Part shown: one piece after another, positions 1 to 46,759 of the stretch | Layout: the number at the start of each line of letters is the position of its first letter | How positions within the stretch are numbered: position 1 is the stretch's first letter | Assembly: GCA_938084585.1 (NCBI GenBank) | Contig: CALKFF010000013.1 | Span: 1-46,759, forward strand | Length of the DNA: 46,759 nucleotides | Reading direction: 5' to 3' | From: an uncultured Flavobacteriales bacterium | GTDB lineage: Bacteria; Bacteroidota; Bacteroidia; Flavobacteriales_D; Sanyastnellaceae | Notes under the pieces: model-generated | Told to the model about the DNA's origin: nothing | What the model saw: the letters and a program-made list of their open reading frames with translations, nothing else | Databases searched by the model: none | Position numbers and translations under genes: made by a program

Positions 1-1911
1 AATCACCTGGACCTGCTGGCCACCTTGCCCATGGACCGGGTGGAATTGGCGTCGCGGGCGGTGCCTGACCTGGACAAAGCGCGGTACGGCACACGGGTGG
101 ACAGCGTGCACGCCGGATTCGACCTGCCGACCGCGTTTCACGGCGAAGGAGTCCTTGTCGGGGTCCTCGACTGGGGCTTCGACTACACCCATCCCATGTT
201 CTACGACACGGCCTTGACCGCATCCCGGATCCGGGGAGTTTGGGACCAATACCGCACCGCCGGGGAGGCTCCGGACGGCTTCGACTATGGGGTCGCGTCG
301 CTGGAGCCATGGGAAATCCAACTCTTGGGAAGCGACACGTCCAACGTGTACGGGTACTCGACCCACGGCACCCACGTGGCGGGCATTGCGGCCGGCGGGG
401 GCGCCGGAGCCGGGCTCACCGGCATGGCCCCAGCGTCGGAATTGCTTTTGGCCACGCTGATGGTGGACGAGGCCGCGGCGCTGGATGCGTTCGCCTGGAT
501 GCAAGACGTGGCGGTGGCGGACAACAAACGTTTGGTCATCAACAACAGCTGGGGACTGCCACAGTGGGGAACCCCAGACGGCACCTCCTTGAGCAACGTG
601 TTCATCGACGGCTTGTCGGAAGACGGCGTCGTGTTCGTGAGTTCCAACGGGAACAACGGCGACAGCGACTTCCACATCGAACACACCTTCACCACCGCAG
701 GCGACACCGCCCGCTCCAAGGTGCAGTTCTACCCGCTCAGTGCGCATCCCCATGCTTGGGGCCAAAACCTCACCCTTTGGGGCGAACCAGGCGAAGCTTT
801 CAGCGCCAATTTCATGGTCACCGTGGGCGCCAGCACCGAGGTGAACCAAAGCCCGTGGTTCAGCACGGCCGACGGCCCCTTCATGCTCGACAGCATTCAC
901 GTGGCCATGGAAGACACGTTCGTGTACGACGTGGTGGCAGAGGCCGCCCACCCAGACAACGGGAGGCCCTTTCTGCAACTCCGCATTCACAAGGGCACCA
1001 CCGGCTTGGGCGTGGCCCTTCAAATGACCGCCGACCAAGGCAAGGTGCACGCTTGGAACCACACCCACCTGTCCAACGACGTGGGCAACTGGGGACAAGA
1101 CTTTCAAGCGGCCACATCCGGCTGGTTGCAGGGCACACCGGCGTACGGCATCCAACAACCGGCGTGTGGCGAAAGTGTGATCGCCATCGGGGCCTACGCC
1201 TCGGAGCACCTGAATTCCCAAGGCACCGAAGTGGGGGGGAGCCTGGCCTACTTCTCGTCGCACGGCCCCACACTTGACGGCCGCCTGAAGCCCAACGTCA
1301 GCGCCCCAGGCGTGAACGTGGAGTCGTCGTTGAGCTCGTTCCGAGACGGCACGTACGCCGTCACCGAGGAGGTCGAATTTGACTGGACGACCTACGAGTT
1401 CGCCAAGCTTTCAGGCACCAGCATGAGCAGCCCTGCTGTGGCCGGCATCGTGGCGTTGATGCTCGAGGCCAACCCCAACCTCTCCCCCTCCGACGTGCGA
1501 GACATTTTGGAAGCCACGGCCCGGCACGACCAAGCAACGGGGGCCCTCCCAGCGGAGGGCGATGTGGAGTGGGGCCACGGAAAGGTGAACGCCCACCAAG
1601 CAGTGTTGTCGGCCCTGAATTGGGTGTCCTGGGTGGGGCACCCCACCCTCCCCGACAATCCGACGGGCGAAGATTTGATGGCGCAGCCCAACCCCGCCCA
1701 AGATCGCGTGCTCGTCTCAGGCAACCTCAGCGCCCGGTCCACCTACCGACTCGTCGACACGCGAGGTCGGGTGTGGCAGCAGGGGCCTGCGGCGCCCGTG
1801 TTCCGCATTGACCTCCAAGGCATGCCGCCAGGGTTGTATGTGGTGATGGCCTGGGACCCTGAACAACAAACCTCACAGACCACACGCGTGGTGAAGACGC
1901 AACGACCATGA
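1..1911 (+). CDS. T9SS-exported subtilisin-like (S8) serine protease, 5'-truncated
   Basis: The reading frame is open to the first base of the window, so the signal peptide and any prodomain lie upstream. The catalytic triad is visible, counting from the TTG at base 25: Asp49 in GVLDWG, His114 in STHGTHVAG and Ser466 in SGTSMSSP. The oxyanion-hole Asn sits in VINNSWG. A long insertion between His and Ser is common in large extracellular subtilases. The last ~80 residues (from MAQPNPAQDR to the VVKTQ end) look like a type A T9SS sorting domain: NPA motif, beta-rich, with a PGLYVV segment. The expected location is the cell surface or medium, where it would degrade protein. The stop overlaps the next start by 4 bases (ATGA), implying co-translation. 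Confidence is high for the family; the substrate is unknown. Confidence 0.95.
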   Translation, partial: NHLDLLATLPMDRVELASRAVPDLDKARYGTRVDSVHAGFDLPTAFHGEGVLVGVLDWGFDYTHPMFYDTALTASRIRGVWDQYRTAGEAPDGFDYGVASLEPWEIQLLGSDTSNVYGYSTHGTHVAGIAAGGGAGAGLTGMAPASELLLATLMVDEAAALDAFAWMQDVAVADNKRLVINNSWGLPQWGTPDGTSLSNVFIDGLSEDGVVFVSSNGNNGDSDFHIEHTFTTAGDTARSKVQFYPLSAHPHAWGQNLTLWGEPGEAFSANFMVTVGASTEVNQSPWFSTADGPFMLDSIHVAMEDTFVYDVVAEAAHPDNGRPFLQLRIHKGTTGLGVALQMTADQGKVHAWNHTHLSNDVGNWGQDFQAATSGWLQGTPAYGIQQPACGESVIAIGAYASEHLNSQGTEVGGSLAYFSSHGPTLDGRLKPNVSAPGVNVESSLSSFRDGTYAVTEEVEFDWTTYEFAKLSGTSMSSPAVAGIVALMLEANPNLSPSDVRDILEATARHDQATGALPAEGDVEWGHGKVNAHQAVLSALNWVSWVGHPTLPDNPTGEDLMAQPNPAQDRVLVSGNLSARSTYRLVDTRGRVWQQGPAAPVFRIDLQGMPPGLYVVMAWDPEQQTSQTTRVVKTQRP

Positions 1912-3404
1912 TTCAACTTCAAACGACCACCCACATCGCACGCGCCTCGTGGATGTTTGCCATGTCGATGTGCTTGTGGGGCGCACAGGCCCAGGTGGAA
2001 TTCCGAGCCGTGGGCGGCCAGGGAGAAGAATTTGGCGAAGTCGTGGTGCCTCATGGCGCGGGCGCCTTCTTGCTGGGGTCCACCCAACTGCCCAACACCC
2101 AAGACGTGCGCGGCTACGTGGTGCACTACGACCAAAACCTCCAGGTCGATTGGACCGCCCTGACCCCTGGGGACGTGATGTTTGAAATGGCCATGAACGG
2201 GTGGTCAGAAGAACCGGGGGTGGTCGAGGTCCTCACCTGGCGTTTGACCACAGAGAACGGGTACCACGCGGCCATCCACACCTTCGATTCCACAGGGGTG
2301 TGGCGCGGCACCACGGTGCCTCCCCTGACGCAAGGGTTCCGTCCGACCTGCTCGGTGGAATGGTTGGGCGAGCGTTGGGTGATCGGCGCGATCGGGAACC
2401 GCCCCACCGCCATCTCCCTCGAGACCGGGAACTTGAAACACTGGGGCGGCGAGAATGGGGTGAACGACGAAATCCGCGACGCCATGGTGGTGAACAACCT
2501 CCTGGTGAGTGTCGGATCTCGCACCGAATCGGGCCAAACCCGCACCGCGATTTGGGGCATGTACCCCTTGGGGCAAATGGCGTTTGAGTTTCACCAACCC
2601 GACACCGTGCCCCAGACTTGGAGCCAGGCTGAAGCCCTGGCGTTGGGGCACAACGGCAACGTTCGGGTGCTTCAATCCTACGAGCGCAACTTGCCTTCAG
2701 GCGGCGGGGCCTTGTTGCACAGCCTGATCAGCTTGAACGCCCTGACCGGGAACCTGAACGGGTTCTTGTACGGGCCGACCGCGGGCGAACGGCCTGGCCG
2801 AGATTTGGCCTTCACCGAGGACGGGTGGCTGAAATTGACCCAAACCGACGTGGTCACGGCCTTGGACCAAAGCATGCTCCTCACCCACTACACCCCGGGC
2901 GGCGGGTACGTCGGCCAGGGGGCGTGGGGCACCCTCTTCGAAGACGATCCATCCCGGTTGACGGTCGACAGCTTGGGCCAAATCTGGGTGGCAGGCAGCA
3001 CCCGTGGCGCGCTCAACGACACCTGGAACGCGTGCCTGCTGCGCATCGACAGCCTGGGCCCGCTGGACAGCTGGTCGCTGGAGACGCCTGGCTTCGGGGT
3101 CCACAACGACCTCCTCTTCACCACCCTGGACGTGGACCAAGTCCCTGAAGGCGCCGATGCTTGGCGGCTCCTCCCCAACCTCGTCGGCCCCCGCACGGAA
3201 AACCTCCGAATCGACGGACCGCTAGCTTCGCAAGGCCATCAGATCACTTGGACGTTGCTCGACGGCCGCAGCCGCGAAGTGACGCAAGGCCGAGGCCTGG
3301 ACGTGCAAGTCGGTCGGCTGACGCCTGGGCGGCATGTGCTCGTGGTGCACGACGGGCGGCGTGCACGTGCGTTGGACCTGGTCGTGGCGGGTCGCCAACC
3401 TTGA
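1908..3404 (+). CDS. Secreted protein of unknown function with probable T9SS tail
   Basis: 498 residues, starting inside the stop codon of the upstream subtilase. The N-terminus has a signal peptide (hydrophobic stretch around residues 14-27, ending AQAQ). The body shows repeated short beta-strand units with phrases such as VDSLGQIWVAGSTR, which resembles the beta-propeller or delta-60-repeat style of secreted Bacteroidota proteins; no catalytic motif is evident. The final ~75 residues (WTLLDGR, LTPGRHVLVVHDG) fit a type A T9SS sorting domain, though the usual NP start is weak. Coupling to the subtilase suggests the two are secreted together, but nothing in the sequence shows a functional link. 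Confidence 0.8.
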   Translation: MIQLQTTTHIARASWMFAMSMCLWGAQAQVEFRAVGGQGEEFGEVVVPHGAGAFLLGSTQLPNTQDVRGYVVHYDQNLQVDWTALTPGDVMFEMAMNGWSEEPGVVEVLTWRLTTENGYHAAIHTFDSTGVWRGTTVPPLTQGFRPTCSVEWLGERWVIGAIGNRPTAISLETGNLKHWGGENGVNDEIRDAMVVNNLLVSVGSRTESGQTRTAIWGMYPLGQMAFEFHQPDTVPQTWSQAEALALGHNGNVRVLQSYERNLPSGGGALLHSLISLNALTGNLNGFLYGPTAGERPGRDLAFTEDGWLKLTQTDVVTALDQSMLLTHYTPGGGYVGQGAWGTLFEDDPSRLTVDSLGQIWVAGSTRGALNDTWNACLLRIDSLGPLDSWSLETPGFGVHNDLLFTTLDVDQVPEGADAWRLLPNLVGPRTENLRIDGPLASQGHQITWTLLDGRSREVTQGRGLDVQVGRLTPGRHVLVVHDGRRARALDLVVAGRQP

Positions 3405-3412
3405 TATCTTCG
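3405..3412 (+). promoter_or_regulatory. Candidate -7 promoter box (TATCTTCG) for the sulfotransferase unit
   Basis: TATCTTCG matches TAnnTTTG with one change and lies 4 bases before the GTG start at 3417. With the usual ~5-base distance to the transcription start, the mRNA would begin at the GTG. No clear -33 TTG is seen at the proper distance. Confidence 0.45.
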
Positions 3413-3416
3413 CGCC

Positions 3417-4718
3417 GTGAACCGACTCGCCCTTTTCCTCGCCCAAACCGTCCTTGTCTTGGCGGCCTTGTCTGTGTTTGGATGGGCCGTCAAACACCGC
3501 ACGAAGGGCGACCGGGACTTCGGGGTGGCCAACAAGCCACTCGAGATGCTTGCTGGGTTTCCGGACTTGTTCAAGCAGTCGGTGAAGGAGGCCCAAACCC
3601 TTCCGCAAACGTTCATCCCCACCCCTGAGGATTGGACGTCGGTCAACCGGTTGGACCAAGACGTGTGGGCGTTGTCCGCCTATTCCAACGAAGACGCTGG
3701 CCGGAACATCGACTTGTGGAACCTGCGCAACGGCGACGTCGGGCACCGTTGGGTGGTCCCTTCCGACAAGGTTCCCGTGAAACCGCACTGGCGCATCCAC
3801 CACCCCTTGTTGCTGGAGGACCGATCTGTGGTGTCCTTCATCACCAACCGGAGCCCGCTCTTCCGTTTGGACTCGGCCTCCCAGATGGTTTGGCGGCAAG
3901 ACAGCTTGAGCTTTCACCATGCAATCAACCTGGACGCGCAAGGCCAAATCTGGGCGTGCGTGATGCAATGGGAACGCGGCGGACGACACATCGCGTACCG
4001 CGGGAGCTACACCATGGATCAGAAAAAGGTCCATTTCCTCGACAACAGCATCGCGCGCATCGACCCTGAAAACGGACACATCACCTACCTCAAGTCGTGC
4101 GCCGACATCCTTCGCGACAACGGCCTGGAGCACCTCATCCTGCGGTCGGGCGACCCGCAGGACCCCCTTCACCTGAACGACGTGGAGCCGGCCCTGTTTG
4201 GCGGCCCGTTCTTCGAGGAGGGCGACCTGTTCTTGAGCTTCAGGAACCTCCAAGCGGTGTTGCACTTCCGCCCGTCCACAGGCGAGGTGGTTCGGGTCAT
4301 CGACGGCCCCCTGGCGGCCCAGCACGACGTGGACATCTTGGACGACCAGACCCTCGCCATCTTCAACAACGCGACCCAAGAGAACACGGGCAAATACACG
4401 AGCGGTGCCCACAAGTACCCCATCTCCAAGGACCAAGTGCAGCTCAAGCATTGGTACTCCGAAGTGGTCTCGTTCAGCCTGGCCGACGGCTCCTTCTCGG
4501 AGGTCCACAACGACGCCATGCGCGAAGGTGAAATCATGACCTTCAGCGAAGGCCTTCAGGAGTTCTTGCCCGGCGGCGACGTGTTCGTGGAAGAACAAAA
4601 CTCCGGCGTCCTCTGGGTGCTTGGCGAGGACGGCATCCTGTACAAGGACGTCATGCCGTCGCACCACGAAGGCCACCACCATTTGCCCAACTGGACCCGA
4701 ATCATCCCCACGCCATGA
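3417..4718 (+). CDS. Arylsulfotransferase-like (ASST) periplasmic protein
   Basis: 433 residues with a GTG start supported by the -7 box just upstream. Residues 4-24 form an uncleaved-looking membrane anchor or signal peptide, so the body should be periplasmic. The domain resembles PAPS-independent aryl-sulfate sulfotransferases, six-bladed propellers that move sulfate from a phenolic sulfate ester to another phenol through a sulfo-histidine. Candidate active-site positions are His167/His168 (HHAINLD), His252 (HLNDVEP), Arg276 (LSFRNLQAV) and His303 (QHDVDIL). They occur in the order of the His, His, Arg, His set known from E. coli ASST. The histidine-rich C-terminus (HHEGHHH, around residues 420-427) is unusual and might bind metal. 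The gene overlaps the next by 4 bases. The alternative is a propeller binding protein without catalysis. The family call is good; the activity is inferred. Confidence 0.72.
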   Translation: MNRLALFLAQTVLVLAALSVFGWAVKHRTKGDRDFGVANKPLEMLAGFPDLFKQSVKEAQTLPQTFIPTPEDWTSVNRLDQDVWALSAYSNEDAGRNIDLWNLRNGDVGHRWVVPSDKVPVKPHWRIHHPLLLEDRSVVSFITNRSPLFRLDSASQMVWRQDSLSFHHAINLDAQGQIWACVMQWERGGRHIAYRGSYTMDQKKVHFLDNSIARIDPENGHITYLKSCADILRDNGLEHLILRSGDPQDPLHLNDVEPALFGGPFFEEGDLFLSFRNLQAVLHFRPSTGEVVRVIDGPLAAQHDVDILDDQTLAIFNNATQENTGKYTSGAHKYPISKDQVQLKHWYSEVVSFSLADGSFSEVHNDAMREGEIMTFSEGLQEFLPGGDVFVEEQNSGVLWVLGEDGILYKDVMPSHHEGHHHLPNWTRIIPTP

Positions 4719-4876
4719 TGTTGACTGCCACCTCCCTTCTGCCCGCTTGCCTCGCTTACATCGGACCTTCCATGGGCGCAGGCGCCATCGCCCTGACCCT
4801 GCTCGTCGGAGGCATTGTGGTGGCGGCCTTGGGCTACATCGTTTGGCTTCGGTTGAAGAAGATCTTCAAGAAGTAA
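4715..4876 (+). CDS. Small membrane protein (53 aa) in the sulfotransferase unit
   Basis: This short gene begins ATGATG inside the stop of the arylsulfotransferase-like gene (ATGA overlap) and ends TAA, 3 bases before the next GTG. The product has a hydrophobic segment around residues 3-15 and a stronger Gly/Ala/Val-rich one at about 21-44 (AIALTLL, GGIVVAALGYIVW). It ends in a basic tail rich in Lys (LKKIFKK). By the positive-inside rule the tail is cytosolic. It is too short for an enzyme. The tight spacing on both sides argues that it is real and works with its neighbours, perhaps as an anchor or a subunit linking the two sulfotransferases. I do not recognise a family. Confidence 0.75.
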   Translation: MMLTATSLLPACLAYIGPSMGAGAIALTLLVGGIVVAALGYIVWLRLKKIFKK

Positions 4877-4879
4877 CCG

Positions 4880-6283
4880 GTGACCTGGGCGCCCGTCTTC
4901 CTGACCCTCGCCTCGTACGCGGCGTTCCTGCTGCTCCGGCACAACGCCCCTCAGCTCCACAGGCTGGCCCTTTCCAGCATGGCGGTGCTTGACGGCATGC
5001 TGTCCGACGTCCCCGAGGACGACAAACTGACGGCCTTGGAGAGCGCCACCTCTTCGCTGGTCGGGGCGCTCCTGAAATTCCTGGGTTTGGTGGTGGCTGG
5101 GGGCACGTGCATCGCCACGCCGTGCATGTTCGTGGACGGTCTTGGCCTCGGCTTTCTGGCCACCTGGCAAGGCATCGCGGCGGTGTCCGTGGGCGGCACG
5201 CTGGCCTTCGTGGTGCCCAAAGAGCTGCCCCGCCAAGCGCGGGCAGGGGCTGCGAAGTCGGACCACTCTCCGCTGTCCCAGTTGCTGCACAAGATGGTCC
5301 TGGACCACCCCCATGTCCACGCCGCGCTGATGCGCCGCGAAATCCGAGCGTGGAAAGCCCGGGGCGGAACCCCCAACCGGAAGTTTTTGTTGGTCACCGG
5401 GTTGGCGCGGGCCGGCACCACGAGCATGCTGGAACGGCTCGTGGCCAGTGGGGCATTTCACAGTTTGAACTACGCCAACATGCCGCTGGTCCTGGCCCCC
5501 GGAACCTGGCGCCGCGTGCACAACCCCACCTCCAGCCCCAAAAAAGAACGCAGCCACGGCGACGGCATCATGGTCGGCAACGACTCGGCCGAGGCGCTGG
5601 AAGAGGTGTTTTTCCAAACCGTGGCGGCCAAACCTTACGTCCAAGACAACGCGGTCGTCGCGCACGGCGTCGATGCCGCATGCCATGAAACTTACTTGGA
5701 CTACCAAGGCATCGCCCTGGCCACCGCCCCCCACCCCGGTGCGATGTACGTGGCCAAAAACAACAACGCCCTGCTTCGCTACCCTTCCCTGCGGGAACAC
5801 AACCGGGACTTTCACGCAGTGGTGATGTTTCGCGAGCCCTTGACCCACGCCGCCTCGCTCCGCGCCATGCACCTGAAGTACTGCGCGATGCAACAGGACG
5901 ACCCCTTCGTGAAGACCTACATGGATTGGCTGGCGCACCACGAGTTTGGGCTGGGCCAAAAGCCGTTCAAATTCACCGAGGACACCCCGCTTCCGCAAGG
6001 CGATTGCAACACGCTGAACCACTGGCTCGACTTGTGGATCACCCATTACGAAGCGGCCTTGGCGATGGACCGCCACCGCCTTCATTTCATCGGGTACGAG
6101 CGGTATTGCAAACAGCCCACCGAAGTCTTGGCGGCCCTGACCCAAGAGGTCGGCGCCGAAGTGGAGTGGGACGCCTACCAGCCGCACACCAAACAGCGCA
6201 AGGTCGAGGGCGACGTGGACCCTGTCAAGCTGGAAAAGGCTCGAAAGCTCTACAAGGAAATGCAGGCCCTGCAGCGGGGCTGA
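4880..6283 (+). CDS. Membrane-anchored PAPS-type sulfotransferase
   Basis: 467 residues from a GTG 3 bases after the previous stop. The first ~115 residues contain two to three hydrophobic segments (about 4-20, 58-75 and 82-110), then a soluble domain. A P-loop-like 5'-phosphosulfate-binding motif is at 174-183 (GLARAGTTSM). A 3'-phosphate-binding motif follows, with Arg318 and Ser326 (FREPLTHAAS). These two motifs define PAPS-dependent sulfotransferases. PAPS is cytosolic, so the catalytic domain should face the cytosol. The acceptor is unknown; candidates are a lipid, a glycan or a small phenolic compound. It is the last gene of the three-gene unit, and its stop abuts the stop of the converging gene with no gap. 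Good support for the fold, none for the substrate. Confidence 0.8.
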   Translation: MTWAPVFLTLASYAAFLLLRHNAPQLHRLALSSMAVLDGMLSDVPEDDKLTALESATSSLVGALLKFLGLVVAGGTCIATPCMFVDGLGLGFLATWQGIAAVSVGGTLAFVVPKELPRQARAGAAKSDHSPLSQLLHKMVLDHPHVHAALMRREIRAWKARGGTPNRKFLLVTGLARAGTTSMLERLVASGAFHSLNYANMPLVLAPGTWRRVHNPTSSPKKERSHGDGIMVGNDSAEALEEVFFQTVAAKPYVQDNAVVAHGVDAACHETYLDYQGIALATAPHPGAMYVAKNNNALLRYPSLREHNRDFHAVVMFREPLTHAASLRAMHLKYCAMQQDDPFVKTYMDWLAHHEFGLGQKPFKFTEDTPLPQGDCNTLNHWLDLWITHYEAALAMDRHRLHFIGYERYCKQPTEVLAALTQEVGAEVEWDAYQPHTKQRKVEGDVDPVKLEKARKLYKEMQALQRG

Positions 6284-6649
6284 TCAGCGCGCGAGGTCCA
6301 CGTGGCGGACGACGCTGGCCGTGTCCATCAACACGACTTCGATGCCCGTCAAGGGCGACCCTTCCACCGCTCCGGAGAGCACATACCATTGAGGCTGTTC
6401 CCGCGTGCCACTAGCCCCGAAGTCCACGTCCGCGGACCCGACGTACGTCAGGACGTCTGTCACGGTCAGGTCAGGCTGCGATGCACGCAATTCAGGAGAG
6501 AACTGAATCCCGCCTTCCACGATGGTTTTGCGGACTTGGGCGGAAGGCAACCACGACCCGCATCCCCGTCCACCGAAGAAGTACAGGGAAAGTGCAGTGC
6601 CCAAGAAGATGCCGATGCCAAAACGCGAAAGACGTTGCCAAAAATTCAT
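6284..6649 (-). CDS. DUF4258-like small membrane-anchored protein
   Basis: 121 residues from the ATG at 6649; a longer reading frame to 6694 exists, but the MNFWQRL start gives a normal anchor. There is one transmembrane segment (about residues 11-24, GIFLGTALSLYFF), then the motif FFGGRGCGSWLP. I recall that motif from a Bacteroidota family annotated DUF4258, where FFGGRGC and WLP are strongly conserved. The rest is a small alpha/beta domain ending in VVRHVDLAR. The function is unknown. It converges with the sulfotransferase gene; the two stop codons touch and read TGATCA. A TAGCTTCG box on this strand (6670-6677) could be its promoter. Confidence 0.7.
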   Translation of the reverse strand: MNFWQRLSRFGIGIFLGTALSLYFFGGRGCGSWLPSAQVRKTIVEGGIQFSPELRASQPDLTVTDVLTYVGSADVDFGASGTREQPQWYVLSGAVEGSPLTGIEVVLMDTASVVRHVDLAR

Positions 6650-6669
6650 GATTGCCTGTGCTTGGTTTG

Positions 6670-6677
6670 CGAAGCTA
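6670..6677 (-). promoter_or_regulatory. Candidate -7 box (TAGCTTCG) for the DUF4258-like gene
   Basis: On the minus strand TAGCTTCG lies 20 bases before the ATG at 6649, giving a predicted leader of about 16 bases. It overlaps the divergent promoter region of the ABC transporter gene. Confidence 0.4.
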
Positions 6678-6702
6678 AAGCCAATCTCACGCACCGCCTG
6701 CG

Positions 6703-6710
6703 TACCTTCG
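6703..6710 (+). promoter_or_regulatory. Candidate -7 box (TACCTTCG) of the ABC transporter operon
   Basis: TACCTTCG is followed by GGAC and the ATG at 6715, the same spacing as at 3417 and 38280. The transcription start is predicted at or next to the ATG. Confidence 0.45.
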
Positions 6711-6714
6711 GGAC

Positions 6715-7362
6715 ATGGTCAGCATTGAGGGGGTGAAGTTTCAATACGACGCGGCTGGACCCGTCCTGAGCTTTCCCAATTTTTCATGTGCCCAGGGAGA
6801 CCGAATGCTCCTGTTGGGCAACAGCGGTGCCGGCAAAACCACCTTGCTCCACCTGCTCTGCGGGCTCTTGACCCCGACGTCAGGGAGGTTGACGGTGGGG
6901 TCCAAATCGCTGCACACCAGCACCGACCGAGAACTCGACCGTTGGAGAGGCGCCGAAGTTGGTGTCATCTTCCAGCAGGCGCACTTTGTGCAAAGCTTGA
7001 CGGTGCGCGAGAATTTGGCCTTGCCTCACCAACTGACCACCGGCCGAATCCCTGAAGACCTCGAAGCCAAAATGGACGACATGCTGGACCGCCTGGGCAT
7101 CGGACACCGCGCGGGCGCAAGGCCGCATGAGCTCAGCGTGGGCGAACAGCAGCGTGCATCCATTGCCCGTGCGTTGCTGCACAAGCCCAAGGTGATGTTC
7201 GCCGACGAACCCACTTCTGCCCTGGACGACGAAAGCGCCGCGGCGGTGATGGACATCCTCGACCGAGAAGCGGCCGACGCCACCCTCGTGGTCGTCACCC
7301 ACGACCAACGTTTGAAGGACCGGTACGCGGCGTGCGTCACCCTCAACCCCCAACGGCCATGA
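6715..7362 (+). CDS. ABC transporter ATP-binding protein, LolD/MacB type
   Basis: 215 residues, the usual size for a stand-alone LolD/FtsE-like ATPase. Walker A is at 35-43 (GNSGAGKTT), the Q-loop is in IFQQAHF, the signature is at 140-146 (LSVGEQQ) and Walker B is in VMFADEPTSALDD; the H-loop His is in VVTHDQR. It would power the FtsX-like permease encoded next, whose ATG overlaps this stop (ATGA). Such pairs move lipoproteins, export compounds or work as mechanotransmission devices rather than as channels. The substrate is not shown by the sequence. The start is supported by the -7 box. Confidence 0.9.
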   Translation: MVSIEGVKFQYDAAGPVLSFPNFSCAQGDRMLLLGNSGAGKTTLLHLLCGLLTPTSGRLTVGSKSLHTSTDRELDRWRGAEVGVIFQQAHFVQSLTVRENLALPHQLTTGRIPEDLEAKMDDMLDRLGIGHRAGARPHELSVGEQQRASIARALLHKPKVMFADEPTSALDDESAAAVMDILDREAADATLVVVTHDQRLKDRYAACVTLNPQRP

Positions 7363-8546
7363 CCCTTGGGGTGACCACACAGGCCTTGCGAAACTTGCAA
7401 GCCAAGCCCCTTCAGACCGCGTTGAGCCTGGCCTTGTTGGCCTTTGGCGTGGGGATGGTCAGCTTGATGCTCCTGACTGAAAAGCAGGTGAACGACGCCT
7501 TTGAACGCAACATCAAGGACATCGATTTGGTGTTGGGGGCCAAGGGCAGCCCTTTGCAACTCATCCTGGCCAACGTCTACCACATCGACGCTCCGACCGG
7601 CAACATCTCCTTGGAGGCGGCCCAGAAGGTGGTCAAGCACCCCTACATTGCCTCAGGCATCCCGTTGGCCTACGGGGACAACCACGAAGGCTACCGCATC
7701 GTCGGCACGGACATGGGCTACGTGGAGCACTACGGCGCGGAATTGGCGGACGGCGGTTGGTGGGACAAGACCTTCGACGTCACGCTCGGTGCGAAGGTGG
7801 CGGAAGCCACGGGCCTGACCTTGGGGGACACGTTTTTCAGCGCCCACGGCCTCACAGACCAGACCGACATCCACACCAACCGGACCTTCACTGTGGTGGG
7901 TGTCATGGAGCCGAGTGGCACCGTGGTGGACCAACTCATCCTCACCTCGATCCAGAGCATTTGGGACGTGCATGCCCACGACGGGGAAGAGGTCGACCCC
8001 AGCACGCGGGAAATCACCGCGATGCTGCTCAAGAAGCGGAACCCCCTGGCCGTGTTGACCATCCCCAACAAGCTTCGGGACACCAACATGCAAGTCGCCC
8101 TGCCGGCGATTGAAGTCAACCGGATGACTCAGCAGTTTGGGCTCGGCACGGCGGCCCTTCGCGCCATCGCCATGCTCATCATGGCCCTGAGTTTCGCCAG
8201 CATCTTCATTTCCGTGTTGGACAACATCCGGGCACGGCGCCACGAGTTGGCGTTGATGCGCACCATGGGCGGCACCCCCCGCACGTTGTACACCCTGTTG
8301 CTCGTGGAAGGTGGGCTTCTGAGCGCAGGCGGCACGCTGTTGGGGTTGGTCCTGAGTCGCGTCGCCATGGTGGTGCTCTCGGCCTTTGTGGAGCAACAAT
8401 TCCACTACAGCCTGGGCGCGATGATGCCCCTGCCAGGGGAACTCGCCTTGGCCGCCGCCGCGGTCGCTGTGGGGCTCGTGGCTTCCGCCATTCCAGCTCA
8501 ACGCACCTTGCGACTGGACATCAGCAAGACCCTCAGTGAAGCTTAA
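7359..8546 (+). CDS. ABC transporter permease, FtsX/MacB family
   Basis: 395 residues from the ATG overlapping the ATPase stop; an upstream in-frame ATG at 7332 would sit inside the ATPase gene and is less likely. One N-terminal transmembrane segment (about 19-38) is followed by a ~220-residue periplasmic domain (MacB_PCD-like). Three C-terminal segments then surround the typical FtsX signature IRARRHELALMRTMGG at the third cytoplasmic turn. This 1+3 topology matches MacB/LolC-type permeases. It forms the membrane half of the transporter with 6715-7362. The following gene starts about 10 bases after the stop, suggesting a three-gene operon. Confidence 0.9.
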   Translation: MTLGVTTQALRNLQAKPLQTALSLALLAFGVGMVSLMLLTEKQVNDAFERNIKDIDLVLGAKGSPLQLILANVYHIDAPTGNISLEAAQKVVKHPYIASGIPLAYGDNHEGYRIVGTDMGYVEHYGAELADGGWWDKTFDVTLGAKVAEATGLTLGDTFFSAHGLTDQTDIHTNRTFTVVGVMEPSGTVVDQLILTSIQSIWDVHAHDGEEVDPSTREITAMLLKKRNPLAVLTIPNKLRDTNMQVALPAIEVNRMTQQFGLGTAALRAIAMLIMALSFASIFISVLDNIRARRHELALMRTMGGTPRTLYTLLLVEGGLLSAGGTLLGLVLSRVAMVVLSAFVEQQFHYSLGAMMPLPGELALAAAAVAVGLVASAIPAQRTLRLDISKTLSEA

Positions 8547-8556
8547 CTTCGTCCTG

Positions 8557-9159
8557 ATGAAACGAAGCAGCTTCTTGACGTTTGTGTTCTCGGCCGTGGC
8601 GTTGGTCGCTGTGTCCATGATGGATTGGAGCAGCATGTGCCACCCTTCCGAGGCCGCGCAAGCCACCCAAGATCAGATTCGCCACGTCGGCGAGGCCAAA
8701 CTGGCCAGCCTTGACCCCAGCCCGGTCACAGCAGCGCCCAAGGCCTCTGAGGTTGAGGTTGTGTCGGACGACGCCTTGGAGGAGTTGACGTGGCAAACGT
8801 TGAGCGACGTGGAGTTCACCGACGTCTACCTGGAAGAGCTCGACGCCTACTACTGGATGCCCAAGTTTGGAGAATCGGTGGTGGCCTCGGAAGGCAAGGC
8901 GTTCTTCATCACGGGCTACATGATTCCTGTGGACGTCGACGAAGACTTCTACGTTCTCAGCCGTTACCCCTTCGCCAACTGCTTCTTCTGCGGGGGAGCG
9001 GGGCCTGAATCCGTCATCGACTTGCGGTTCCCAGACAAGAGCGAGCGTGCTTACCAAACCGACGAGCGCCTGACCTTCAAAGGCACCTTGCGACTCAACT
9101 CCGACGACGTGTACCAGATGAACTACATCTTGGAAGGCGCTGTGGAGCACGAGCTCTGA
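8557..9159 (+). CDS. DUF3299-like exported protein
   Basis: 200 residues from the ATG at 8557; a GTG at 8536 would overlap the permease gene and add seven residues. The N-terminus is a signal peptide or anchor (about residues 5-20). The C-terminal half has the pattern ITGYMIPVDVDEDFYVLSRYP followed by NCFFCGGAGPES, which I recall from Bacteroidota proteins related to DUF3299 (COG3495). The two close Cys residues suggest metal binding or a disulfide. Similar trios of MacB-type ATPase, permease and DUF3299 protein are, as I recall, seen near zinc-responsive genes in other bacteria; that link is a memory, not shown here. It most likely acts outside the inner membrane with the transporter. Confidence 0.7.
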   Translation: MKRSSFLTFVFSAVALVAVSMMDWSSMCHPSEAAQATQDQIRHVGEAKLASLDPSPVTAAPKASEVEVVSDDALEELTWQTLSDVEFTDVYLEELDAYYWMPKFGESVVASEGKAFFITGYMIPVDVDEDFYVLSRYPFANCFFCGGAGPESVIDLRFPDKSERAYQTDERLTFKGTLRLNSDDVYQMNYILEGAVEHEL

Positions 9160-9162
9160 CCC

Positions 9163-10932
9163 TCACTCGAGGCTGGTGGCCTTGAGCCACTTCCGGTACG
9201 CGTTGAAGAGGCGCGACCGCGACACAAAACCCACGTACCGTCCGCCCTCCACCACAGGCAAATTCCAGGCGCCGCACTGTTCGAATTTGGCCATCACGTC
9301 GTCCATCTTGTCCTCCCACTGCACCTCGGCGAGGGGCAGGGTCATGAGGTCCACCACGCGCAAGGTCAGGTATTGGTTTTGGTCAAACATCACCTGCCGA
9401 ATGTCCTGCAAATCCACAATCCCCAACAGCATGCCTTCGGCGTCCACCACGGGGTGAAGGTTGCGCTGGCTTTGGGCCACAACTTCCACGAGCTGCCCCA
9501 AATTCCAGTGGGCCTGCACCGGCAAAAAGTCCTGCTCCAACTCCTCCTTCAGGTTCATCAGCGTCAGCACCGCCTGGTCCTTGTCGTGGGTCAACAACTC
9601 GCCGCGTTCCGCCAATTCGCGTGTGTAAATGCTGTGGCGCATGAGGGCGCGCGACGTGGTGAACGCGATGGCCGAAGTCAACATCAACGGCACAAACAGG
9701 CCGTACCCTCCACTCAACTCCGTGGCCAAGAAAATGGCCGTCAGGGGCGCGTGCAGCACCCCAGCCATCATGCCGCACAAGCCCGCCAAAACCGCGTTGC
9801 CGATGGGCATGGCCGTGGGGTTGATCCAGCCGTTGACGCCCAGCGCAAACGCAAAACCCACCAAGGCTCCGGCGAACAAGGCCGGCGCAAAAATGCCTGC
9901 CACGCCGCCCGCCCCCACGGTGAACCCCGTCAGCATGGGCTTGAGGCACGCGGCCAGCAACAGCCAACCCAAAAGACTCGGCAGGGCCAGAGACCCTTCG
10001 AGCATCCACATGTCCTCGATCAACACGTCGGAGTAGCCCAAAAACATGGAATTGATGACTTCGTACCCTTCCCCAAACAACGGAGGAAGGGCAGCGACCG
10101 CTGCACCCAACAAGAGCCCGGCGAGGACCATGCGGGTTTGGGGGTTCTTGAAGCGGCCGATGGCCCGCTGACTCAAGATGTAGAGCTTGGAAAAGACCAC
10201 GGATCCCAACCCAGTTCCGATGCCCAGGAGGATGTACCAAGGCAACCTGCTTGCCTGAAACGCCGCCAGCGTCGGCACCGTGAGGATGTCCTCGCCTTCG
10301 AAAAACACAAACGCCGTCAGCAACGAAGCCAACGACGCGAGCAGGATGGGCACCAGGCTCGACGCGGTGAGGTCAATCATGATGACCTCCACCGCGAACA
10401 CGATGGCGGCGACGGGAGCCTTGAACATGGCCGCCAGGGAGCCCGCGGCCGCGCAGCCGATGAGCAGCAACCGACGGCGGAAGTGCTTGCGGGTTTGGGA
10501 GGCCACTTCTGACCCCAACGCCGCGCCAGCTTGCATCGCAGGCGCCTCCAGTCCCCCCGAGCCCCCAAACCCCACCGACAACACACTGGTCACGACAGGG
10601 GCAAACATCCACGTTCGCTTCATGCGGCCCCGACTGGTGGAGATGGCGTGCAAGGTTGAAGGAATGCCCGGCCCAGGGTGGTCGCCCTTCAACAGACGCC
10701 GAACCACGTGGGCCGTGGCGACCAACCCCAAAATGGGGCCCAAGGCCAAGAACCACGAGCCACCCACCCAAGACTGGATGGCGAACATGCCCGAGCGCAG
10801 GGCGCCCACAGATTGCTTCATCAGGACGGCGAGCAGCCCAGAAGCGATGCCAACCAGGACGGCCCACAACATGAGGCCACGGTCCGACCGCATCCATTCC
10901 CAAGCCTGGCTTCGGAGGGCGGTCACGTTCAT
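9163..10932 (-). CDS. ClC-family chloride channel or antiporter with CBS domains
   Basis: 589 residues with about ten to eleven hydrophobic segments in residues 15-435. Three selectivity-filter stretches are recognisable: GPGIPS (usually GSGIP), GGSGGLEAP (the gating Glu is retained, in place of GREGP) and GGVAGIFAP. The GLEAP variant is common in Bacteroidota ClC proteins. Residues ~455-585 carry a CBS pair (VDAEGMLLGIVDLQDIRQ; VVEGGRYVGFVSRSRLF) that may bind adenine nucleotides. It moves chloride, either as a channel or in exchange for protons, across the inner membrane. Its start overlaps the stop of the SpoIIE phosphatase gene by 4 bases, so it is the last gene of that operon. It converges with the DUF3299-like gene, 3 bases away. 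Confidence 0.92.
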   Translation of the reverse strand: MNVTALRSQAWEWMRSDRGLMLWAVLVGIASGLLAVLMKQSVGALRSGMFAIQSWVGGSWFLALGPILGLVATAHVVRRLLKGDHPGPGIPSTLHAISTSRGRMKRTWMFAPVVTSVLSVGFGGSGGLEAPAMQAGAALGSEVASQTRKHFRRRLLLIGCAAAGSLAAMFKAPVAAIVFAVEVIMIDLTASSLVPILLASLASLLTAFVFFEGEDILTVPTLAAFQASRLPWYILLGIGTGLGSVVFSKLYILSQRAIGRFKNPQTRMVLAGLLLGAAVAALPPLFGEGYEVINSMFLGYSDVLIEDMWMLEGSLALPSLLGWLLLAACLKPMLTGFTVGAGGVAGIFAPALFAGALVGFAFALGVNGWINPTAMPIGNAVLAGLCGMMAGVLHAPLTAIFLATELSGGYGLFVPLMLTSAIAFTTSRALMRHSIYTRELAERGELLTHDKDQAVLTLMNLKEELEQDFLPVQAHWNLGQLVEVVAQSQRNLHPVVDAEGMLLGIVDLQDIRQVMFDQNQYLTLRVVDLMTLPLAEVQWEDKMDDVMAKFEQCGAWNLPVVEGGRYVGFVSRSRLFNAYRKWLKATSLE

Positions 10933-12770
10933 GGCACCCGCACGCTAACCACGAGCACGTCGTCGACTTGCTCCTCCTCTCCCCGCCATGCCTCGAATTG
11001 GTGCTTGAGATGGGCTTCATGCTCCATCACCGGCAACGACGCCGTTTCCACCAACAGCTCTCTGAATCGGCGGCGCATGAACTTCTTGCCATGCGGTCCG
11101 CCGAATTGGTCCACAAACCCGTCGGTGGCCAGGAACAACGTGTCGCCCGACTCCAACGGAAACTTCTGGACGTCGTAGTTCTTGGTGTTGGGCTCAAAGG
11201 AGCAGATTGCGAATTTGTTGGGCTTGAGTTCCTGAAGCTCTCCGCGACGCACGACATACAGAGGGTTGTTGGCGCCGGCGTATTCGAGCATCATCGTCTC
11301 CCAGTTGACCGCGGCCATGCCCAAGTCCATGCCGTCCTGCCCTCCGATGTCGCGTCCACCCGCGGGCCCCACACCCTCCACCGAGAGGGCCAAATCCCGG
11401 ACCAAATCGTCGGGGATGCTCGCCACGGTTTGGACGTCTTTTCGCAAGAGGGCCAGCACGTGGGTGTTCAAGTGGTCGAGTACTTTGTGCGGTTCGGTGT
11501 ACACCTTCGTGACCCGATCCAGGGCGTTGTGGCCCACCAAGCTCAGGAACGCACCAGGCACCCCGTGGCCTGTGCAGTCGATCGCCGAGAACATGCGGCG
11601 GCTGCCCACGGCCTTGAACCAATAGAAATCCCCGGAAACCACGTCGCGGGGCTGGTAAAAGACGGCGCTCTCGCTCAGCACTTCACGCCGCTCTTGGTCG
11701 GACGGCAGGATGGCCTGCTGGATCCGCAGGGCATAGTTGATGCTGTCTTGCAGGTCGCCCAGCACGTTCTCCACCTTGGCCTTCTCTTGGGCCAATTCTT
11801 CCGTGCGCTGCTGGACTTTGCCCTCGAGTTCACGCTCGTTTCGTGCGAGGGAGCTGCGCATCTGCAGCAGCGCCTTGCCCAGGGCGTCGTCGTCGCTCAG
11901 CGGCTCGTATGGGGTGTTGAACGCCCCACCCCCCACTTCCTGGGAGAACTTCTGGGTGCGCGCCAACCCTTGGGACAGCCGGTTCACCGCCAAGGCCATG
12001 TCGCCTATTTCATCCGGAGTCACACGAACGTCTCCAGGGGGAAGCACCCCTCGGCCCATGTGGTACAACGCGCGCTTCAACTCCTTCACAGGCTGGACGA
12101 TGCTGCGGGTCACCACCACGCCCAAGACGATGCCGAGGATCAGGACAAACCACGCCACCCGTCCCGCCACCATGGCCAGCTGGTTGCCCAACTCGTCCAT
12201 TTGGGTGGTGTGTTGGCGAAGGGATTCGTTTTGGGCTTCCGTCAGGGTGTACAGCCGCTGCTGTACGGCCGAGGTGAAACTCTCCAATTCTCCGCCGTCG
12301 ACCGCGTACCGCTCGGCCTCCATGACCTTGGCAGGGTTGTCGTAACTGCGGAAATCTGGGAGCAATTCCATGATGTATCCGTAGAGCACACGCAAGCGGT
12401 CCACCTCTTGCCTCAGGGTGTCGACGTGCGCAGAAGCCGCAGGGGTCCAAGCGCCGTCCATGGCTTTCAAGGTGGCCATCTGCTGGGGCAACTTGCGGTC
12501 GACGATGTGTCGGAGCAGGACTTTTTCTTCGTCTTCCGCGCGGCTTTGGCGCGTCAACCAGTGGTTGATGCAGACGCGGCTGTCGGCCAAAGTTTGATCC
12601 AACTGCTCCAGGGCGCCCAAGCTTGGCACGAGCACCTCGTCGATTTCTTGGCCCAAAGCGCTGCTCTCGGAGAGGTTCATCCGGGTGACCACCAACAGGA
12701 TGGCGACGGCCAAGATGAACACGCCGAAGCCTGTGCCCATGCGCCATGCGATGTTCCAACGCCACTTCAT
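10929..12770 (-). CDS. Membrane sensor HAMP-SpoIIE (PP2C) serine phosphatase
   Basis: 613 residues. A transmembrane segment at ~13-30 precedes a helical periplasmic sensor (about 31-200, four-helix-bundle style) and a second segment (~206-225). Then come a HAMP domain, a coiled coil (ERELEGKVQQRTEELAQEKAKVENV), and a SpoIIE/PP2C phosphatase from ~355 to the end. Metal-binding acidic residues are present in SGDFYW, AIDCTGHG, ATDGFVDQ and VDDVLVV, so the phosphatase should be active. Such proteins dephosphorylate Ser/Thr on anti-anti-sigma factors or other regulators in response to an outside signal. It overlaps the TPR gene upstream and the ClC gene downstream by 4 bases each. A YfiR-like protein in the same operon may be its periplasmic partner. 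The target is unknown. Confidence 0.9.
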   Translation of the reverse strand: MKWRWNIAWRMGTGFGVFILAVAILLVVTRMNLSESSALGQEIDEVLVPSLGALEQLDQTLADSRVCINHWLTRQSRAEDEEKVLLRHIVDRKLPQQMATLKAMDGAWTPAASAHVDTLRQEVDRLRVLYGYIMELLPDFRSYDNPAKVMEAERYAVDGGELESFTSAVQQRLYTLTEAQNESLRQHTTQMDELGNQLAMVAGRVAWFVLILGIVLGVVVTRSIVQPVKELKRALYHMGRGVLPPGDVRVTPDEIGDMALAVNRLSQGLARTQKFSQEVGGGAFNTPYEPLSDDDALGKALLQMRSSLARNERELEGKVQQRTEELAQEKAKVENVLGDLQDSINYALRIQQAILPSDQERREVLSESAVFYQPRDVVSGDFYWFKAVGSRRMFSAIDCTGHGVPGAFLSLVGHNALDRVTKVYTEPHKVLDHLNTHVLALLRKDVQTVASIPDDLVRDLALSVEGVGPAGGRDIGGQDGMDLGMAAVNWETMMLEYAGANNPLYVVRRGELQELKPNKFAICSFEPNTKNYDVQKFPLESGDTLFLATDGFVDQFGGPHGKKFMRRRFRELLVETASLPVMEHEAHLKHQFEAWRGEEEQVDDVLVVSVRVP

Positions 12771-13666
12771 CGGCCGCGGGCGTTTTTCCAGGCGGCGTGG
12801 TACCGATCGCGTTCCGCTTGGTTGTGCAAGGCGTGGTGCACCGTGGCCAACCCAAGAAGGATCTCGGCACGGCCAGGTTGGAGCTCCAGCGCCGATTCAA
12901 AGGCCGGCAAGGCTTCTGCAAAATGGCCCCGGCTGGCCTGTTGCTTCTCGATGATTTCCCCAAGGGACGTCTCCAGCCCGAGCTCCTTCATCACCCCCAC
13001 TCCGCGGTTGTACACGTGCACGGCCAGGTTGTACCATGCCGTGGGGTCGTCCGGCGTCAGCGCCAACGCCTCGCGGTAATTCGCTTGGAGGCCCTCAAAG
13101 TGCACCTCGTCCGAGGTGGCCGCGTAAAGCGTGGCGTGGGCGTGGGCCATGTTCTTGTGGAAGGCGGCCCGCTCCGCCGACAGGTCGGTCCCAGGCTTCA
13201 GCGCTTGGACGGCCATGGCGTATTGGTCGACGAGGGCCAACACGTTGGCTTCGTCCCCCGCTTGGAAGGTGTTCACCGCAGCCACCGCGTCGTCGTAGCA
13301 GTCGTCGCCCAAATACCCGAGGGCGCGCCTCGCCTGAGGCAACCAATCTGCAGGGCGACCCTGGGCCGATTGGAGGTCGAGCGACGTGGCCAAGCGTTGC
13401 ATGGCCTCTTGCCTGTGGGCGCGGTTGTCGGACTGCTTGTACCACTCCTTCAGCAAAAAGCCAGACATGAACCAAGCCTCGGCGTGCCGGCTGTCCTGGC
13501 CCAAATGATCCTCCACCGCCTCCAAGCCCCTTGCAAATTCTCCAGCTTTTCCGAGCAGGATGGCGCGTTGGACGTCTCGGTCCAGGTCCGTGCCGGGCTG
13601 GGCCAAGCTCCACGCCGGCACCATCCAAAGGCACAAGGCCACCCACTTCAACGCGTGACAGCCCAT
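12767..13666 (-). CDS. Exported TPR-repeat protein
   Basis: 299 residues from an ATG at 13666 that lies inside the end of the YfiR-like gene (19-base overlap). A signal peptide (residues ~7-23, ending SLAQ) is followed by helical repeats. TPR-like units are clear at about 30-65 (AILLGKAGEFARGLEAVEDH), 205-235 (EALALTPDDPTAWYNLA) and 255-292 (ALPAFESALELQPGRAEIL). It probably scaffolds protein contacts in the periplasm. Its position between a YfiR-like protein and a membrane phosphatase suggests it belongs to the same signalling unit. A much longer reading frame exists upstream, but it is out of register with the YfiR gene and shows no protein-like features. Confidence 0.85.
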   Translation of the reverse strand: MGCHALKWVALCLWMVPAWSLAQPGTDLDRDVQRAILLGKAGEFARGLEAVEDHLGQDSRHAEAWFMSGFLLKEWYKQSDNRAHRQEAMQRLATSLDLQSAQGRPADWLPQARRALGYLGDDCYDDAVAAVNTFQAGDEANVLALVDQYAMAVQALKPGTDLSAERAAFHKNMAHAHATLYAATSDEVHFEGLQANYREALALTPDDPTAWYNLAVHVYNRGVGVMKELGLETSLGEIIEKQQASRGHFAEALPAFESALELQPGRAEILLGLATVHHALHNQAERDRYHAAWKNARGR

Positions 13667-14205
13667 GATGTGATTCGGTTGCCAACCAACACCCCGCGGC
13701 GGTCCGCGTCTTGCTGGTTGAGTTCGTAGCGCAGCAGTCCCTCGTGGACGATCAAATTCACCGTCACCCCTTTGGACAGGGCCTCCAGCCCTCGGGTCAT
13801 CACGAGCGTCGGACTCCCCCCAATGCGCTTCAAGTCCGCCTCCAACTCGTCCCCTTGGGCGTCGGTGTAGAAGATGTGCATGTCCGCCACAGCCTCCTCG
13901 TTGTCGAGCTCCTCCAACCGAAGCGGTTGGTCCCCGATGGGCGGCGTTCCGTAGTTCTCCGCAAAAATCCGGACCAACGCAGGGTTGTCTTTCACCCCGA
14001 TGACAAACGGCCCCTGCTTGCTCGCCTCGGGCCAATCGTTGTCTTTGGCGAAGTGGTAGAGGTACTGCGCCGTGGTCAGCAGGTGTGGGTCGGTGGTGTC
14101 GAGCTTGGGGTCCTGTTGTCCCGCTTGAAACGCCCAAAACGCGGCCACCAGCGCACCCAGCGCAAGCCACCGCGTTCCTCGTTTCATGTGGGCCAGGACC
14201 TGCAT
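13648..14205 (-). CDS. YfiR-like periplasmic signalling protein
   Basis: 185 residues; an internal ATG at 14187 (MKRGTRW) is an equally good start. A hydrophobic N-terminal segment is followed by TAQYLYHFAKDNDWPE, a spacer and FVIGVKDNP, then HIFYTD, GSPTLVMT, and a late VNLIVHEGLLRYELNQQDA. This is the layout of YfiR/DUF4154 proteins (YLYNFAKFVEWP, F.I.VLG, H.LFI, I.F......FEIN). In Pseudomonas, YfiR restrains the diguanylate cyclase YfiN in the periplasm. Here no cyclase is near; the operon instead holds a HAMP-SpoIIE phosphatase, so YfiR may gate that protein. The gene starts 10 bases after the ferritin stop. Confidence 0.78.
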   Translation of the reverse strand: MQVLAHMKRGTRWLALGALVAAFWAFQAGQQDPKLDTTDPHLLTTAQYLYHFAKDNDWPEASKQGPFVIGVKDNPALVRIFAENYGTPPIGDQPLRLEELDNEEAVADMHIFYTDAQGDELEADLKRIGGSPTLVMTRGLEALSKGVTVNLIVHEGLLRYELNQQDADRRGVLVGNRITSWAVTR

Positions 14206-14215
14206 CTCAAAAAAA

Positions 14216-14725
14216 TCAGTTGCCGGCGTGGCCTTCTTGGTCGAAGCTTAAGATGTCGCGGTCAAACAAGTAGAGCGCACCTTGATCGTTGCCTGCAAGC
14301 GCCAACTTGTCCAAGATTTTGCGCGCCAACCCTTCTTCCTCGATTTGCTCGCTGACGTACCACTGCATGAAGTTGTGGGTGGTGTAATCCTTGGCTTGCA
14401 AGCAGGCATCAACCACGTGGTTGATGCTTTCCGTCACCTTCGTTTCGTGCGCCAAAATGCTCTCGAACACCTCTTTCAAACCCTCGTACGACGTGGGGCC
14501 AGCCTCGACGGTGGGCACCTCGGCCACGCCGCCGCGCTCGTTCACAAAACGCATCAGCTTCAGCATGTGCTGACGCTCTTCCTCAGAATGGGCGTAGAGA
14601 AATTCCGCGACCCCGTCAAAACCGGAGGTTTCCGCCCAAACCGCCATGGTGAGGTAGGTGTGGGAACTTTGGCCTTCCAACGCAATTTGCTGGTTCAAGG
14701 CCTGGGCAATCGATTCGTGCAACAT
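14216..14725 (-). CDS. ftnA: Non-haem ferritin
   Basis: 169 residues starting MLHESIAQALN. Ferroxidase ligands are visible: Glu in QIALEGQSSHTYL, Glu and His in HSEEERQHM, and acidic and Gln residues in EQIEEE. It stores iron as an oxidised mineral inside 24-subunit shells in the cytosol. An upstream ATG at 14743 would add six residues, but TACTTTGG sits 4 bases before the 14725 ATG, fitting the leaderless pattern seen elsewhere, so I chose 14725. It is the first gene of the minus-strand chain that continues into YfiR, TPR, SpoIIE and ClC. The link of iron storage to those genes is unclear and may be only read-through. Confidence 0.93.
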   Translation of the reverse strand: MLHESIAQALNQQIALEGQSSHTYLTMAVWAETSGFDGVAEFLYAHSEEERQHMLKLMRFVNERGGVAEVPTVEAGPTSYEGLKEVFESILAHETKVTESINHVVDACLQAKDYTTHNFMQWYVSEQIEEEGLARKILDKLALAGNDQGALYLFDRDILSFDQEGHAGN

Positions 14726-14786
14726 GTTCCCAAAGTACCTCATGCCCGCGCGCGCAGGCGGACAGACGGCAAGGGTTAGGAACAGC

Positions 14787-15884
14787 TCAGTCTGGGAAAC
14801 GTGCCCGCACGGACTTGAAGCGATCCGGCCGCATTTCAGGAGAAATCGGCGCGTCGTCCAGCCAAAAATTCACCAGCGCTTCCGCCGCCGCAGGGCCCAC
14901 CAACACCCCCCGGGTGCCCAGGCCATTGAGCATGAGCACGCCCTCGGGCTGGCCAGGCCACGGCCCCACCATCGGACGTCGGTCGGGGGACGCGGGGCGC
15001 AACCCCGCTTGGTGCGCTTCCACCTTGGCCTTGTCCCAGGCTTGGCTCGCCCCTTCATGGAAGACGCCCGCCATGTGGTCTTGCAACGCTTTAGCCGCTG
15101 GGGCATGCGGCGCAGAGGTGGGCTTGTCCCACGAATACGTCGCCCCCAACCGCCACCATTGCCGCCCATCTTGTTGCCGCATGGGAAGCAGCCATTTGCC
15201 GTTGTTCACGTTGTGTCCTTTGGTCTGCAAAGACTCTGCCTCTGTGCTCAATGTGAGGACGTCACCGTGGTTGGGGTTGACCTTCAACCCCACTTCGGAA
15301 AGCTCCTTGGCCGCCCCGACCCCACGGCAATCCACCACCACATCGGCCCCGTCGGGCAGGCCATCTTCCACATTCCAACCACGGTCGACCAAGGTGTGGT
15401 GGGTCGCCACATGCGTCTTCATCGCGTCCAACAAAGCCGGGACATCCACCCAGCCTGCGGCATGGACTTTGCCCACCCCGTGGGGGGCGTTCAAGGATGT
15501 GATGCCCAGGGCCTCGGCGGGTTGACCACGCTCCGCCCATTGGGTGACGCCGTGGTCCGTGGCCCAGCGGGCGTCCCAGGCTTGGCGGTAGGCGTCGTTC
15601 GCAAACACCTTGACCACCGGCACGTCGTGCACCAACGCACCTTGCATTCCGAAGGTCTCTTCCATGGCTTGGAGCGTGGACCGCATGTTGGCCACATGGG
15701 CCGATGCCTTCCAAACCTCAACCACACGCCTGAACGAGACGGGGTTGAACATGCCTGCGGCCACACGGGAGGCGCCGGGCTTCCCGTCGCCCCACCACGA
15801 AATGCGGCAGCCGCGTTCGGCGAACTTCCAGGCGACCATGGCCCCTGCAAGTCCCCGCCCCACGACCACCACGTGCTGGCTCAT
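14787..15884 (-). CDS. FAD-dependent amino-acid oxidase-like (DAO family) protein
   Basis: 365 residues. The N-terminal dinucleotide-binding motif is [14 protein letters not shown] (second Gly replaced by Arg within the usual GxGxxG), followed by a Glu/Trp-rich strand end. A second nucleotide-contact region is [12 protein letters not shown], and the C-terminal FAD motif is [19 protein letters not shown]. This is the DAO/ThiO/MnmC-C superfamily, which oxidises amines of glycine-like substrates. The ATG overlaps the stop of kbl by 4 bases (ATGA), so the two enzymes are co-translated. Because Kbl makes or uses glycine, a glycine-related amine substrate is possible, but that is inference. Size and motifs are normal. 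Confidence 0.85.
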
Positions 15885-17077
15885 GCCACCACGCCCAGGT
15901 CCCGGCCCACCTTTTCAAACGCGGCCAGCGCCCGGTCCAGGTGCGCTTGGGTGTGGGCTGCGCTGAGTTGCACGCGGATGCGGGCTTCCCCTTTGGGCAC
16001 CACCGGGTAGAAGAACCCGATCACGTAGATGCCCTCCTCCAACAGGGCGTTCGCCATGACTTGAGAGAGTTTCGCGTCGCCCAACATGACCGGCACAATG
16101 GCCGATTCTCCGTCCTTGAACGGCAAACCTGCCTTGCGGAGGCCTTCCTTGAAGTAGGCGGTGTTCGCCTCCAAGCGGTCGCGCAACTCGGTCGTCTCGT
16201 CGAGCATCTTGAACACCTCAATGGACGCGCCCACAATGCTCGGAGCCAGCGAATTGGAGAACAGGTAGGGGCGGCTGCGCTGGCGCAACATCTCGATGAT
16301 TTCTCGCTTGCCGGTCGTGAATCCTCCCATGGCCCCGCCCATGGCCTTGCCCAAGGTGCCCGTGATGATGTCCACCCGACCGAGGGCGTTCCGCAATTCG
16401 AGCGACCCACGCCCGGTCTTGCCGATGAACCCGGTGGCGTGGCATTCGTCCACCATGACCATGGCCTCGTACGTGTCGGCGAGGTCGCAGATCTTGTCGA
16501 TTTGAGCCACATAGCCGTCCATGGAAAACACGCCGTCGGTGACGACCACAATGTGACGTGCGCCGTTGGCGCGCGCTTCCTTCAGGCGTTGCTCCAGCTC
16601 CTCCATGTCGTTGTTGGCGTAGCGGTATCGCTGCGCCTTGCACAACCGAACCCCGTCGATGATGGAAGCGTGGTTCAAGCTGTCACTGACGATGGCATCC
16701 TCCTTGGTGAGAAGCGGTTCAAACACCCCGCCGTTGGCGTCGAACGCCGCCGCGTACAGGATGGTGTCTTCCGTGTGGTGGAAGTCCGCGATGCGTTGTT
16801 CCAACTCCTTGTGAATGTCTTGGGTTCCGCAGATGAAGCGGACGCTGGACATGCCAAACCCGTGGGTGTCAATGGCGCGTTTGGCCGCCTCCACCACCCT
16901 TGGATGGGAACTCAATCCGAGGTAGTTGTTGGCGCAAAAATTTAAGACTTTGCTGCCGTCGTCGAGGGTGATTTCCGCGTCTTGCGCCGAGGTGATGACG
17001 CGCTCACGCTTGTACAGGCCCGCGGCGTCGATGTCCGCCAACTCCTGCGTCAATTGGTCTTTGATGCTTCCAAACAT
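15881..17077 (-). CDS. kbl: Glycine C-acetyltransferase (2-amino-3-ketobutyrate CoA ligase)
   Basis: 398 residues, the standard length. The PLP-binding Lys is Lys244 in [10 protein letters not shown]. Other family marks are [14 protein letters not shown] near residue 50, [18 protein letters not shown] near 76-93, and the Asp/His pair in [11 protein letters not shown]. It cleaves 2-amino-3-oxobutyrate with CoA to glycine and acetyl-CoA, the second step of threonine degradation after threonine dehydrogenase, which is not in this window. A TACCTT box ends 6 bases before the ATG. Alpha-oxoamine synthases that make sulfonolipid or sphingoid bases are related, but the Kbl-specific ICGTQDIHK and [10 protein letters not shown] stretches make Kbl the better call. 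Confidence 0.95.
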
Positions 17078-17118
17078 GCCGGCAAGGTACGACCGGCCTG
17101 CCCCCATGTCGGCGGCAT

Positions 17119-17958
17119 TCAGCCCAGGATGAACGGGGCGTTTCTGGCCCCGTGACCGGCGGGCACATCCCACTCCACGGGACAGTTCGCAGGGCCAAGG
17201 TGCGAAGCCAAAATTTCCTCCGCCGTCTTCCCGAAAGGGTTGTCGATCGATTGTCCGTGGGCGACGGTGTTGTCCCGCATGTCGGTGAACGACCCCACCA
17301 TCACCCCGGCCACCTGCCCCCACACCCCCGCTTGCGTGAACGCCACGAGCATGCGGTCGAGGTGGTAGAGGTATTCGTCCAGGTCTTCTAGAAGCAACCA
17401 TTTGCCCTCCAGCGGCGGCATGTGGGGCGTGCCCAACATGGAATAGAGCACCGAGAGGTTGCCCCCCACGACCGCGCGGTCGAGTTGGTCCAACGTGGGC
17501 TCGCCGGTCTTCAGCACCTCCACAAGCGCGGCGCCGTCGTCGTCGTCGGTCGACGCCCACGTCGACGCCACCGGCCCATGCAAGGAAGCCACCCCGGCTT
17601 GGTTGGCCCACCCGTGAAGGGCCGTCACGTCTGAGAACCCGACGATCCAAGTTGGGTTGTCCTTCAAGGTTTGGGCGTTCAGGAGCGGCAGCAAGCGCGT
17701 GCACCCGTACCCTCCTCGAAGGGCCCACACTGCCCCGATTTCGGGGTCCGCAAACGCCGCGTTCAAGGCCGCCGCCCGATGGGCGTCGGTGCCGCCGAAT
17801 TGTCCATGGGGTTGGTTGGTGTCGGGGTGCAGCACAGGGTCAAATCCCCAGCTTCTCACCGCCGCCGATGCGGCGTCGACCACCTCCTGCGACGCGTGGC
17901 GCGCAGGGGTCACCAGGGCGACTTTGGCCCCGGGCTTCAAAGGCGGAGGTGTCCTCAG
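17119..17958 (-). CDS. S66-family (LD-carboxypeptidase/MccF-like) peptidase, non-ATG start
   Basis: About 279 residues. The opening [18 protein letters not shown] is typical of S66 proteins. The nucleophile Ser lies in [11 protein letters not shown], and the Glu and His of the triad in LLLEDLDE and [12 protein letters not shown]. These enzymes cut the L,D-bond of murein tetrapeptides during cell-wall recycling, or hydrolyse amides such as microcin C derivatives. No ATG or GTG lies before the conserved PPPL. The likely start is a CTG at 17958 that overlaps the stop of the 63-residue gene (CTGA); a TTG at 17940 would cut off PPPL. Translation therefore probably depends on coupling to the upstream gene. 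Confidence 0.85.
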
Positions 17959-18146
17959 AGGACCCGGCCCTTTTGGGGACGGAGCGCCGCTTCCGCGGCG
18001 GTCTTGGCGCCATTCGCGAAGTTGTGCTCGCGCTTGCCCCAGATTTTCTTCTGGAAGTAGGCCTCCAAAATTTCTCGCTTGTCGGCCACGCCTTGCAAGG
18101 TCACTTCCTTCGCCACGGCCTCGGTCTTCTCTGCAGTTGCTTTCAT
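17955..18146 (-). CDS. Small hypothetical protein (63 aa)
   Basis: The gene starts at an ATG 3 bases after AACTTTTG, close to the TAnnTTTG box seen before other genes here, and ends overlapping the S66 peptidase. The product is rich in Ala, Lys and Glu, predicted mostly helical, with no signal peptide, Cys or membrane segment (VADKREILEAYFQKKIWGKR in the middle). I do not recognise it. Its first-gene position with its own promoter and its 4-base overlap make it likely to be expressed. It could serve mainly to couple translation to the peptidase, or have its own role. Confidence 0.6.
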   Translation of the reverse strand: MKATAEKTEAVAKEVTLQGVADKREILEAYFQKKIWGKREHNFANGAKTAAEAALRPQKGRVL

Positions 18147-18320
18147 GTCCAAAAGTTTGGTCCGACCACGTCGGTTCTTCCAAAGAAACGTGGGCCTCCT
18201 CGAATGTCGCAATCCCCCCAACCTGCAGTTCTCCACATTCGAAATCGGTGGAACTGGGGAAAACGCCTTTCCGCAGGCGTGTCCATTGGACGCGATGCGG
18301 CATTCAATCGAGGTCAGGAT

Positions 18321-18328
18321 TACTTTTG
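18321..18328 (+). promoter_or_regulatory. Candidate -7 box (TACTTTTG) for metG
   Basis: TACTTTTG is an exact match to TAnnTTTG, 5 bases before the metG ATG at 18334. The predicted transcription start is within a base of the ATG. This 187-base region (18147-18333) separates divergent genes and contains nothing else that I can assign. Confidence 0.55.
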
Positions 18329-18333
18329 TCCCC

Positions 18334-20409
18334 ATGTCGAAAAGCGCCCCCAAGCGGAGGATGATCACCTCCGCCCTGCCCTACGCCAATGGCCCAATTC
18401 ACCTGGGACACATTGCCGGTGCGTACCTCCCTGCGGACATCCACGTCCGGCACCTGCGCAGCACGGGCGAGGACGTGCTTTGGATTTGTGGGAGCGATGA
18501 ACACGGTGCAGCGATCACGCTTCGTGCAAAAAAAGAGGGCATCCCGCCCCGGGAGATTGTGGATTTGTACCACGAAGAGATGCAAAAGGCCTTCACCGGG
18601 TTGGACATCAGCTTCGACCACTACAGCCGCACCTCGTCCCCCAAGCACCATCAAGTTGCCCAGGAATTCTTCCTGAACCTCATGGAGAAGGGCGGCTTTG
18701 AGGTGAAAACGGAGGAGCAGTTCTTCGACGAGAAGGCCCAGCAGTTCTTGGCGGACCGTTACATCCAAGGCACGTGTCCCTCATGTGGGCACGACGGGGC
18801 CTACGGGGACCAATGCGAAAAATGCGGAAAGACCCTCAGCCCCACCGAGCTCGTCAACCCCAAGTCGACGTTGAGCGGCTCCACCCCTGTGTTGAAGCCC
18901 ACCACCCTGTGGTACTTGCCCATGGGACGGCACGAGTCTTGGCTGAGGGAGTACATCGTCGAGGGCAAGCTGGACGGACAACCACACCACGACCCCAAAA
19001 CGTGGAAAGCCCACGTGTTGGGCCAGTGCCGGTCCTGGATTGAAGGCGGGCTGGAAAGCCGCGCCATGACGCGAGACTTGGATTGGGGGGTGCCCGTGCC
19101 TGTGGAAGGCGCCGAGGGCAAGGTGCTTTACGTGTGGCTCGACGCGCCCATCGGATACATCACCGCCACCATGGAGTGGTGTGAAGCCCATGGGCAAGAC
19201 TGGAAGGATTGGTGGCAGGACCCCAACGCGGAACTCCTGCATTTCATTGGCAAAGACAACATTGTCTTCCACTGCATCATCTTCCCGATTTTGCTCAAAG
19301 AGCACGGCGGGTACAACCTGCCCACCAACGTGCCCGCCAACGAATTCATGAACCTGGAGGGCGACAAGATCAGCACGTCGCGCAATTGGGCGGTGTGGGT
19401 CACCGAATACCTCGAGGACTTCCCCGAGGGCAGCGACGCCATGCGTTACGTCTTGACGGCGATCATGCCGGAACAAAAGGACAGCGAGTTCACCTGGAGC
19501 GATTTCCGAGACAAGGTGAACAACGAATTGGCCGACGTGCTCGGCAACTTCGTGAACCGCGTCCTCGTGTTGACCAAGAAGTACTATGGAGGAGAAGTCC
19601 CCACGGCACCTGCCCAGGAAGACTTGACCGACACGGACCGGGCGCTGCTCGAGGCCCTGGCCGCCGCGCCTGGCAAAATTGGCGGGCTCATCCAGCGTCA
19701 CCGCTACAAGGAAGCCCAGCTCGAGGCGATGAACGTGGCACGCTTGGGGAACAAATACCTGACCGAGCAAGAGCCCTGGAAACTGCAGAAAACCGACCCT
19801 GAACGGACGGCCACGATCATGCACCTGACCTGCCAGGTGGTGGGAAACTGCGCCGTCTTGCTGGAACCCTTCTTGCCCCAAACTGCGGCCAAACTCGCTG
19901 CGGCGTTTGGCTTGACGGACGGACGCTGGGCCGACGCCCAACCGGACATGGTTCAGGCGGGGACCACCCTGGGGGAGCTGCCCATCTTGTTTGCCAAAAT
20001 CGACGACGACACCGTGGCCGCCCAGGTCGCCAAGCTTGGCCAAAAGGGGGGCGACACAACCCGAGAGATCATGCCTGCAAAAGACGAAATCACCTTCGAC
20101 GACTTCACCAAACTCGACCTGCGGGTCGGCACCGTTCTGGAATGCGAAAAGGTGCCCAAAGCCGACAAGCTGTTGAAGTTGACAGTCGACACAGGCCTTG
20201 ACACACGCACGGTGGTGAGCGGCATCGCGGAGCATTTCAAACCCGAAGACGTGGTCGGTCGTCAGGTGACCTTGCTGGTCAATTTGGCCCCACGCAAGTT
20301 GCGCGGCATTGAGAGCCAGGGCATGGTGCTCATGGCCAGCACGGATGATGGCGGGTTGCGGTTTGTGAGCCCAGAAGAAGGGGTCCAGCCTGGGGACGTC
20401 ATCAGCTGA
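18334..20409 (+). CDS. metG: Methionyl-tRNA synthetase
   Basis: 691 residues from the ATG at 18334; an upstream frame to 18079 is open but carries no family sequence. The HIGH motif is at 21-27 (PIHLGHI). The zinc-binding insert starts at Cys148 (CPSC ... CEKCG). The KMSKS equivalent is KISTS at 345-349, a usual variant in this phylum. The C-terminal ~105 residues form an EMAPII/Trbp111 tRNA-binding domain (FTKLDLRVGTV, NLAPRKLRGIESQGM). It charges tRNA-Met in the cytosol and is essential. The nitroreductase gene follows 46 bases downstream. Confidence 0.97.
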   Translation: MSKSAPKRRMITSALPYANGPIHLGHIAGAYLPADIHVRHLRSTGEDVLWICGSDEHGAAITLRAKKEGIPPREIVDLYHEEMQKAFTGLDISFDHYSRTSSPKHHQVAQEFFLNLMEKGGFEVKTEEQFFDEKAQQFLADRYIQGTCPSCGHDGAYGDQCEKCGKTLSPTELVNPKSTLSGSTPVLKPTTLWYLPMGRHESWLREYIVEGKLDGQPHHDPKTWKAHVLGQCRSWIEGGLESRAMTRDLDWGVPVPVEGAEGKVLYVWLDAPIGYITATMEWCEAHGQDWKDWWQDPNAELLHFIGKDNIVFHCIIFPILLKEHGGYNLPTNVPANEFMNLEGDKISTSRNWAVWVTEYLEDFPEGSDAMRYVLTAIMPEQKDSEFTWSDFRDKVNNELADVLGNFVNRVLVLTKKYYGGEVPTAPAQEDLTDTDRALLEALAAAPGKIGGLIQRHRYKEAQLEAMNVARLGNKYLTEQEPWKLQKTDPERTATIMHLTCQVVGNCAVLLEPFLPQTAAKLAAAFGLTDGRWADAQPDMVQAGTTLGELPILFAKIDDDTVAAQVAKLGQKGGDTTREIMPAKDEITFDDFTKLDLRVGTVLECEKVPKADKLLKLTVDTGLDTRTVVSGIAEHFKPEDVVGRQVTLLVNLAPRKLRGIESQGMVLMASTDDGGLRFVSPEEGVQPGDVIS

Positions 20410-20455
20410 ACTGCCCAGCGCAGAACAACCCTGGCCAACGCTTGTTGAGACTGGC

Positions 20456-20992
20456 ATGAACGTCCTCGACCTCGCCCAACGCCGTCACAGCCCCCGTGCG
20501 TTTTCTGGCCAAGCTTTGGCTTGGGAAGACCTCGCTCCAGCTTTTGAAGCCGCCCGTTTGAGCAGCAGCTCGTACAACAACCAACCTTGGCGGTTCGTGG
20601 TGGGCCTGAAAGGGGAAGCGGGCTTCGACGCGCTCTTGGACACCGCCGTGGAAGCCAACCGCACCTGGATGAAAGACGCCGGGGCCATTGTGGGCGTCGT
20701 CGCCTCAGGGGTCCTCGAGAAAACGGGCGAGCCTGACCACGCGGCGATGTACGGCGTGGGCATGGCGGTCAACGCCATGGAGTTCACCTTCGTGGAGCAA
20801 GGGCTGACCAGCATGCAGGCCGGAGGGTTTGACCGAAAGGCCTTCGGCGAATTGGCAGGATTGCCAGCCCATCACACCCCCATCGCGTTGTTGGCGGTGG
20901 GACACGCCCCAGAAGGGCACACGCCAAATCCCAAGGTCCGCAAGGACCTGCACGACATCGTGTTCAAAGTCGGGGAGCGCATCCCCGGATGA
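20456..20992 (+). CDS. Nitroreductase-family FMN oxidoreductase
   Basis: 178 residues, slightly short for the family. The FMN-binding start is RRHSPRAFS near residue 9, and SSSSYNNQPWRFVV at 36-49 is the usual phosphate and flavin contact region. A dimer-type helix with GMAVNAMEFTFVEQGL follows, then PIALLAVGHAPE near the C-terminus. Such enzymes reduce nitro compounds, quinones or other acceptors with NAD(P)H. It lies on the metG strand and may be read from the same transcript. The substrate is not indicated. Confidence 0.88.
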   Translation: MNVLDLAQRRHSPRAFSGQALAWEDLAPAFEAARLSSSSYNNQPWRFVVGLKGEAGFDALLDTAVEANRTWMKDAGAIVGVVASGVLEKTGEPDHAAMYGVGMAVNAMEFTFVEQGLTSMQAGGFDRKAFGELAGLPAHHTPIALLAVGHAPEGHTPNPKVRKDLHDIVFKVGERIPG

Positions 20993-21002
20993 CCGCTTCG
21001 CC

Positions 21003-21989
21003 TCAGTGACGGACCACGAGCGGGGCGCGGAATTGCAATCCCTCGTTCTGCCGGCCACGCGCCACAAGCACGTATTGACCTGACGCCAACCCCTGGACGT
21101 CCAGCACTTGTGTGCCGCCGTTCAAGGCCCACGCCTTCACCACACGGCCATCGACCGCGGTGGCTTCCAGCGTGGTTCCCGCCACTTCGTGAAGCATGCT
21201 TTCTGGGAACACCACCGTGACGCGGTCATCCGCTGGGGAAGGGAACGCCTCGAAGGCCACGCTCTCGGGCAACTCGGCCACCGCATCCACCGGGGGGTAC
21301 ATGCACCCGTCGGCGCTGAACGACAAAGGTTCGTAGTTCAGGGCCTCAGGATCGTTGCAGGCCGTCAAAATGGGGAGTGCCTCGCGGAATTCGTTTTGGT
21401 TGTCGAAGTCCGGGAAGAGCTGGACCTGAATTTGGCCTGAAATCTCTCCTGCCGTGGTCAATTGCGCCACCAAAATCCGCTGGTCTTCGCCTGAGAACGC
21501 CTCCTCGCTGTTGGGGGTGGGCAGGACGAACCACGCGCAGCCGACGTTGGACTCCACGGCCACGTTGTCGCCGTTTTCAAAGACCTCGAAAGCGTCGTAC
21601 TCCGGATCGGCCAACTCGACCACGTCCACCGTCGCGGTGTTGTCTTCTGCGCCAATGGTGAACCAGCTGTCGTACGCGAACTCAGGAAACGCGTCGAAGA
21701 ACGCCGGGTTCACGTCGGTCGCCAAGGCCGTGGTGGCCAGGTCGTGCTGGAACCATGCGGGCTCGGACGTGCTGCTGAGGTACATGGGGTTTTGGTCGTC
21801 GCCGGAGCAGCTCACCAAGAAATCGTTGTCCCCCAGCGTGTAGAGGTACAACCGGTAGGTGGTCATGCCTGCCAATTCACCTTCGGTGTGTTCCACTTCA
21901 GGAACGAGGCCGAGCCATGGGGTTTCTTGGGCGAACAGGTTGCTTGTCAGCACGAGGGCCAAAGCGGCAAAGAGGCAACGAAAAGTCAT
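21003..21989 (-). CDS. Secreted T9SS protein with calcium-site-like motif
   Basis: 328 residues from the ATG at 21989. A signal peptide covers ~5-20 (ending LFAQ). The body is acidic and beta-rich (GDNDFLVSCSGDD). The motif TACNDPEALNYEP ... DGCMYP at about 215-240 is a single copy of the unit often written GCTDPxAxNYNPxAxxDDGSCxYP, repeated in secreted proteins of marine Bacteroidota. The last ~80 residues (FPSPADDRVTV to the RAPLVVRH end) fit a type A T9SS sorting domain. A TACCTTTC box lies ~17 bases upstream of the start. The function is unknown; it is likely surface-attached or released. Confidence 0.82.
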   Translation of the reverse strand: MTFRCLFAALALVLTSNLFAQETPWLGLVPEVEHTEGELAGMTTYRLYLYTLGDNDFLVSCSGDDQNPMYLSSTSEPAWFQHDLATTALATDVNPAFFDAFPEFAYDSWFTIGAEDNTATVDVVELADPEYDAFEVFENGDNVAVESNVGCAWFVLPTPNSEEAFSGEDQRILVAQLTTAGEISGQIQVQLFPDFDNQNEFREALPILTACNDPEALNYEPLSFSADGCMYPPVDAVAELPESVAFEAFPSPADDRVTVVFPESMLHEVAGTTLEATAVDGRVVKAWALNGGTQVLDVQGLASGQYVLVARGRQNEGLQFRAPLVVRH

Positions 21990-22024
21990 GTCAGCAGTGT
22001 TTGGTCGAAAGGTAGGCACAAAGA

Positions 22025-22048
22025 AAGCCCCGCCGTGAGGCAGGGCTT
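22025..22048 (-). terminator. Intrinsic terminator of the beta-barrel protein gene
   Basis: Read on the minus strand, AAGCCCTGCC, loop TCAC and GGCGGGGCTT pair over 10 positions with one G-T pair, followed by TTTCTTT. It lies 6 bases past the stop at 22054. Confidence 0.85.
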
Positions 22049-22053
22049 GAGAT

Positions 22054-22611
22054 TCACCAGCCGAAGCCGAGGTTCACGCCGAAGCGCACCCCAACGTTGT
22101 CGTCGTTGATGAAGCTTCCGCCTGATGCGTTGCCAGACGTGTCAACGGTCTTGTATTGGGGTCCGAGAAAAAAGTCCACGGCGTACCCGTCGGACAAGCG
22201 TTGAAATCCGAGCAACAGTGCCCCGCCGACAGCGGTGCGATCGCCCACCTCATCGCCATCTCCATCGACGACTTTCGTCGCACGGTATCGGCCAGCCAAA
22301 GCCAAGTAGAACCCTTCGCACGCCGATGCGCCAGGGTACCAACGTCCTTCAGGAATGGCGATGAACCCTGACCGTTGTCCCAACACCGAGTTGGATGAAC
22401 CATCCTCAATTTCCAACGAGCCGCCCATGAACCCGGCAGACAACTGCACACTGAAGTTGTCGTTGAGCCCGTGCTCGTAGCCGAGTTGGTACTGCGATGC
22501 AAACAGGCCAAGAGGGTTGGTTTTGGCCACATGCGTCACTTGCTGGGCGGAAGTCACAGACGCTGCAGCCCAAGTCAATGCGGCCACCGCCGCGGTTTTC
22601 CATGAAATCAT
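22054..22611 (-). CDS. Small outer-membrane beta-barrel protein (DUF3575-like)
   Basis: 185 residues with a signal peptide (about 6-22, ending TSAQQ). The rest alternates hydrophobic residues in amphipathic strands (YQLGYEHGL, FSVQLSAGFMGG, FYLALAGRYR, GVRFGVNLGFGW) and ends in an aromatic Trp. This is the pattern of 8-stranded barrels; NPLGLFASQYQLGYEH resembles DUF3575 proteins. Location: outer membrane. Function unknown. It has its own strong terminator. The 102 bases between this start and asd show no gene. Confidence 0.8.
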   Translation of the reverse strand: MISWKTAAVAALTWAAASVTSAQQVTHVAKTNPLGLFASQYQLGYEHGLNDNFSVQLSAGFMGGSLEIEDGSSNSVLGQRSGFIAIPEGRWYPGASACEGFYLALAGRYRATKVVDGDGDEVGDRTAVGGALLLGFQRLSDGYAVDFFLGPQYKTVDTSGNASGGSFINDDNVGVRFGVNLGFGW

Positions 22612-22713
22612 GATGTGGTGTTTTTAAGTCTTCTCAAGAACGTCTCCATACACCTTGACTGGGCCACGCCGCGCCTTGACTTGTGCTCATCGACCTGTTC
22701 AAGACGCGGAGTC

Positions 22714-23727
22714 TCAACCCCAGCGCCCTGCCTTGACCAACATTTCGGCGATTTGGACGGTGTTGGTGGCGGCCCCTTTTCGCAGGTTGTCTGCGACCAC
22801 CCAAAAATGGATGCCCCGGGCATGGGTCAAGTCCTTTCGCAACCTGCCCACGAACACCTCGTCCTCCCCTTGGGCATGGCGGGGCATGGGGTAGTCGTTG
22901 CTATGTGGGGCGTCTTGCACGACGACGCCTGGGAACGCCGACCACGCAGCGCGCACCTCGTCCAAATCCACGTCGCGCGCCAATTCCAAATACACCGACT
23001 CGCTGTGGCCACCAAAGACGGGCACCCGCACCGCGGTGCACGACAAGCCGATGGACGAATCGCCCAGGATTTTTTTGGTCTCCTGGTGCACCTTCATTTC
23101 CTCCTTCGAGTAGCCGTTGTCCAAGAAGACGTCGCAATGCGGCAGGCAATTTTGGTCGATGGCGTGCGGATACACACGCTCCGGGTCCAAGCCCGCACGC
23201 TCCCCGTTCAGCTGATCCACGGCCGCTTGGCCCGTGCCCGTGACACTTTGGTACGTGCTCACCACGCCACGTTCAATGCCCCACTTGTCGTGGATTGGCT
23301 TGAGGCACATCACCAATTGCATGGTTGTGCAGTTGGGGTTGGCCAAAATCAAATCCTCCGCCCCCACCACGTCTCCGTTGACTTCCGGCACCACCAATTT
23401 GTGGTCGTCGGACATGCGCCAAGCGCTGCTGTTGTCCACCACCGTGGTTCCCGCCTCCGCAAACCTCGGCGCCCATTCCAAACTCAGCGCCCCACCAGCT
23501 GAAAACAACGCCACGTGGGGCTTTTGGGCCAGGGCCGTGTCCAAGTCGACCACCTCAATGTGCTCCCCTGAAAATTCCACCTTCTTCCCCACCGACCGGG
23601 CCGACGCGACTGGAATCAAGGTGCCCACCGGGAAAGCACGCTTCTCCAACACCTTCAACATGGTTCGGCCCACCATGCCTGTGGCGCCCACGACAGCCAC
23701 GCGGAGTTGAGGAAGGTTGTTGCTCAT
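22714..23727 (-). CDS. asd: Aspartate-semialdehyde dehydrogenase
   Basis: 337 residues from the ATG at 23727; a longer frame to 23877 overlaps the divergent gene and adds no family sequence. The NADP-binding motif is VVGATGMVG at 12-20. The catalytic Cys is Cys133 in ANPNCTT, and the catalytic His lies in VPVFGGHSES. It reduces aspartyl phosphate to aspartate semialdehyde, the branch point to lysine/diaminopimelate, threonine and methionine. It stands alone on this strand, divergent from the lamin-tail gene with 88 bases between starts. Confidence 0.96.
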   Translation of the reverse strand: MSNNLPQLRVAVVGATGMVGRTMLKVLEKRAFPVGTLIPVASARSVGKKVEFSGEHIEVVDLDTALAQKPHVALFSAGGALSLEWAPRFAEAGTTVVDNSSAWRMSDDHKLVVPEVNGDVVGAEDLILANPNCTTMQLVMCLKPIHDKWGIERGVVSTYQSVTGTGQAAVDQLNGERAGLDPERVYPHAIDQNCLPHCDVFLDNGYSKEEMKVHQETKKILGDSSIGLSCTAVRVPVFGGHSESVYLELARDVDLDEVRAAWSAFPGVVVQDAPHSNDYPMPRHAQGEDEVFVGRLRKDLTHARGIHFWVVADNLRKGAATNTVQIAEMLVKAGRWG

Positions 23728-23815
23728 GGTTGGGGGGGTGACGAATTTGCGAACGTGCCCGCGCAATTCACCATCGGTGGTGCGGCCACAAGGCGAAATT
23801 AAGAGGTTTGCCGCC

Positions 23816-26800
23816 ATGGAAAAGGGGGAAGGCTGGAGGGTGTTCACGTGGGTGGGGTGGATGACGTTTGCGTTCACTCATGCACAATCCCAAACCCAGA
23901 CGTTCGACTCCCTGCAAGTGGGGGCAACGTGGTGGTGGGGCGACCTGGACCAATGGACACTTGCCGAAGAAGACTCCCTGTGGACCCTGGACGCCACGTC
24001 TGAGGGGCCGCATGTGCTCTGCGGATGCCAACTCGTCGTCTCCGAACAGAGCCTTGTCGCATTGCTATGGCACCAAGGCGTGCATGGGTCCAGCGCCAAC
24101 CGCAGCCAAGTGTTTTTCGGAGCGCCGGAAGGCGACAATGCCTTGGAGTCCGCCCGCCAGTGGGCACTCATGGCCTTGGGAGACTCCTTGACCTCGGGGG
24201 TGCATTTGTCCGCCGGGGAGTCGGGCAGCTTCGACTCGTTGCGGGTGGAACGCCCCGGGACTCCTCCTTTGGCCTTGGACGGCACGTGTCACGACTGGGG
24301 TACTCCGTTTGAATTGGATGGAATTTGGCGGCCATTTGGCTCCCAAGACGGGGCCTTTCACCTCCAGGACAGCCAAGGACGAAGCTTCCATGTCCTCGAC
24401 CACCCCTTGAATGCGGGGACCGAAGTGATTTGCCTGGGCATCAAGGTGACCCGCACCTCGAGCCATGGGCAGGACTGGGCGTTTGGGTGGCGCCTTCGCC
24501 CTCCCCCTGCAGCTCATGCCCAACTCGAACTTGCCTTGGATGGACCGCAATCTCTCCGAGGGTTGGTTTGCGACGCCTTCGAATTGGACCCGCCTGAAGT
24601 CTTCCTTCATCAAGCGTGGGCGTCCTCCGAGCCTCAGCCTCCTGACGCCATGCCGGCAGTTGATGGGGTGCAGAGCCTGGTGCCTTGGGACCAAGGCGTG
24701 TGTTCCAACACATGGACAGCGACGCTTCCCCAACCGGTGCCCCCAGGCCAGGCTGCCCGTTTCAGTCACTTGGAAGACACGCTTGTGGTGTGGCGAGACG
24801 GCTCAACCCTGTTGGTCCCAGGAGACCTCGCATTCACCGAGATCATGGCCGACCCCACCCCGGCCGTTCATGCCCCCGAGTCCACCTATTTGGAACTGGT
24901 CAACCTCAGTTCACATGCGGTGGATCCGACCGCACTCTGGTTGGAAGACTCCGACGAATTCCACGCGTTGTCTTGGCCAGACGGAGCAGCCGCAAGAACA
25001 GTCCCTCCGGGGGCATGCTGGTTGGTGGTCGACGACGACGAGCCCTGGCCCGTGGGTGACGAGCATCCCATTGTGGTGAAAGCTGCAGGTTGGTCAGGAT
25101 TGCGCGACGACGGAGAATCCGTGGCCATTGTGGGGGCGCAAGGGGAACTTGAACGGGTGACTTTTCACGAGGGATGGTGGGACGGCACGCCCCAAGATGG
25201 GGTGAGCGTGTCGGTGGTGACACCCCAATCATGCGACCATCCTTCCACGTGGAAGCCGGATCCTGAAGGCGCCTCTCCCGGCCGATTGGCGTGGCATGAG
25301 CAAGACACGGCGCGCCGTGAAGTGGACGCGCCCTTCCACCTTTGGGTGGACGACCAACTGCGCCTGCATTTGAAGCCAGACCTTTCGTGGGACACGCGAG
25401 CCACACCGACTGTCCACATTCTGAACGGCTCCATTCAGCAGGCGTTCCAGGCCTTCCCCAACGCCTCAGATGGATGGACGCTCGACAAGATCCGCGTCAA
25501 GCCGGGGTCGAGGCTGCACCTCCATGTGGAAGAAGCAGCTGCATGCCGCCATCCCTGGCGCACCCTGCCTGTGGACACCAACTGGACCGCCCACCGCCCT
25601 GCGCAATCGGGGGACATCCGCATGTCTGAAATCTTGTCGGAACACCATCCCGTGGTGGGCGCGGAATTTGTAGAGTGGCTCAACGTCAGTGGCGACACTT
25701 TGGCGTGGGGAGATGCATGCTGGCCCCCGGACCACACCTTGGTCCAAGCCACATTGCCCAAGTCCCACTTTGCCTCTTGGATTCCGGCGGATTGGTTGGA
25801 CCACCCCGGACTGTGGGAAGTCCAAACCAACCTCCGCCTCACCAATTCAGCAGGCCACGTGGCCTTGCATCGGCCCGACGGCGTTCAGGTGGCTTCGTCG
25901 AGTTACAGCGACTGTGGATTCAGCCGTCCTGAGGATGTTGGCCAGGGCAAAAGCGCAGTGTGGGGAGAATTCGGCTGGCGCACCTCAGATTCCCCTTGGG
26001 GCATGTCGCCGGGATGGCTGGAGCCCTTGGTTGACTCCATCCCGCCCATTGAACCGGTTCAACCACGATGGGGCGTTCAAGACGGGCATTGGTTGATGGT
26101 GTTGCCGTCTGAGACCGAGGAAACGGAGTTGCAAGCGGAGCGCTGGTCGCCCCCGACGGAGTGGGAATTGGATTGGCTCCAAGGACTGAGGATCATGCGG
26201 TCTGTGCATCCACGCGATCCGGGTCTGCCTCCACCCGTTCACCGCAGCCGTCCTGCATGGCGATTCCCAACTGGACTGGGAACTTCCTCGGATCCTTCTT
26301 TGGTTGACGCCAGATGGAGCGAGGTCCTTGCTCACCCCGCAGAGGGCCACGACCCGTTTCTCGAAGTGCATACCCTGGACGAGTCAGGCACCACTGGGTC
26401 GTGGTTTTGGGCTTCGCAAGACTGGCCTGAGGCTGACGATTTCATTCCCGTGTCTGACGTGACCTGGCATGTGAACGCCCAAACACCCGTCTGCTTCGCC
26501 ACCTGTCCAGCCAGGATCCACGCCAGTCACGCGGCATGCCTCCCGGGCAACCTGCCAAGCCTGCACGGGTCGAGGACACTCAGCTTGGTGGCAGGTGGAT
26601 CCTTGGAGGAAGTCACCTCGCCTGACCACAGAAGTGACGATGCCATGGGACGGTCGTGGATGCGTTTGGGCGACACCCCAATTTGGGGACTTGCCCCGAG
26701 GCGGCCTGGGGCCACCCCAGGAACCGCCAACCTCCAGGGCCCTTCAGGCCCGTCCAGCGGCTCGGGGTCACGGCTCTTGTGCCTGACGCCCACCCTGGCC

Positions 26801-27088
26801 CCCTTTGACGCGCGCGGCCCGACCACGGCGGTGTTCCAATGGGATGTCCACCAGGAGGCGGACCAGGTCACCGCCGTGCGACATGGCGTGATGGACCCTC
26901 TGCTTGGGGAGGTGGTGTTCCAAGACGAGACCTGGACAATCGAGGGCAGAGCCGAGTGGGCCTGGGACGGCACCTCTTCCAACGGGCAGGTGGTCGGTCC
27001 AGGAACCTACCTCATGTGGGCACAAGCCCTTGTGGACGGTGCATGGCAATCTGTGGAGAAATGCCTCGTTGCGGTTCGGGGGCGTTGA
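23816..27088 (+). CDS. Large secreted lamin-tail-domain protein with FlgD-like C-terminus
   Basis: 1090 residues from the ATG at 23816, with TTTG plus 5 bases just upstream. A signal peptide spans ~8-25 (FAFTHAQSQ). At about 340-460 there is a lamin-tail (LTD) domain starting GDLAFTEIMADPTP and including YLELVNLSS and LRDDGESVAIV. A second partial LTD-like unit at ~600-720 begins IRMSEILSEHHPVVGAEFVEWLNVS. The last ~90 residues (AEWAWDGTSSNGQVVGPGTYLMWAQA) match the FlgD-like Ig fold that ends many T9SS cargo proteins. LTDs in secreted proteins accompany adhesion or nucleases, but no catalytic domain is evident here. Downstream, DUF4271 begins after 25 bases. Probably a surface structural protein. 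Confidence 0.82.
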   Translation: MEKGEGWRVFTWVGWMTFAFTHAQSQTQTFDSLQVGATWWWGDLDQWTLAEEDSLWTLDATSEGPHVLCGCQLVVSEQSLVALLWHQGVHGSSANRSQVFFGAPEGDNALESARQWALMALGDSLTSGVHLSAGESGSFDSLRVERPGTPPLALDGTCHDWGTPFELDGIWRPFGSQDGAFHLQDSQGRSFHVLDHPLNAGTEVICLGIKVTRTSSHGQDWAFGWRLRPPPAAHAQLELALDGPQSLRGLVCDAFELDPPEVFLHQAWASSEPQPPDAMPAVDGVQSLVPWDQGVCSNTWTATLPQPVPPGQAARFSHLEDTLVVWRDGSTLLVPGDLAFTEIMADPTPAVHAPESTYLELVNLSSHAVDPTALWLEDSDEFHALSWPDGAAARTVPPGACWLVVDDDEPWPVGDEHPIVVKAAGWSGLRDDGESVAIVGAQGELERVTFHEGWWDGTPQDGVSVSVVTPQSCDHPSTWKPDPEGASPGRLAWHEQDTARREVDAPFHLWVDDQLRLHLKPDLSWDTRATPTVHILNGSIQQAFQAFPNASDGWTLDKIRVKPGSRLHLHVEEAAACRHPWRTLPVDTNWTAHRPAQSGDIRMSEILSEHHPVVGAEFVEWLNVSGDTLAWGDACWPPDHTLVQATLPKSHFASWIPADWLDHPGLWEVQTNLRLTNSAGHVALHRPDGVQVASSSYSDCGFSRPEDVGQGKSAVWGEFGWRTSDSPWGMSPGWLEPLVDSIPPIEPVQPRWGVQDGHWLMVLPSETEETELQAERWSPPTEWELDWLQGLRIMRSVHPRDPGLPPPVHRSRPAWRFPTGLGTSSDPSLVDARWSEVLAHPAEGHDPFLEVHTLDESGTTGSWFWASQDWPEADDFIPVSDVTWHVNAQTPVCFATCPARIHASHAACLPGNLPSLHGSRTLSLVAGGSLEEVTSPDHRSDDAMGRSWMRLGDTPIWGLAPRRPGATPGTANLQGPSGPSSGSGSRLLCLTPTLAPFDARGPTTAVFQWDVHQEADQVTAVRHGVMDPLLGEVVFQDETWTIEGRAEWAWDGTSSNGQVVGPGTYLMWAQALVDGAWQSVEKCLVAVRGR

Positions 27089-27113
27089 CGTGTGGCGCTC
27101 GAACTTAGGCGGC

Positions 27114-27758
27114 ATGCTGGAGGTCGCTCCCTTTGAACCTTGGATTGCCGTGAACCTGCCCTTGCTCAGGCTTGCCGTGGGGTGCATGGCGTGCATGTGG
27201 CTGCTGATGGCGGCGTTTGAACGAGAGACCCAGCGCTGGAAATGGGCTTGGAGCCAGCCCCGAAAGTTGTTGGCGCGCAATGCCTCCGAAACCCCGAGGA
27301 CCCTTGGGGTGGTGACGAGCCACGCCGTGGCCGTGCTGGGATGGGCCGCGGGGTTGTGCTGTGCAGGTTGGGCGTCCACGGCAAACACAGGCCTTTGGTG
27401 GGCCCTTCTGGCCGTGCTGGGCGACGTCGTGGCCAAAACCGTGACCGGATGGGTGGCTTTCAAAGACAGAGACCTCGCCAGCACCATGGTGGAAGTGAAC
27501 CGGCACAACCGCACGTGGCAAGGCGTGTTGCTCGCCTTGTGGGCTGTGGCGTGTGCCATGCAGCCTTGGTTGGCGAACGCAGTTTGGGCCGTGTGGATCA
27601 CGTGGGGTTGGATGGCGGTGCTGCTCGGGGTTGGCGCCCTTCGTGCGTCCAGCCTGATGTCTGGCCAAACCCACCTGCCTGGGATGCTGTATCTTTGCGT
27701 CCTCGAATGGGGATGGATGGTGTCAATCCTGGCATGGATGGCCCTCCGCTTCGCTTGA
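27114..27758 (+). CDS. DUF4271 integral membrane protein
   Basis: 214 residues with about six hydrophobic segments (12-35, 65-85, 90-110, 135-155, 160-178, 188-210). A GTG at 27090 would add eight residues. Its place directly before hemD and rnpA is typical of DUF4271 in Bacteroidota, and the hydrophobic layout and length fit. The function is unknown; the neighbour hemD could suggest a link to tetrapyrroles, but that is association only. Confidence 0.75.
   Translation: MLEVAPFEPWIAVNLPLLRLAVGCMACMWLLMAAFERETQRWKWAWSQPRKLLARNASETPRTLGVVTSHAVAVLGWAAGLCCAGWASTANTGLWWALLAVLGDVVAKTVTGWVAFKDRDLASTMVEVNRHNRTWQGVLLALWAVACAMQPWLANAVWAVWITWGWMAVLLGVGALRASSLMSGQTHLPGMLYLCVLEWGWMVSILAWMALRFA
27690..27697 (+). 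promoter_or_regulatory. Possible internal -7 box (TATCTTTG) for hemD
   Basis: TATCTTTG matches TAnnTTTG exactly and lies 78 bases before the hemD ATG, inside the DUF4271 gene. It may add a promoter for hemD-rnpA; it may also be chance within coding sequence. Confidence 0.25.
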
Positions 27759-27775
27759 ACATTGAACCGAATCCC

Positions 27776-28516
27776 ATGGCCAACAAAGTCAACACGATTC
27801 TGATCTCGCAGCCCAAACCGACCACCGCGAAGTCGCCATACTTCGACTTGGCCGAGCGTCAGAAGCTGACCATCGATTTTCGTCCTTTCATCCACGTGGA
27901 AGGCATGGAGGCTCAGGAGTTCCGCCAGCAGCGCGTGGATTTGGCCGAGCACACCGCCGTGATTTTGACCAGCCGCCTGGCGGTCGACCACTACTTCCGC
28001 ATGGCCAAGGAGCTGCGCTTCGAGGTGCCGGACACCATGAAGTACTTCTGCATCTCTGAAAGCACCGCGTACTACCTCCAGAAGTACGTCGTGTACCGGA
28101 AGCGCAAGATTTTTCACGGCACCATCAAGTTCGACGAGCTCGTCACCTTGATGAAGAAGCACAAGGGAGAAAAGTTCCTGCTGCCGTGTTCCGATTTGCT
28201 CAAAGACAGCATCCCCAACGCGTTGGATGCCGGCAAGTTTGACTACAGCAAAGCGGTCATGTACCGCACGGTGTGCAGCGACCTCAGCGATTTGAGCGAC
28301 GTGAAGTACGACGTGCTGGTGTTCTTCAGCCCCAGCGGCATCGAGTCGCTGTTCAAGAACTTCCCCGATTTCGAGCAAGGCAAGACAAGGATTGCGGTGT
28401 TTGGGCCCACCACGGCCAAAGCTGCAGAGGCGGCCGGGTTGAGGATCGACATCAACGCGCCGACCGTCAAGGCCCCTTCCATGTCCATGGCCATCGAGCA
28501 ATACATCACCGGCTGA
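27776..28516 (+). CDS. hemD: Uroporphyrinogen-III synthase
   Basis: 246 residues from the ATG at 27776. The two-lobe HemD fold is suggested by ILISQPKP at the start, AVILTSRLAVDHYF near 60, YDVLVFFSPSGIESLF near 180, and the terminal IAVFGPTTAKAAEAAGL, which is the usual TA-rich motif near the C-terminus. It closes hydroxymethylbilane to uroporphyrinogen III for haem and sirohaem. HemD sequences are weakly conserved; the neighbourhood DUF4271-hemD-rnpA supports the call. Confidence 0.87.
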   Translation: MANKVNTILISQPKPTTAKSPYFDLAERQKLTIDFRPFIHVEGMEAQEFRQQRVDLAEHTAVILTSRLAVDHYFRMAKELRFEVPDTMKYFCISESTAYYLQKYVVYRKRKIFHGTIKFDELVTLMKKHKGEKFLLPCSDLLKDSIPNALDAGKFDYSKAVMYRTVCSDLSDLSDVKYDVLVFFSPSGIESLFKNFPDFEQGKTRIAVFGPTTAKAAEAAGLRIDINAPTVKAPSMSMAIEQYITG

Positions 28517-28912
28517 GTGCATTCCCTGCACAAGGGTGAGCGGCTGAAGTCGGCCGCCTTGATGGATTTGGCGTTCAAACAGGGGGTCAAAATCAAGGCA
28601 TTCCCCGTGCTGGTTCGGGCCACAGTTGCACCGCTGACCCAAGAGGTTCCGTTTCAAGCGGCCTTCACCGTAGGCAAGAAGCGGTTCCGCCGGGCGGTGG
28701 ACCGCAACCGAATCAAAAGGCTGTTGCGGGAAGCCTGGCGGGTGGAGAAATCCGACCTCGCCAAAAATTGGCAACCCGGGTCACCCCAATGGGCCGTGGT
28801 GTTCATCTTTGTTGGACAGGAAGTCCCTTCGTTCGAAGACTGCCGTCGCTGGGTGCGTCATGCCGCAGGCAAATTGGCCCAACACACAGGCGCGGCGGAG
28901 GGCACGGCCTGA
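28517..28912 (+). CDS. rnpA: Ribonuclease P protein component
   Basis: 131 residues. The signature VGKKRFRRAVDRNRIKRLLRE at ~55-75 is unmistakable (RNR box). The start is GTG immediately after the hemD stop with no spacer; it keeps the conserved HKGERLKS opening, so translation is probably coupled. The protein binds the catalytic RNA that trims tRNA 5' ends. rnpA is usually next to rpmH in other phyla, but in Bacteroidota it sits with hemD and a CtpA-type protease, as here. Confidence 0.95.
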   Translation: MHSLHKGERLKSAALMDLAFKQGVKIKAFPVLVRATVAPLTQEVPFQAAFTVGKKRFRRAVDRNRIKRLLREAWRVEKSDLAKNWQPGSPQWAVVFIFVGQEVPSFEDCRRWVRHAAGKLAQHTGAAEGTA

Positions 28913-28942
28913 AGTCACGTCCCACCCGCCCAACCCCGCACC

Positions 28943-30601
28943 ATGCGTCGCACGCTTTTTTGGTTGGCCTTTCCGGCAGGAATGGTCTTGTGGATGGCCA
29001 CCACCTCGGCCAAAGACGACTACTTCGAGATGTCGAAGCAGTTGGAAATCATGCAGTCGGCTTTCCGCGAGCTGAACCTCTTTTACGTGGATGAATTGGC
29101 CCCCGGGGAACTGATGGAGACCGGCATCAAGGCCATGCTTGCCCAACTCGACCCCTACACCAGGTACTTCCCTGAATCCAAAATGGAGGACGTCCGATTC
29201 ATGCAAACTGGCGAGTATGGGGGCGTCGGTGCAAGCATCGAAACACGCAACGACCGAACGACGATCGTCAACCTGTTGGAAGGCGAACCCGCGGCCGAGG
29301 CCGGCTTGCGGCTGGGCGACGTCCTCACAGAAGTGGACGGCCGCACCTTGTCCGGTCTGGAGAACGACCAAATCGGCGATTTGCTGCAAGGCGCCACCGG
29401 CACCGAAGTGACTGTCTCGGTGGAGCGGCCTGGCTTCGCCGATCCTCTGTCCTTCACGCTGGAGCGGCGCAAGGTGAAGGTGCCAGACGTGCCTTACCAA
29501 GGCATGCTGACGGACAAGACCGGGTATTTGGCCCTGAACTCCTTCACCAAAACCGCGAGCATGAATGTCCGCAAAGCCCTGCTCAACTTGACGGATTCGT
29601 TGGGGGCCGAGCACGTGGTGGTGGACTTGCGTGGCAACGGCGGAGGCTTGCTTCGCGAGGCCATCGCCATGGTCAACTTGTTTGTGGGCAAAGGGCAAGA
29701 GGTCGTCAGCACCAAGGGCAAGCGCCCGGACTGGAACAAGTCGTACCAAACCCGAGGGAGCGCGCTGCGTCCCAACCTGCCAGTCGCCATCCTCGTGGAC
29801 GGCAAGTCCGCGTCGGCCTCTGAAATCGTGGCCGGCACCTTGCAAGACCTTGACCGCGGCATCGTCGTCGGGGAAGAATCCTTCGGCAAGGGCCTGGTTC
29901 AGCAGACCAAGAAACTCGCCTACGGCACCCGAATGAAGGTCACGGTCGCCAAATACTACACCCCCAGCGGGCGGTGCGTCCAACGCTTGGACTACAGCCA
30001 CCGCGACGAAGCGGGCGAAGTCCACGCCATGGCAGATTCGACCCTCGCCACCTTCTACACGACCAACGGCCGCAAAGTCCTCGAAGGCCGCGGGGTGATC
30101 CCCGACGTGGAAGTCCCCAAGCCCGAAGTCAAATACGTGCTGGCCGGACTTCAGGAACAAGGCGTCCTGTTCGACTTCGCCGTCGCCCAACGCGACGCCT
30201 TGGCCAAGCCCGACAACGCCGCCGACTTCAAGCTCACCGACGGGGTTTGGGACCAGTTTGTGATGCAGGTGGCCCAGATGGACAACGTGCCCTACGCCTC
30301 TGAAAGCCTGCAAGCCTTTGAAAAGCTCGAGGCCACAGCCGAAGCCGAGTGGCTGGACGACGCCAACGCCCAAGCGTTTGACGCCCTGCGCGCCGGGCTC
30401 GCCGCAGACGTGTCTGCCGACTTGGCCCGCCACGAAGTCGCCATTCGACGGGCCTTGGAACAAGAACTTGTGGTGCACCTCTACAACACCACAGGCCAGT
30501 TCAAGCACGGCCTCCAGCAAGACGAGGTGGCCCTGAAGGCGGTCGACTTGCTCGAATCAGACGAGTACTTGAACGTGTTGGCCGGACCCGATTCCAAATG
30601 A
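28943..30601 (+). CDS. C-terminal processing peptidase (S41, CtpA-like)
   Basis: 552 residues. The N-terminus is a signal anchor (3-22). A PDZ domain follows at ~85-175 (YGGVGASIETRN, GLRLGDVLTEVDG). In the S41 catalytic domain the Ser is Ser291, the middle one of KSASASE, and the Lys is Lys316 in FGKGLVQ. The C-terminal ~150 residues are a helical tail typical of Bacteroidota members. It cuts proteins near their C-termini in the periplasm. The stop overlaps the start of the O-antigen ligase gene (ATGA). Confidence 0.94.
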   Translation: MRRTLFWLAFPAGMVLWMATTSAKDDYFEMSKQLEIMQSAFRELNLFYVDELAPGELMETGIKAMLAQLDPYTRYFPESKMEDVRFMQTGEYGGVGASIETRNDRTTIVNLLEGEPAAEAGLRLGDVLTEVDGRTLSGLENDQIGDLLQGATGTEVTVSVERPGFADPLSFTLERRKVKVPDVPYQGMLTDKTGYLALNSFTKTASMNVRKALLNLTDSLGAEHVVVDLRGNGGGLLREAIAMVNLFVGKGQEVVSTKGKRPDWNKSYQTRGSALRPNLPVAILVDGKSASASEIVAGTLQDLDRGIVVGEESFGKGLVQQTKKLAYGTRMKVTVAKYYTPSGRCVQRLDYSHRDEAGEVHAMADSTLATFYTTNGRKVLEGRGVIPDVEVPKPEVKYVLAGLQEQGVLFDFAVAQRDALAKPDNAADFKLTDGVWDQFVMQVAQMDNVPYASESLQAFEKLEATAEAEWLDDANAQAFDALRAGLAADVSADLARHEVAIRRALEQELVVHLYNTTGQFKHGLQQDEVALKAVDLLESDEYLNVLAGPDSK

Positions 30602-32127
30602 CCCCTGGGCGCCTCAACACCCTGTCCCTTGCGGGTTGGGCGGCTCTGGTGTGGGGGCTGCCGTTTTCGCACGCCGCCATGTCCATCGGCACGGCTTGGT
30701 TGGGGGTGTTGACGGTTGGGGTCCTTTGCACATCTCCTGAGGCGCAGCGTCGCCTAGCCTCGGCTTCGTCATGGAGTCCCATGCTCTGCTTGGGAGCCTT
30801 GCTGGGGTGGAGCACCTTGTCCATGGTCTGGACAAGCGACGCGTCGTGGGGCTGGCGCGTGTTGGGACTCCAGTGGCCCATGCTGGTGTTGATGACGGCC
30901 TGGCCCGCCCTCGGCATGGACGACCGCGACCACGCAAAGGTGCACGGTTGGGTGTTGGGCAGTGCCTGCGTGGCGATGGTGGTGTGCCTCGGTTGGGGCG
31001 CATGGCAACTCAGTCAAGGTGAAGTGTTGGAAGGCCGAGACTGGTCGCCTTGGGTGTCCCACGTTCGGCTGTCCTTGTTCGCCGCGCTCGGGTTGGGCTG
31101 GGCAGCCACTTCCAGGCCGATGTGGCAACTGGCCTTGTTTTCCATGGTGTGGGGCGCCTTTGTGGGGGTCACGGGTTCGCTGACCAGTGCGGTGCTCCTT
31201 CCTTTGTCTTGGGCTTGGATCGGGCTGCAACGCGTTCCCGACACTTGGCAGCGGCCGTACCGCGCCGGGGTGCTCGCGCTGGCTGCAGTGGCAGCTGTGG
31301 CCGCCGTCTGGGTGCTCCAGCCCACCCCTCTTCCTGCGCAACCCTGGCCGACCACCACGTCCTGGGGCAATCCCTACCAGCACAGGCCAGAACGCTTGGC
31401 GTCTGAAAATGGCCACCGGCTTCACATGCACGTCTGCCGTGCGGAGTGGGACCAGGCTTGGGACCAAATCTCAGACGTCCCCCTGTCCACCCTCAGCCAG
31501 GCTGGGTTCCCACTCCGCGCGCGCCTTTGGCGCTACCTGACCTCGAAGGGCTGGCCGAAGGACGGGGCCCACATTCTCCAGCTCACCCCTGCCGAGGTGC
31601 AACGCATCGAAGCTGGGGCCACCTCTGTGGTGGAACGTCGAGGCTTCGAGGCGCGCCTTGCAGCCTTTCGCTGGGAATGGGAAACGTGGCTCGAAGGAGG
31701 CAACCCCTCTGGACACTCGGTGTTCCAACGCCTCGAGCATTGGGCGGCTGGTTGGCAAGCGTGGGGCCAAGCCCTGTGGGTTGGACATGGCGCCGGAGAT
31801 GCGGAGGCGGCGCTCCAGGCGGGGTACGACGCAACAGGCACCAAACTTGCCTCCCAACACCGGCACCGCGCCCACAGCCAACACCTCACCTGGGGGGTCA
31901 CTGGAGGCTTGGTGGCCATTTTGCTCTGGCTGGCGTTTTTGGGAACGCAAATGTGGACGGCCCGCATTGCGAAAGGCGCGCTGTGGGGTGGTTTGGTCGT
32001 GGCGCTCAGCTGCGTGTTTGAGGACACGCTGGAGACCCAGGCGGGTGCGATGGTGGCCGGGCTGGCGTGGGCGCTGGCCTCCGGCGTTCAAGCCAACAAT
32101 CCCAAAGCTGCCTCCGAGACGTCCTGA
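30598..32127 (+). CDS. O-antigen ligase-like membrane protein (WaaL/Wzy_C)
   Basis: 509 residues with ten or so hydrophobic segments, most in 1-235 and the rest at 430-500. The periplasmic loop (~260-420) has the Bacteroidota ligase pattern: ENGHRLHMHVCRAEW, LRARLWRYLTSKGWPKD, GHSVFQRLEHW and VGHGAGDAE, then HRAHSQHLTW leading into the last segments. These proteins join or polymerise O-antigen on lipid carriers at the outer face of the inner membrane. The gene overlaps ctpA by 4 bases at its start. At its 3' end it overlaps the opposing GT2-GT9 gene by 40 bases, and that gene is also in LPS synthesis. Confidence 0.85.
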   Translation: MTPGRLNTLSLAGWAALVWGLPFSHAAMSIGTAWLGVLTVGVLCTSPEAQRRLASASSWSPMLCLGALLGWSTLSMVWTSDASWGWRVLGLQWPMLVLMTAWPALGMDDRDHAKVHGWVLGSACVAMVVCLGWGAWQLSQGEVLEGRDWSPWVSHVRLSLFAALGLGWAATSRPMWQLALFSMVWGAFVGVTGSLTSAVLLPLSWAWIGLQRVPDTWQRPYRAGVLALAAVAAVAAVWVLQPTPLPAQPWPTTTSWGNPYQHRPERLASENGHRLHMHVCRAEWDQAWDQISDVPLSTLSQAGFPLRARLWRYLTSKGWPKDGAHILQLTPAEVQRIEAGATSVVERRGFEARLAAFRWEWETWLEGGNPSGHSVFQRLEHWAAGWQAWGQALWVGHGAGDAEAALQAGYDATGTKLASQHRHRAHSQHLTWGVTGGLVAILLWLAFLGTQMWTARIAKGALWGGLVVALSCVFEDTLETQAGAMVAGLAWALASGVQANNPKAASETS

Positions 32128-33830
32128 ACAGAAATGCCCAAGCCGCCTTTCGGCGCTTCCTGCCGCGTTTCAAGCACCACGCCTGGCCCGAAAGGCGCCC
32201 AGCGTGCGGGCCAAAACGGCGCTTGAGCCTGGTACAAGCCCACCACCGGGGTTCCAAAGGCAGAAGCCAAATGCAAGGGCCCGGTGCTCGAGGCGACACA
32301 CAAGTTGGCGTGGGCCAAAACCCCCAACAGGCCTGGCATGTCCAACTTGCCCACAAGGTCCACGACCTCAGGCTCGCCCAACCAAGAGGCCAAAGCCCCC
32401 CGCTCCGACTCGGTGCCTGTGACCGCCACGACCCAGCCTGCCTCGGTCAACCGACGTCCCAAGTCTTGAAATCGATCCACCGACCAACCGTTGGCGGATC
32501 CATGATTGCCCGGATGCAACACCACCGTGCGAGACCATGGGTCGTCGGAAAGGCCTGTGGCGGCTTGGGCGGCCGAAGCGTCGAGGGGCGGCGCCATCGC
32601 CAGCAAGCCGCACCAATCGCTGGCTTCGGGGAAACGCAATCCCGCAGGCACGTCCAAGCCGTGCAGAAGGTGGAGCCCTTGAAGGGTCTCATGGACAGGT
32701 GTCGTCTTGCGGCTTCGCCACACCCTCCGGGTGGCGTGCATGGCGGTGACCCAACGGCGGCCTGTCGCCACCCGAACAGGCACACCCACCTTGGCCGCAG
32801 CACGGACCAGGGCAGGCTCCGGGAAGGCAAACACCACCGCATCCAGCCCTTCCACCACATCGTGGCAAGCGCCGTCCCAGGTGCGGACTTCGTCCACATG
32901 CCCACAGGCACGCGCCACATCTGCGGCGTAGGGCTTGCAAATCCACACCACCTTCACCTCGGGGTGGTGGGCCTTCAAGGCCCCAGCCATCGGAAGCGAC
33001 AGCACGTTGTCCCCGAGCGCATCCGTCCGGACGATGCCGACGGTTTGACGTGAGTCCCAGGCCCGGGCGGCACGGACTTGGCGCCACTTCCAATGTGCGG
33101 AGACCGCGCTCCAACGCGCGATGCGCAAGCCCGTAGCACCGTCCCGCCATCCCGACTGGACGACAGCTTGCTTGAACCATTGGAACACCATTCGGAGCCA
33201 CGGCTTCAACGCGTGGCTGGTTCTGCCTTGAAGTCTGGCGTCGGCCGCACCCAGGGTGGAGAATTTGGCCAACTGCCTGAAGTGGTCCGAGAAGTGGTGG
33301 TAACTGCGGTGGTGCAAGTCGCCCTTGAGCTGGCCCACGCGGCCCGGGACCCGGGGAACCCAGGCTTCGTGCAACATGCCCCCTTCGTGGGCGGGCTGCC
33401 AGTCGCCGGTGCCTTGCCGCCACAACCTGATTTTTCGGTCTGGGTACCATCCTCCGTGGCGAACCCAGGTGCCCAAATACGAGGTCAGCCGCGGCAACGA
33501 CCAAGCTTCGAATGGAAGTTCATCGGCGGACCCGGCGCGGGTTTTCCACGCCATCAATTCCTGCAAGAGGTCGTCGCTCAGGGATTCGTCGGCGTCCAGG
33601 CTCAACACATAGGGGTGGGAAGCCTGGTCGGCCGCCCAATTTTTTTGGTCGGCGTAGGTGGTGAAGGGGCGCTGGTGGACCGTGGCGCCATGTTGGGCGC
33701 ACACGTCCAGCGTCCCGTCCGTGGAGCCGGAGTCCACCACCACCACTTCGTCGGCCAACCCCTTCACGGATTCCAGACAGCGGGGCAGGTTGTGGGCCTC
33801 GTTTTTGGCAATGATGACAACGCTCAGCAC
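32088..33830 (-). CDS. Fused GT2-GT9 glycosyltransferase for LPS
   Basis: 580 residues from a GTG at 33830, supported by TACCTTCG 5 bases upstream. Residues 1-~255 are a GT2 glycosyltransferase of the LPS core type (KdtX/LpsA-like): SVVIIAKNEAHNL, VVVDSGSTDGT, SLDADES, and RKIRLWR near 160. Residues ~262-580 are a GT9 heptosyltransferase: VGIVRTDALGDNVLSLP at its N-terminus, VVLHPGNHGSANGWS in the middle and VASSTGPLHLASAFGTPVVGLY near the end. The two are usually separate neighbouring genes, so this is a fusion letting one protein add two sugars. There is no frameshift or stop at the join. It is cytosolic or peripheral to the inner membrane. Confidence 0.9.
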   Translation of the reverse strand: MLSVVIIAKNEAHNLPRCLESVKGLADEVVVVDSGSTDGTLDVCAQHGATVHQRPFTTYADQKNWAADQASHPYVLSLDADESLSDDLLQELMAWKTRAGSADELPFEAWSLPRLTSYLGTWVRHGGWYPDRKIRLWRQGTGDWQPAHEGGMLHEAWVPRVPGRVGQLKGDLHHRSYHHFSDHFRQLAKFSTLGAADARLQGRTSHALKPWLRMVFQWFKQAVVQSGWRDGATGLRIARWSAVSAHWKWRQVRAARAWDSRQTVGIVRTDALGDNVLSLPMAGALKAHHPEVKVVWICKPYAADVARACGHVDEVRTWDGACHDVVEGLDAVVFAFPEPALVRAAAKVGVPVRVATGRRWVTAMHATRRVWRSRKTTPVHETLQGLHLLHGLDVPAGLRFPEASDWCGLLAMAPPLDASAAQAATGLSDDPWSRTVVLHPGNHGSANGWSVDRFQDLGRRLTEAGWVVAVTGTESERGALASWLGEPEVVDLVGKLDMPGLLGVLAHANLCVASSTGPLHLASAFGTPVVGLYQAQAPFWPARWAPFGPGVVLETRQEAPKGGLGISVQDVSEAALGLLA

Positions 33831-33835
33831 AGGAA

Positions 33836-33843
33836 CGAAGGTA
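33836..33843 (-). promoter_or_regulatory. Candidate -7 box (TACCTTCG) for the GT2-GT9 gene
   Basis: On the minus strand TACCTTCG is followed by 5 bases and the GTG start at 33830. This favours the GTG as the true start and a leaderless message. Confidence 0.45.
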
Positions 33844-33900
33844 GCCCCGAAGTGCGGGTTTTGTGGATAACCTCACGACCTGTCCCCGAAAGGGATGGCG

Positions 33901-33908
33901 TAATTTTA
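33901..33908 (+). promoter_or_regulatory. Candidate -7 box (TAATTTTA) for purD
   Basis: TAATTTTA differs from TAnnTTTG only at the last base and lies 5 bases before the purD ATG at 33914. Confidence 0.4.
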
Positions 33909-33913
33909 CGCGC

Positions 33914-35191
33914 ATGAACGTCTTGCTCATTGGCTCCGGTGGACGGGAGCACGCCATCGCTTGGAAACTGGCCCAAAGCTCGTTTTTGACCCAACTCTTC
34001 GTGGCCCCTGGAAATGCCGGGACGGACAGGGTGGCGACCAACCTCAAATTGGACGCCTCCAACCACGACGCCGTGAGCCGTGCGGTCAAAAAGCACGACA
34101 TCCACATGGTCATCGTGGGGCCTGAGGCCCCGCTGGTGGACGGGTTGGTGGACCACCTGCACGACTGCGGCAAGCACCCTGGGTTGGTGGTGATTGGACC
34201 GCGGGCGGCGGGCGCCCAACTGGAAGGCAGCAAGACGTTTGCCAAGGAATTCATGAAGCGCCACAACATTCCGACGGCGGCGTACGGCGCGTTCACCGGC
34301 GAACAAGTGGACGACGCGGTGAAGTTCCTCCATGGAATGAAGGCCCCCTACGTCTTGAAAGCCGACGGCTTGGCCGCGGGCAAAGGGGTGATCATCACCG
34401 AGGACTTGAACGAGGCTGAGCAAGTGGTCAAGGACATGCTGTCTGGATCCTCTTTCGGTGCGGCAGGCCAGCGCGTGGTGATCGAGCAGTTCATGGACGG
34501 CATCGAATGCAGCATGTTCGTGGTGACCGACGGCAAGGCGTTCCATCTGCTGCCTTCGGCCAAAGACTACAAGCGCATCGGGGAAGGCGACACCGGTCCC
34601 AACACCGGCGGGATGGGCGCCATCAGTCCCGTGCCCTTCATGGACGCGGAGTTCCACGAAAAGGCCCTCAACCAAATCATCATCCCCACGGTCAAAGGAC
34701 TTGCTGCGGACGGCATCCCTTACAACGGGTTCATCTTCTTTGGGTTGATGAAAGTGGGTGGCGACCCTTACGTGGTGGAGTACAACTGCCGCATGGGCGA
34801 CCCGGAGACGGAGGTGATCATGCCACGCATCCAATCCGACCTGCTTCACTTGTTCGAGAACATGGGGGCGGGACTGCTCAGCGAATACCACCTGCAGATC
34901 GACCCACGCACGTGCAGCACGGTGATGCTGGTGTCGGAAGGCTACCCCGGTCCTTACCCCAAGGGCAAGACCATCAAATTGCCAGAACAGGTGGACAAGG
35001 ACGCATTGCTGTTCCACGCGGGCACGACCACCAGCCGAGGCAATGTGGTGACAGCAGGAGGGCGAGTGTTGGCGTGTTCAGCCATGGCGGCGACCCCAGA
35101 AAACGCGGTGAAGAAGAGCTACGAGTTGGCCGATTCGATTTCGTTTGCGGGCAAGAATTGCCGCAGGGACATCGGCCAGGACGTCATTTGA
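33914..35191 (+). CDS. purD: Phosphoribosylamine-glycine ligase (GAR synthetase)
   Basis: 425 residues. It starts VLLIGSGGREHAIAWKL, the N-terminal purD signature. The ATP-grasp part includes YVLKADGLAAGKGV near 155 and FFGLMKVG ... VVEYNCRMGDPETEVI near 275-300 (magnesium-binding Glu and Asn). It joins phosphoribosylamine and glycine in the second step of purine synthesis. It is monocistronic by layout; purQ lies on the same strand 327 bases downstream across a small gene on the other strand. Confidence 0.97.
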   Translation: MNVLLIGSGGREHAIAWKLAQSSFLTQLFVAPGNAGTDRVATNLKLDASNHDAVSRAVKKHDIHMVIVGPEAPLVDGLVDHLHDCGKHPGLVVIGPRAAGAQLEGSKTFAKEFMKRHNIPTAAYGAFTGEQVDDAVKFLHGMKAPYVLKADGLAAGKGVIITEDLNEAEQVVKDMLSGSSFGAAGQRVVIEQFMDGIECSMFVVTDGKAFHLLPSAKDYKRIGEGDTGPNTGGMGAISPVPFMDAEFHEKALNQIIIPTVKGLAADGIPYNGFIFFGLMKVGGDPYVVEYNCRMGDPETEVIMPRIQSDLLHLFENMGAGLLSEYHLQIDPRTCSTVMLVSEGYPGPYPKGKTIKLPEQVDKDALLFHAGTTTSRGNVVTAGGRVLACSAMAATPENAVKKSYELADSISFAGKNCRRDIGQDVI

Positions 35192-35204
35192 GACGCCCCA
35201 AGAA

Positions 35205-35393
35205 TCACATGATGGTGCCGTCCTGTTCGGCGCGGGCGTTGTACTTCGACTGAAGACGAAGCCAAAACGCGAGGCCCGCCAGGCCCAACGCAATCACGCC
35301 CCAGTTGAACAGGTCGCTGATGGGCAACAACACCGATTGGAAGGTCCATTCGATGAACTGGGCGAGGGGGGTGATGAGATCTTGGGTGTTCAT
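35205..35393 (-). CDS. Small membrane protein near purD (62 aa)
   Basis: One strong transmembrane segment (about 27-47, NWGVIALGLAGLAFWL) preceded by an amphipathic helix (PLAQFIEWTFQSVLLPI). TATTTTCG (35412-35419, minus strand) lies 18 bases before the start and fits a promoter. A small protein of like shape, annotated DUF6341, is found near purD in flavobacteria as I recall; this may be its counterpart, though I cannot align it. It converges with purD, 13 bases away. Function unknown. Confidence 0.6.
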   Translation of the reverse strand: MNTQDLITPLAQFIEWTFQSVLLPISDLFNWGVIALGLAGLAFWLRLQSKYNARAEQDGTIM

Positions 35394-35411
35394 GTCTGCG
35401 AGATTGCGGAG

Positions 35412-35419
35412 CGAAAATA
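35412..35419 (-). promoter_or_regulatory. Candidate -7 box (TATTTTCG) for the 62-aa membrane protein
   Basis: TATTTTCG on the minus strand, 18 bases upstream of the ATG at 35393, predicting a leader of about 14 bases. Confidence 0.4.
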
Positions 35420-35518
35420 CACAACGCTCTGAAGAGTTCTGAAACCATTGTGGATGAACGTGGGAAAATGCGGCTTGGATGGCATGCCCAAGCGCGTGAG
35501 AATGCCGACCTTCGCACC

Positions 35519-36211
35519 ATGAAAATTGGCGTCGTCACTTTCCCCGGTTCCAACTGCGACATGGACATGGTCCATGCCTTGGGCCAAGACCTCGGATTTG
35601 ATGTGGTGCAACTCTGGCACAAAGACCGCGACCTGCAAGGGTGCGAGGCGGTCATGCTCCCAGGGGGCTTCAGCTACGGCGACTACCTGCGCAGCGGCGC
35701 CATTGCCCGGTTCTCTCCCATCATGGAGGAAGTCATCGCCTTCGCCAACCGCGGCGGGCGCGTGATGGGCGTGTGCAACGGATTCCAAATCTTGTGCGAA
35801 GCTGGTCTTCTGCCAGGAACCTTGCGTCACAACGAGAGCCGCAAGTTCATTTGCCGCAACGTCCACCTCAAGCCAGTGTCGCGCACCGCGGCCGTGTCGG
35901 CTGGATGCGACACCGACACTCCGTTGGTCATCCCCATCGCGCACGGCGAAGGCAACTACTACATCGACGACGAAGGCTTGAAGGCGCTGCAAGACAACGA
36001 CCAAATCCTCTTCCAGTACTGCGACGAGGAAGGTCAAGTCAACGCCATGAGCAACCCGAACGGGGCCTTGCTCAACATCGCCGGTGTGTGCAACGAGGGC
36101 AAGAACGTCTTCGGCATGATGCCGCACCCGGAACGGGCCTGCAGCGACGACCTGGCCAACTCCGATGGCCGCGCCATTTTGCTCGGCTTGGCCGCGCAGG
36201 TGCTGGCTTGA
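35519..36211 (+). CDS. purQ: FGAM synthase glutaminase subunit
   Basis: 230 residues. Class I glutamine amidotransferase: the nucleophile is Cys86 in GVCNGFQ, and the His and Glu lie in MMPHPERAC near the C-terminus. The opening IGVVTFPGSNCD and the LPGGFSYGDYLRSG stretch are PurQ marks. It supplies ammonia to the PurL synthase. A separate PurQ implies that a small-type PurL and a PurS are encoded elsewhere. The chosen ATG has GACCTTCG 4 bases upstream, one base from the local promoter pattern. An in-frame upstream ATG at 35450 adds residues foreign to the family. Confidence 0.95.
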   Translation: MKIGVVTFPGSNCDMDMVHALGQDLGFDVVQLWHKDRDLQGCEAVMLPGGFSYGDYLRSGAIARFSPIMEEVIAFANRGGRVMGVCNGFQILCEAGLLPGTLRHNESRKFICRNVHLKPVSRTAAVSAGCDTDTPLVIPIAHGEGNYYIDDEGLKALQDNDQILFQYCDEEGQVNAMSNPNGALLNIAGVCNEGKNVFGMMPHPERACSDDLANSDGRAILLGLAAQVLA

Positions 36212-36244
36212 CGTCTTTTGGGCGGAAAGGAAACACGAGGGGGT

Positions 36245-36252
36245 TAGATTTG
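36245..36252 (+). promoter_or_regulatory. Candidate -7 box (TAGATTTG) for dxs
   Basis: Exact TAnnTTTG match 31 bases before the ATG at 36284. A TTTG at 36217-36220 could be the -33 element, but its 24-base spacing is a little long. Confidence 0.45.
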
Positions 36253-36283
36253 TTACATCCCCTCAACCAATGATTTGAATTCC

Positions 36284-38236
36284 ATGGACGCTTACGCCGC
36301 CGGCCCACACCTCTCCAAGATCGAGCACCCCTCGGACTTGAGGTCCAAGTTCAAGCCTGAAGAACTTCAGCAGGTCGCGGACGACGTTCGTCAATTCATC
36401 GTGGACGTGGTCTCTGAAAAAGGAGGGCACTTCGGCGCAAGCTTGGGGGTGGTGGAATTGACCGTGGCGTTGCACTACGTCTTCAACACCCCTGAAGACC
36501 AAATCGTGTGGGACGTCGGCCACCAAGCGTACGGCCACAAAATCCTCACCGGCCGCCGGAAGGAATTCCACACCAACCGCCAATACCAAGGGTTGTCTGG
36601 CTTCCCCAAGCGGAGCGAAAGCGAATACGACACCTTCGGCGTGGGGCACAGCAGCACGAGCATCAGCGCCGCCCTTGGCATGGCCGTGGGCAGCCGCCAC
36701 AATGGGGCCAAGGACACCCAACACGTGGCCGTCATTGGCGACGGTGCCATGACGGCGGGGTTGGCCTTCGAGGGCCTCAACCACGGTGGTGCGGAGGACA
36801 CCAACATGCTCGTCGTGCTCAACGACAACTGCATGTCCATCGACCCCAATGTGGGTGCGTTGAAGGATTACCTCACCGACATCACAACCTCCCACACCTA
36901 CAACCGCGTCAAGGACGAGGTCTGGGAATTGTTGGGGCGGATCAGCAAGTTTGGGCCCAACGCCCAGGCGATTGCCCAGAAGGTGGAACACGCCATCAAA
37001 GGGGCCGTGCTGAAGCAGAGCAACCTGTTTGAATCCCTCAACTTCCGGTACTTCGGCCCTGTAGACGGCCACGACGTGGAGTACTTGACCAAGGTGCTCG
37101 AAGACATCAAAGACATCCCAGGTCCCAAGCTGTTGCACGTGGTCACCCGCAAGGGTGCCGGATACGCGCCGTCCGAGGCGGGAAGTCCCACCAAGTGGCA
37201 CGCCCCAGGGCTGTTCGACAAGGTGACCGGGGAGATTGTGAAGTCCACGGACACCACACCGAAGCCCCCGAAATTTCAAGACGTCTTTGGACACAGCATC
37301 ATCGAGCTGGCCAAGAAGGACCGCCGCATTGTTGGCGTGACCCCAGCCATGCCCAGCGGATGCAGCCTGAAGTTCATGATGGAAGAGATGCCCGACCGGG
37401 CGTTTGATGTGGGCATTGCCGAGCAACACGCGGTGACGTTCAGCGCGGGCATGGCCACGCGAGGACTCGTGCCGTTCTGCAACATCTACTCCTCGTTCAT
37501 GCAGCGGGCGTACGACCAAGTCATCCACGACGTGGCCCTTCAGAACCTCCACGTGGTGTTCTGCCTCGACCGAGGCGGGCTTGTGGGGGCCGATGGACCG
37601 ACCCACCACGGGGTGTACGATTTGGCCTACATGCGTTGCATCCCCAACCTGGTGGTCAGCGCCCCCATGGACGAGCAAGAGTTGCGCAACCTCATGTACA
37701 CTTCCTCGCAGAAGCACAACGGTCCCTTCGTGATCCGCTACCCGCGTGGCACCGGGTCCATGGTCGAGTGGCAAACGCCGTTTGAAGCCGTGGAAATTGG
37801 ACGGGGACGACGCCTGTGCAACGGGGACGACGTCGCCCTGCTCAGCATCGGCGCCATCGGCACGGAAGTCGTCGCAGCCGCAGAAAAGCTGGAAGCCCAG
37901 GGCGTGTCCGCAGCGCATTACGACATGCGGTTCGTCAAGCCTTTGGATGAAGTGCTGCTCCACGAAGTGTTCAGCCGCTTCAAGGACGTCATCACCGTTG
38001 AGGACGGTTGCGTGCAAGGCGGCATGGGAAGTGCCGTCACCGAATGGGCCATGGAACAAGGCTACGCGGCCAAGGTCGTTCGGCTTGGCGTGCCCGACCG
38101 GTACATCGAGCACGGCACCCAAGCCCAGCTGTACGCCGAGTGTGGTTACGACGCAGAGGCGATCGTGGCCAAGGCGACCGACATGGTCCAAGCCCGAGGT
38201 GCAGAAAGCGCCGACGAAGGGCTCCGAATTGCCTGA
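36284..38236 (+). CDS. dxs: 1-deoxy-D-xylulose-5-phosphate synthase
   Basis: 650 residues. The early His of the active site is in DVGHQAYGHKILTGR (near 80). The thiamine-diphosphate motif GDGAMTAGLAFEGLN runs into NDN near 150-185. The C-terminal transketolase part has the catalytic Glu in GIAEQHAVTFSAGMA. It condenses pyruvate and glyceraldehyde-3-phosphate at the entry to the MEP isoprenoid pathway. A TTG at 36275 would add three residues; ATG is preferred. Flavobacteriales usually use this pathway, so it is expected. Confidence 0.97.
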   Translation: MDAYAAGPHLSKIEHPSDLRSKFKPEELQQVADDVRQFIVDVVSEKGGHFGASLGVVELTVALHYVFNTPEDQIVWDVGHQAYGHKILTGRRKEFHTNRQYQGLSGFPKRSESEYDTFGVGHSSTSISAALGMAVGSRHNGAKDTQHVAVIGDGAMTAGLAFEGLNHGGAEDTNMLVVLNDNCMSIDPNVGALKDYLTDITTSHTYNRVKDEVWELLGRISKFGPNAQAIAQKVEHAIKGAVLKQSNLFESLNFRYFGPVDGHDVEYLTKVLEDIKDIPGPKLLHVVTRKGAGYAPSEAGSPTKWHAPGLFDKVTGEIVKSTDTTPKPPKFQDVFGHSIIELAKKDRRIVGVTPAMPSGCSLKFMMEEMPDRAFDVGIAEQHAVTFSAGMATRGLVPFCNIYSSFMQRAYDQVIHDVALQNLHVVFCLDRGGLVGADGPTHHGVYDLAYMRCIPNLVVSAPMDEQELRNLMYTSSQKHNGPFVIRYPRGTGSMVEWQTPFEAVEIGRGRRLCNGDDVALLSIGAIGTEVVAAAEKLEAQGVSAAHYDMRFVKPLDEVLLHEVFSRFKDVITVEDGCVQGGMGSAVTEWAMEQGYAAKVVRLGVPDRYIEHGTQAQLYAECGYDAEAIVAKATDMVQARGAESADEGLRIA

Positions 38237-38267
38237 CGTCTGAATTGGGTCTGGTGACCCCGTGATG

Positions 38268-38275
38268 TAGCTTCG
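38268..38275 (+). promoter_or_regulatory. Candidate promoter (TTG, 20 bases, TAGCTTCG) for DUF2480-polA
   Basis: TAGCTTCG ends 4 bases before the ATG at 38280. A TTG at 38245-38247 is 20 bases upstream, the expected -33 spacing for Bacteroidota. This is the best two-part promoter in the window. Confidence 0.55.
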
Positions 38276-38279
38276 GGAC

Positions 38280-38789
38280 ATGGAAGAACCCGTGGTCAAC
38301 CGTGTCCAAGAAAGTGGCCTGATTCAACTCGATTTGAGCCGAGAACTCCGACCTCGTCAGGTGGACGAGGTGGACGTGTCTCAATGGCTGGACCAAGGGT
38401 TTGTCCTTCGGGAAAAAGACTTCCGAGACAGCGTCAAACGCTGGGACGCTTCCTGCCACGCCGGCCACCTTGTGGCCCTGCATTGCACCACCGACGCAAT
38501 CCTGCCGGACTGGGCGTGGATGTTGGTGGCCCAGACGTTGAATGCGGCAGGGGCACAAGCCATGGTGGGGTCCAAAGCCGACGCATTGCAACGCGCTTGG
38601 CACGACGCCGTGCTCAACCTCGACCTCGAGACATACCGTGGACAGCGCGTCATCGTGAAGGGCTGCGCCACGGCAGGTGGCCCCAGCACCCTGGTGACTT
38701 TCACCCAGCACTTGGGGCCGGTCGTCAAGTCCCTCATGTTCGGCGAAGCCTGCAGCGCCGTGCCCATCGTCAAGAACCGCCTCGCATGA
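38280..38789 (+). CDS. DUF2480 family protein
   Basis: 169 residues. The opening EEPVVNRVQESGLIQLDL, the internal GFVLREKDFRD, the stretch AILPDWAWMLVA, and the ending GPVVKSLMFGEACSAVPI are conserved marks of DUF2480, a cytosolic family found in Bacteroidota. Function unknown. The stop overlaps the polA start (ATGA), so the two are co-translated, which hints at a role tied to DNA replication or repair, or merely shared expression. Confidence 0.9.
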   Translation: MEEPVVNRVQESGLIQLDLSRELRPRQVDEVDVSQWLDQGFVLREKDFRDSVKRWDASCHAGHLVALHCTTDAILPDWAWMLVAQTLNAAGAQAMVGSKADALQRAWHDAVLNLDLETYRGQRVIVKGCATAGGPSTLVTFTQHLGPVVKSLMFGEACSAVPIVKNRLA

Positions 38790-41602
38790 TCACCCCTCCC
38801 TCTGACAAGAAGCTCTTTCTGGTGGACGCCTATGCCCTGATTTTCAGGGCGTATTACGCGTTCATCAAAAACCCGCGCATCAACTCCAAGGGCATGAACA
38901 CGTCTGCGGTGTTTGGCTTCTTGAACGCCCTGCTTGAGGTGGTGCGAAGGGAACAGCCGACGCACTTGGCGGTGGTGTTTGACCCTCCTGGCCCCACCCT
39001 GCGGAACGAACAATTCGAGGACTACAAGGCCAACCGAGACGAGACCCCCGAGGACATCAAGCTGAGCGTGCCGTGGATCGTGAAGATCTTGGAAGGCATG
39101 CGCATTCCGGTGTTGCAAGCGCCGGGGTACGAGGCCGACGACCTCATCGGGTGTTTGGCCAAACGCGCCGAGAAGGAAGGCTTCGACGTCTTCATGATGA
39201 CGCCAGACAAGGACTTTGCCCAACTCGTGAGCGACAAGATTCGCATGTACCGTCCCGGACGCGGCGGCAACCCTCCCACCGTGTGGGGTCCCGACGAAGT
39301 GCGCGAGCGGTACGGGCTGGAAGACCCCGCCCAAGTCATCGACTTGTTGGGTCTGATGGGCGACTCGGCCGACAACATCCCCGGCGTGCCTGGGGTCGGT
39401 GAGAAGACCGCCATCAAATTCCTCCAGGCCTACGGCTCCATGGAAGGGTTGTACAACAACCTAGACCAGTTGAAAGGCAAGATGAAGGAGAAAGTGGAAG
39501 CCAATCGGGAGTTGGCCTTCTTGTCACGCCAGCTCGCGACCATCGTCCTCGACATCCCGTTCGACGAAAACTTCGAAGACATGGCCTTGTCGGCGCCCGA
39601 CGGCGCTGCGCTGGCACCCCTGCTTGAGGAACTCGAATTCCGCACCTTGTCCCGCCGACTTTTGGGCGACGCGGCCACGCCAAGCGCAGCTCCGGCCCAA
39701 GCCGCAGCTCCGGCCGCAGCGGCAAGCGGCGACGATTCCGAAGGCCAGCTGAGCATGTTTGACGCCGCCATGGAAGTGGCCCCCTCCGTCTCCACCCTGT
39801 CTTCGTTGGACGAGTCGAAGGTGGACTACGCGCTGGCGGACACCCCTGACGCGTGGGCCGACCTGGCCAAGACGTTGGCGGACGCTGGACGCTTCGCCTT
39901 CGACACCGAGACCACAGGGCTGGACGCCATGGCCGCCGACTTGGTGGGCATGTCCTTCAGCCACAAAGCTGGCATGGCCTCCTACGTGCCTGTCGACGCA
40001 GAGTCGTGGCCAGACATTCGGGCAGTGTTCAAGCCTTTGTTGGAGTCATCCGACTCGACCGTTGTGGGCCAAAACCTCAAGTACGACGGCAAAATCATGG
40101 CGCGCCACGGAGTGGACCTGACCCGCTCCCGCCTCGAGGACACCATGGTGGCCCACTACCTGCTCGAGCCCGACCAACCGCACGGCATGGACGCCCTCGC
40201 CCAGTCGTTCCTCGGCTACCAATGCATCCCCATCACGGCGTTGCTGGGCAAGAAGGGCAAGAACCAAAAAAGCATGGCCGACCTGCCTCCCGCAGAGGTG
40301 GTCAACTACGCCTGCGAGGACGCCGACATCACCCTCCAACTCGCCGAGGTGCTGTTGCCCAAACTGGCCGACAGCCAATTGGAAACGTTGTACCGGGACG
40401 TGGAAATGCCGCTGCTCTCTGTGCTCATGCACATGGAACTCCAAGGGGTGGCCTTGGACACCGACCACTTGTCGGCCTTCAGCGCCGAATTGGCGACCCA
40501 GTTGGAGGCCCTTCAAGTGTCCATCCAGACCCATGCCGGGACCCCGTTCAACGTCGACTCGCCCAAGCAGTTGGGGGACGTGCTGTTTGACCACCTCGAA
40601 ATCCCGGCCAAAGTCAAGAAGACCAAGACCGGGCAATACCCCACCAGCGAGGCGGTCCTGAGCAAGCTCAGAGACGCCCACCCCATCGTGTCGGAAGTGT
40701 TGGAGTATCGGAAACTCAAGAAGCTGAGGTCGACTTACGTGGAACCGCTTCCCGCGCTGATCCACCCCGACACCGGACGGGTCCACACGACCTACATGCA
40801 GGTGGTCGCAGCCACCGGACGCTTGAGCAGCAAGGACCCCAACCTCCAGAACAGTCCCATCCGCACGCCCCAAGGGCGTGAAATCCGGAAGGCCTTCGTG
40901 CCGAGTGCGCCAGACCGTGTGCTTGTGGCCGCCGACTACAGCCAGGTCGAACTTCGCATCGCCGCAGCCATGAGTGGCGAACGGGGGCTGATCGAAGCGT
41001 TCCGACAAGGGGAAGACATCCACGCGGCCACGGCGGCCAAGGTGTTCGGAGTGAGACTGAACGAAGTCACGCGCGACCAACGCAGCCAAGCCAAAGCGGT
41101 CAACTTTGGCATTCTCTACGGCCAGGGGGCGTTTGGGCTGGCAGAAACGCTCGGCATCCCCCGCCGTGAGGCCAAGGGCATCATCGAGGCCTACCACGCG
41201 CAGTTCTCCGGATTGCAAGCTTTCACCCAAGACTGCGTCGACAAGGCGCGGGAGGAAGGGCAAGCCACCACGCTCATGGGGCGCCACAGGCCGCTGCCCG
41301 ACATCGCCAGCAACAACGCTGTGGTGCGCGCCTTCGCAGAGCGGAACGCCGTCAACACCCCCATCCAAGGTTCCGCCGCGGACATCATCAAAGTGGCCAT
41401 GATTGACGTCGCCAAGGCGCTTGAAGGCATGGACAGCAAGCTCATCATGCAAGTGCACGACGAATTGGTGGTCGATGCCGCGGTCCACGAACTCGACAAG
41501 GTGAAGGGGCTCTTGGTGGCGTGCATGGAACGGGCGGCGAAATTGGAGGTGCCTCTGGACGTGGAAGTCTCCCACGGGCAGACCTGGCTCGAAGCGCACT
41601 GA
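38786..41602 (+). CDS. polA: DNA polymerase I
   Basis: 938 residues. Residues 1-~300 are the 5'-3' exonuclease (FLVDAYALIFRAYYAF, YEADDLIGCLA, GDSADNIPGVPGVGEKTA). A linker rich in Ala and Pro (~300-330) leads to the 3'-5' proofreading domain, whose DED motif FDTETTGLD near residue 372 is intact. The polymerase domain follows: DYSQVELRI (motif A), RSQAKAVNFGILYGQG (motif B, Phe retained) and MQVHDELV (motif C). It fills gaps and removes RNA primers. The real start is the ATG overlapping the DUF2480 stop; the open frame further upstream runs through DUF2480 and is not coding. Confidence 0.97.
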   Translation: MITPPSDKKLFLVDAYALIFRAYYAFIKNPRINSKGMNTSAVFGFLNALLEVVRREQPTHLAVVFDPPGPTLRNEQFEDYKANRDETPEDIKLSVPWIVKILEGMRIPVLQAPGYEADDLIGCLAKRAEKEGFDVFMMTPDKDFAQLVSDKIRMYRPGRGGNPPTVWGPDEVRERYGLEDPAQVIDLLGLMGDSADNIPGVPGVGEKTAIKFLQAYGSMEGLYNNLDQLKGKMKEKVEANRELAFLSRQLATIVLDIPFDENFEDMALSAPDGAALAPLLEELEFRTLSRRLLGDAATPSAAPAQAAAPAAAASGDDSEGQLSMFDAAMEVAPSVSTLSSLDESKVDYALADTPDAWADLAKTLADAGRFAFDTETTGLDAMAADLVGMSFSHKAGMASYVPVDAESWPDIRAVFKPLLESSDSTVVGQNLKYDGKIMARHGVDLTRSRLEDTMVAHYLLEPDQPHGMDALAQSFLGYQCIPITALLGKKGKNQKSMADLPPAEVVNYACEDADITLQLAEVLLPKLADSQLETLYRDVEMPLLSVLMHMELQGVALDTDHLSAFSAELATQLEALQVSIQTHAGTPFNVDSPKQLGDVLFDHLEIPAKVKKTKTGQYPTSEAVLSKLRDAHPIVSEVLEYRKLKKLRSTYVEPLPALIHPDTGRVHTTYMQVVAATGRLSSKDPNLQNSPIRTPQGREIRKAFVPSAPDRVLVAADYSQVELRIAAAMSGERGLIEAFRQGEDIHAATAAKVFGVRLNEVTRDQRSQAKAVNFGILYGQGAFGLAETLGIPRREAKGIIEAYHAQFSGLQAFTQDCVDKAREEGQATTLMGRHRPLPDIASNNAVVRAFAERNAVNTPIQGSAADIIKVAMIDVAKALEGMDSKLIMQVHDELVVDAAVHELDKVKGLLVACMERAAKLEVPLDVEVSHGQTWLEAH

Positions 41603-41692
41603 CCTCCGGTACACAATTTGGCGTGCAGAACTTTTTGCGCGCGCATGCGTACACCTGGAACGAACCTCCAAATTCGTACCAACCTGAAACGC

Positions 41693-42577
41693 ATGAACAA
41701 GCTTCGCAACTCCCTGTTCCTCGGTTTGGCCGCTGGCGTCTTCGCCTTGACCAGCTGCGGGGAACAAAGCAGCCCCACCACTTCTGGGGATTCCCTGTCT
41801 GAAGGCGCTTCCGTCACACAACGGACCACGCGCTTGAAGAAAATCTTCCGTGCGGCCCCCACGCCCATGGAAACGGCACGCATCGTCCAAAAGACGGGTG
41901 CCCAGTTCTCACAGGACCACTTGCACTCCGCCCTTGCTGCGTCGAACTACGTCACCGCAGACCGCCAAGCGGTCAACTTGGGGATATACGGCGCCGACCT
42001 CAGCTACGCCACCATTTTTGAAGAAAACGCCATCAGCTTGACCTACCTCGAAGTGGTCAAGAGCCTCGCCCGCGACCTGGGTGTGGGCGACGTCATTGGC
42101 GACGACTTGTTGACCCGCGCAGAAGCGAACCGGGCACGCCAAGATTCCTTGGTGGCCATCGTGTCTGAAGCCTTCTTCAACATGAACGAGAAACTCAAGT
42201 CCAACGGACAGGAAGACCTCAGCGGCATGCTGGTCGCGGCGGGCTGGGTGGAGAGCCTCTACCTCGCGACGCGTCACGTGGACCAAGCCAATGAAGAACT
42301 CCGCACGCGCATCGCAGAGCAAAAGCTGGTGATGGAAGACGTGCTGGATTTGGTGACGAGCTACGAGCAATCTCCTGAGCTCCAGGCCATGGTGGCGCAG
42401 TTGCAGCCGATCGTCACTGCATTTGACGCCGTCGAAAAAGAAGAAGCCAACAGCAACGTGTCCAAGAGCGGAGGCGCCCTCATCATTGGAGGCGGCCCGA
42501 GCTACACCGCGAGCGAAGAAGTGCTGACCCAAATCACCGAGGCCGTGGGCTCGGTGCGTAACGAACTCATCAAGTAA
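41693..42577 (+). CDS. Lipoprotein of unknown function
   Basis: 294 residues with a lipoprotein signal: a hydrophobic stretch and the lipobox ALTSC at Cys22. An in-frame ATG at 41645, just after ACTTTTTG, could start translation 16 residues earlier. The mature protein is mostly helical and acidic (QDSLVAIVSEAFFNMNEKL, HVDQANEELRTRIAEQKL), with a Gly-rich stretch near the end (ALIIGGGPSY). I do not recognise a named domain; similar proteins are probably limited to Bacteroidota. The next gene follows by 5 bases and is also exported, so the two likely act together in the envelope. Confidence 0.75.
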   Translation: MNKLRNSLFLGLAAGVFALTSCGEQSSPTTSGDSLSEGASVTQRTTRLKKIFRAAPTPMETARIVQKTGAQFSQDHLHSALAASNYVTADRQAVNLGIYGADLSYATIFEENAISLTYLEVVKSLARDLGVGDVIGDDLLTRAEANRARQDSLVAIVSEAFFNMNEKLKSNGQEDLSGMLVAAGWVESLYLATRHVDQANEELRTRIAEQKLVMEDVLDLVTSYEQSPELQAMVAQLQPIVTAFDAVEKEEANSNVSKSGGALIIGGGPSYTASEEVLTQITEAVGSVRNELIK

Positions 42578-42582
42578 ACGTC

Positions 42583-43011
42583 ATGAATCCATCGATGAAG
42601 CGCCTTTCCCTTTGCATCGCCGTTCTGTCGTTGCTCTCGGCTTCGGCCTCGGCACAATGCCGCACCTTCACCAAGCGCAACTGCCTCCCTGTGCTGGAGG
42701 GGTACGCCCAAAACGACAACTACAACTCGGCCGTCCTCATCGCAGGGGACGAGGCTGAATTGAGTGTCACCTTCTTGCCATCCACGGAATACCGTGTGGC
42801 CGTATGTGCCCATCCCGTCCTGGGAGACGTCACATTCGACATCCTCGACCAACAAGGCATCCGCATCTGGAGCAACTCCAACGGCGAAGACCACGTGGAC
42901 TTCAGCTTGCAGCATGCCCAACGACTTCGTTTCCGGATCCAAGTCCCCGACACGGACGCCGCCATCTTGCATGAAGGCTGTGTGTCGCTCTTGGTCGGAA
43001 GCAAAGATTGA
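42583..43011 (+). CDS. Small secreted protein paired with the upstream lipoprotein
   Basis: 142 residues (or 138 if the ATG at 42595 is used). Signal peptide ~5-24, ending SASAQ. The mature part has four Cys (QCRTF, NCLPV, AVCAHP, EGCVS), enough for two disulfides, and a beta-rich pattern (DVTFDILDQQGIRIW). No catalytic motif is visible. It starts 5 bases after the lipoprotein gene and is followed by a strong terminator, so the two form an operon. Function unknown. Confidence 0.7.
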   Translation: MNPSMKRLSLCIAVLSLLSASASAQCRTFTKRNCLPVLEGYAQNDNYNSAVLIAGDEAELSVTFLPSTEYRVAVCAHPVLGDVTFDILDQQGIRIWSNSNGEDHVDFSLQHAQRLRFRIQVPDTDAAILHEGCVSLLVGSKD

Positions 43012-43040
43012 GTCCTTCCTTCCTAACCTGCAGAAACGAG

Positions 43041-43064
43041 AAGGCCCGCCAAATGGCGGGCCTT
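43041..43064 (+). terminator. Strong intrinsic terminator, possibly bidirectional
   Basis: AAGGCCCGCC, loop AAAT, GGCGGGCCTT: a perfect 10-base-pair stem followed on the plus strand by TTTG. It ends the lipoprotein operon and also faces the converging metalloprotease gene, whose stop is 9 bases away. Confidence 0.9.
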
Positions 43065-43072
43065 TTTGTGTT

Positions 43073-45178
43073 TCATCGAACCACCCAGCGCCACACGCGT
43101 TGGGGACCTTCTTGCGCCGCGAGGTGCAACAGGTACACCCCTGGGGTGGCAGGTGCCGCCAGCGTCCATTCCTGGGCGCCTGAGGCGCACCATTTGCGTT
43201 CGGTGCGCACCACCCGGCCAGACACATCTTGCAACGTGGCCATGACCTCGGTGGGGGCACCGAGGTTGAACGCCACCGTGGATGTGGACGTGGTGGGGTT
43301 GGGGGCCAACACCCACGACTCAGGTCGGCTCACGTCGGCCAAGTCCATGGTCCCGTTGCCAAACGCCGTGATGTTGATGTCGTCGAGGTAAATGTTGTTG
43401 CCCAACCGGCTCTCGAACTCGAACTGCACGCGGAAAAATTCCGTGAGGTACTCTTCGTTGTCCAAGACGATGGTGAACTGCTTCCATTCCTCAGGCCCGT
43501 TGGGCGTGAAGGGGAATGGGGTCGGATCCGCCGATGGCAGGTCCATGAAGCCGCGGTGCATCCGACGCAAGTCCCAATCGTTGCCGCAGTCCCCCGTCAC
43601 GCTGATGCGCAGGCGGTCGTCGGTTTCGTCGTCTTCGCTCGTCCCCTTGTGGGCGTAGGCCCATTTGTAGCTGATGTGGATTTCTTCCGCTTGGCTCATG
43701 TCCATGGTGGAAGAGCGCAAGAAGTCGTCGTTGAACTCAACGTTGTTGGTCCAATTCTCGATGGTCATGCAACGAGACCCCGACGCCGACGCGTCGGTGG
43801 TGACCTCCCACGTGCCGTCCATCAACACGTCCTCGATGAACCAATCTTCCGAAGGAAATTCACCCGCTTCGAAGCCCTGTGCCATGGGCAATTCCATGTC
43901 CCCGGCATCCAACACCACCACCGCATCCTCAAAGGTGTCGCTGGTCTCTCCCCCTTCGTTGGAAATGGTGAGCGTGACGTCGTAGCTGCCTGGGGCATCG
44001 AACGTATGGTACAGTTCACCGGCGCCGGATTCGGTGCTGCCGTCGCCGAACTCCCACGCCCATCCGGTCACCCCATGGTAACTCTCGTCGGTGAACTTCA
44101 CGCTGTCGCCCACGCAAATCACTTGGCGGTCGGTCACGAACTGCACAGCGCACAAGTTGTCGGGCCCTGCCACGCCTGTCGCCTCCAAATTGGCTTGGGT
44201 GGAAAGCTGGTTCCGCTGGGCCGTCGTGGACAGCGCCGCGGTGCGCATGCGTTGCTTTTGGCCTTGGGTAAACATGTGGCCACAGTAGCTGTACTCCATG
44301 TAATTCTGGACGTTGTCCAAAGACCCACAGCTTTCGCCGTTGATGTCGCAGGACGTCCAACCCAAGGTGTTGGGGGTGTCGTCCACCAAGTCGTCTTCGT
44401 CGCAGTTTTCAGGCTGCCCGGGGTTGTTGCTGTTGCCCCAAGGGTGGCGAAGGTTCAGCCAGTGACCCACCTCGTGGGTCAATGTCCGTGAGCGGTAGAA
44501 GTTGGCCGTCCCGATGCTTCCGCAATACGTGTGCTGCAGCACGATGCCGTCCATGTCGGAGTTCTGGCCGCCCGCGACAGAACCGGGATACAACGCGTAC
44601 CCCGCCGCGCCGTTGGCGTACTCGCAGACCCACACATTCAGGTACTTGTTGCGCGGCCATTGGATGAGGGACTTCATCTCGGAGTCGCCCACGTACGTCA
44701 ATTCGCTGACGATGCGGTTGAAGCCGGGGTGGCAGTTGCCATTGGGGTCCTTTTGGGCCAAGCGGAATTCAATCTCCACGTCGGCCACCAAGTCGGCGAA
44801 GTCGGGGTACACCTGGCTGGTGCCTTCGTTCAGGGCGCGGAAATTGGTGTTCAAGACGTCCACGGCGTCGTGAATCTGGGCCGCCGAGATGTTTTCTGGG
44901 CCGTTGGAGTGGATGATGTGGAACACCACAGGAATCACCAACACCTCCGCGCGGTTGCCCGCCAGCATCCCTTGCTGGGTTTCCAATTCCAATTGGCGCT
45001 CGGCTTCCAATGCCGCAGCGCGTGAGCCAGGACGCAGCGCAAACAACTCGGCATGGGCTTCGTGCAATCCACATGGATGGGCCTCTCCGGCTGTGTTGGT
45101 TTGGGCCAACATCGTGGTTGGCAACCATCCGCACGCCATTGAGAGGGCGAGCAACAAGGTGGTGGGCTTCAGGTTCAT
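43073..45178 (-). CDS. T9SS-exported M43 (cytophagalysin-like) zinc metalloprotease
   Basis: 701 residues from the ATG at 45178; the frame is open to 46018 but the extra part lies over gldH and PSP1 and is not coding. Signal peptide ~8-25. The zinc motif HEVGHWLNLRH is at 235-245, with the Met-turn in NYMEYSYCGHMFT. A PKD domain follows (~345-430, WEFGDGS). Then comes a jelly-roll-like region, and a type A T9SS sorting domain from VLAPNPTTSTS to the end. It is a secreted protease for protein or peptide breakdown. TAAATTCA lies ~22 bases before the start and may be its -7 box. Confidence 0.95.
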   Translation of the reverse strand: MNLKPTTLLLALSMACGWLPTTMLAQTNTAGEAHPCGLHEAHAELFALRPGSRAAALEAERQLELETQQGMLAGNRAEVLVIPVVFHIIHSNGPENISAAQIHDAVDVLNTNFRALNEGTSQVYPDFADLVADVEIEFRLAQKDPNGNCHPGFNRIVSELTYVGDSEMKSLIQWPRNKYLNVWVCEYANGAAGYALYPGSVAGGQNSDMDGIVLQHTYCGSIGTANFYRSRTLTHEVGHWLNLRHPWGNSNNPGQPENCDEDDLVDDTPNTLGWTSCDINGESCGSLDNVQNYMEYSYCGHMFTQGQKQRMRTAALSTTAQRNQLSTQANLEATGVAGPDNLCAVQFVTDRQVICVGDSVKFTDESYHGVTGWAWEFGDGSTESGAGELYHTFDAPGSYDVTLTISNEGGETSDTFEDAVVVLDAGDMELPMAQGFEAGEFPSEDWFIEDVLMDGTWEVTTDASASGSRCMTIENWTNNVEFNDDFLRSSTMDMSQAEEIHISYKWAYAHKGTSEDDETDDRLRISVTGDCGNDWDLRRMHRGFMDLPSADPTPFPFTPNGPEEWKQFTIVLDNEEYLTEFFRVQFEFESRLGNNIYLDDINITAFGNGTMDLADVSRPESWVLAPNPTTSTSTVAFNLGAPTEVMATLQDVSGRVVRTERKWCASGAQEWTLAAPATPGVYLLHLAAQEGPQRVWRWVVR

Positions 45179-45252
45179 GGGCGCGTTTTCTGGCAGGGAC
45201 GTGAATTTACGCAATTCCCCACCGAGCTCCGGCTCTCCCGACCCAGGATGCG

Positions 45253-45717
45253 TCAGGGACGTTCCAAGCGAATGCCCACGTCCGAGATGTCCGTCATCGG
45301 ATCGGAGCGCATCCCATGCGTCACTTCCAGGAAGTACCGTCCTTTCAACGGAAATTGAATCCCTTGCTGAATCAAAAACCTTTGGTCCACAAGGTCGCCA
45401 AACCCTGACCCTCGCCACCGGCCAAACTCGTCGGCAAGGGTGCAATCCACGGTGTCCGTCCGGGACTTCCCGTTGGGGAAACGGTACGTCAAGAACAGGT
45501 AGAGGTTGGAATAGGGGTAATCCTGGGCGTGGCGCACATCCAGCATCAAGTCGTGGCGAGACAAGGTGTCGTCCATGTCCCATTGGAAGCGCAACACGTC
45601 TTCCGAATTCCACCCCTCGAGGGACACTTCCTGGCTCTCCGCCACCACGGGGGGCGTGCCGCAACTGGACAGCCATGCCGTCAGCGCGAGCGTCGCCCAT
45701 GCCGACCGGAAGGTCAC
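45253..45717 (-). CDS. gldH: Gliding-motility lipoprotein GldH
   Basis: 154 residues. Lipobox LSSC at Cys19. The conserved GldH features are YPYSNLYLFLTYRFPNG, then DTVDCTLADEFGRWRGSGFGD near the middle. GldH is an outer-membrane lipoprotein needed for gliding and T9SS function in Flavobacterium. The start overlaps the PSP1 stop by 4 bases, an arrangement conserved across Bacteroidota. It fits with the five likely T9SS cargo genes in the window. Confidence 0.92.
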   Translation of the reverse strand: MTFRSAWATLALTAWLSSCGTPPVVAESQEVSLEGWNSEDVLRFQWDMDDTLSRHDLMLDVRHAQDYPYSNLYLFLTYRFPNGKSRTDTVDCTLADEFGRWRGSGFGDLVDQRFLIQQGIQFPLKGRYFLEVTHGMRSDPMTDISDVGIRLERP

Positions 45718-46759
45718 GAAGAGGTGCCTTTGGCCTGTTGGCCTTCGCCACCCCCACCTTGGCCACGGCGGCGGTTGCGGTTCCGATTCCTGCTTCTGTT
45801 CCGGCTCGGCTGTTTGCCGGCGTCGTCCTTCGACCCTTGGGCGTTGCCTTGGGCAGAAGGTTGGCCGCCGGATTTGCCCTTGGGCTTGCGCTTGTTGCGA
45901 CGGCGCTTGCGCTTGGCTTCGTCGAAACGCGTGAGGCTCTCCTGACCCACGACGTTGCCGAAGGTGCTGTCCACCTCGTCGACTTCCTCCTCAATCTCGT
46001 AGGACGCCAGCGATCCAACCACCTCCCCTTTCTCGGAAGCGGCGATCAATTCCTTCGCGTCCTCCACGTTCATGGCAATCGGAGAAGATCCAGGCTCGCC
46101 GAGTTGCAGGAAGTACACCAAACGCTGGAAGATGTCCATTTTGAACACCACCGCCTTGCCCTTGGGGGTGCGGATTTTGGCGTTGGGGGAAGGGAACTCC
46201 TTCACCGCCTCCACATACTGGTCCAATTCGAAGTTCAAGCAGCACTTCAGCTTGCCACACTGCCCGGCCAACTTGCCCGGGTTCAACGACAATTGCTGGT
46301 AGCGGGCAGCCCCTGTGCTCACCGAGCGGAAATCTTTGAGCCAAGACGTGCAACACAACTCGCGGCCACACACGCCAATGCCGCCAATGCGGGCAGCCTC
46401 CTGGCGGGCGCCGATTTGACGCATGTCGATCCGCACATCGAAGGTGCTGGCCAACTCACGGACCAAGTCGCGGAAATCCACACGCTGTTCTGCGGTGTAG
46501 TAGAAGGTGGCGCGGGCGTTGTCCCCTTGGTACTCGACGTCCGACAACTTCATGGAAATGCCCAAGCGGCGGATGATTTGACGCGCTTCGCGCACGGTCT
46601 CGTCCTCGCGCTGACGCGCCTTGTGCCACAACGCGATGTCGTCGTTGGTCGCTTTGCGGTCGATGCGCTTGAGTTCGTGGTCGTCTTTGATTTTGCGGAG
46701 TTTGAGCTGGCTCTTCACCAATTCCCCGGTCAAACTGACCACCCCCACGTCGTGGCCCG
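45714..46759 (-). CDS. PSP1-domain protein (RicT/YaaT-like), 5' end beyond the window
   Basis: The frame runs to the last base of the window (GHDVGVVSLTGE at the edge), so about 80-100 N-terminal residues are missing. The PSP1 core has the Cys set GVCGRELCC, then GQCGKLKCCLNFE, which in Bacillus RicT helps hold iron-sulfur clusters in a complex affecting RNA processing. The C-terminal ~90 residues are low-complexity and very basic (RRRNKRK, RNRSRNRNRNRRR), suggesting RNA binding. gldH follows with a 4-base overlap. Confidence 0.92.
   Translation of the reverse strand, partial: GHDVGVVSLTGELVKSQLKLRKIKDDHELKRIDRKATNDDIALWHKARQREDETVREARQIIRRLGISMKLSDVEYQGDNARATFYYTAEQRVDFRDLVRELASTFDVRIDMRQIGARQEAARIGGIGVCGRELCCTSWLKDFRSVSTGAARYQQLSLNPGKLAGQCGKLKCCLNFELDQYVEAVKEFPSPNAKIRTPKGKAVVFKMDIFQRLVYFLQLGEPGSSPIAMNVEDAKELIAASEKGEVVGSLASYEIEEEVDEVDSTFGNVVGQESLTRFDEAKRKRRRNKRKPKGKSGGQPSAQGNAQGSKDDAGKQPSRNRSRNRNRNRRRGQGGGGEGQQAKGTSS

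Follow-up and report, generated by a model that had tools for sequence, protein, structure and literature searches.

A conserved three-gene unit combining an arylsulfotransferase-like protein, a small membrane protein and a PAPS-type sulfotransferase: a possible trans-membrane sulfation relay

The sulfate donor PAPS is cytosolic, and sulfation beyond the inner membrane is therefore poorly understood in bacteria. To our knowledge, the natural donors of most bacterial arylsulfotransferases (ASSTs) are not known either. The window analysed here, a stretch of 46,759 nucleotides, is contig C13 of an assembly of 1.94 Mb that is 78% complete. It carries an ASST-like gene, a very short membrane protein gene and a PAPS-type sulfotransferase gene in a row, which raises the question of whether the two enzymes jointly carry sulfate across the membrane. 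The features of the unit are as follows.

3417..4718, + strand: gene 1 (433 aa, GTG start), arylsulfotransferase-like protein with a membrane anchor; PF14269, propeller fold nearest Cpz4
3915..3920, + strand: gene 1, codons of the His pair H167 and H168, invariant in 20/20
4170..4178, + strand: gene 1, H-x-N motif (codons of H252-L-N254), paired with that of Cpz4 in the alignment
4242..4244, + strand: gene 1, codon of R276 (S-x-R motif), from the Cpz4 alignment and conservation
4323..4325, + strand: gene 1, codon of H303 (Q-H-D motif), by analogy with AssT His436 the candidate sulfated histidine
4715..4876, + strand: gene 2, 53-residue single-span membrane protein (YIGP motif, basic tail; without Pfam or NCBIfam family)
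4880..6283, + strand: gene 3, PAPS-type sulfotransferase with N-terminal membrane module (467 aa, GTG start)
4880..5221, + strand: gene 3, membrane module (approximately residues 1-114, three predicted helices)
5399..5422, + strand: gene 3, 5'-phosphosulfate loop GLARAGTT (residues 174-181)
5831..5857, + strand: gene 3, 3'-phosphate motif R318...S326, conserved

An earlier note on this DNA had described three genes that overlap or lie 3 bases apart, the second encoding a 53-residue membrane protein. The ORF coordinates agree with this layout: the stop of gene 1 and the start of gene 2 overlap as ATGA, the GTG of gene 3 starts 3 bases past the stop of gene 2, and the single-span protein is present at 4715-4876. 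The nearest public relative is the Flavobacteriales MAG UBA7382 (86% identity for gene 3). Upstream of the unit (window 25-3404) lie a subtilase with a weak match to a C-terminal sorting domain (Por_Secre_tail) and a 498-aa protein that matched no Pfam family; across the genus, the latter is conserved and keeps its syntenic position.

Gene 1 passed the curated cut-off of PF14269 (Arylsulfotran_2) clearly (E 1.2e-26, 94.2 bits, cut-off 27); a search of its genome with PF05935 gave no match. The residues H167, H168, H252, R276 and H303, which the earlier note had read as the His/Arg pattern of PAPS-independent ASSTs, are correctly placed and invariant in 20/20 homologues from two phyla. Single-sequence searches of the PDB gave nothing significant, and profiles were needed for matches. 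With a profile of 12 homologues, Cpz4 of caprazamycin synthesis was found at E 1.4e-8; H252-x-N, S-x-R276 and Q-H303-D each align with their counterpart in Cpz4. A structure model built with six sequences (pLDDT 58) is a beta-propeller of the Cpz4/AssT type, as had been expected, and its top PDB match was again Cpz4 (Foldseek 2.8e-9, VIA Z 21.3). AssT scored Z 20.4, to be read against Z of about 17-19 for unrelated propellers. The active site of AssT comprises His252, His356, Asn358, Arg374 and the sulfated His436 (PMC13426309), and H252, N254, R276 and H303 of gene 1 match His356, Asn358, Arg374 and His436 in this order. Judged by its sequence, gene 1 carries the AssT/Cpz4-type His/Asn/Arg/His active-site set; fold and alignment together suggest that the His and Arg residues cluster in the protein.

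For gene 3, the N-terminal membrane segments and both phosphosulfate motifs that had been claimed were found, the motifs lying on a sulfotransferase fold. The window protein scored 22.8 bits with PF13469, under the 27-bit cut-off; homologues clear this cut-off (e.g. 5.9e-14, 53.3 bits), and the GLARAGTT loop and the R318...S326 motif are conserved in 20 loci. The model (pLDDT 58.6) adopts a sulfotransferase fold with Z up to 14.7 and Foldseek 8.8e-5, the matches being 4gox, 4gbm, STF9, and heparan and tyrosylprotein sulfotransferases. A profile search likewise matched PDB sulfotransferases, tyrosylprotein sulfotransferases among them. The membrane module has no Pfam match and is a separate gene in Salinibacter-like genomes (g167) and several Alphaproteobacteria. 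None of the three proteins of the unit matched NCBIfam.

Are the three genes linked beyond this window? The earlier note had proposed counting their co-occurrence and order in relatives, and the linkage proved to be conserved: the three families occur together as neighbours at almost every locus studied, far beyond chance. Of the 199 genomes in the order, 11 have a gene 3 relative and 12 a gene 1 relative; the two sets are identical save for one genome (G162), in which the contig breaks off at the ASST gene. In genus g1 and family f3, the small gene sits between ASST and sulfotransferase, and the trio is also present in a Chitinophagaceae MAG (L031). In genus g12, the small protein is instead fused to the ASST N-terminus. 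At the g12 loci (L036:7643-11994 of G080; also L035 and L037), two CoA-transferase (PF01144) genes, whose products are probably the two subunits of one enzyme, enclose the ASST fusion gene and its sulfotransferase partner.

Across the phylum (395 genomes), clear gene 3 matches were obtained in the genome of the window, four Salinibacter-like genomes (g167) and one Chlorobium-like genome (g119); a second g119 genome held a fragment, and two further matches were weak and partial. The small protein was detected in the same genomes, minus the Salinibacter-like G343, plus one borderline match of another type. The latter (G488, L123:1495-1701) was rejected: it is a YVDPGSGS-type small membrane protein with a layout like that of the YIGPG protein, and its genome has no PF14269 gene listed. 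It possibly belongs to a class akin to the YIGPG protein but found in other gene settings. In G343 (L105:6765-7514), a deletion that removed the propeller and the small protein fuses the ASST start in frame to a sulfotransferase membrane module; an intact sulfotransferase adjoins, and another ASST is encoded elsewhere in the genome.

Within the genus of the window, the unit is present or absent at a single syntenic place, the flanking genes being about 500 bases apart in G083 and G131 and 3.3 kb apart in G116. No neighbours beyond the unit were found in common to different lineages. For the other PF14269 subtypes (among them Flavobacterium-like ones), the fetched flanks contained neither such a sulfotransferase nor a YIGPG motif, which makes the linkage a property of this subtype.

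A search outside the phylum, which covered plasmids, showed that alphaproteobacterial plasmids bear the same system, annotated solely as 'arylsulfotransferase family protein', 'hypothetical protein' and 'sulfotransferase'. In Sagittula, Rhodobacter, Novosphingobium and Paroceanicella, the order is ASST, small protein, membrane protein, sulfotransferase; in Tateyamaria and Paracoccus, it is small protein, membrane-sulfotransferase fusion, ASST. On the Rhodobacteraceae SC52 plasmid (L129:4750-14691), two ASST-like genes are grouped with those for a related sulfotransferase, a membrane protein, a second sulfotransferase-domain protein and an O-antigen ligase. This gene group suggests a glycan sulfation island. 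No relative was found in the viral contigs searched.

The distance matrices of ASST and sulfotransferase from 20 loci correlate with r 0.89, a value reached by 0/10,000 permutations; within Bacteroidota, this agreement partly reflects the shared descent of the hosts. In both trees, alphaproteobacterial and Bacteroidota copies are interleaved, suggesting that the unit moves as one. We conclude that the three genes are a conserved unit whose modules fuse or split by lineage.

The topology was deduced from charge patterns and is accordingly predicted. The charges of the gene 3 membrane module alternate such that the PAPS domain would be placed inside. Those of the gene 1 anchor favour an outside position of the ASST in distant copies and in the g12 fusion, and are equivocal in the window's own clade (1 before, 4 after). 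In the alphaproteobacterial small proteins, a signal peptide ends right before Y-(I/V)-G-P-G, which points to an N-terminus outside, and thus to an ASST outside in the g12 fusion as well.

Concerning sulfate supply, the genome of the window appears able to make PAPS, since an APS kinase gene lies near a cysD-like gene. On contig C23 (L094:1492-3144), a short APS kinase is followed by a short membrane protein and the cysD-like gene; the kinase frame (149 aa) matches only approximately positions 3-110 of PF01583, and kinases of this short type are also present in family f1. Directly after the unit of G570 lies an APS kinase gene (E 7.2e-67), and in G397, a gene 3 remnant lies near one. APS kinase was detected in 11/12 ASST-bearing genomes of the order versus 101/187 others (Fisher p 0.014, phylogeny uncorrected), an association that is weak because unit-free sister genomes have APS kinase too. 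The G570 unit is located within a polysaccharide cluster, with sugar-nucleotide, glycosyltransferase and GHMP-kinase genes around it. Glycan genes also flank the Sagittula, Tateyamaria and SC52 copies; none adjoin the window copy. Given these neighbourhoods and the reported preference of Cpz4 for a sugar hydroxyl (PMC13426309), a surface or exported glycan would be the likeliest acceptor.

Taken together, these observations make it slightly more likely than not that the unit is a trans-membrane sulfation relay. The cytosolic domain of gene 3, held at the inner membrane by its N-terminal spans, would transfer sulfate from PAPS to an aryl or enol hydroxyl of a membrane-soluble carrier. The loaded carrier would arrive at the outer face of the membrane, where the outside-tethered ASST domain would accept the sulfuryl group on H303 and pass it on to the acceptor, probably such a glycan. 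The YIGPG protein may keep the two enzymes together or present the carrier. In this scheme, the carrier and its passage across the membrane, the acceptor and what the small protein does are inferred. The earlier note had also proposed a relay, and this part is favoured by the charge topology, the APS kinase neighbour and the kinship with Cpz4; carrier, crossing and acceptor keep the status of proposals, and the principle was already known from caprazamycin (Cpz8/Cpz4; PMC4257720, PMC6731281). Neither of the two outcomes that the note had named as refuting came about: linkage is kept in relatives, and folds and motifs are as claimed, with the His/Arg clustering judged from fold and alignment. 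The note's further claim that the enzymes are paired through the small protein gains indirect support from near-strict co-occurrence and from the ASST fusion in one genus.

The relay reading draws on several lines: the same modules recur in two phyla, the g12 fusion joins two of them, the ASST and sulfotransferase matrices agree, APS kinase neighbours the unit in G570 and a gene 3 remnant in G397 and accompanies a cysD-like gene in the window's genome, and the charges put the PAPS domain inside and the N-terminus of the small protein outside. By fold and profile, the ASST is nearest to Cpz4, the acceptor-side enzyme of a known PAPS-to-carrier-to-sugar relay. Several observations count against it. 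No carrier gene is linked to the unit. Type III polyketide synthase (PF00195) was undetected in the genome of the window (78% complete) and in most Flavobacteriales carriers; it was matched in Salinibacter-like genomes, unlinked to the unit. Moreover, the anchor charges of gene 1 are equivocal in the window's clade, glycan genes do not adjoin the window copy, and the models have pLDDT of about 58. From the missing PF00195 matches, we take the carrier in most hosts to differ from the Streptomyces one; menaquinol or another membrane phenol is possible.

The same lack of a linked carrier-making gene speaks for two parallel sulfations of one product, gene 3 acting inside on a precursor such as a lipid-linked sugar and the ASST outside adding or moving sulfate from small aryl sulfates of other origin, with no carrier between the enzymes. 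The glycan genes beside several copies are compatible with either order of events. However, the ASST would depend on an aryl sulfate for which there is no other source nearby, and the shared ancestry and co-inheritance of the pair across phyla suggest direct coupling, so that we regard this scheme as rather unlikely. A carrier could also be the small protein itself, the YIGPG tyrosine being O-sulfated by gene 3 and donating its aryl sulfate to the ASST. This idea derives partly from the tyrosylprotein sulfotransferases touched by the gene 3 profile, and the tyrosine is invariant; the residue apparently lies at the outer face, however, and would have to be sulfated before export or cross the membrane, and we consider the idea a long shot.

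Since ASSTs use many phenols in vitro (PMC13426309) and the unit behaves as an accessory cassette that occupies its site in some members of the genus and is missing from it in others, it might instead be a detoxification or signalling device in which environmental phenols are sulfated and then exported or exchanged, with no glycan involved. This would account neither for the small protein, which can be fused to the ASST, nor for the APS kinase and glycan neighbours, and appears improbable. Linkage through shared regulation or transfer only, with the enzymes in unrelated reactions, is more doubtful still: the order is kept while modules fuse and split, the small protein is present almost solely alongside the ASST and sulfotransferase pair, the trees of the two enzymes agree, and other PF14269 proteins are unlinked to such a sulfotransferase in the fetched regions.

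A literature search found nothing relevant on the trio or the YIGPG motif, in line with the earlier statement that the trio is undescribed. A cassette of this membrane-tethered kind thus seems not to have been described before; the principle of the relay is older, with caprazamycin as the precedent. If the relay reading is correct, a compact, horizontally spread cassette would hold both halves of such a pathway, a question open to simple gene-deletion tests. The cassette might aid the production of sulfated glycans, and its short membrane protein represents a family of its own, with no entry found in Pfam or NCBIfam.

Among known systems, AssT of uropathogenic E. coli, with which we know of no paired PAPS sulfotransferase, resembles gene 1 in its beta-propeller fold and its corresponding His/Asn/Arg/His set. 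It differs in belonging to another Pfam family (PF05935) and in being soluble and periplasmic (PMC13426309). PAPS sulfotransferases (PF13469/PF00685) such as STF9, CurM, OLS and tyrosylprotein sulfotransferases share the fold and both phosphosulfate motifs with gene 3, which, unlike them, has a Pfam-less N-terminal membrane module and a sub-cut-off PF13469 score. The caprazamycin/liposidomycin system of Streptomyces is similar to the unit in combining a PAPS-type sulfotransferase and an ASST in one gene set, and Cpz4 is the nearest relative of the unit's ASST by fold and profile. According to PMC4257720 and PMC6731281 (citing Tang 2013, Nat Chem Biol), Cpz8, the PAPS enzyme, loads sulfate onto a triketide pyrone; Cpz4 uses this phenolic carrier as donor and hands its sulfate to a sugar. 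The carrier is there made by a type III polyketide synthase, whereas none is linked to the unit and the enzyme is mostly undetected in its hosts. Also in contrast to caprazamycin, both enzymes of the unit are membrane-anchored, and the set includes the small YIGPG membrane protein.
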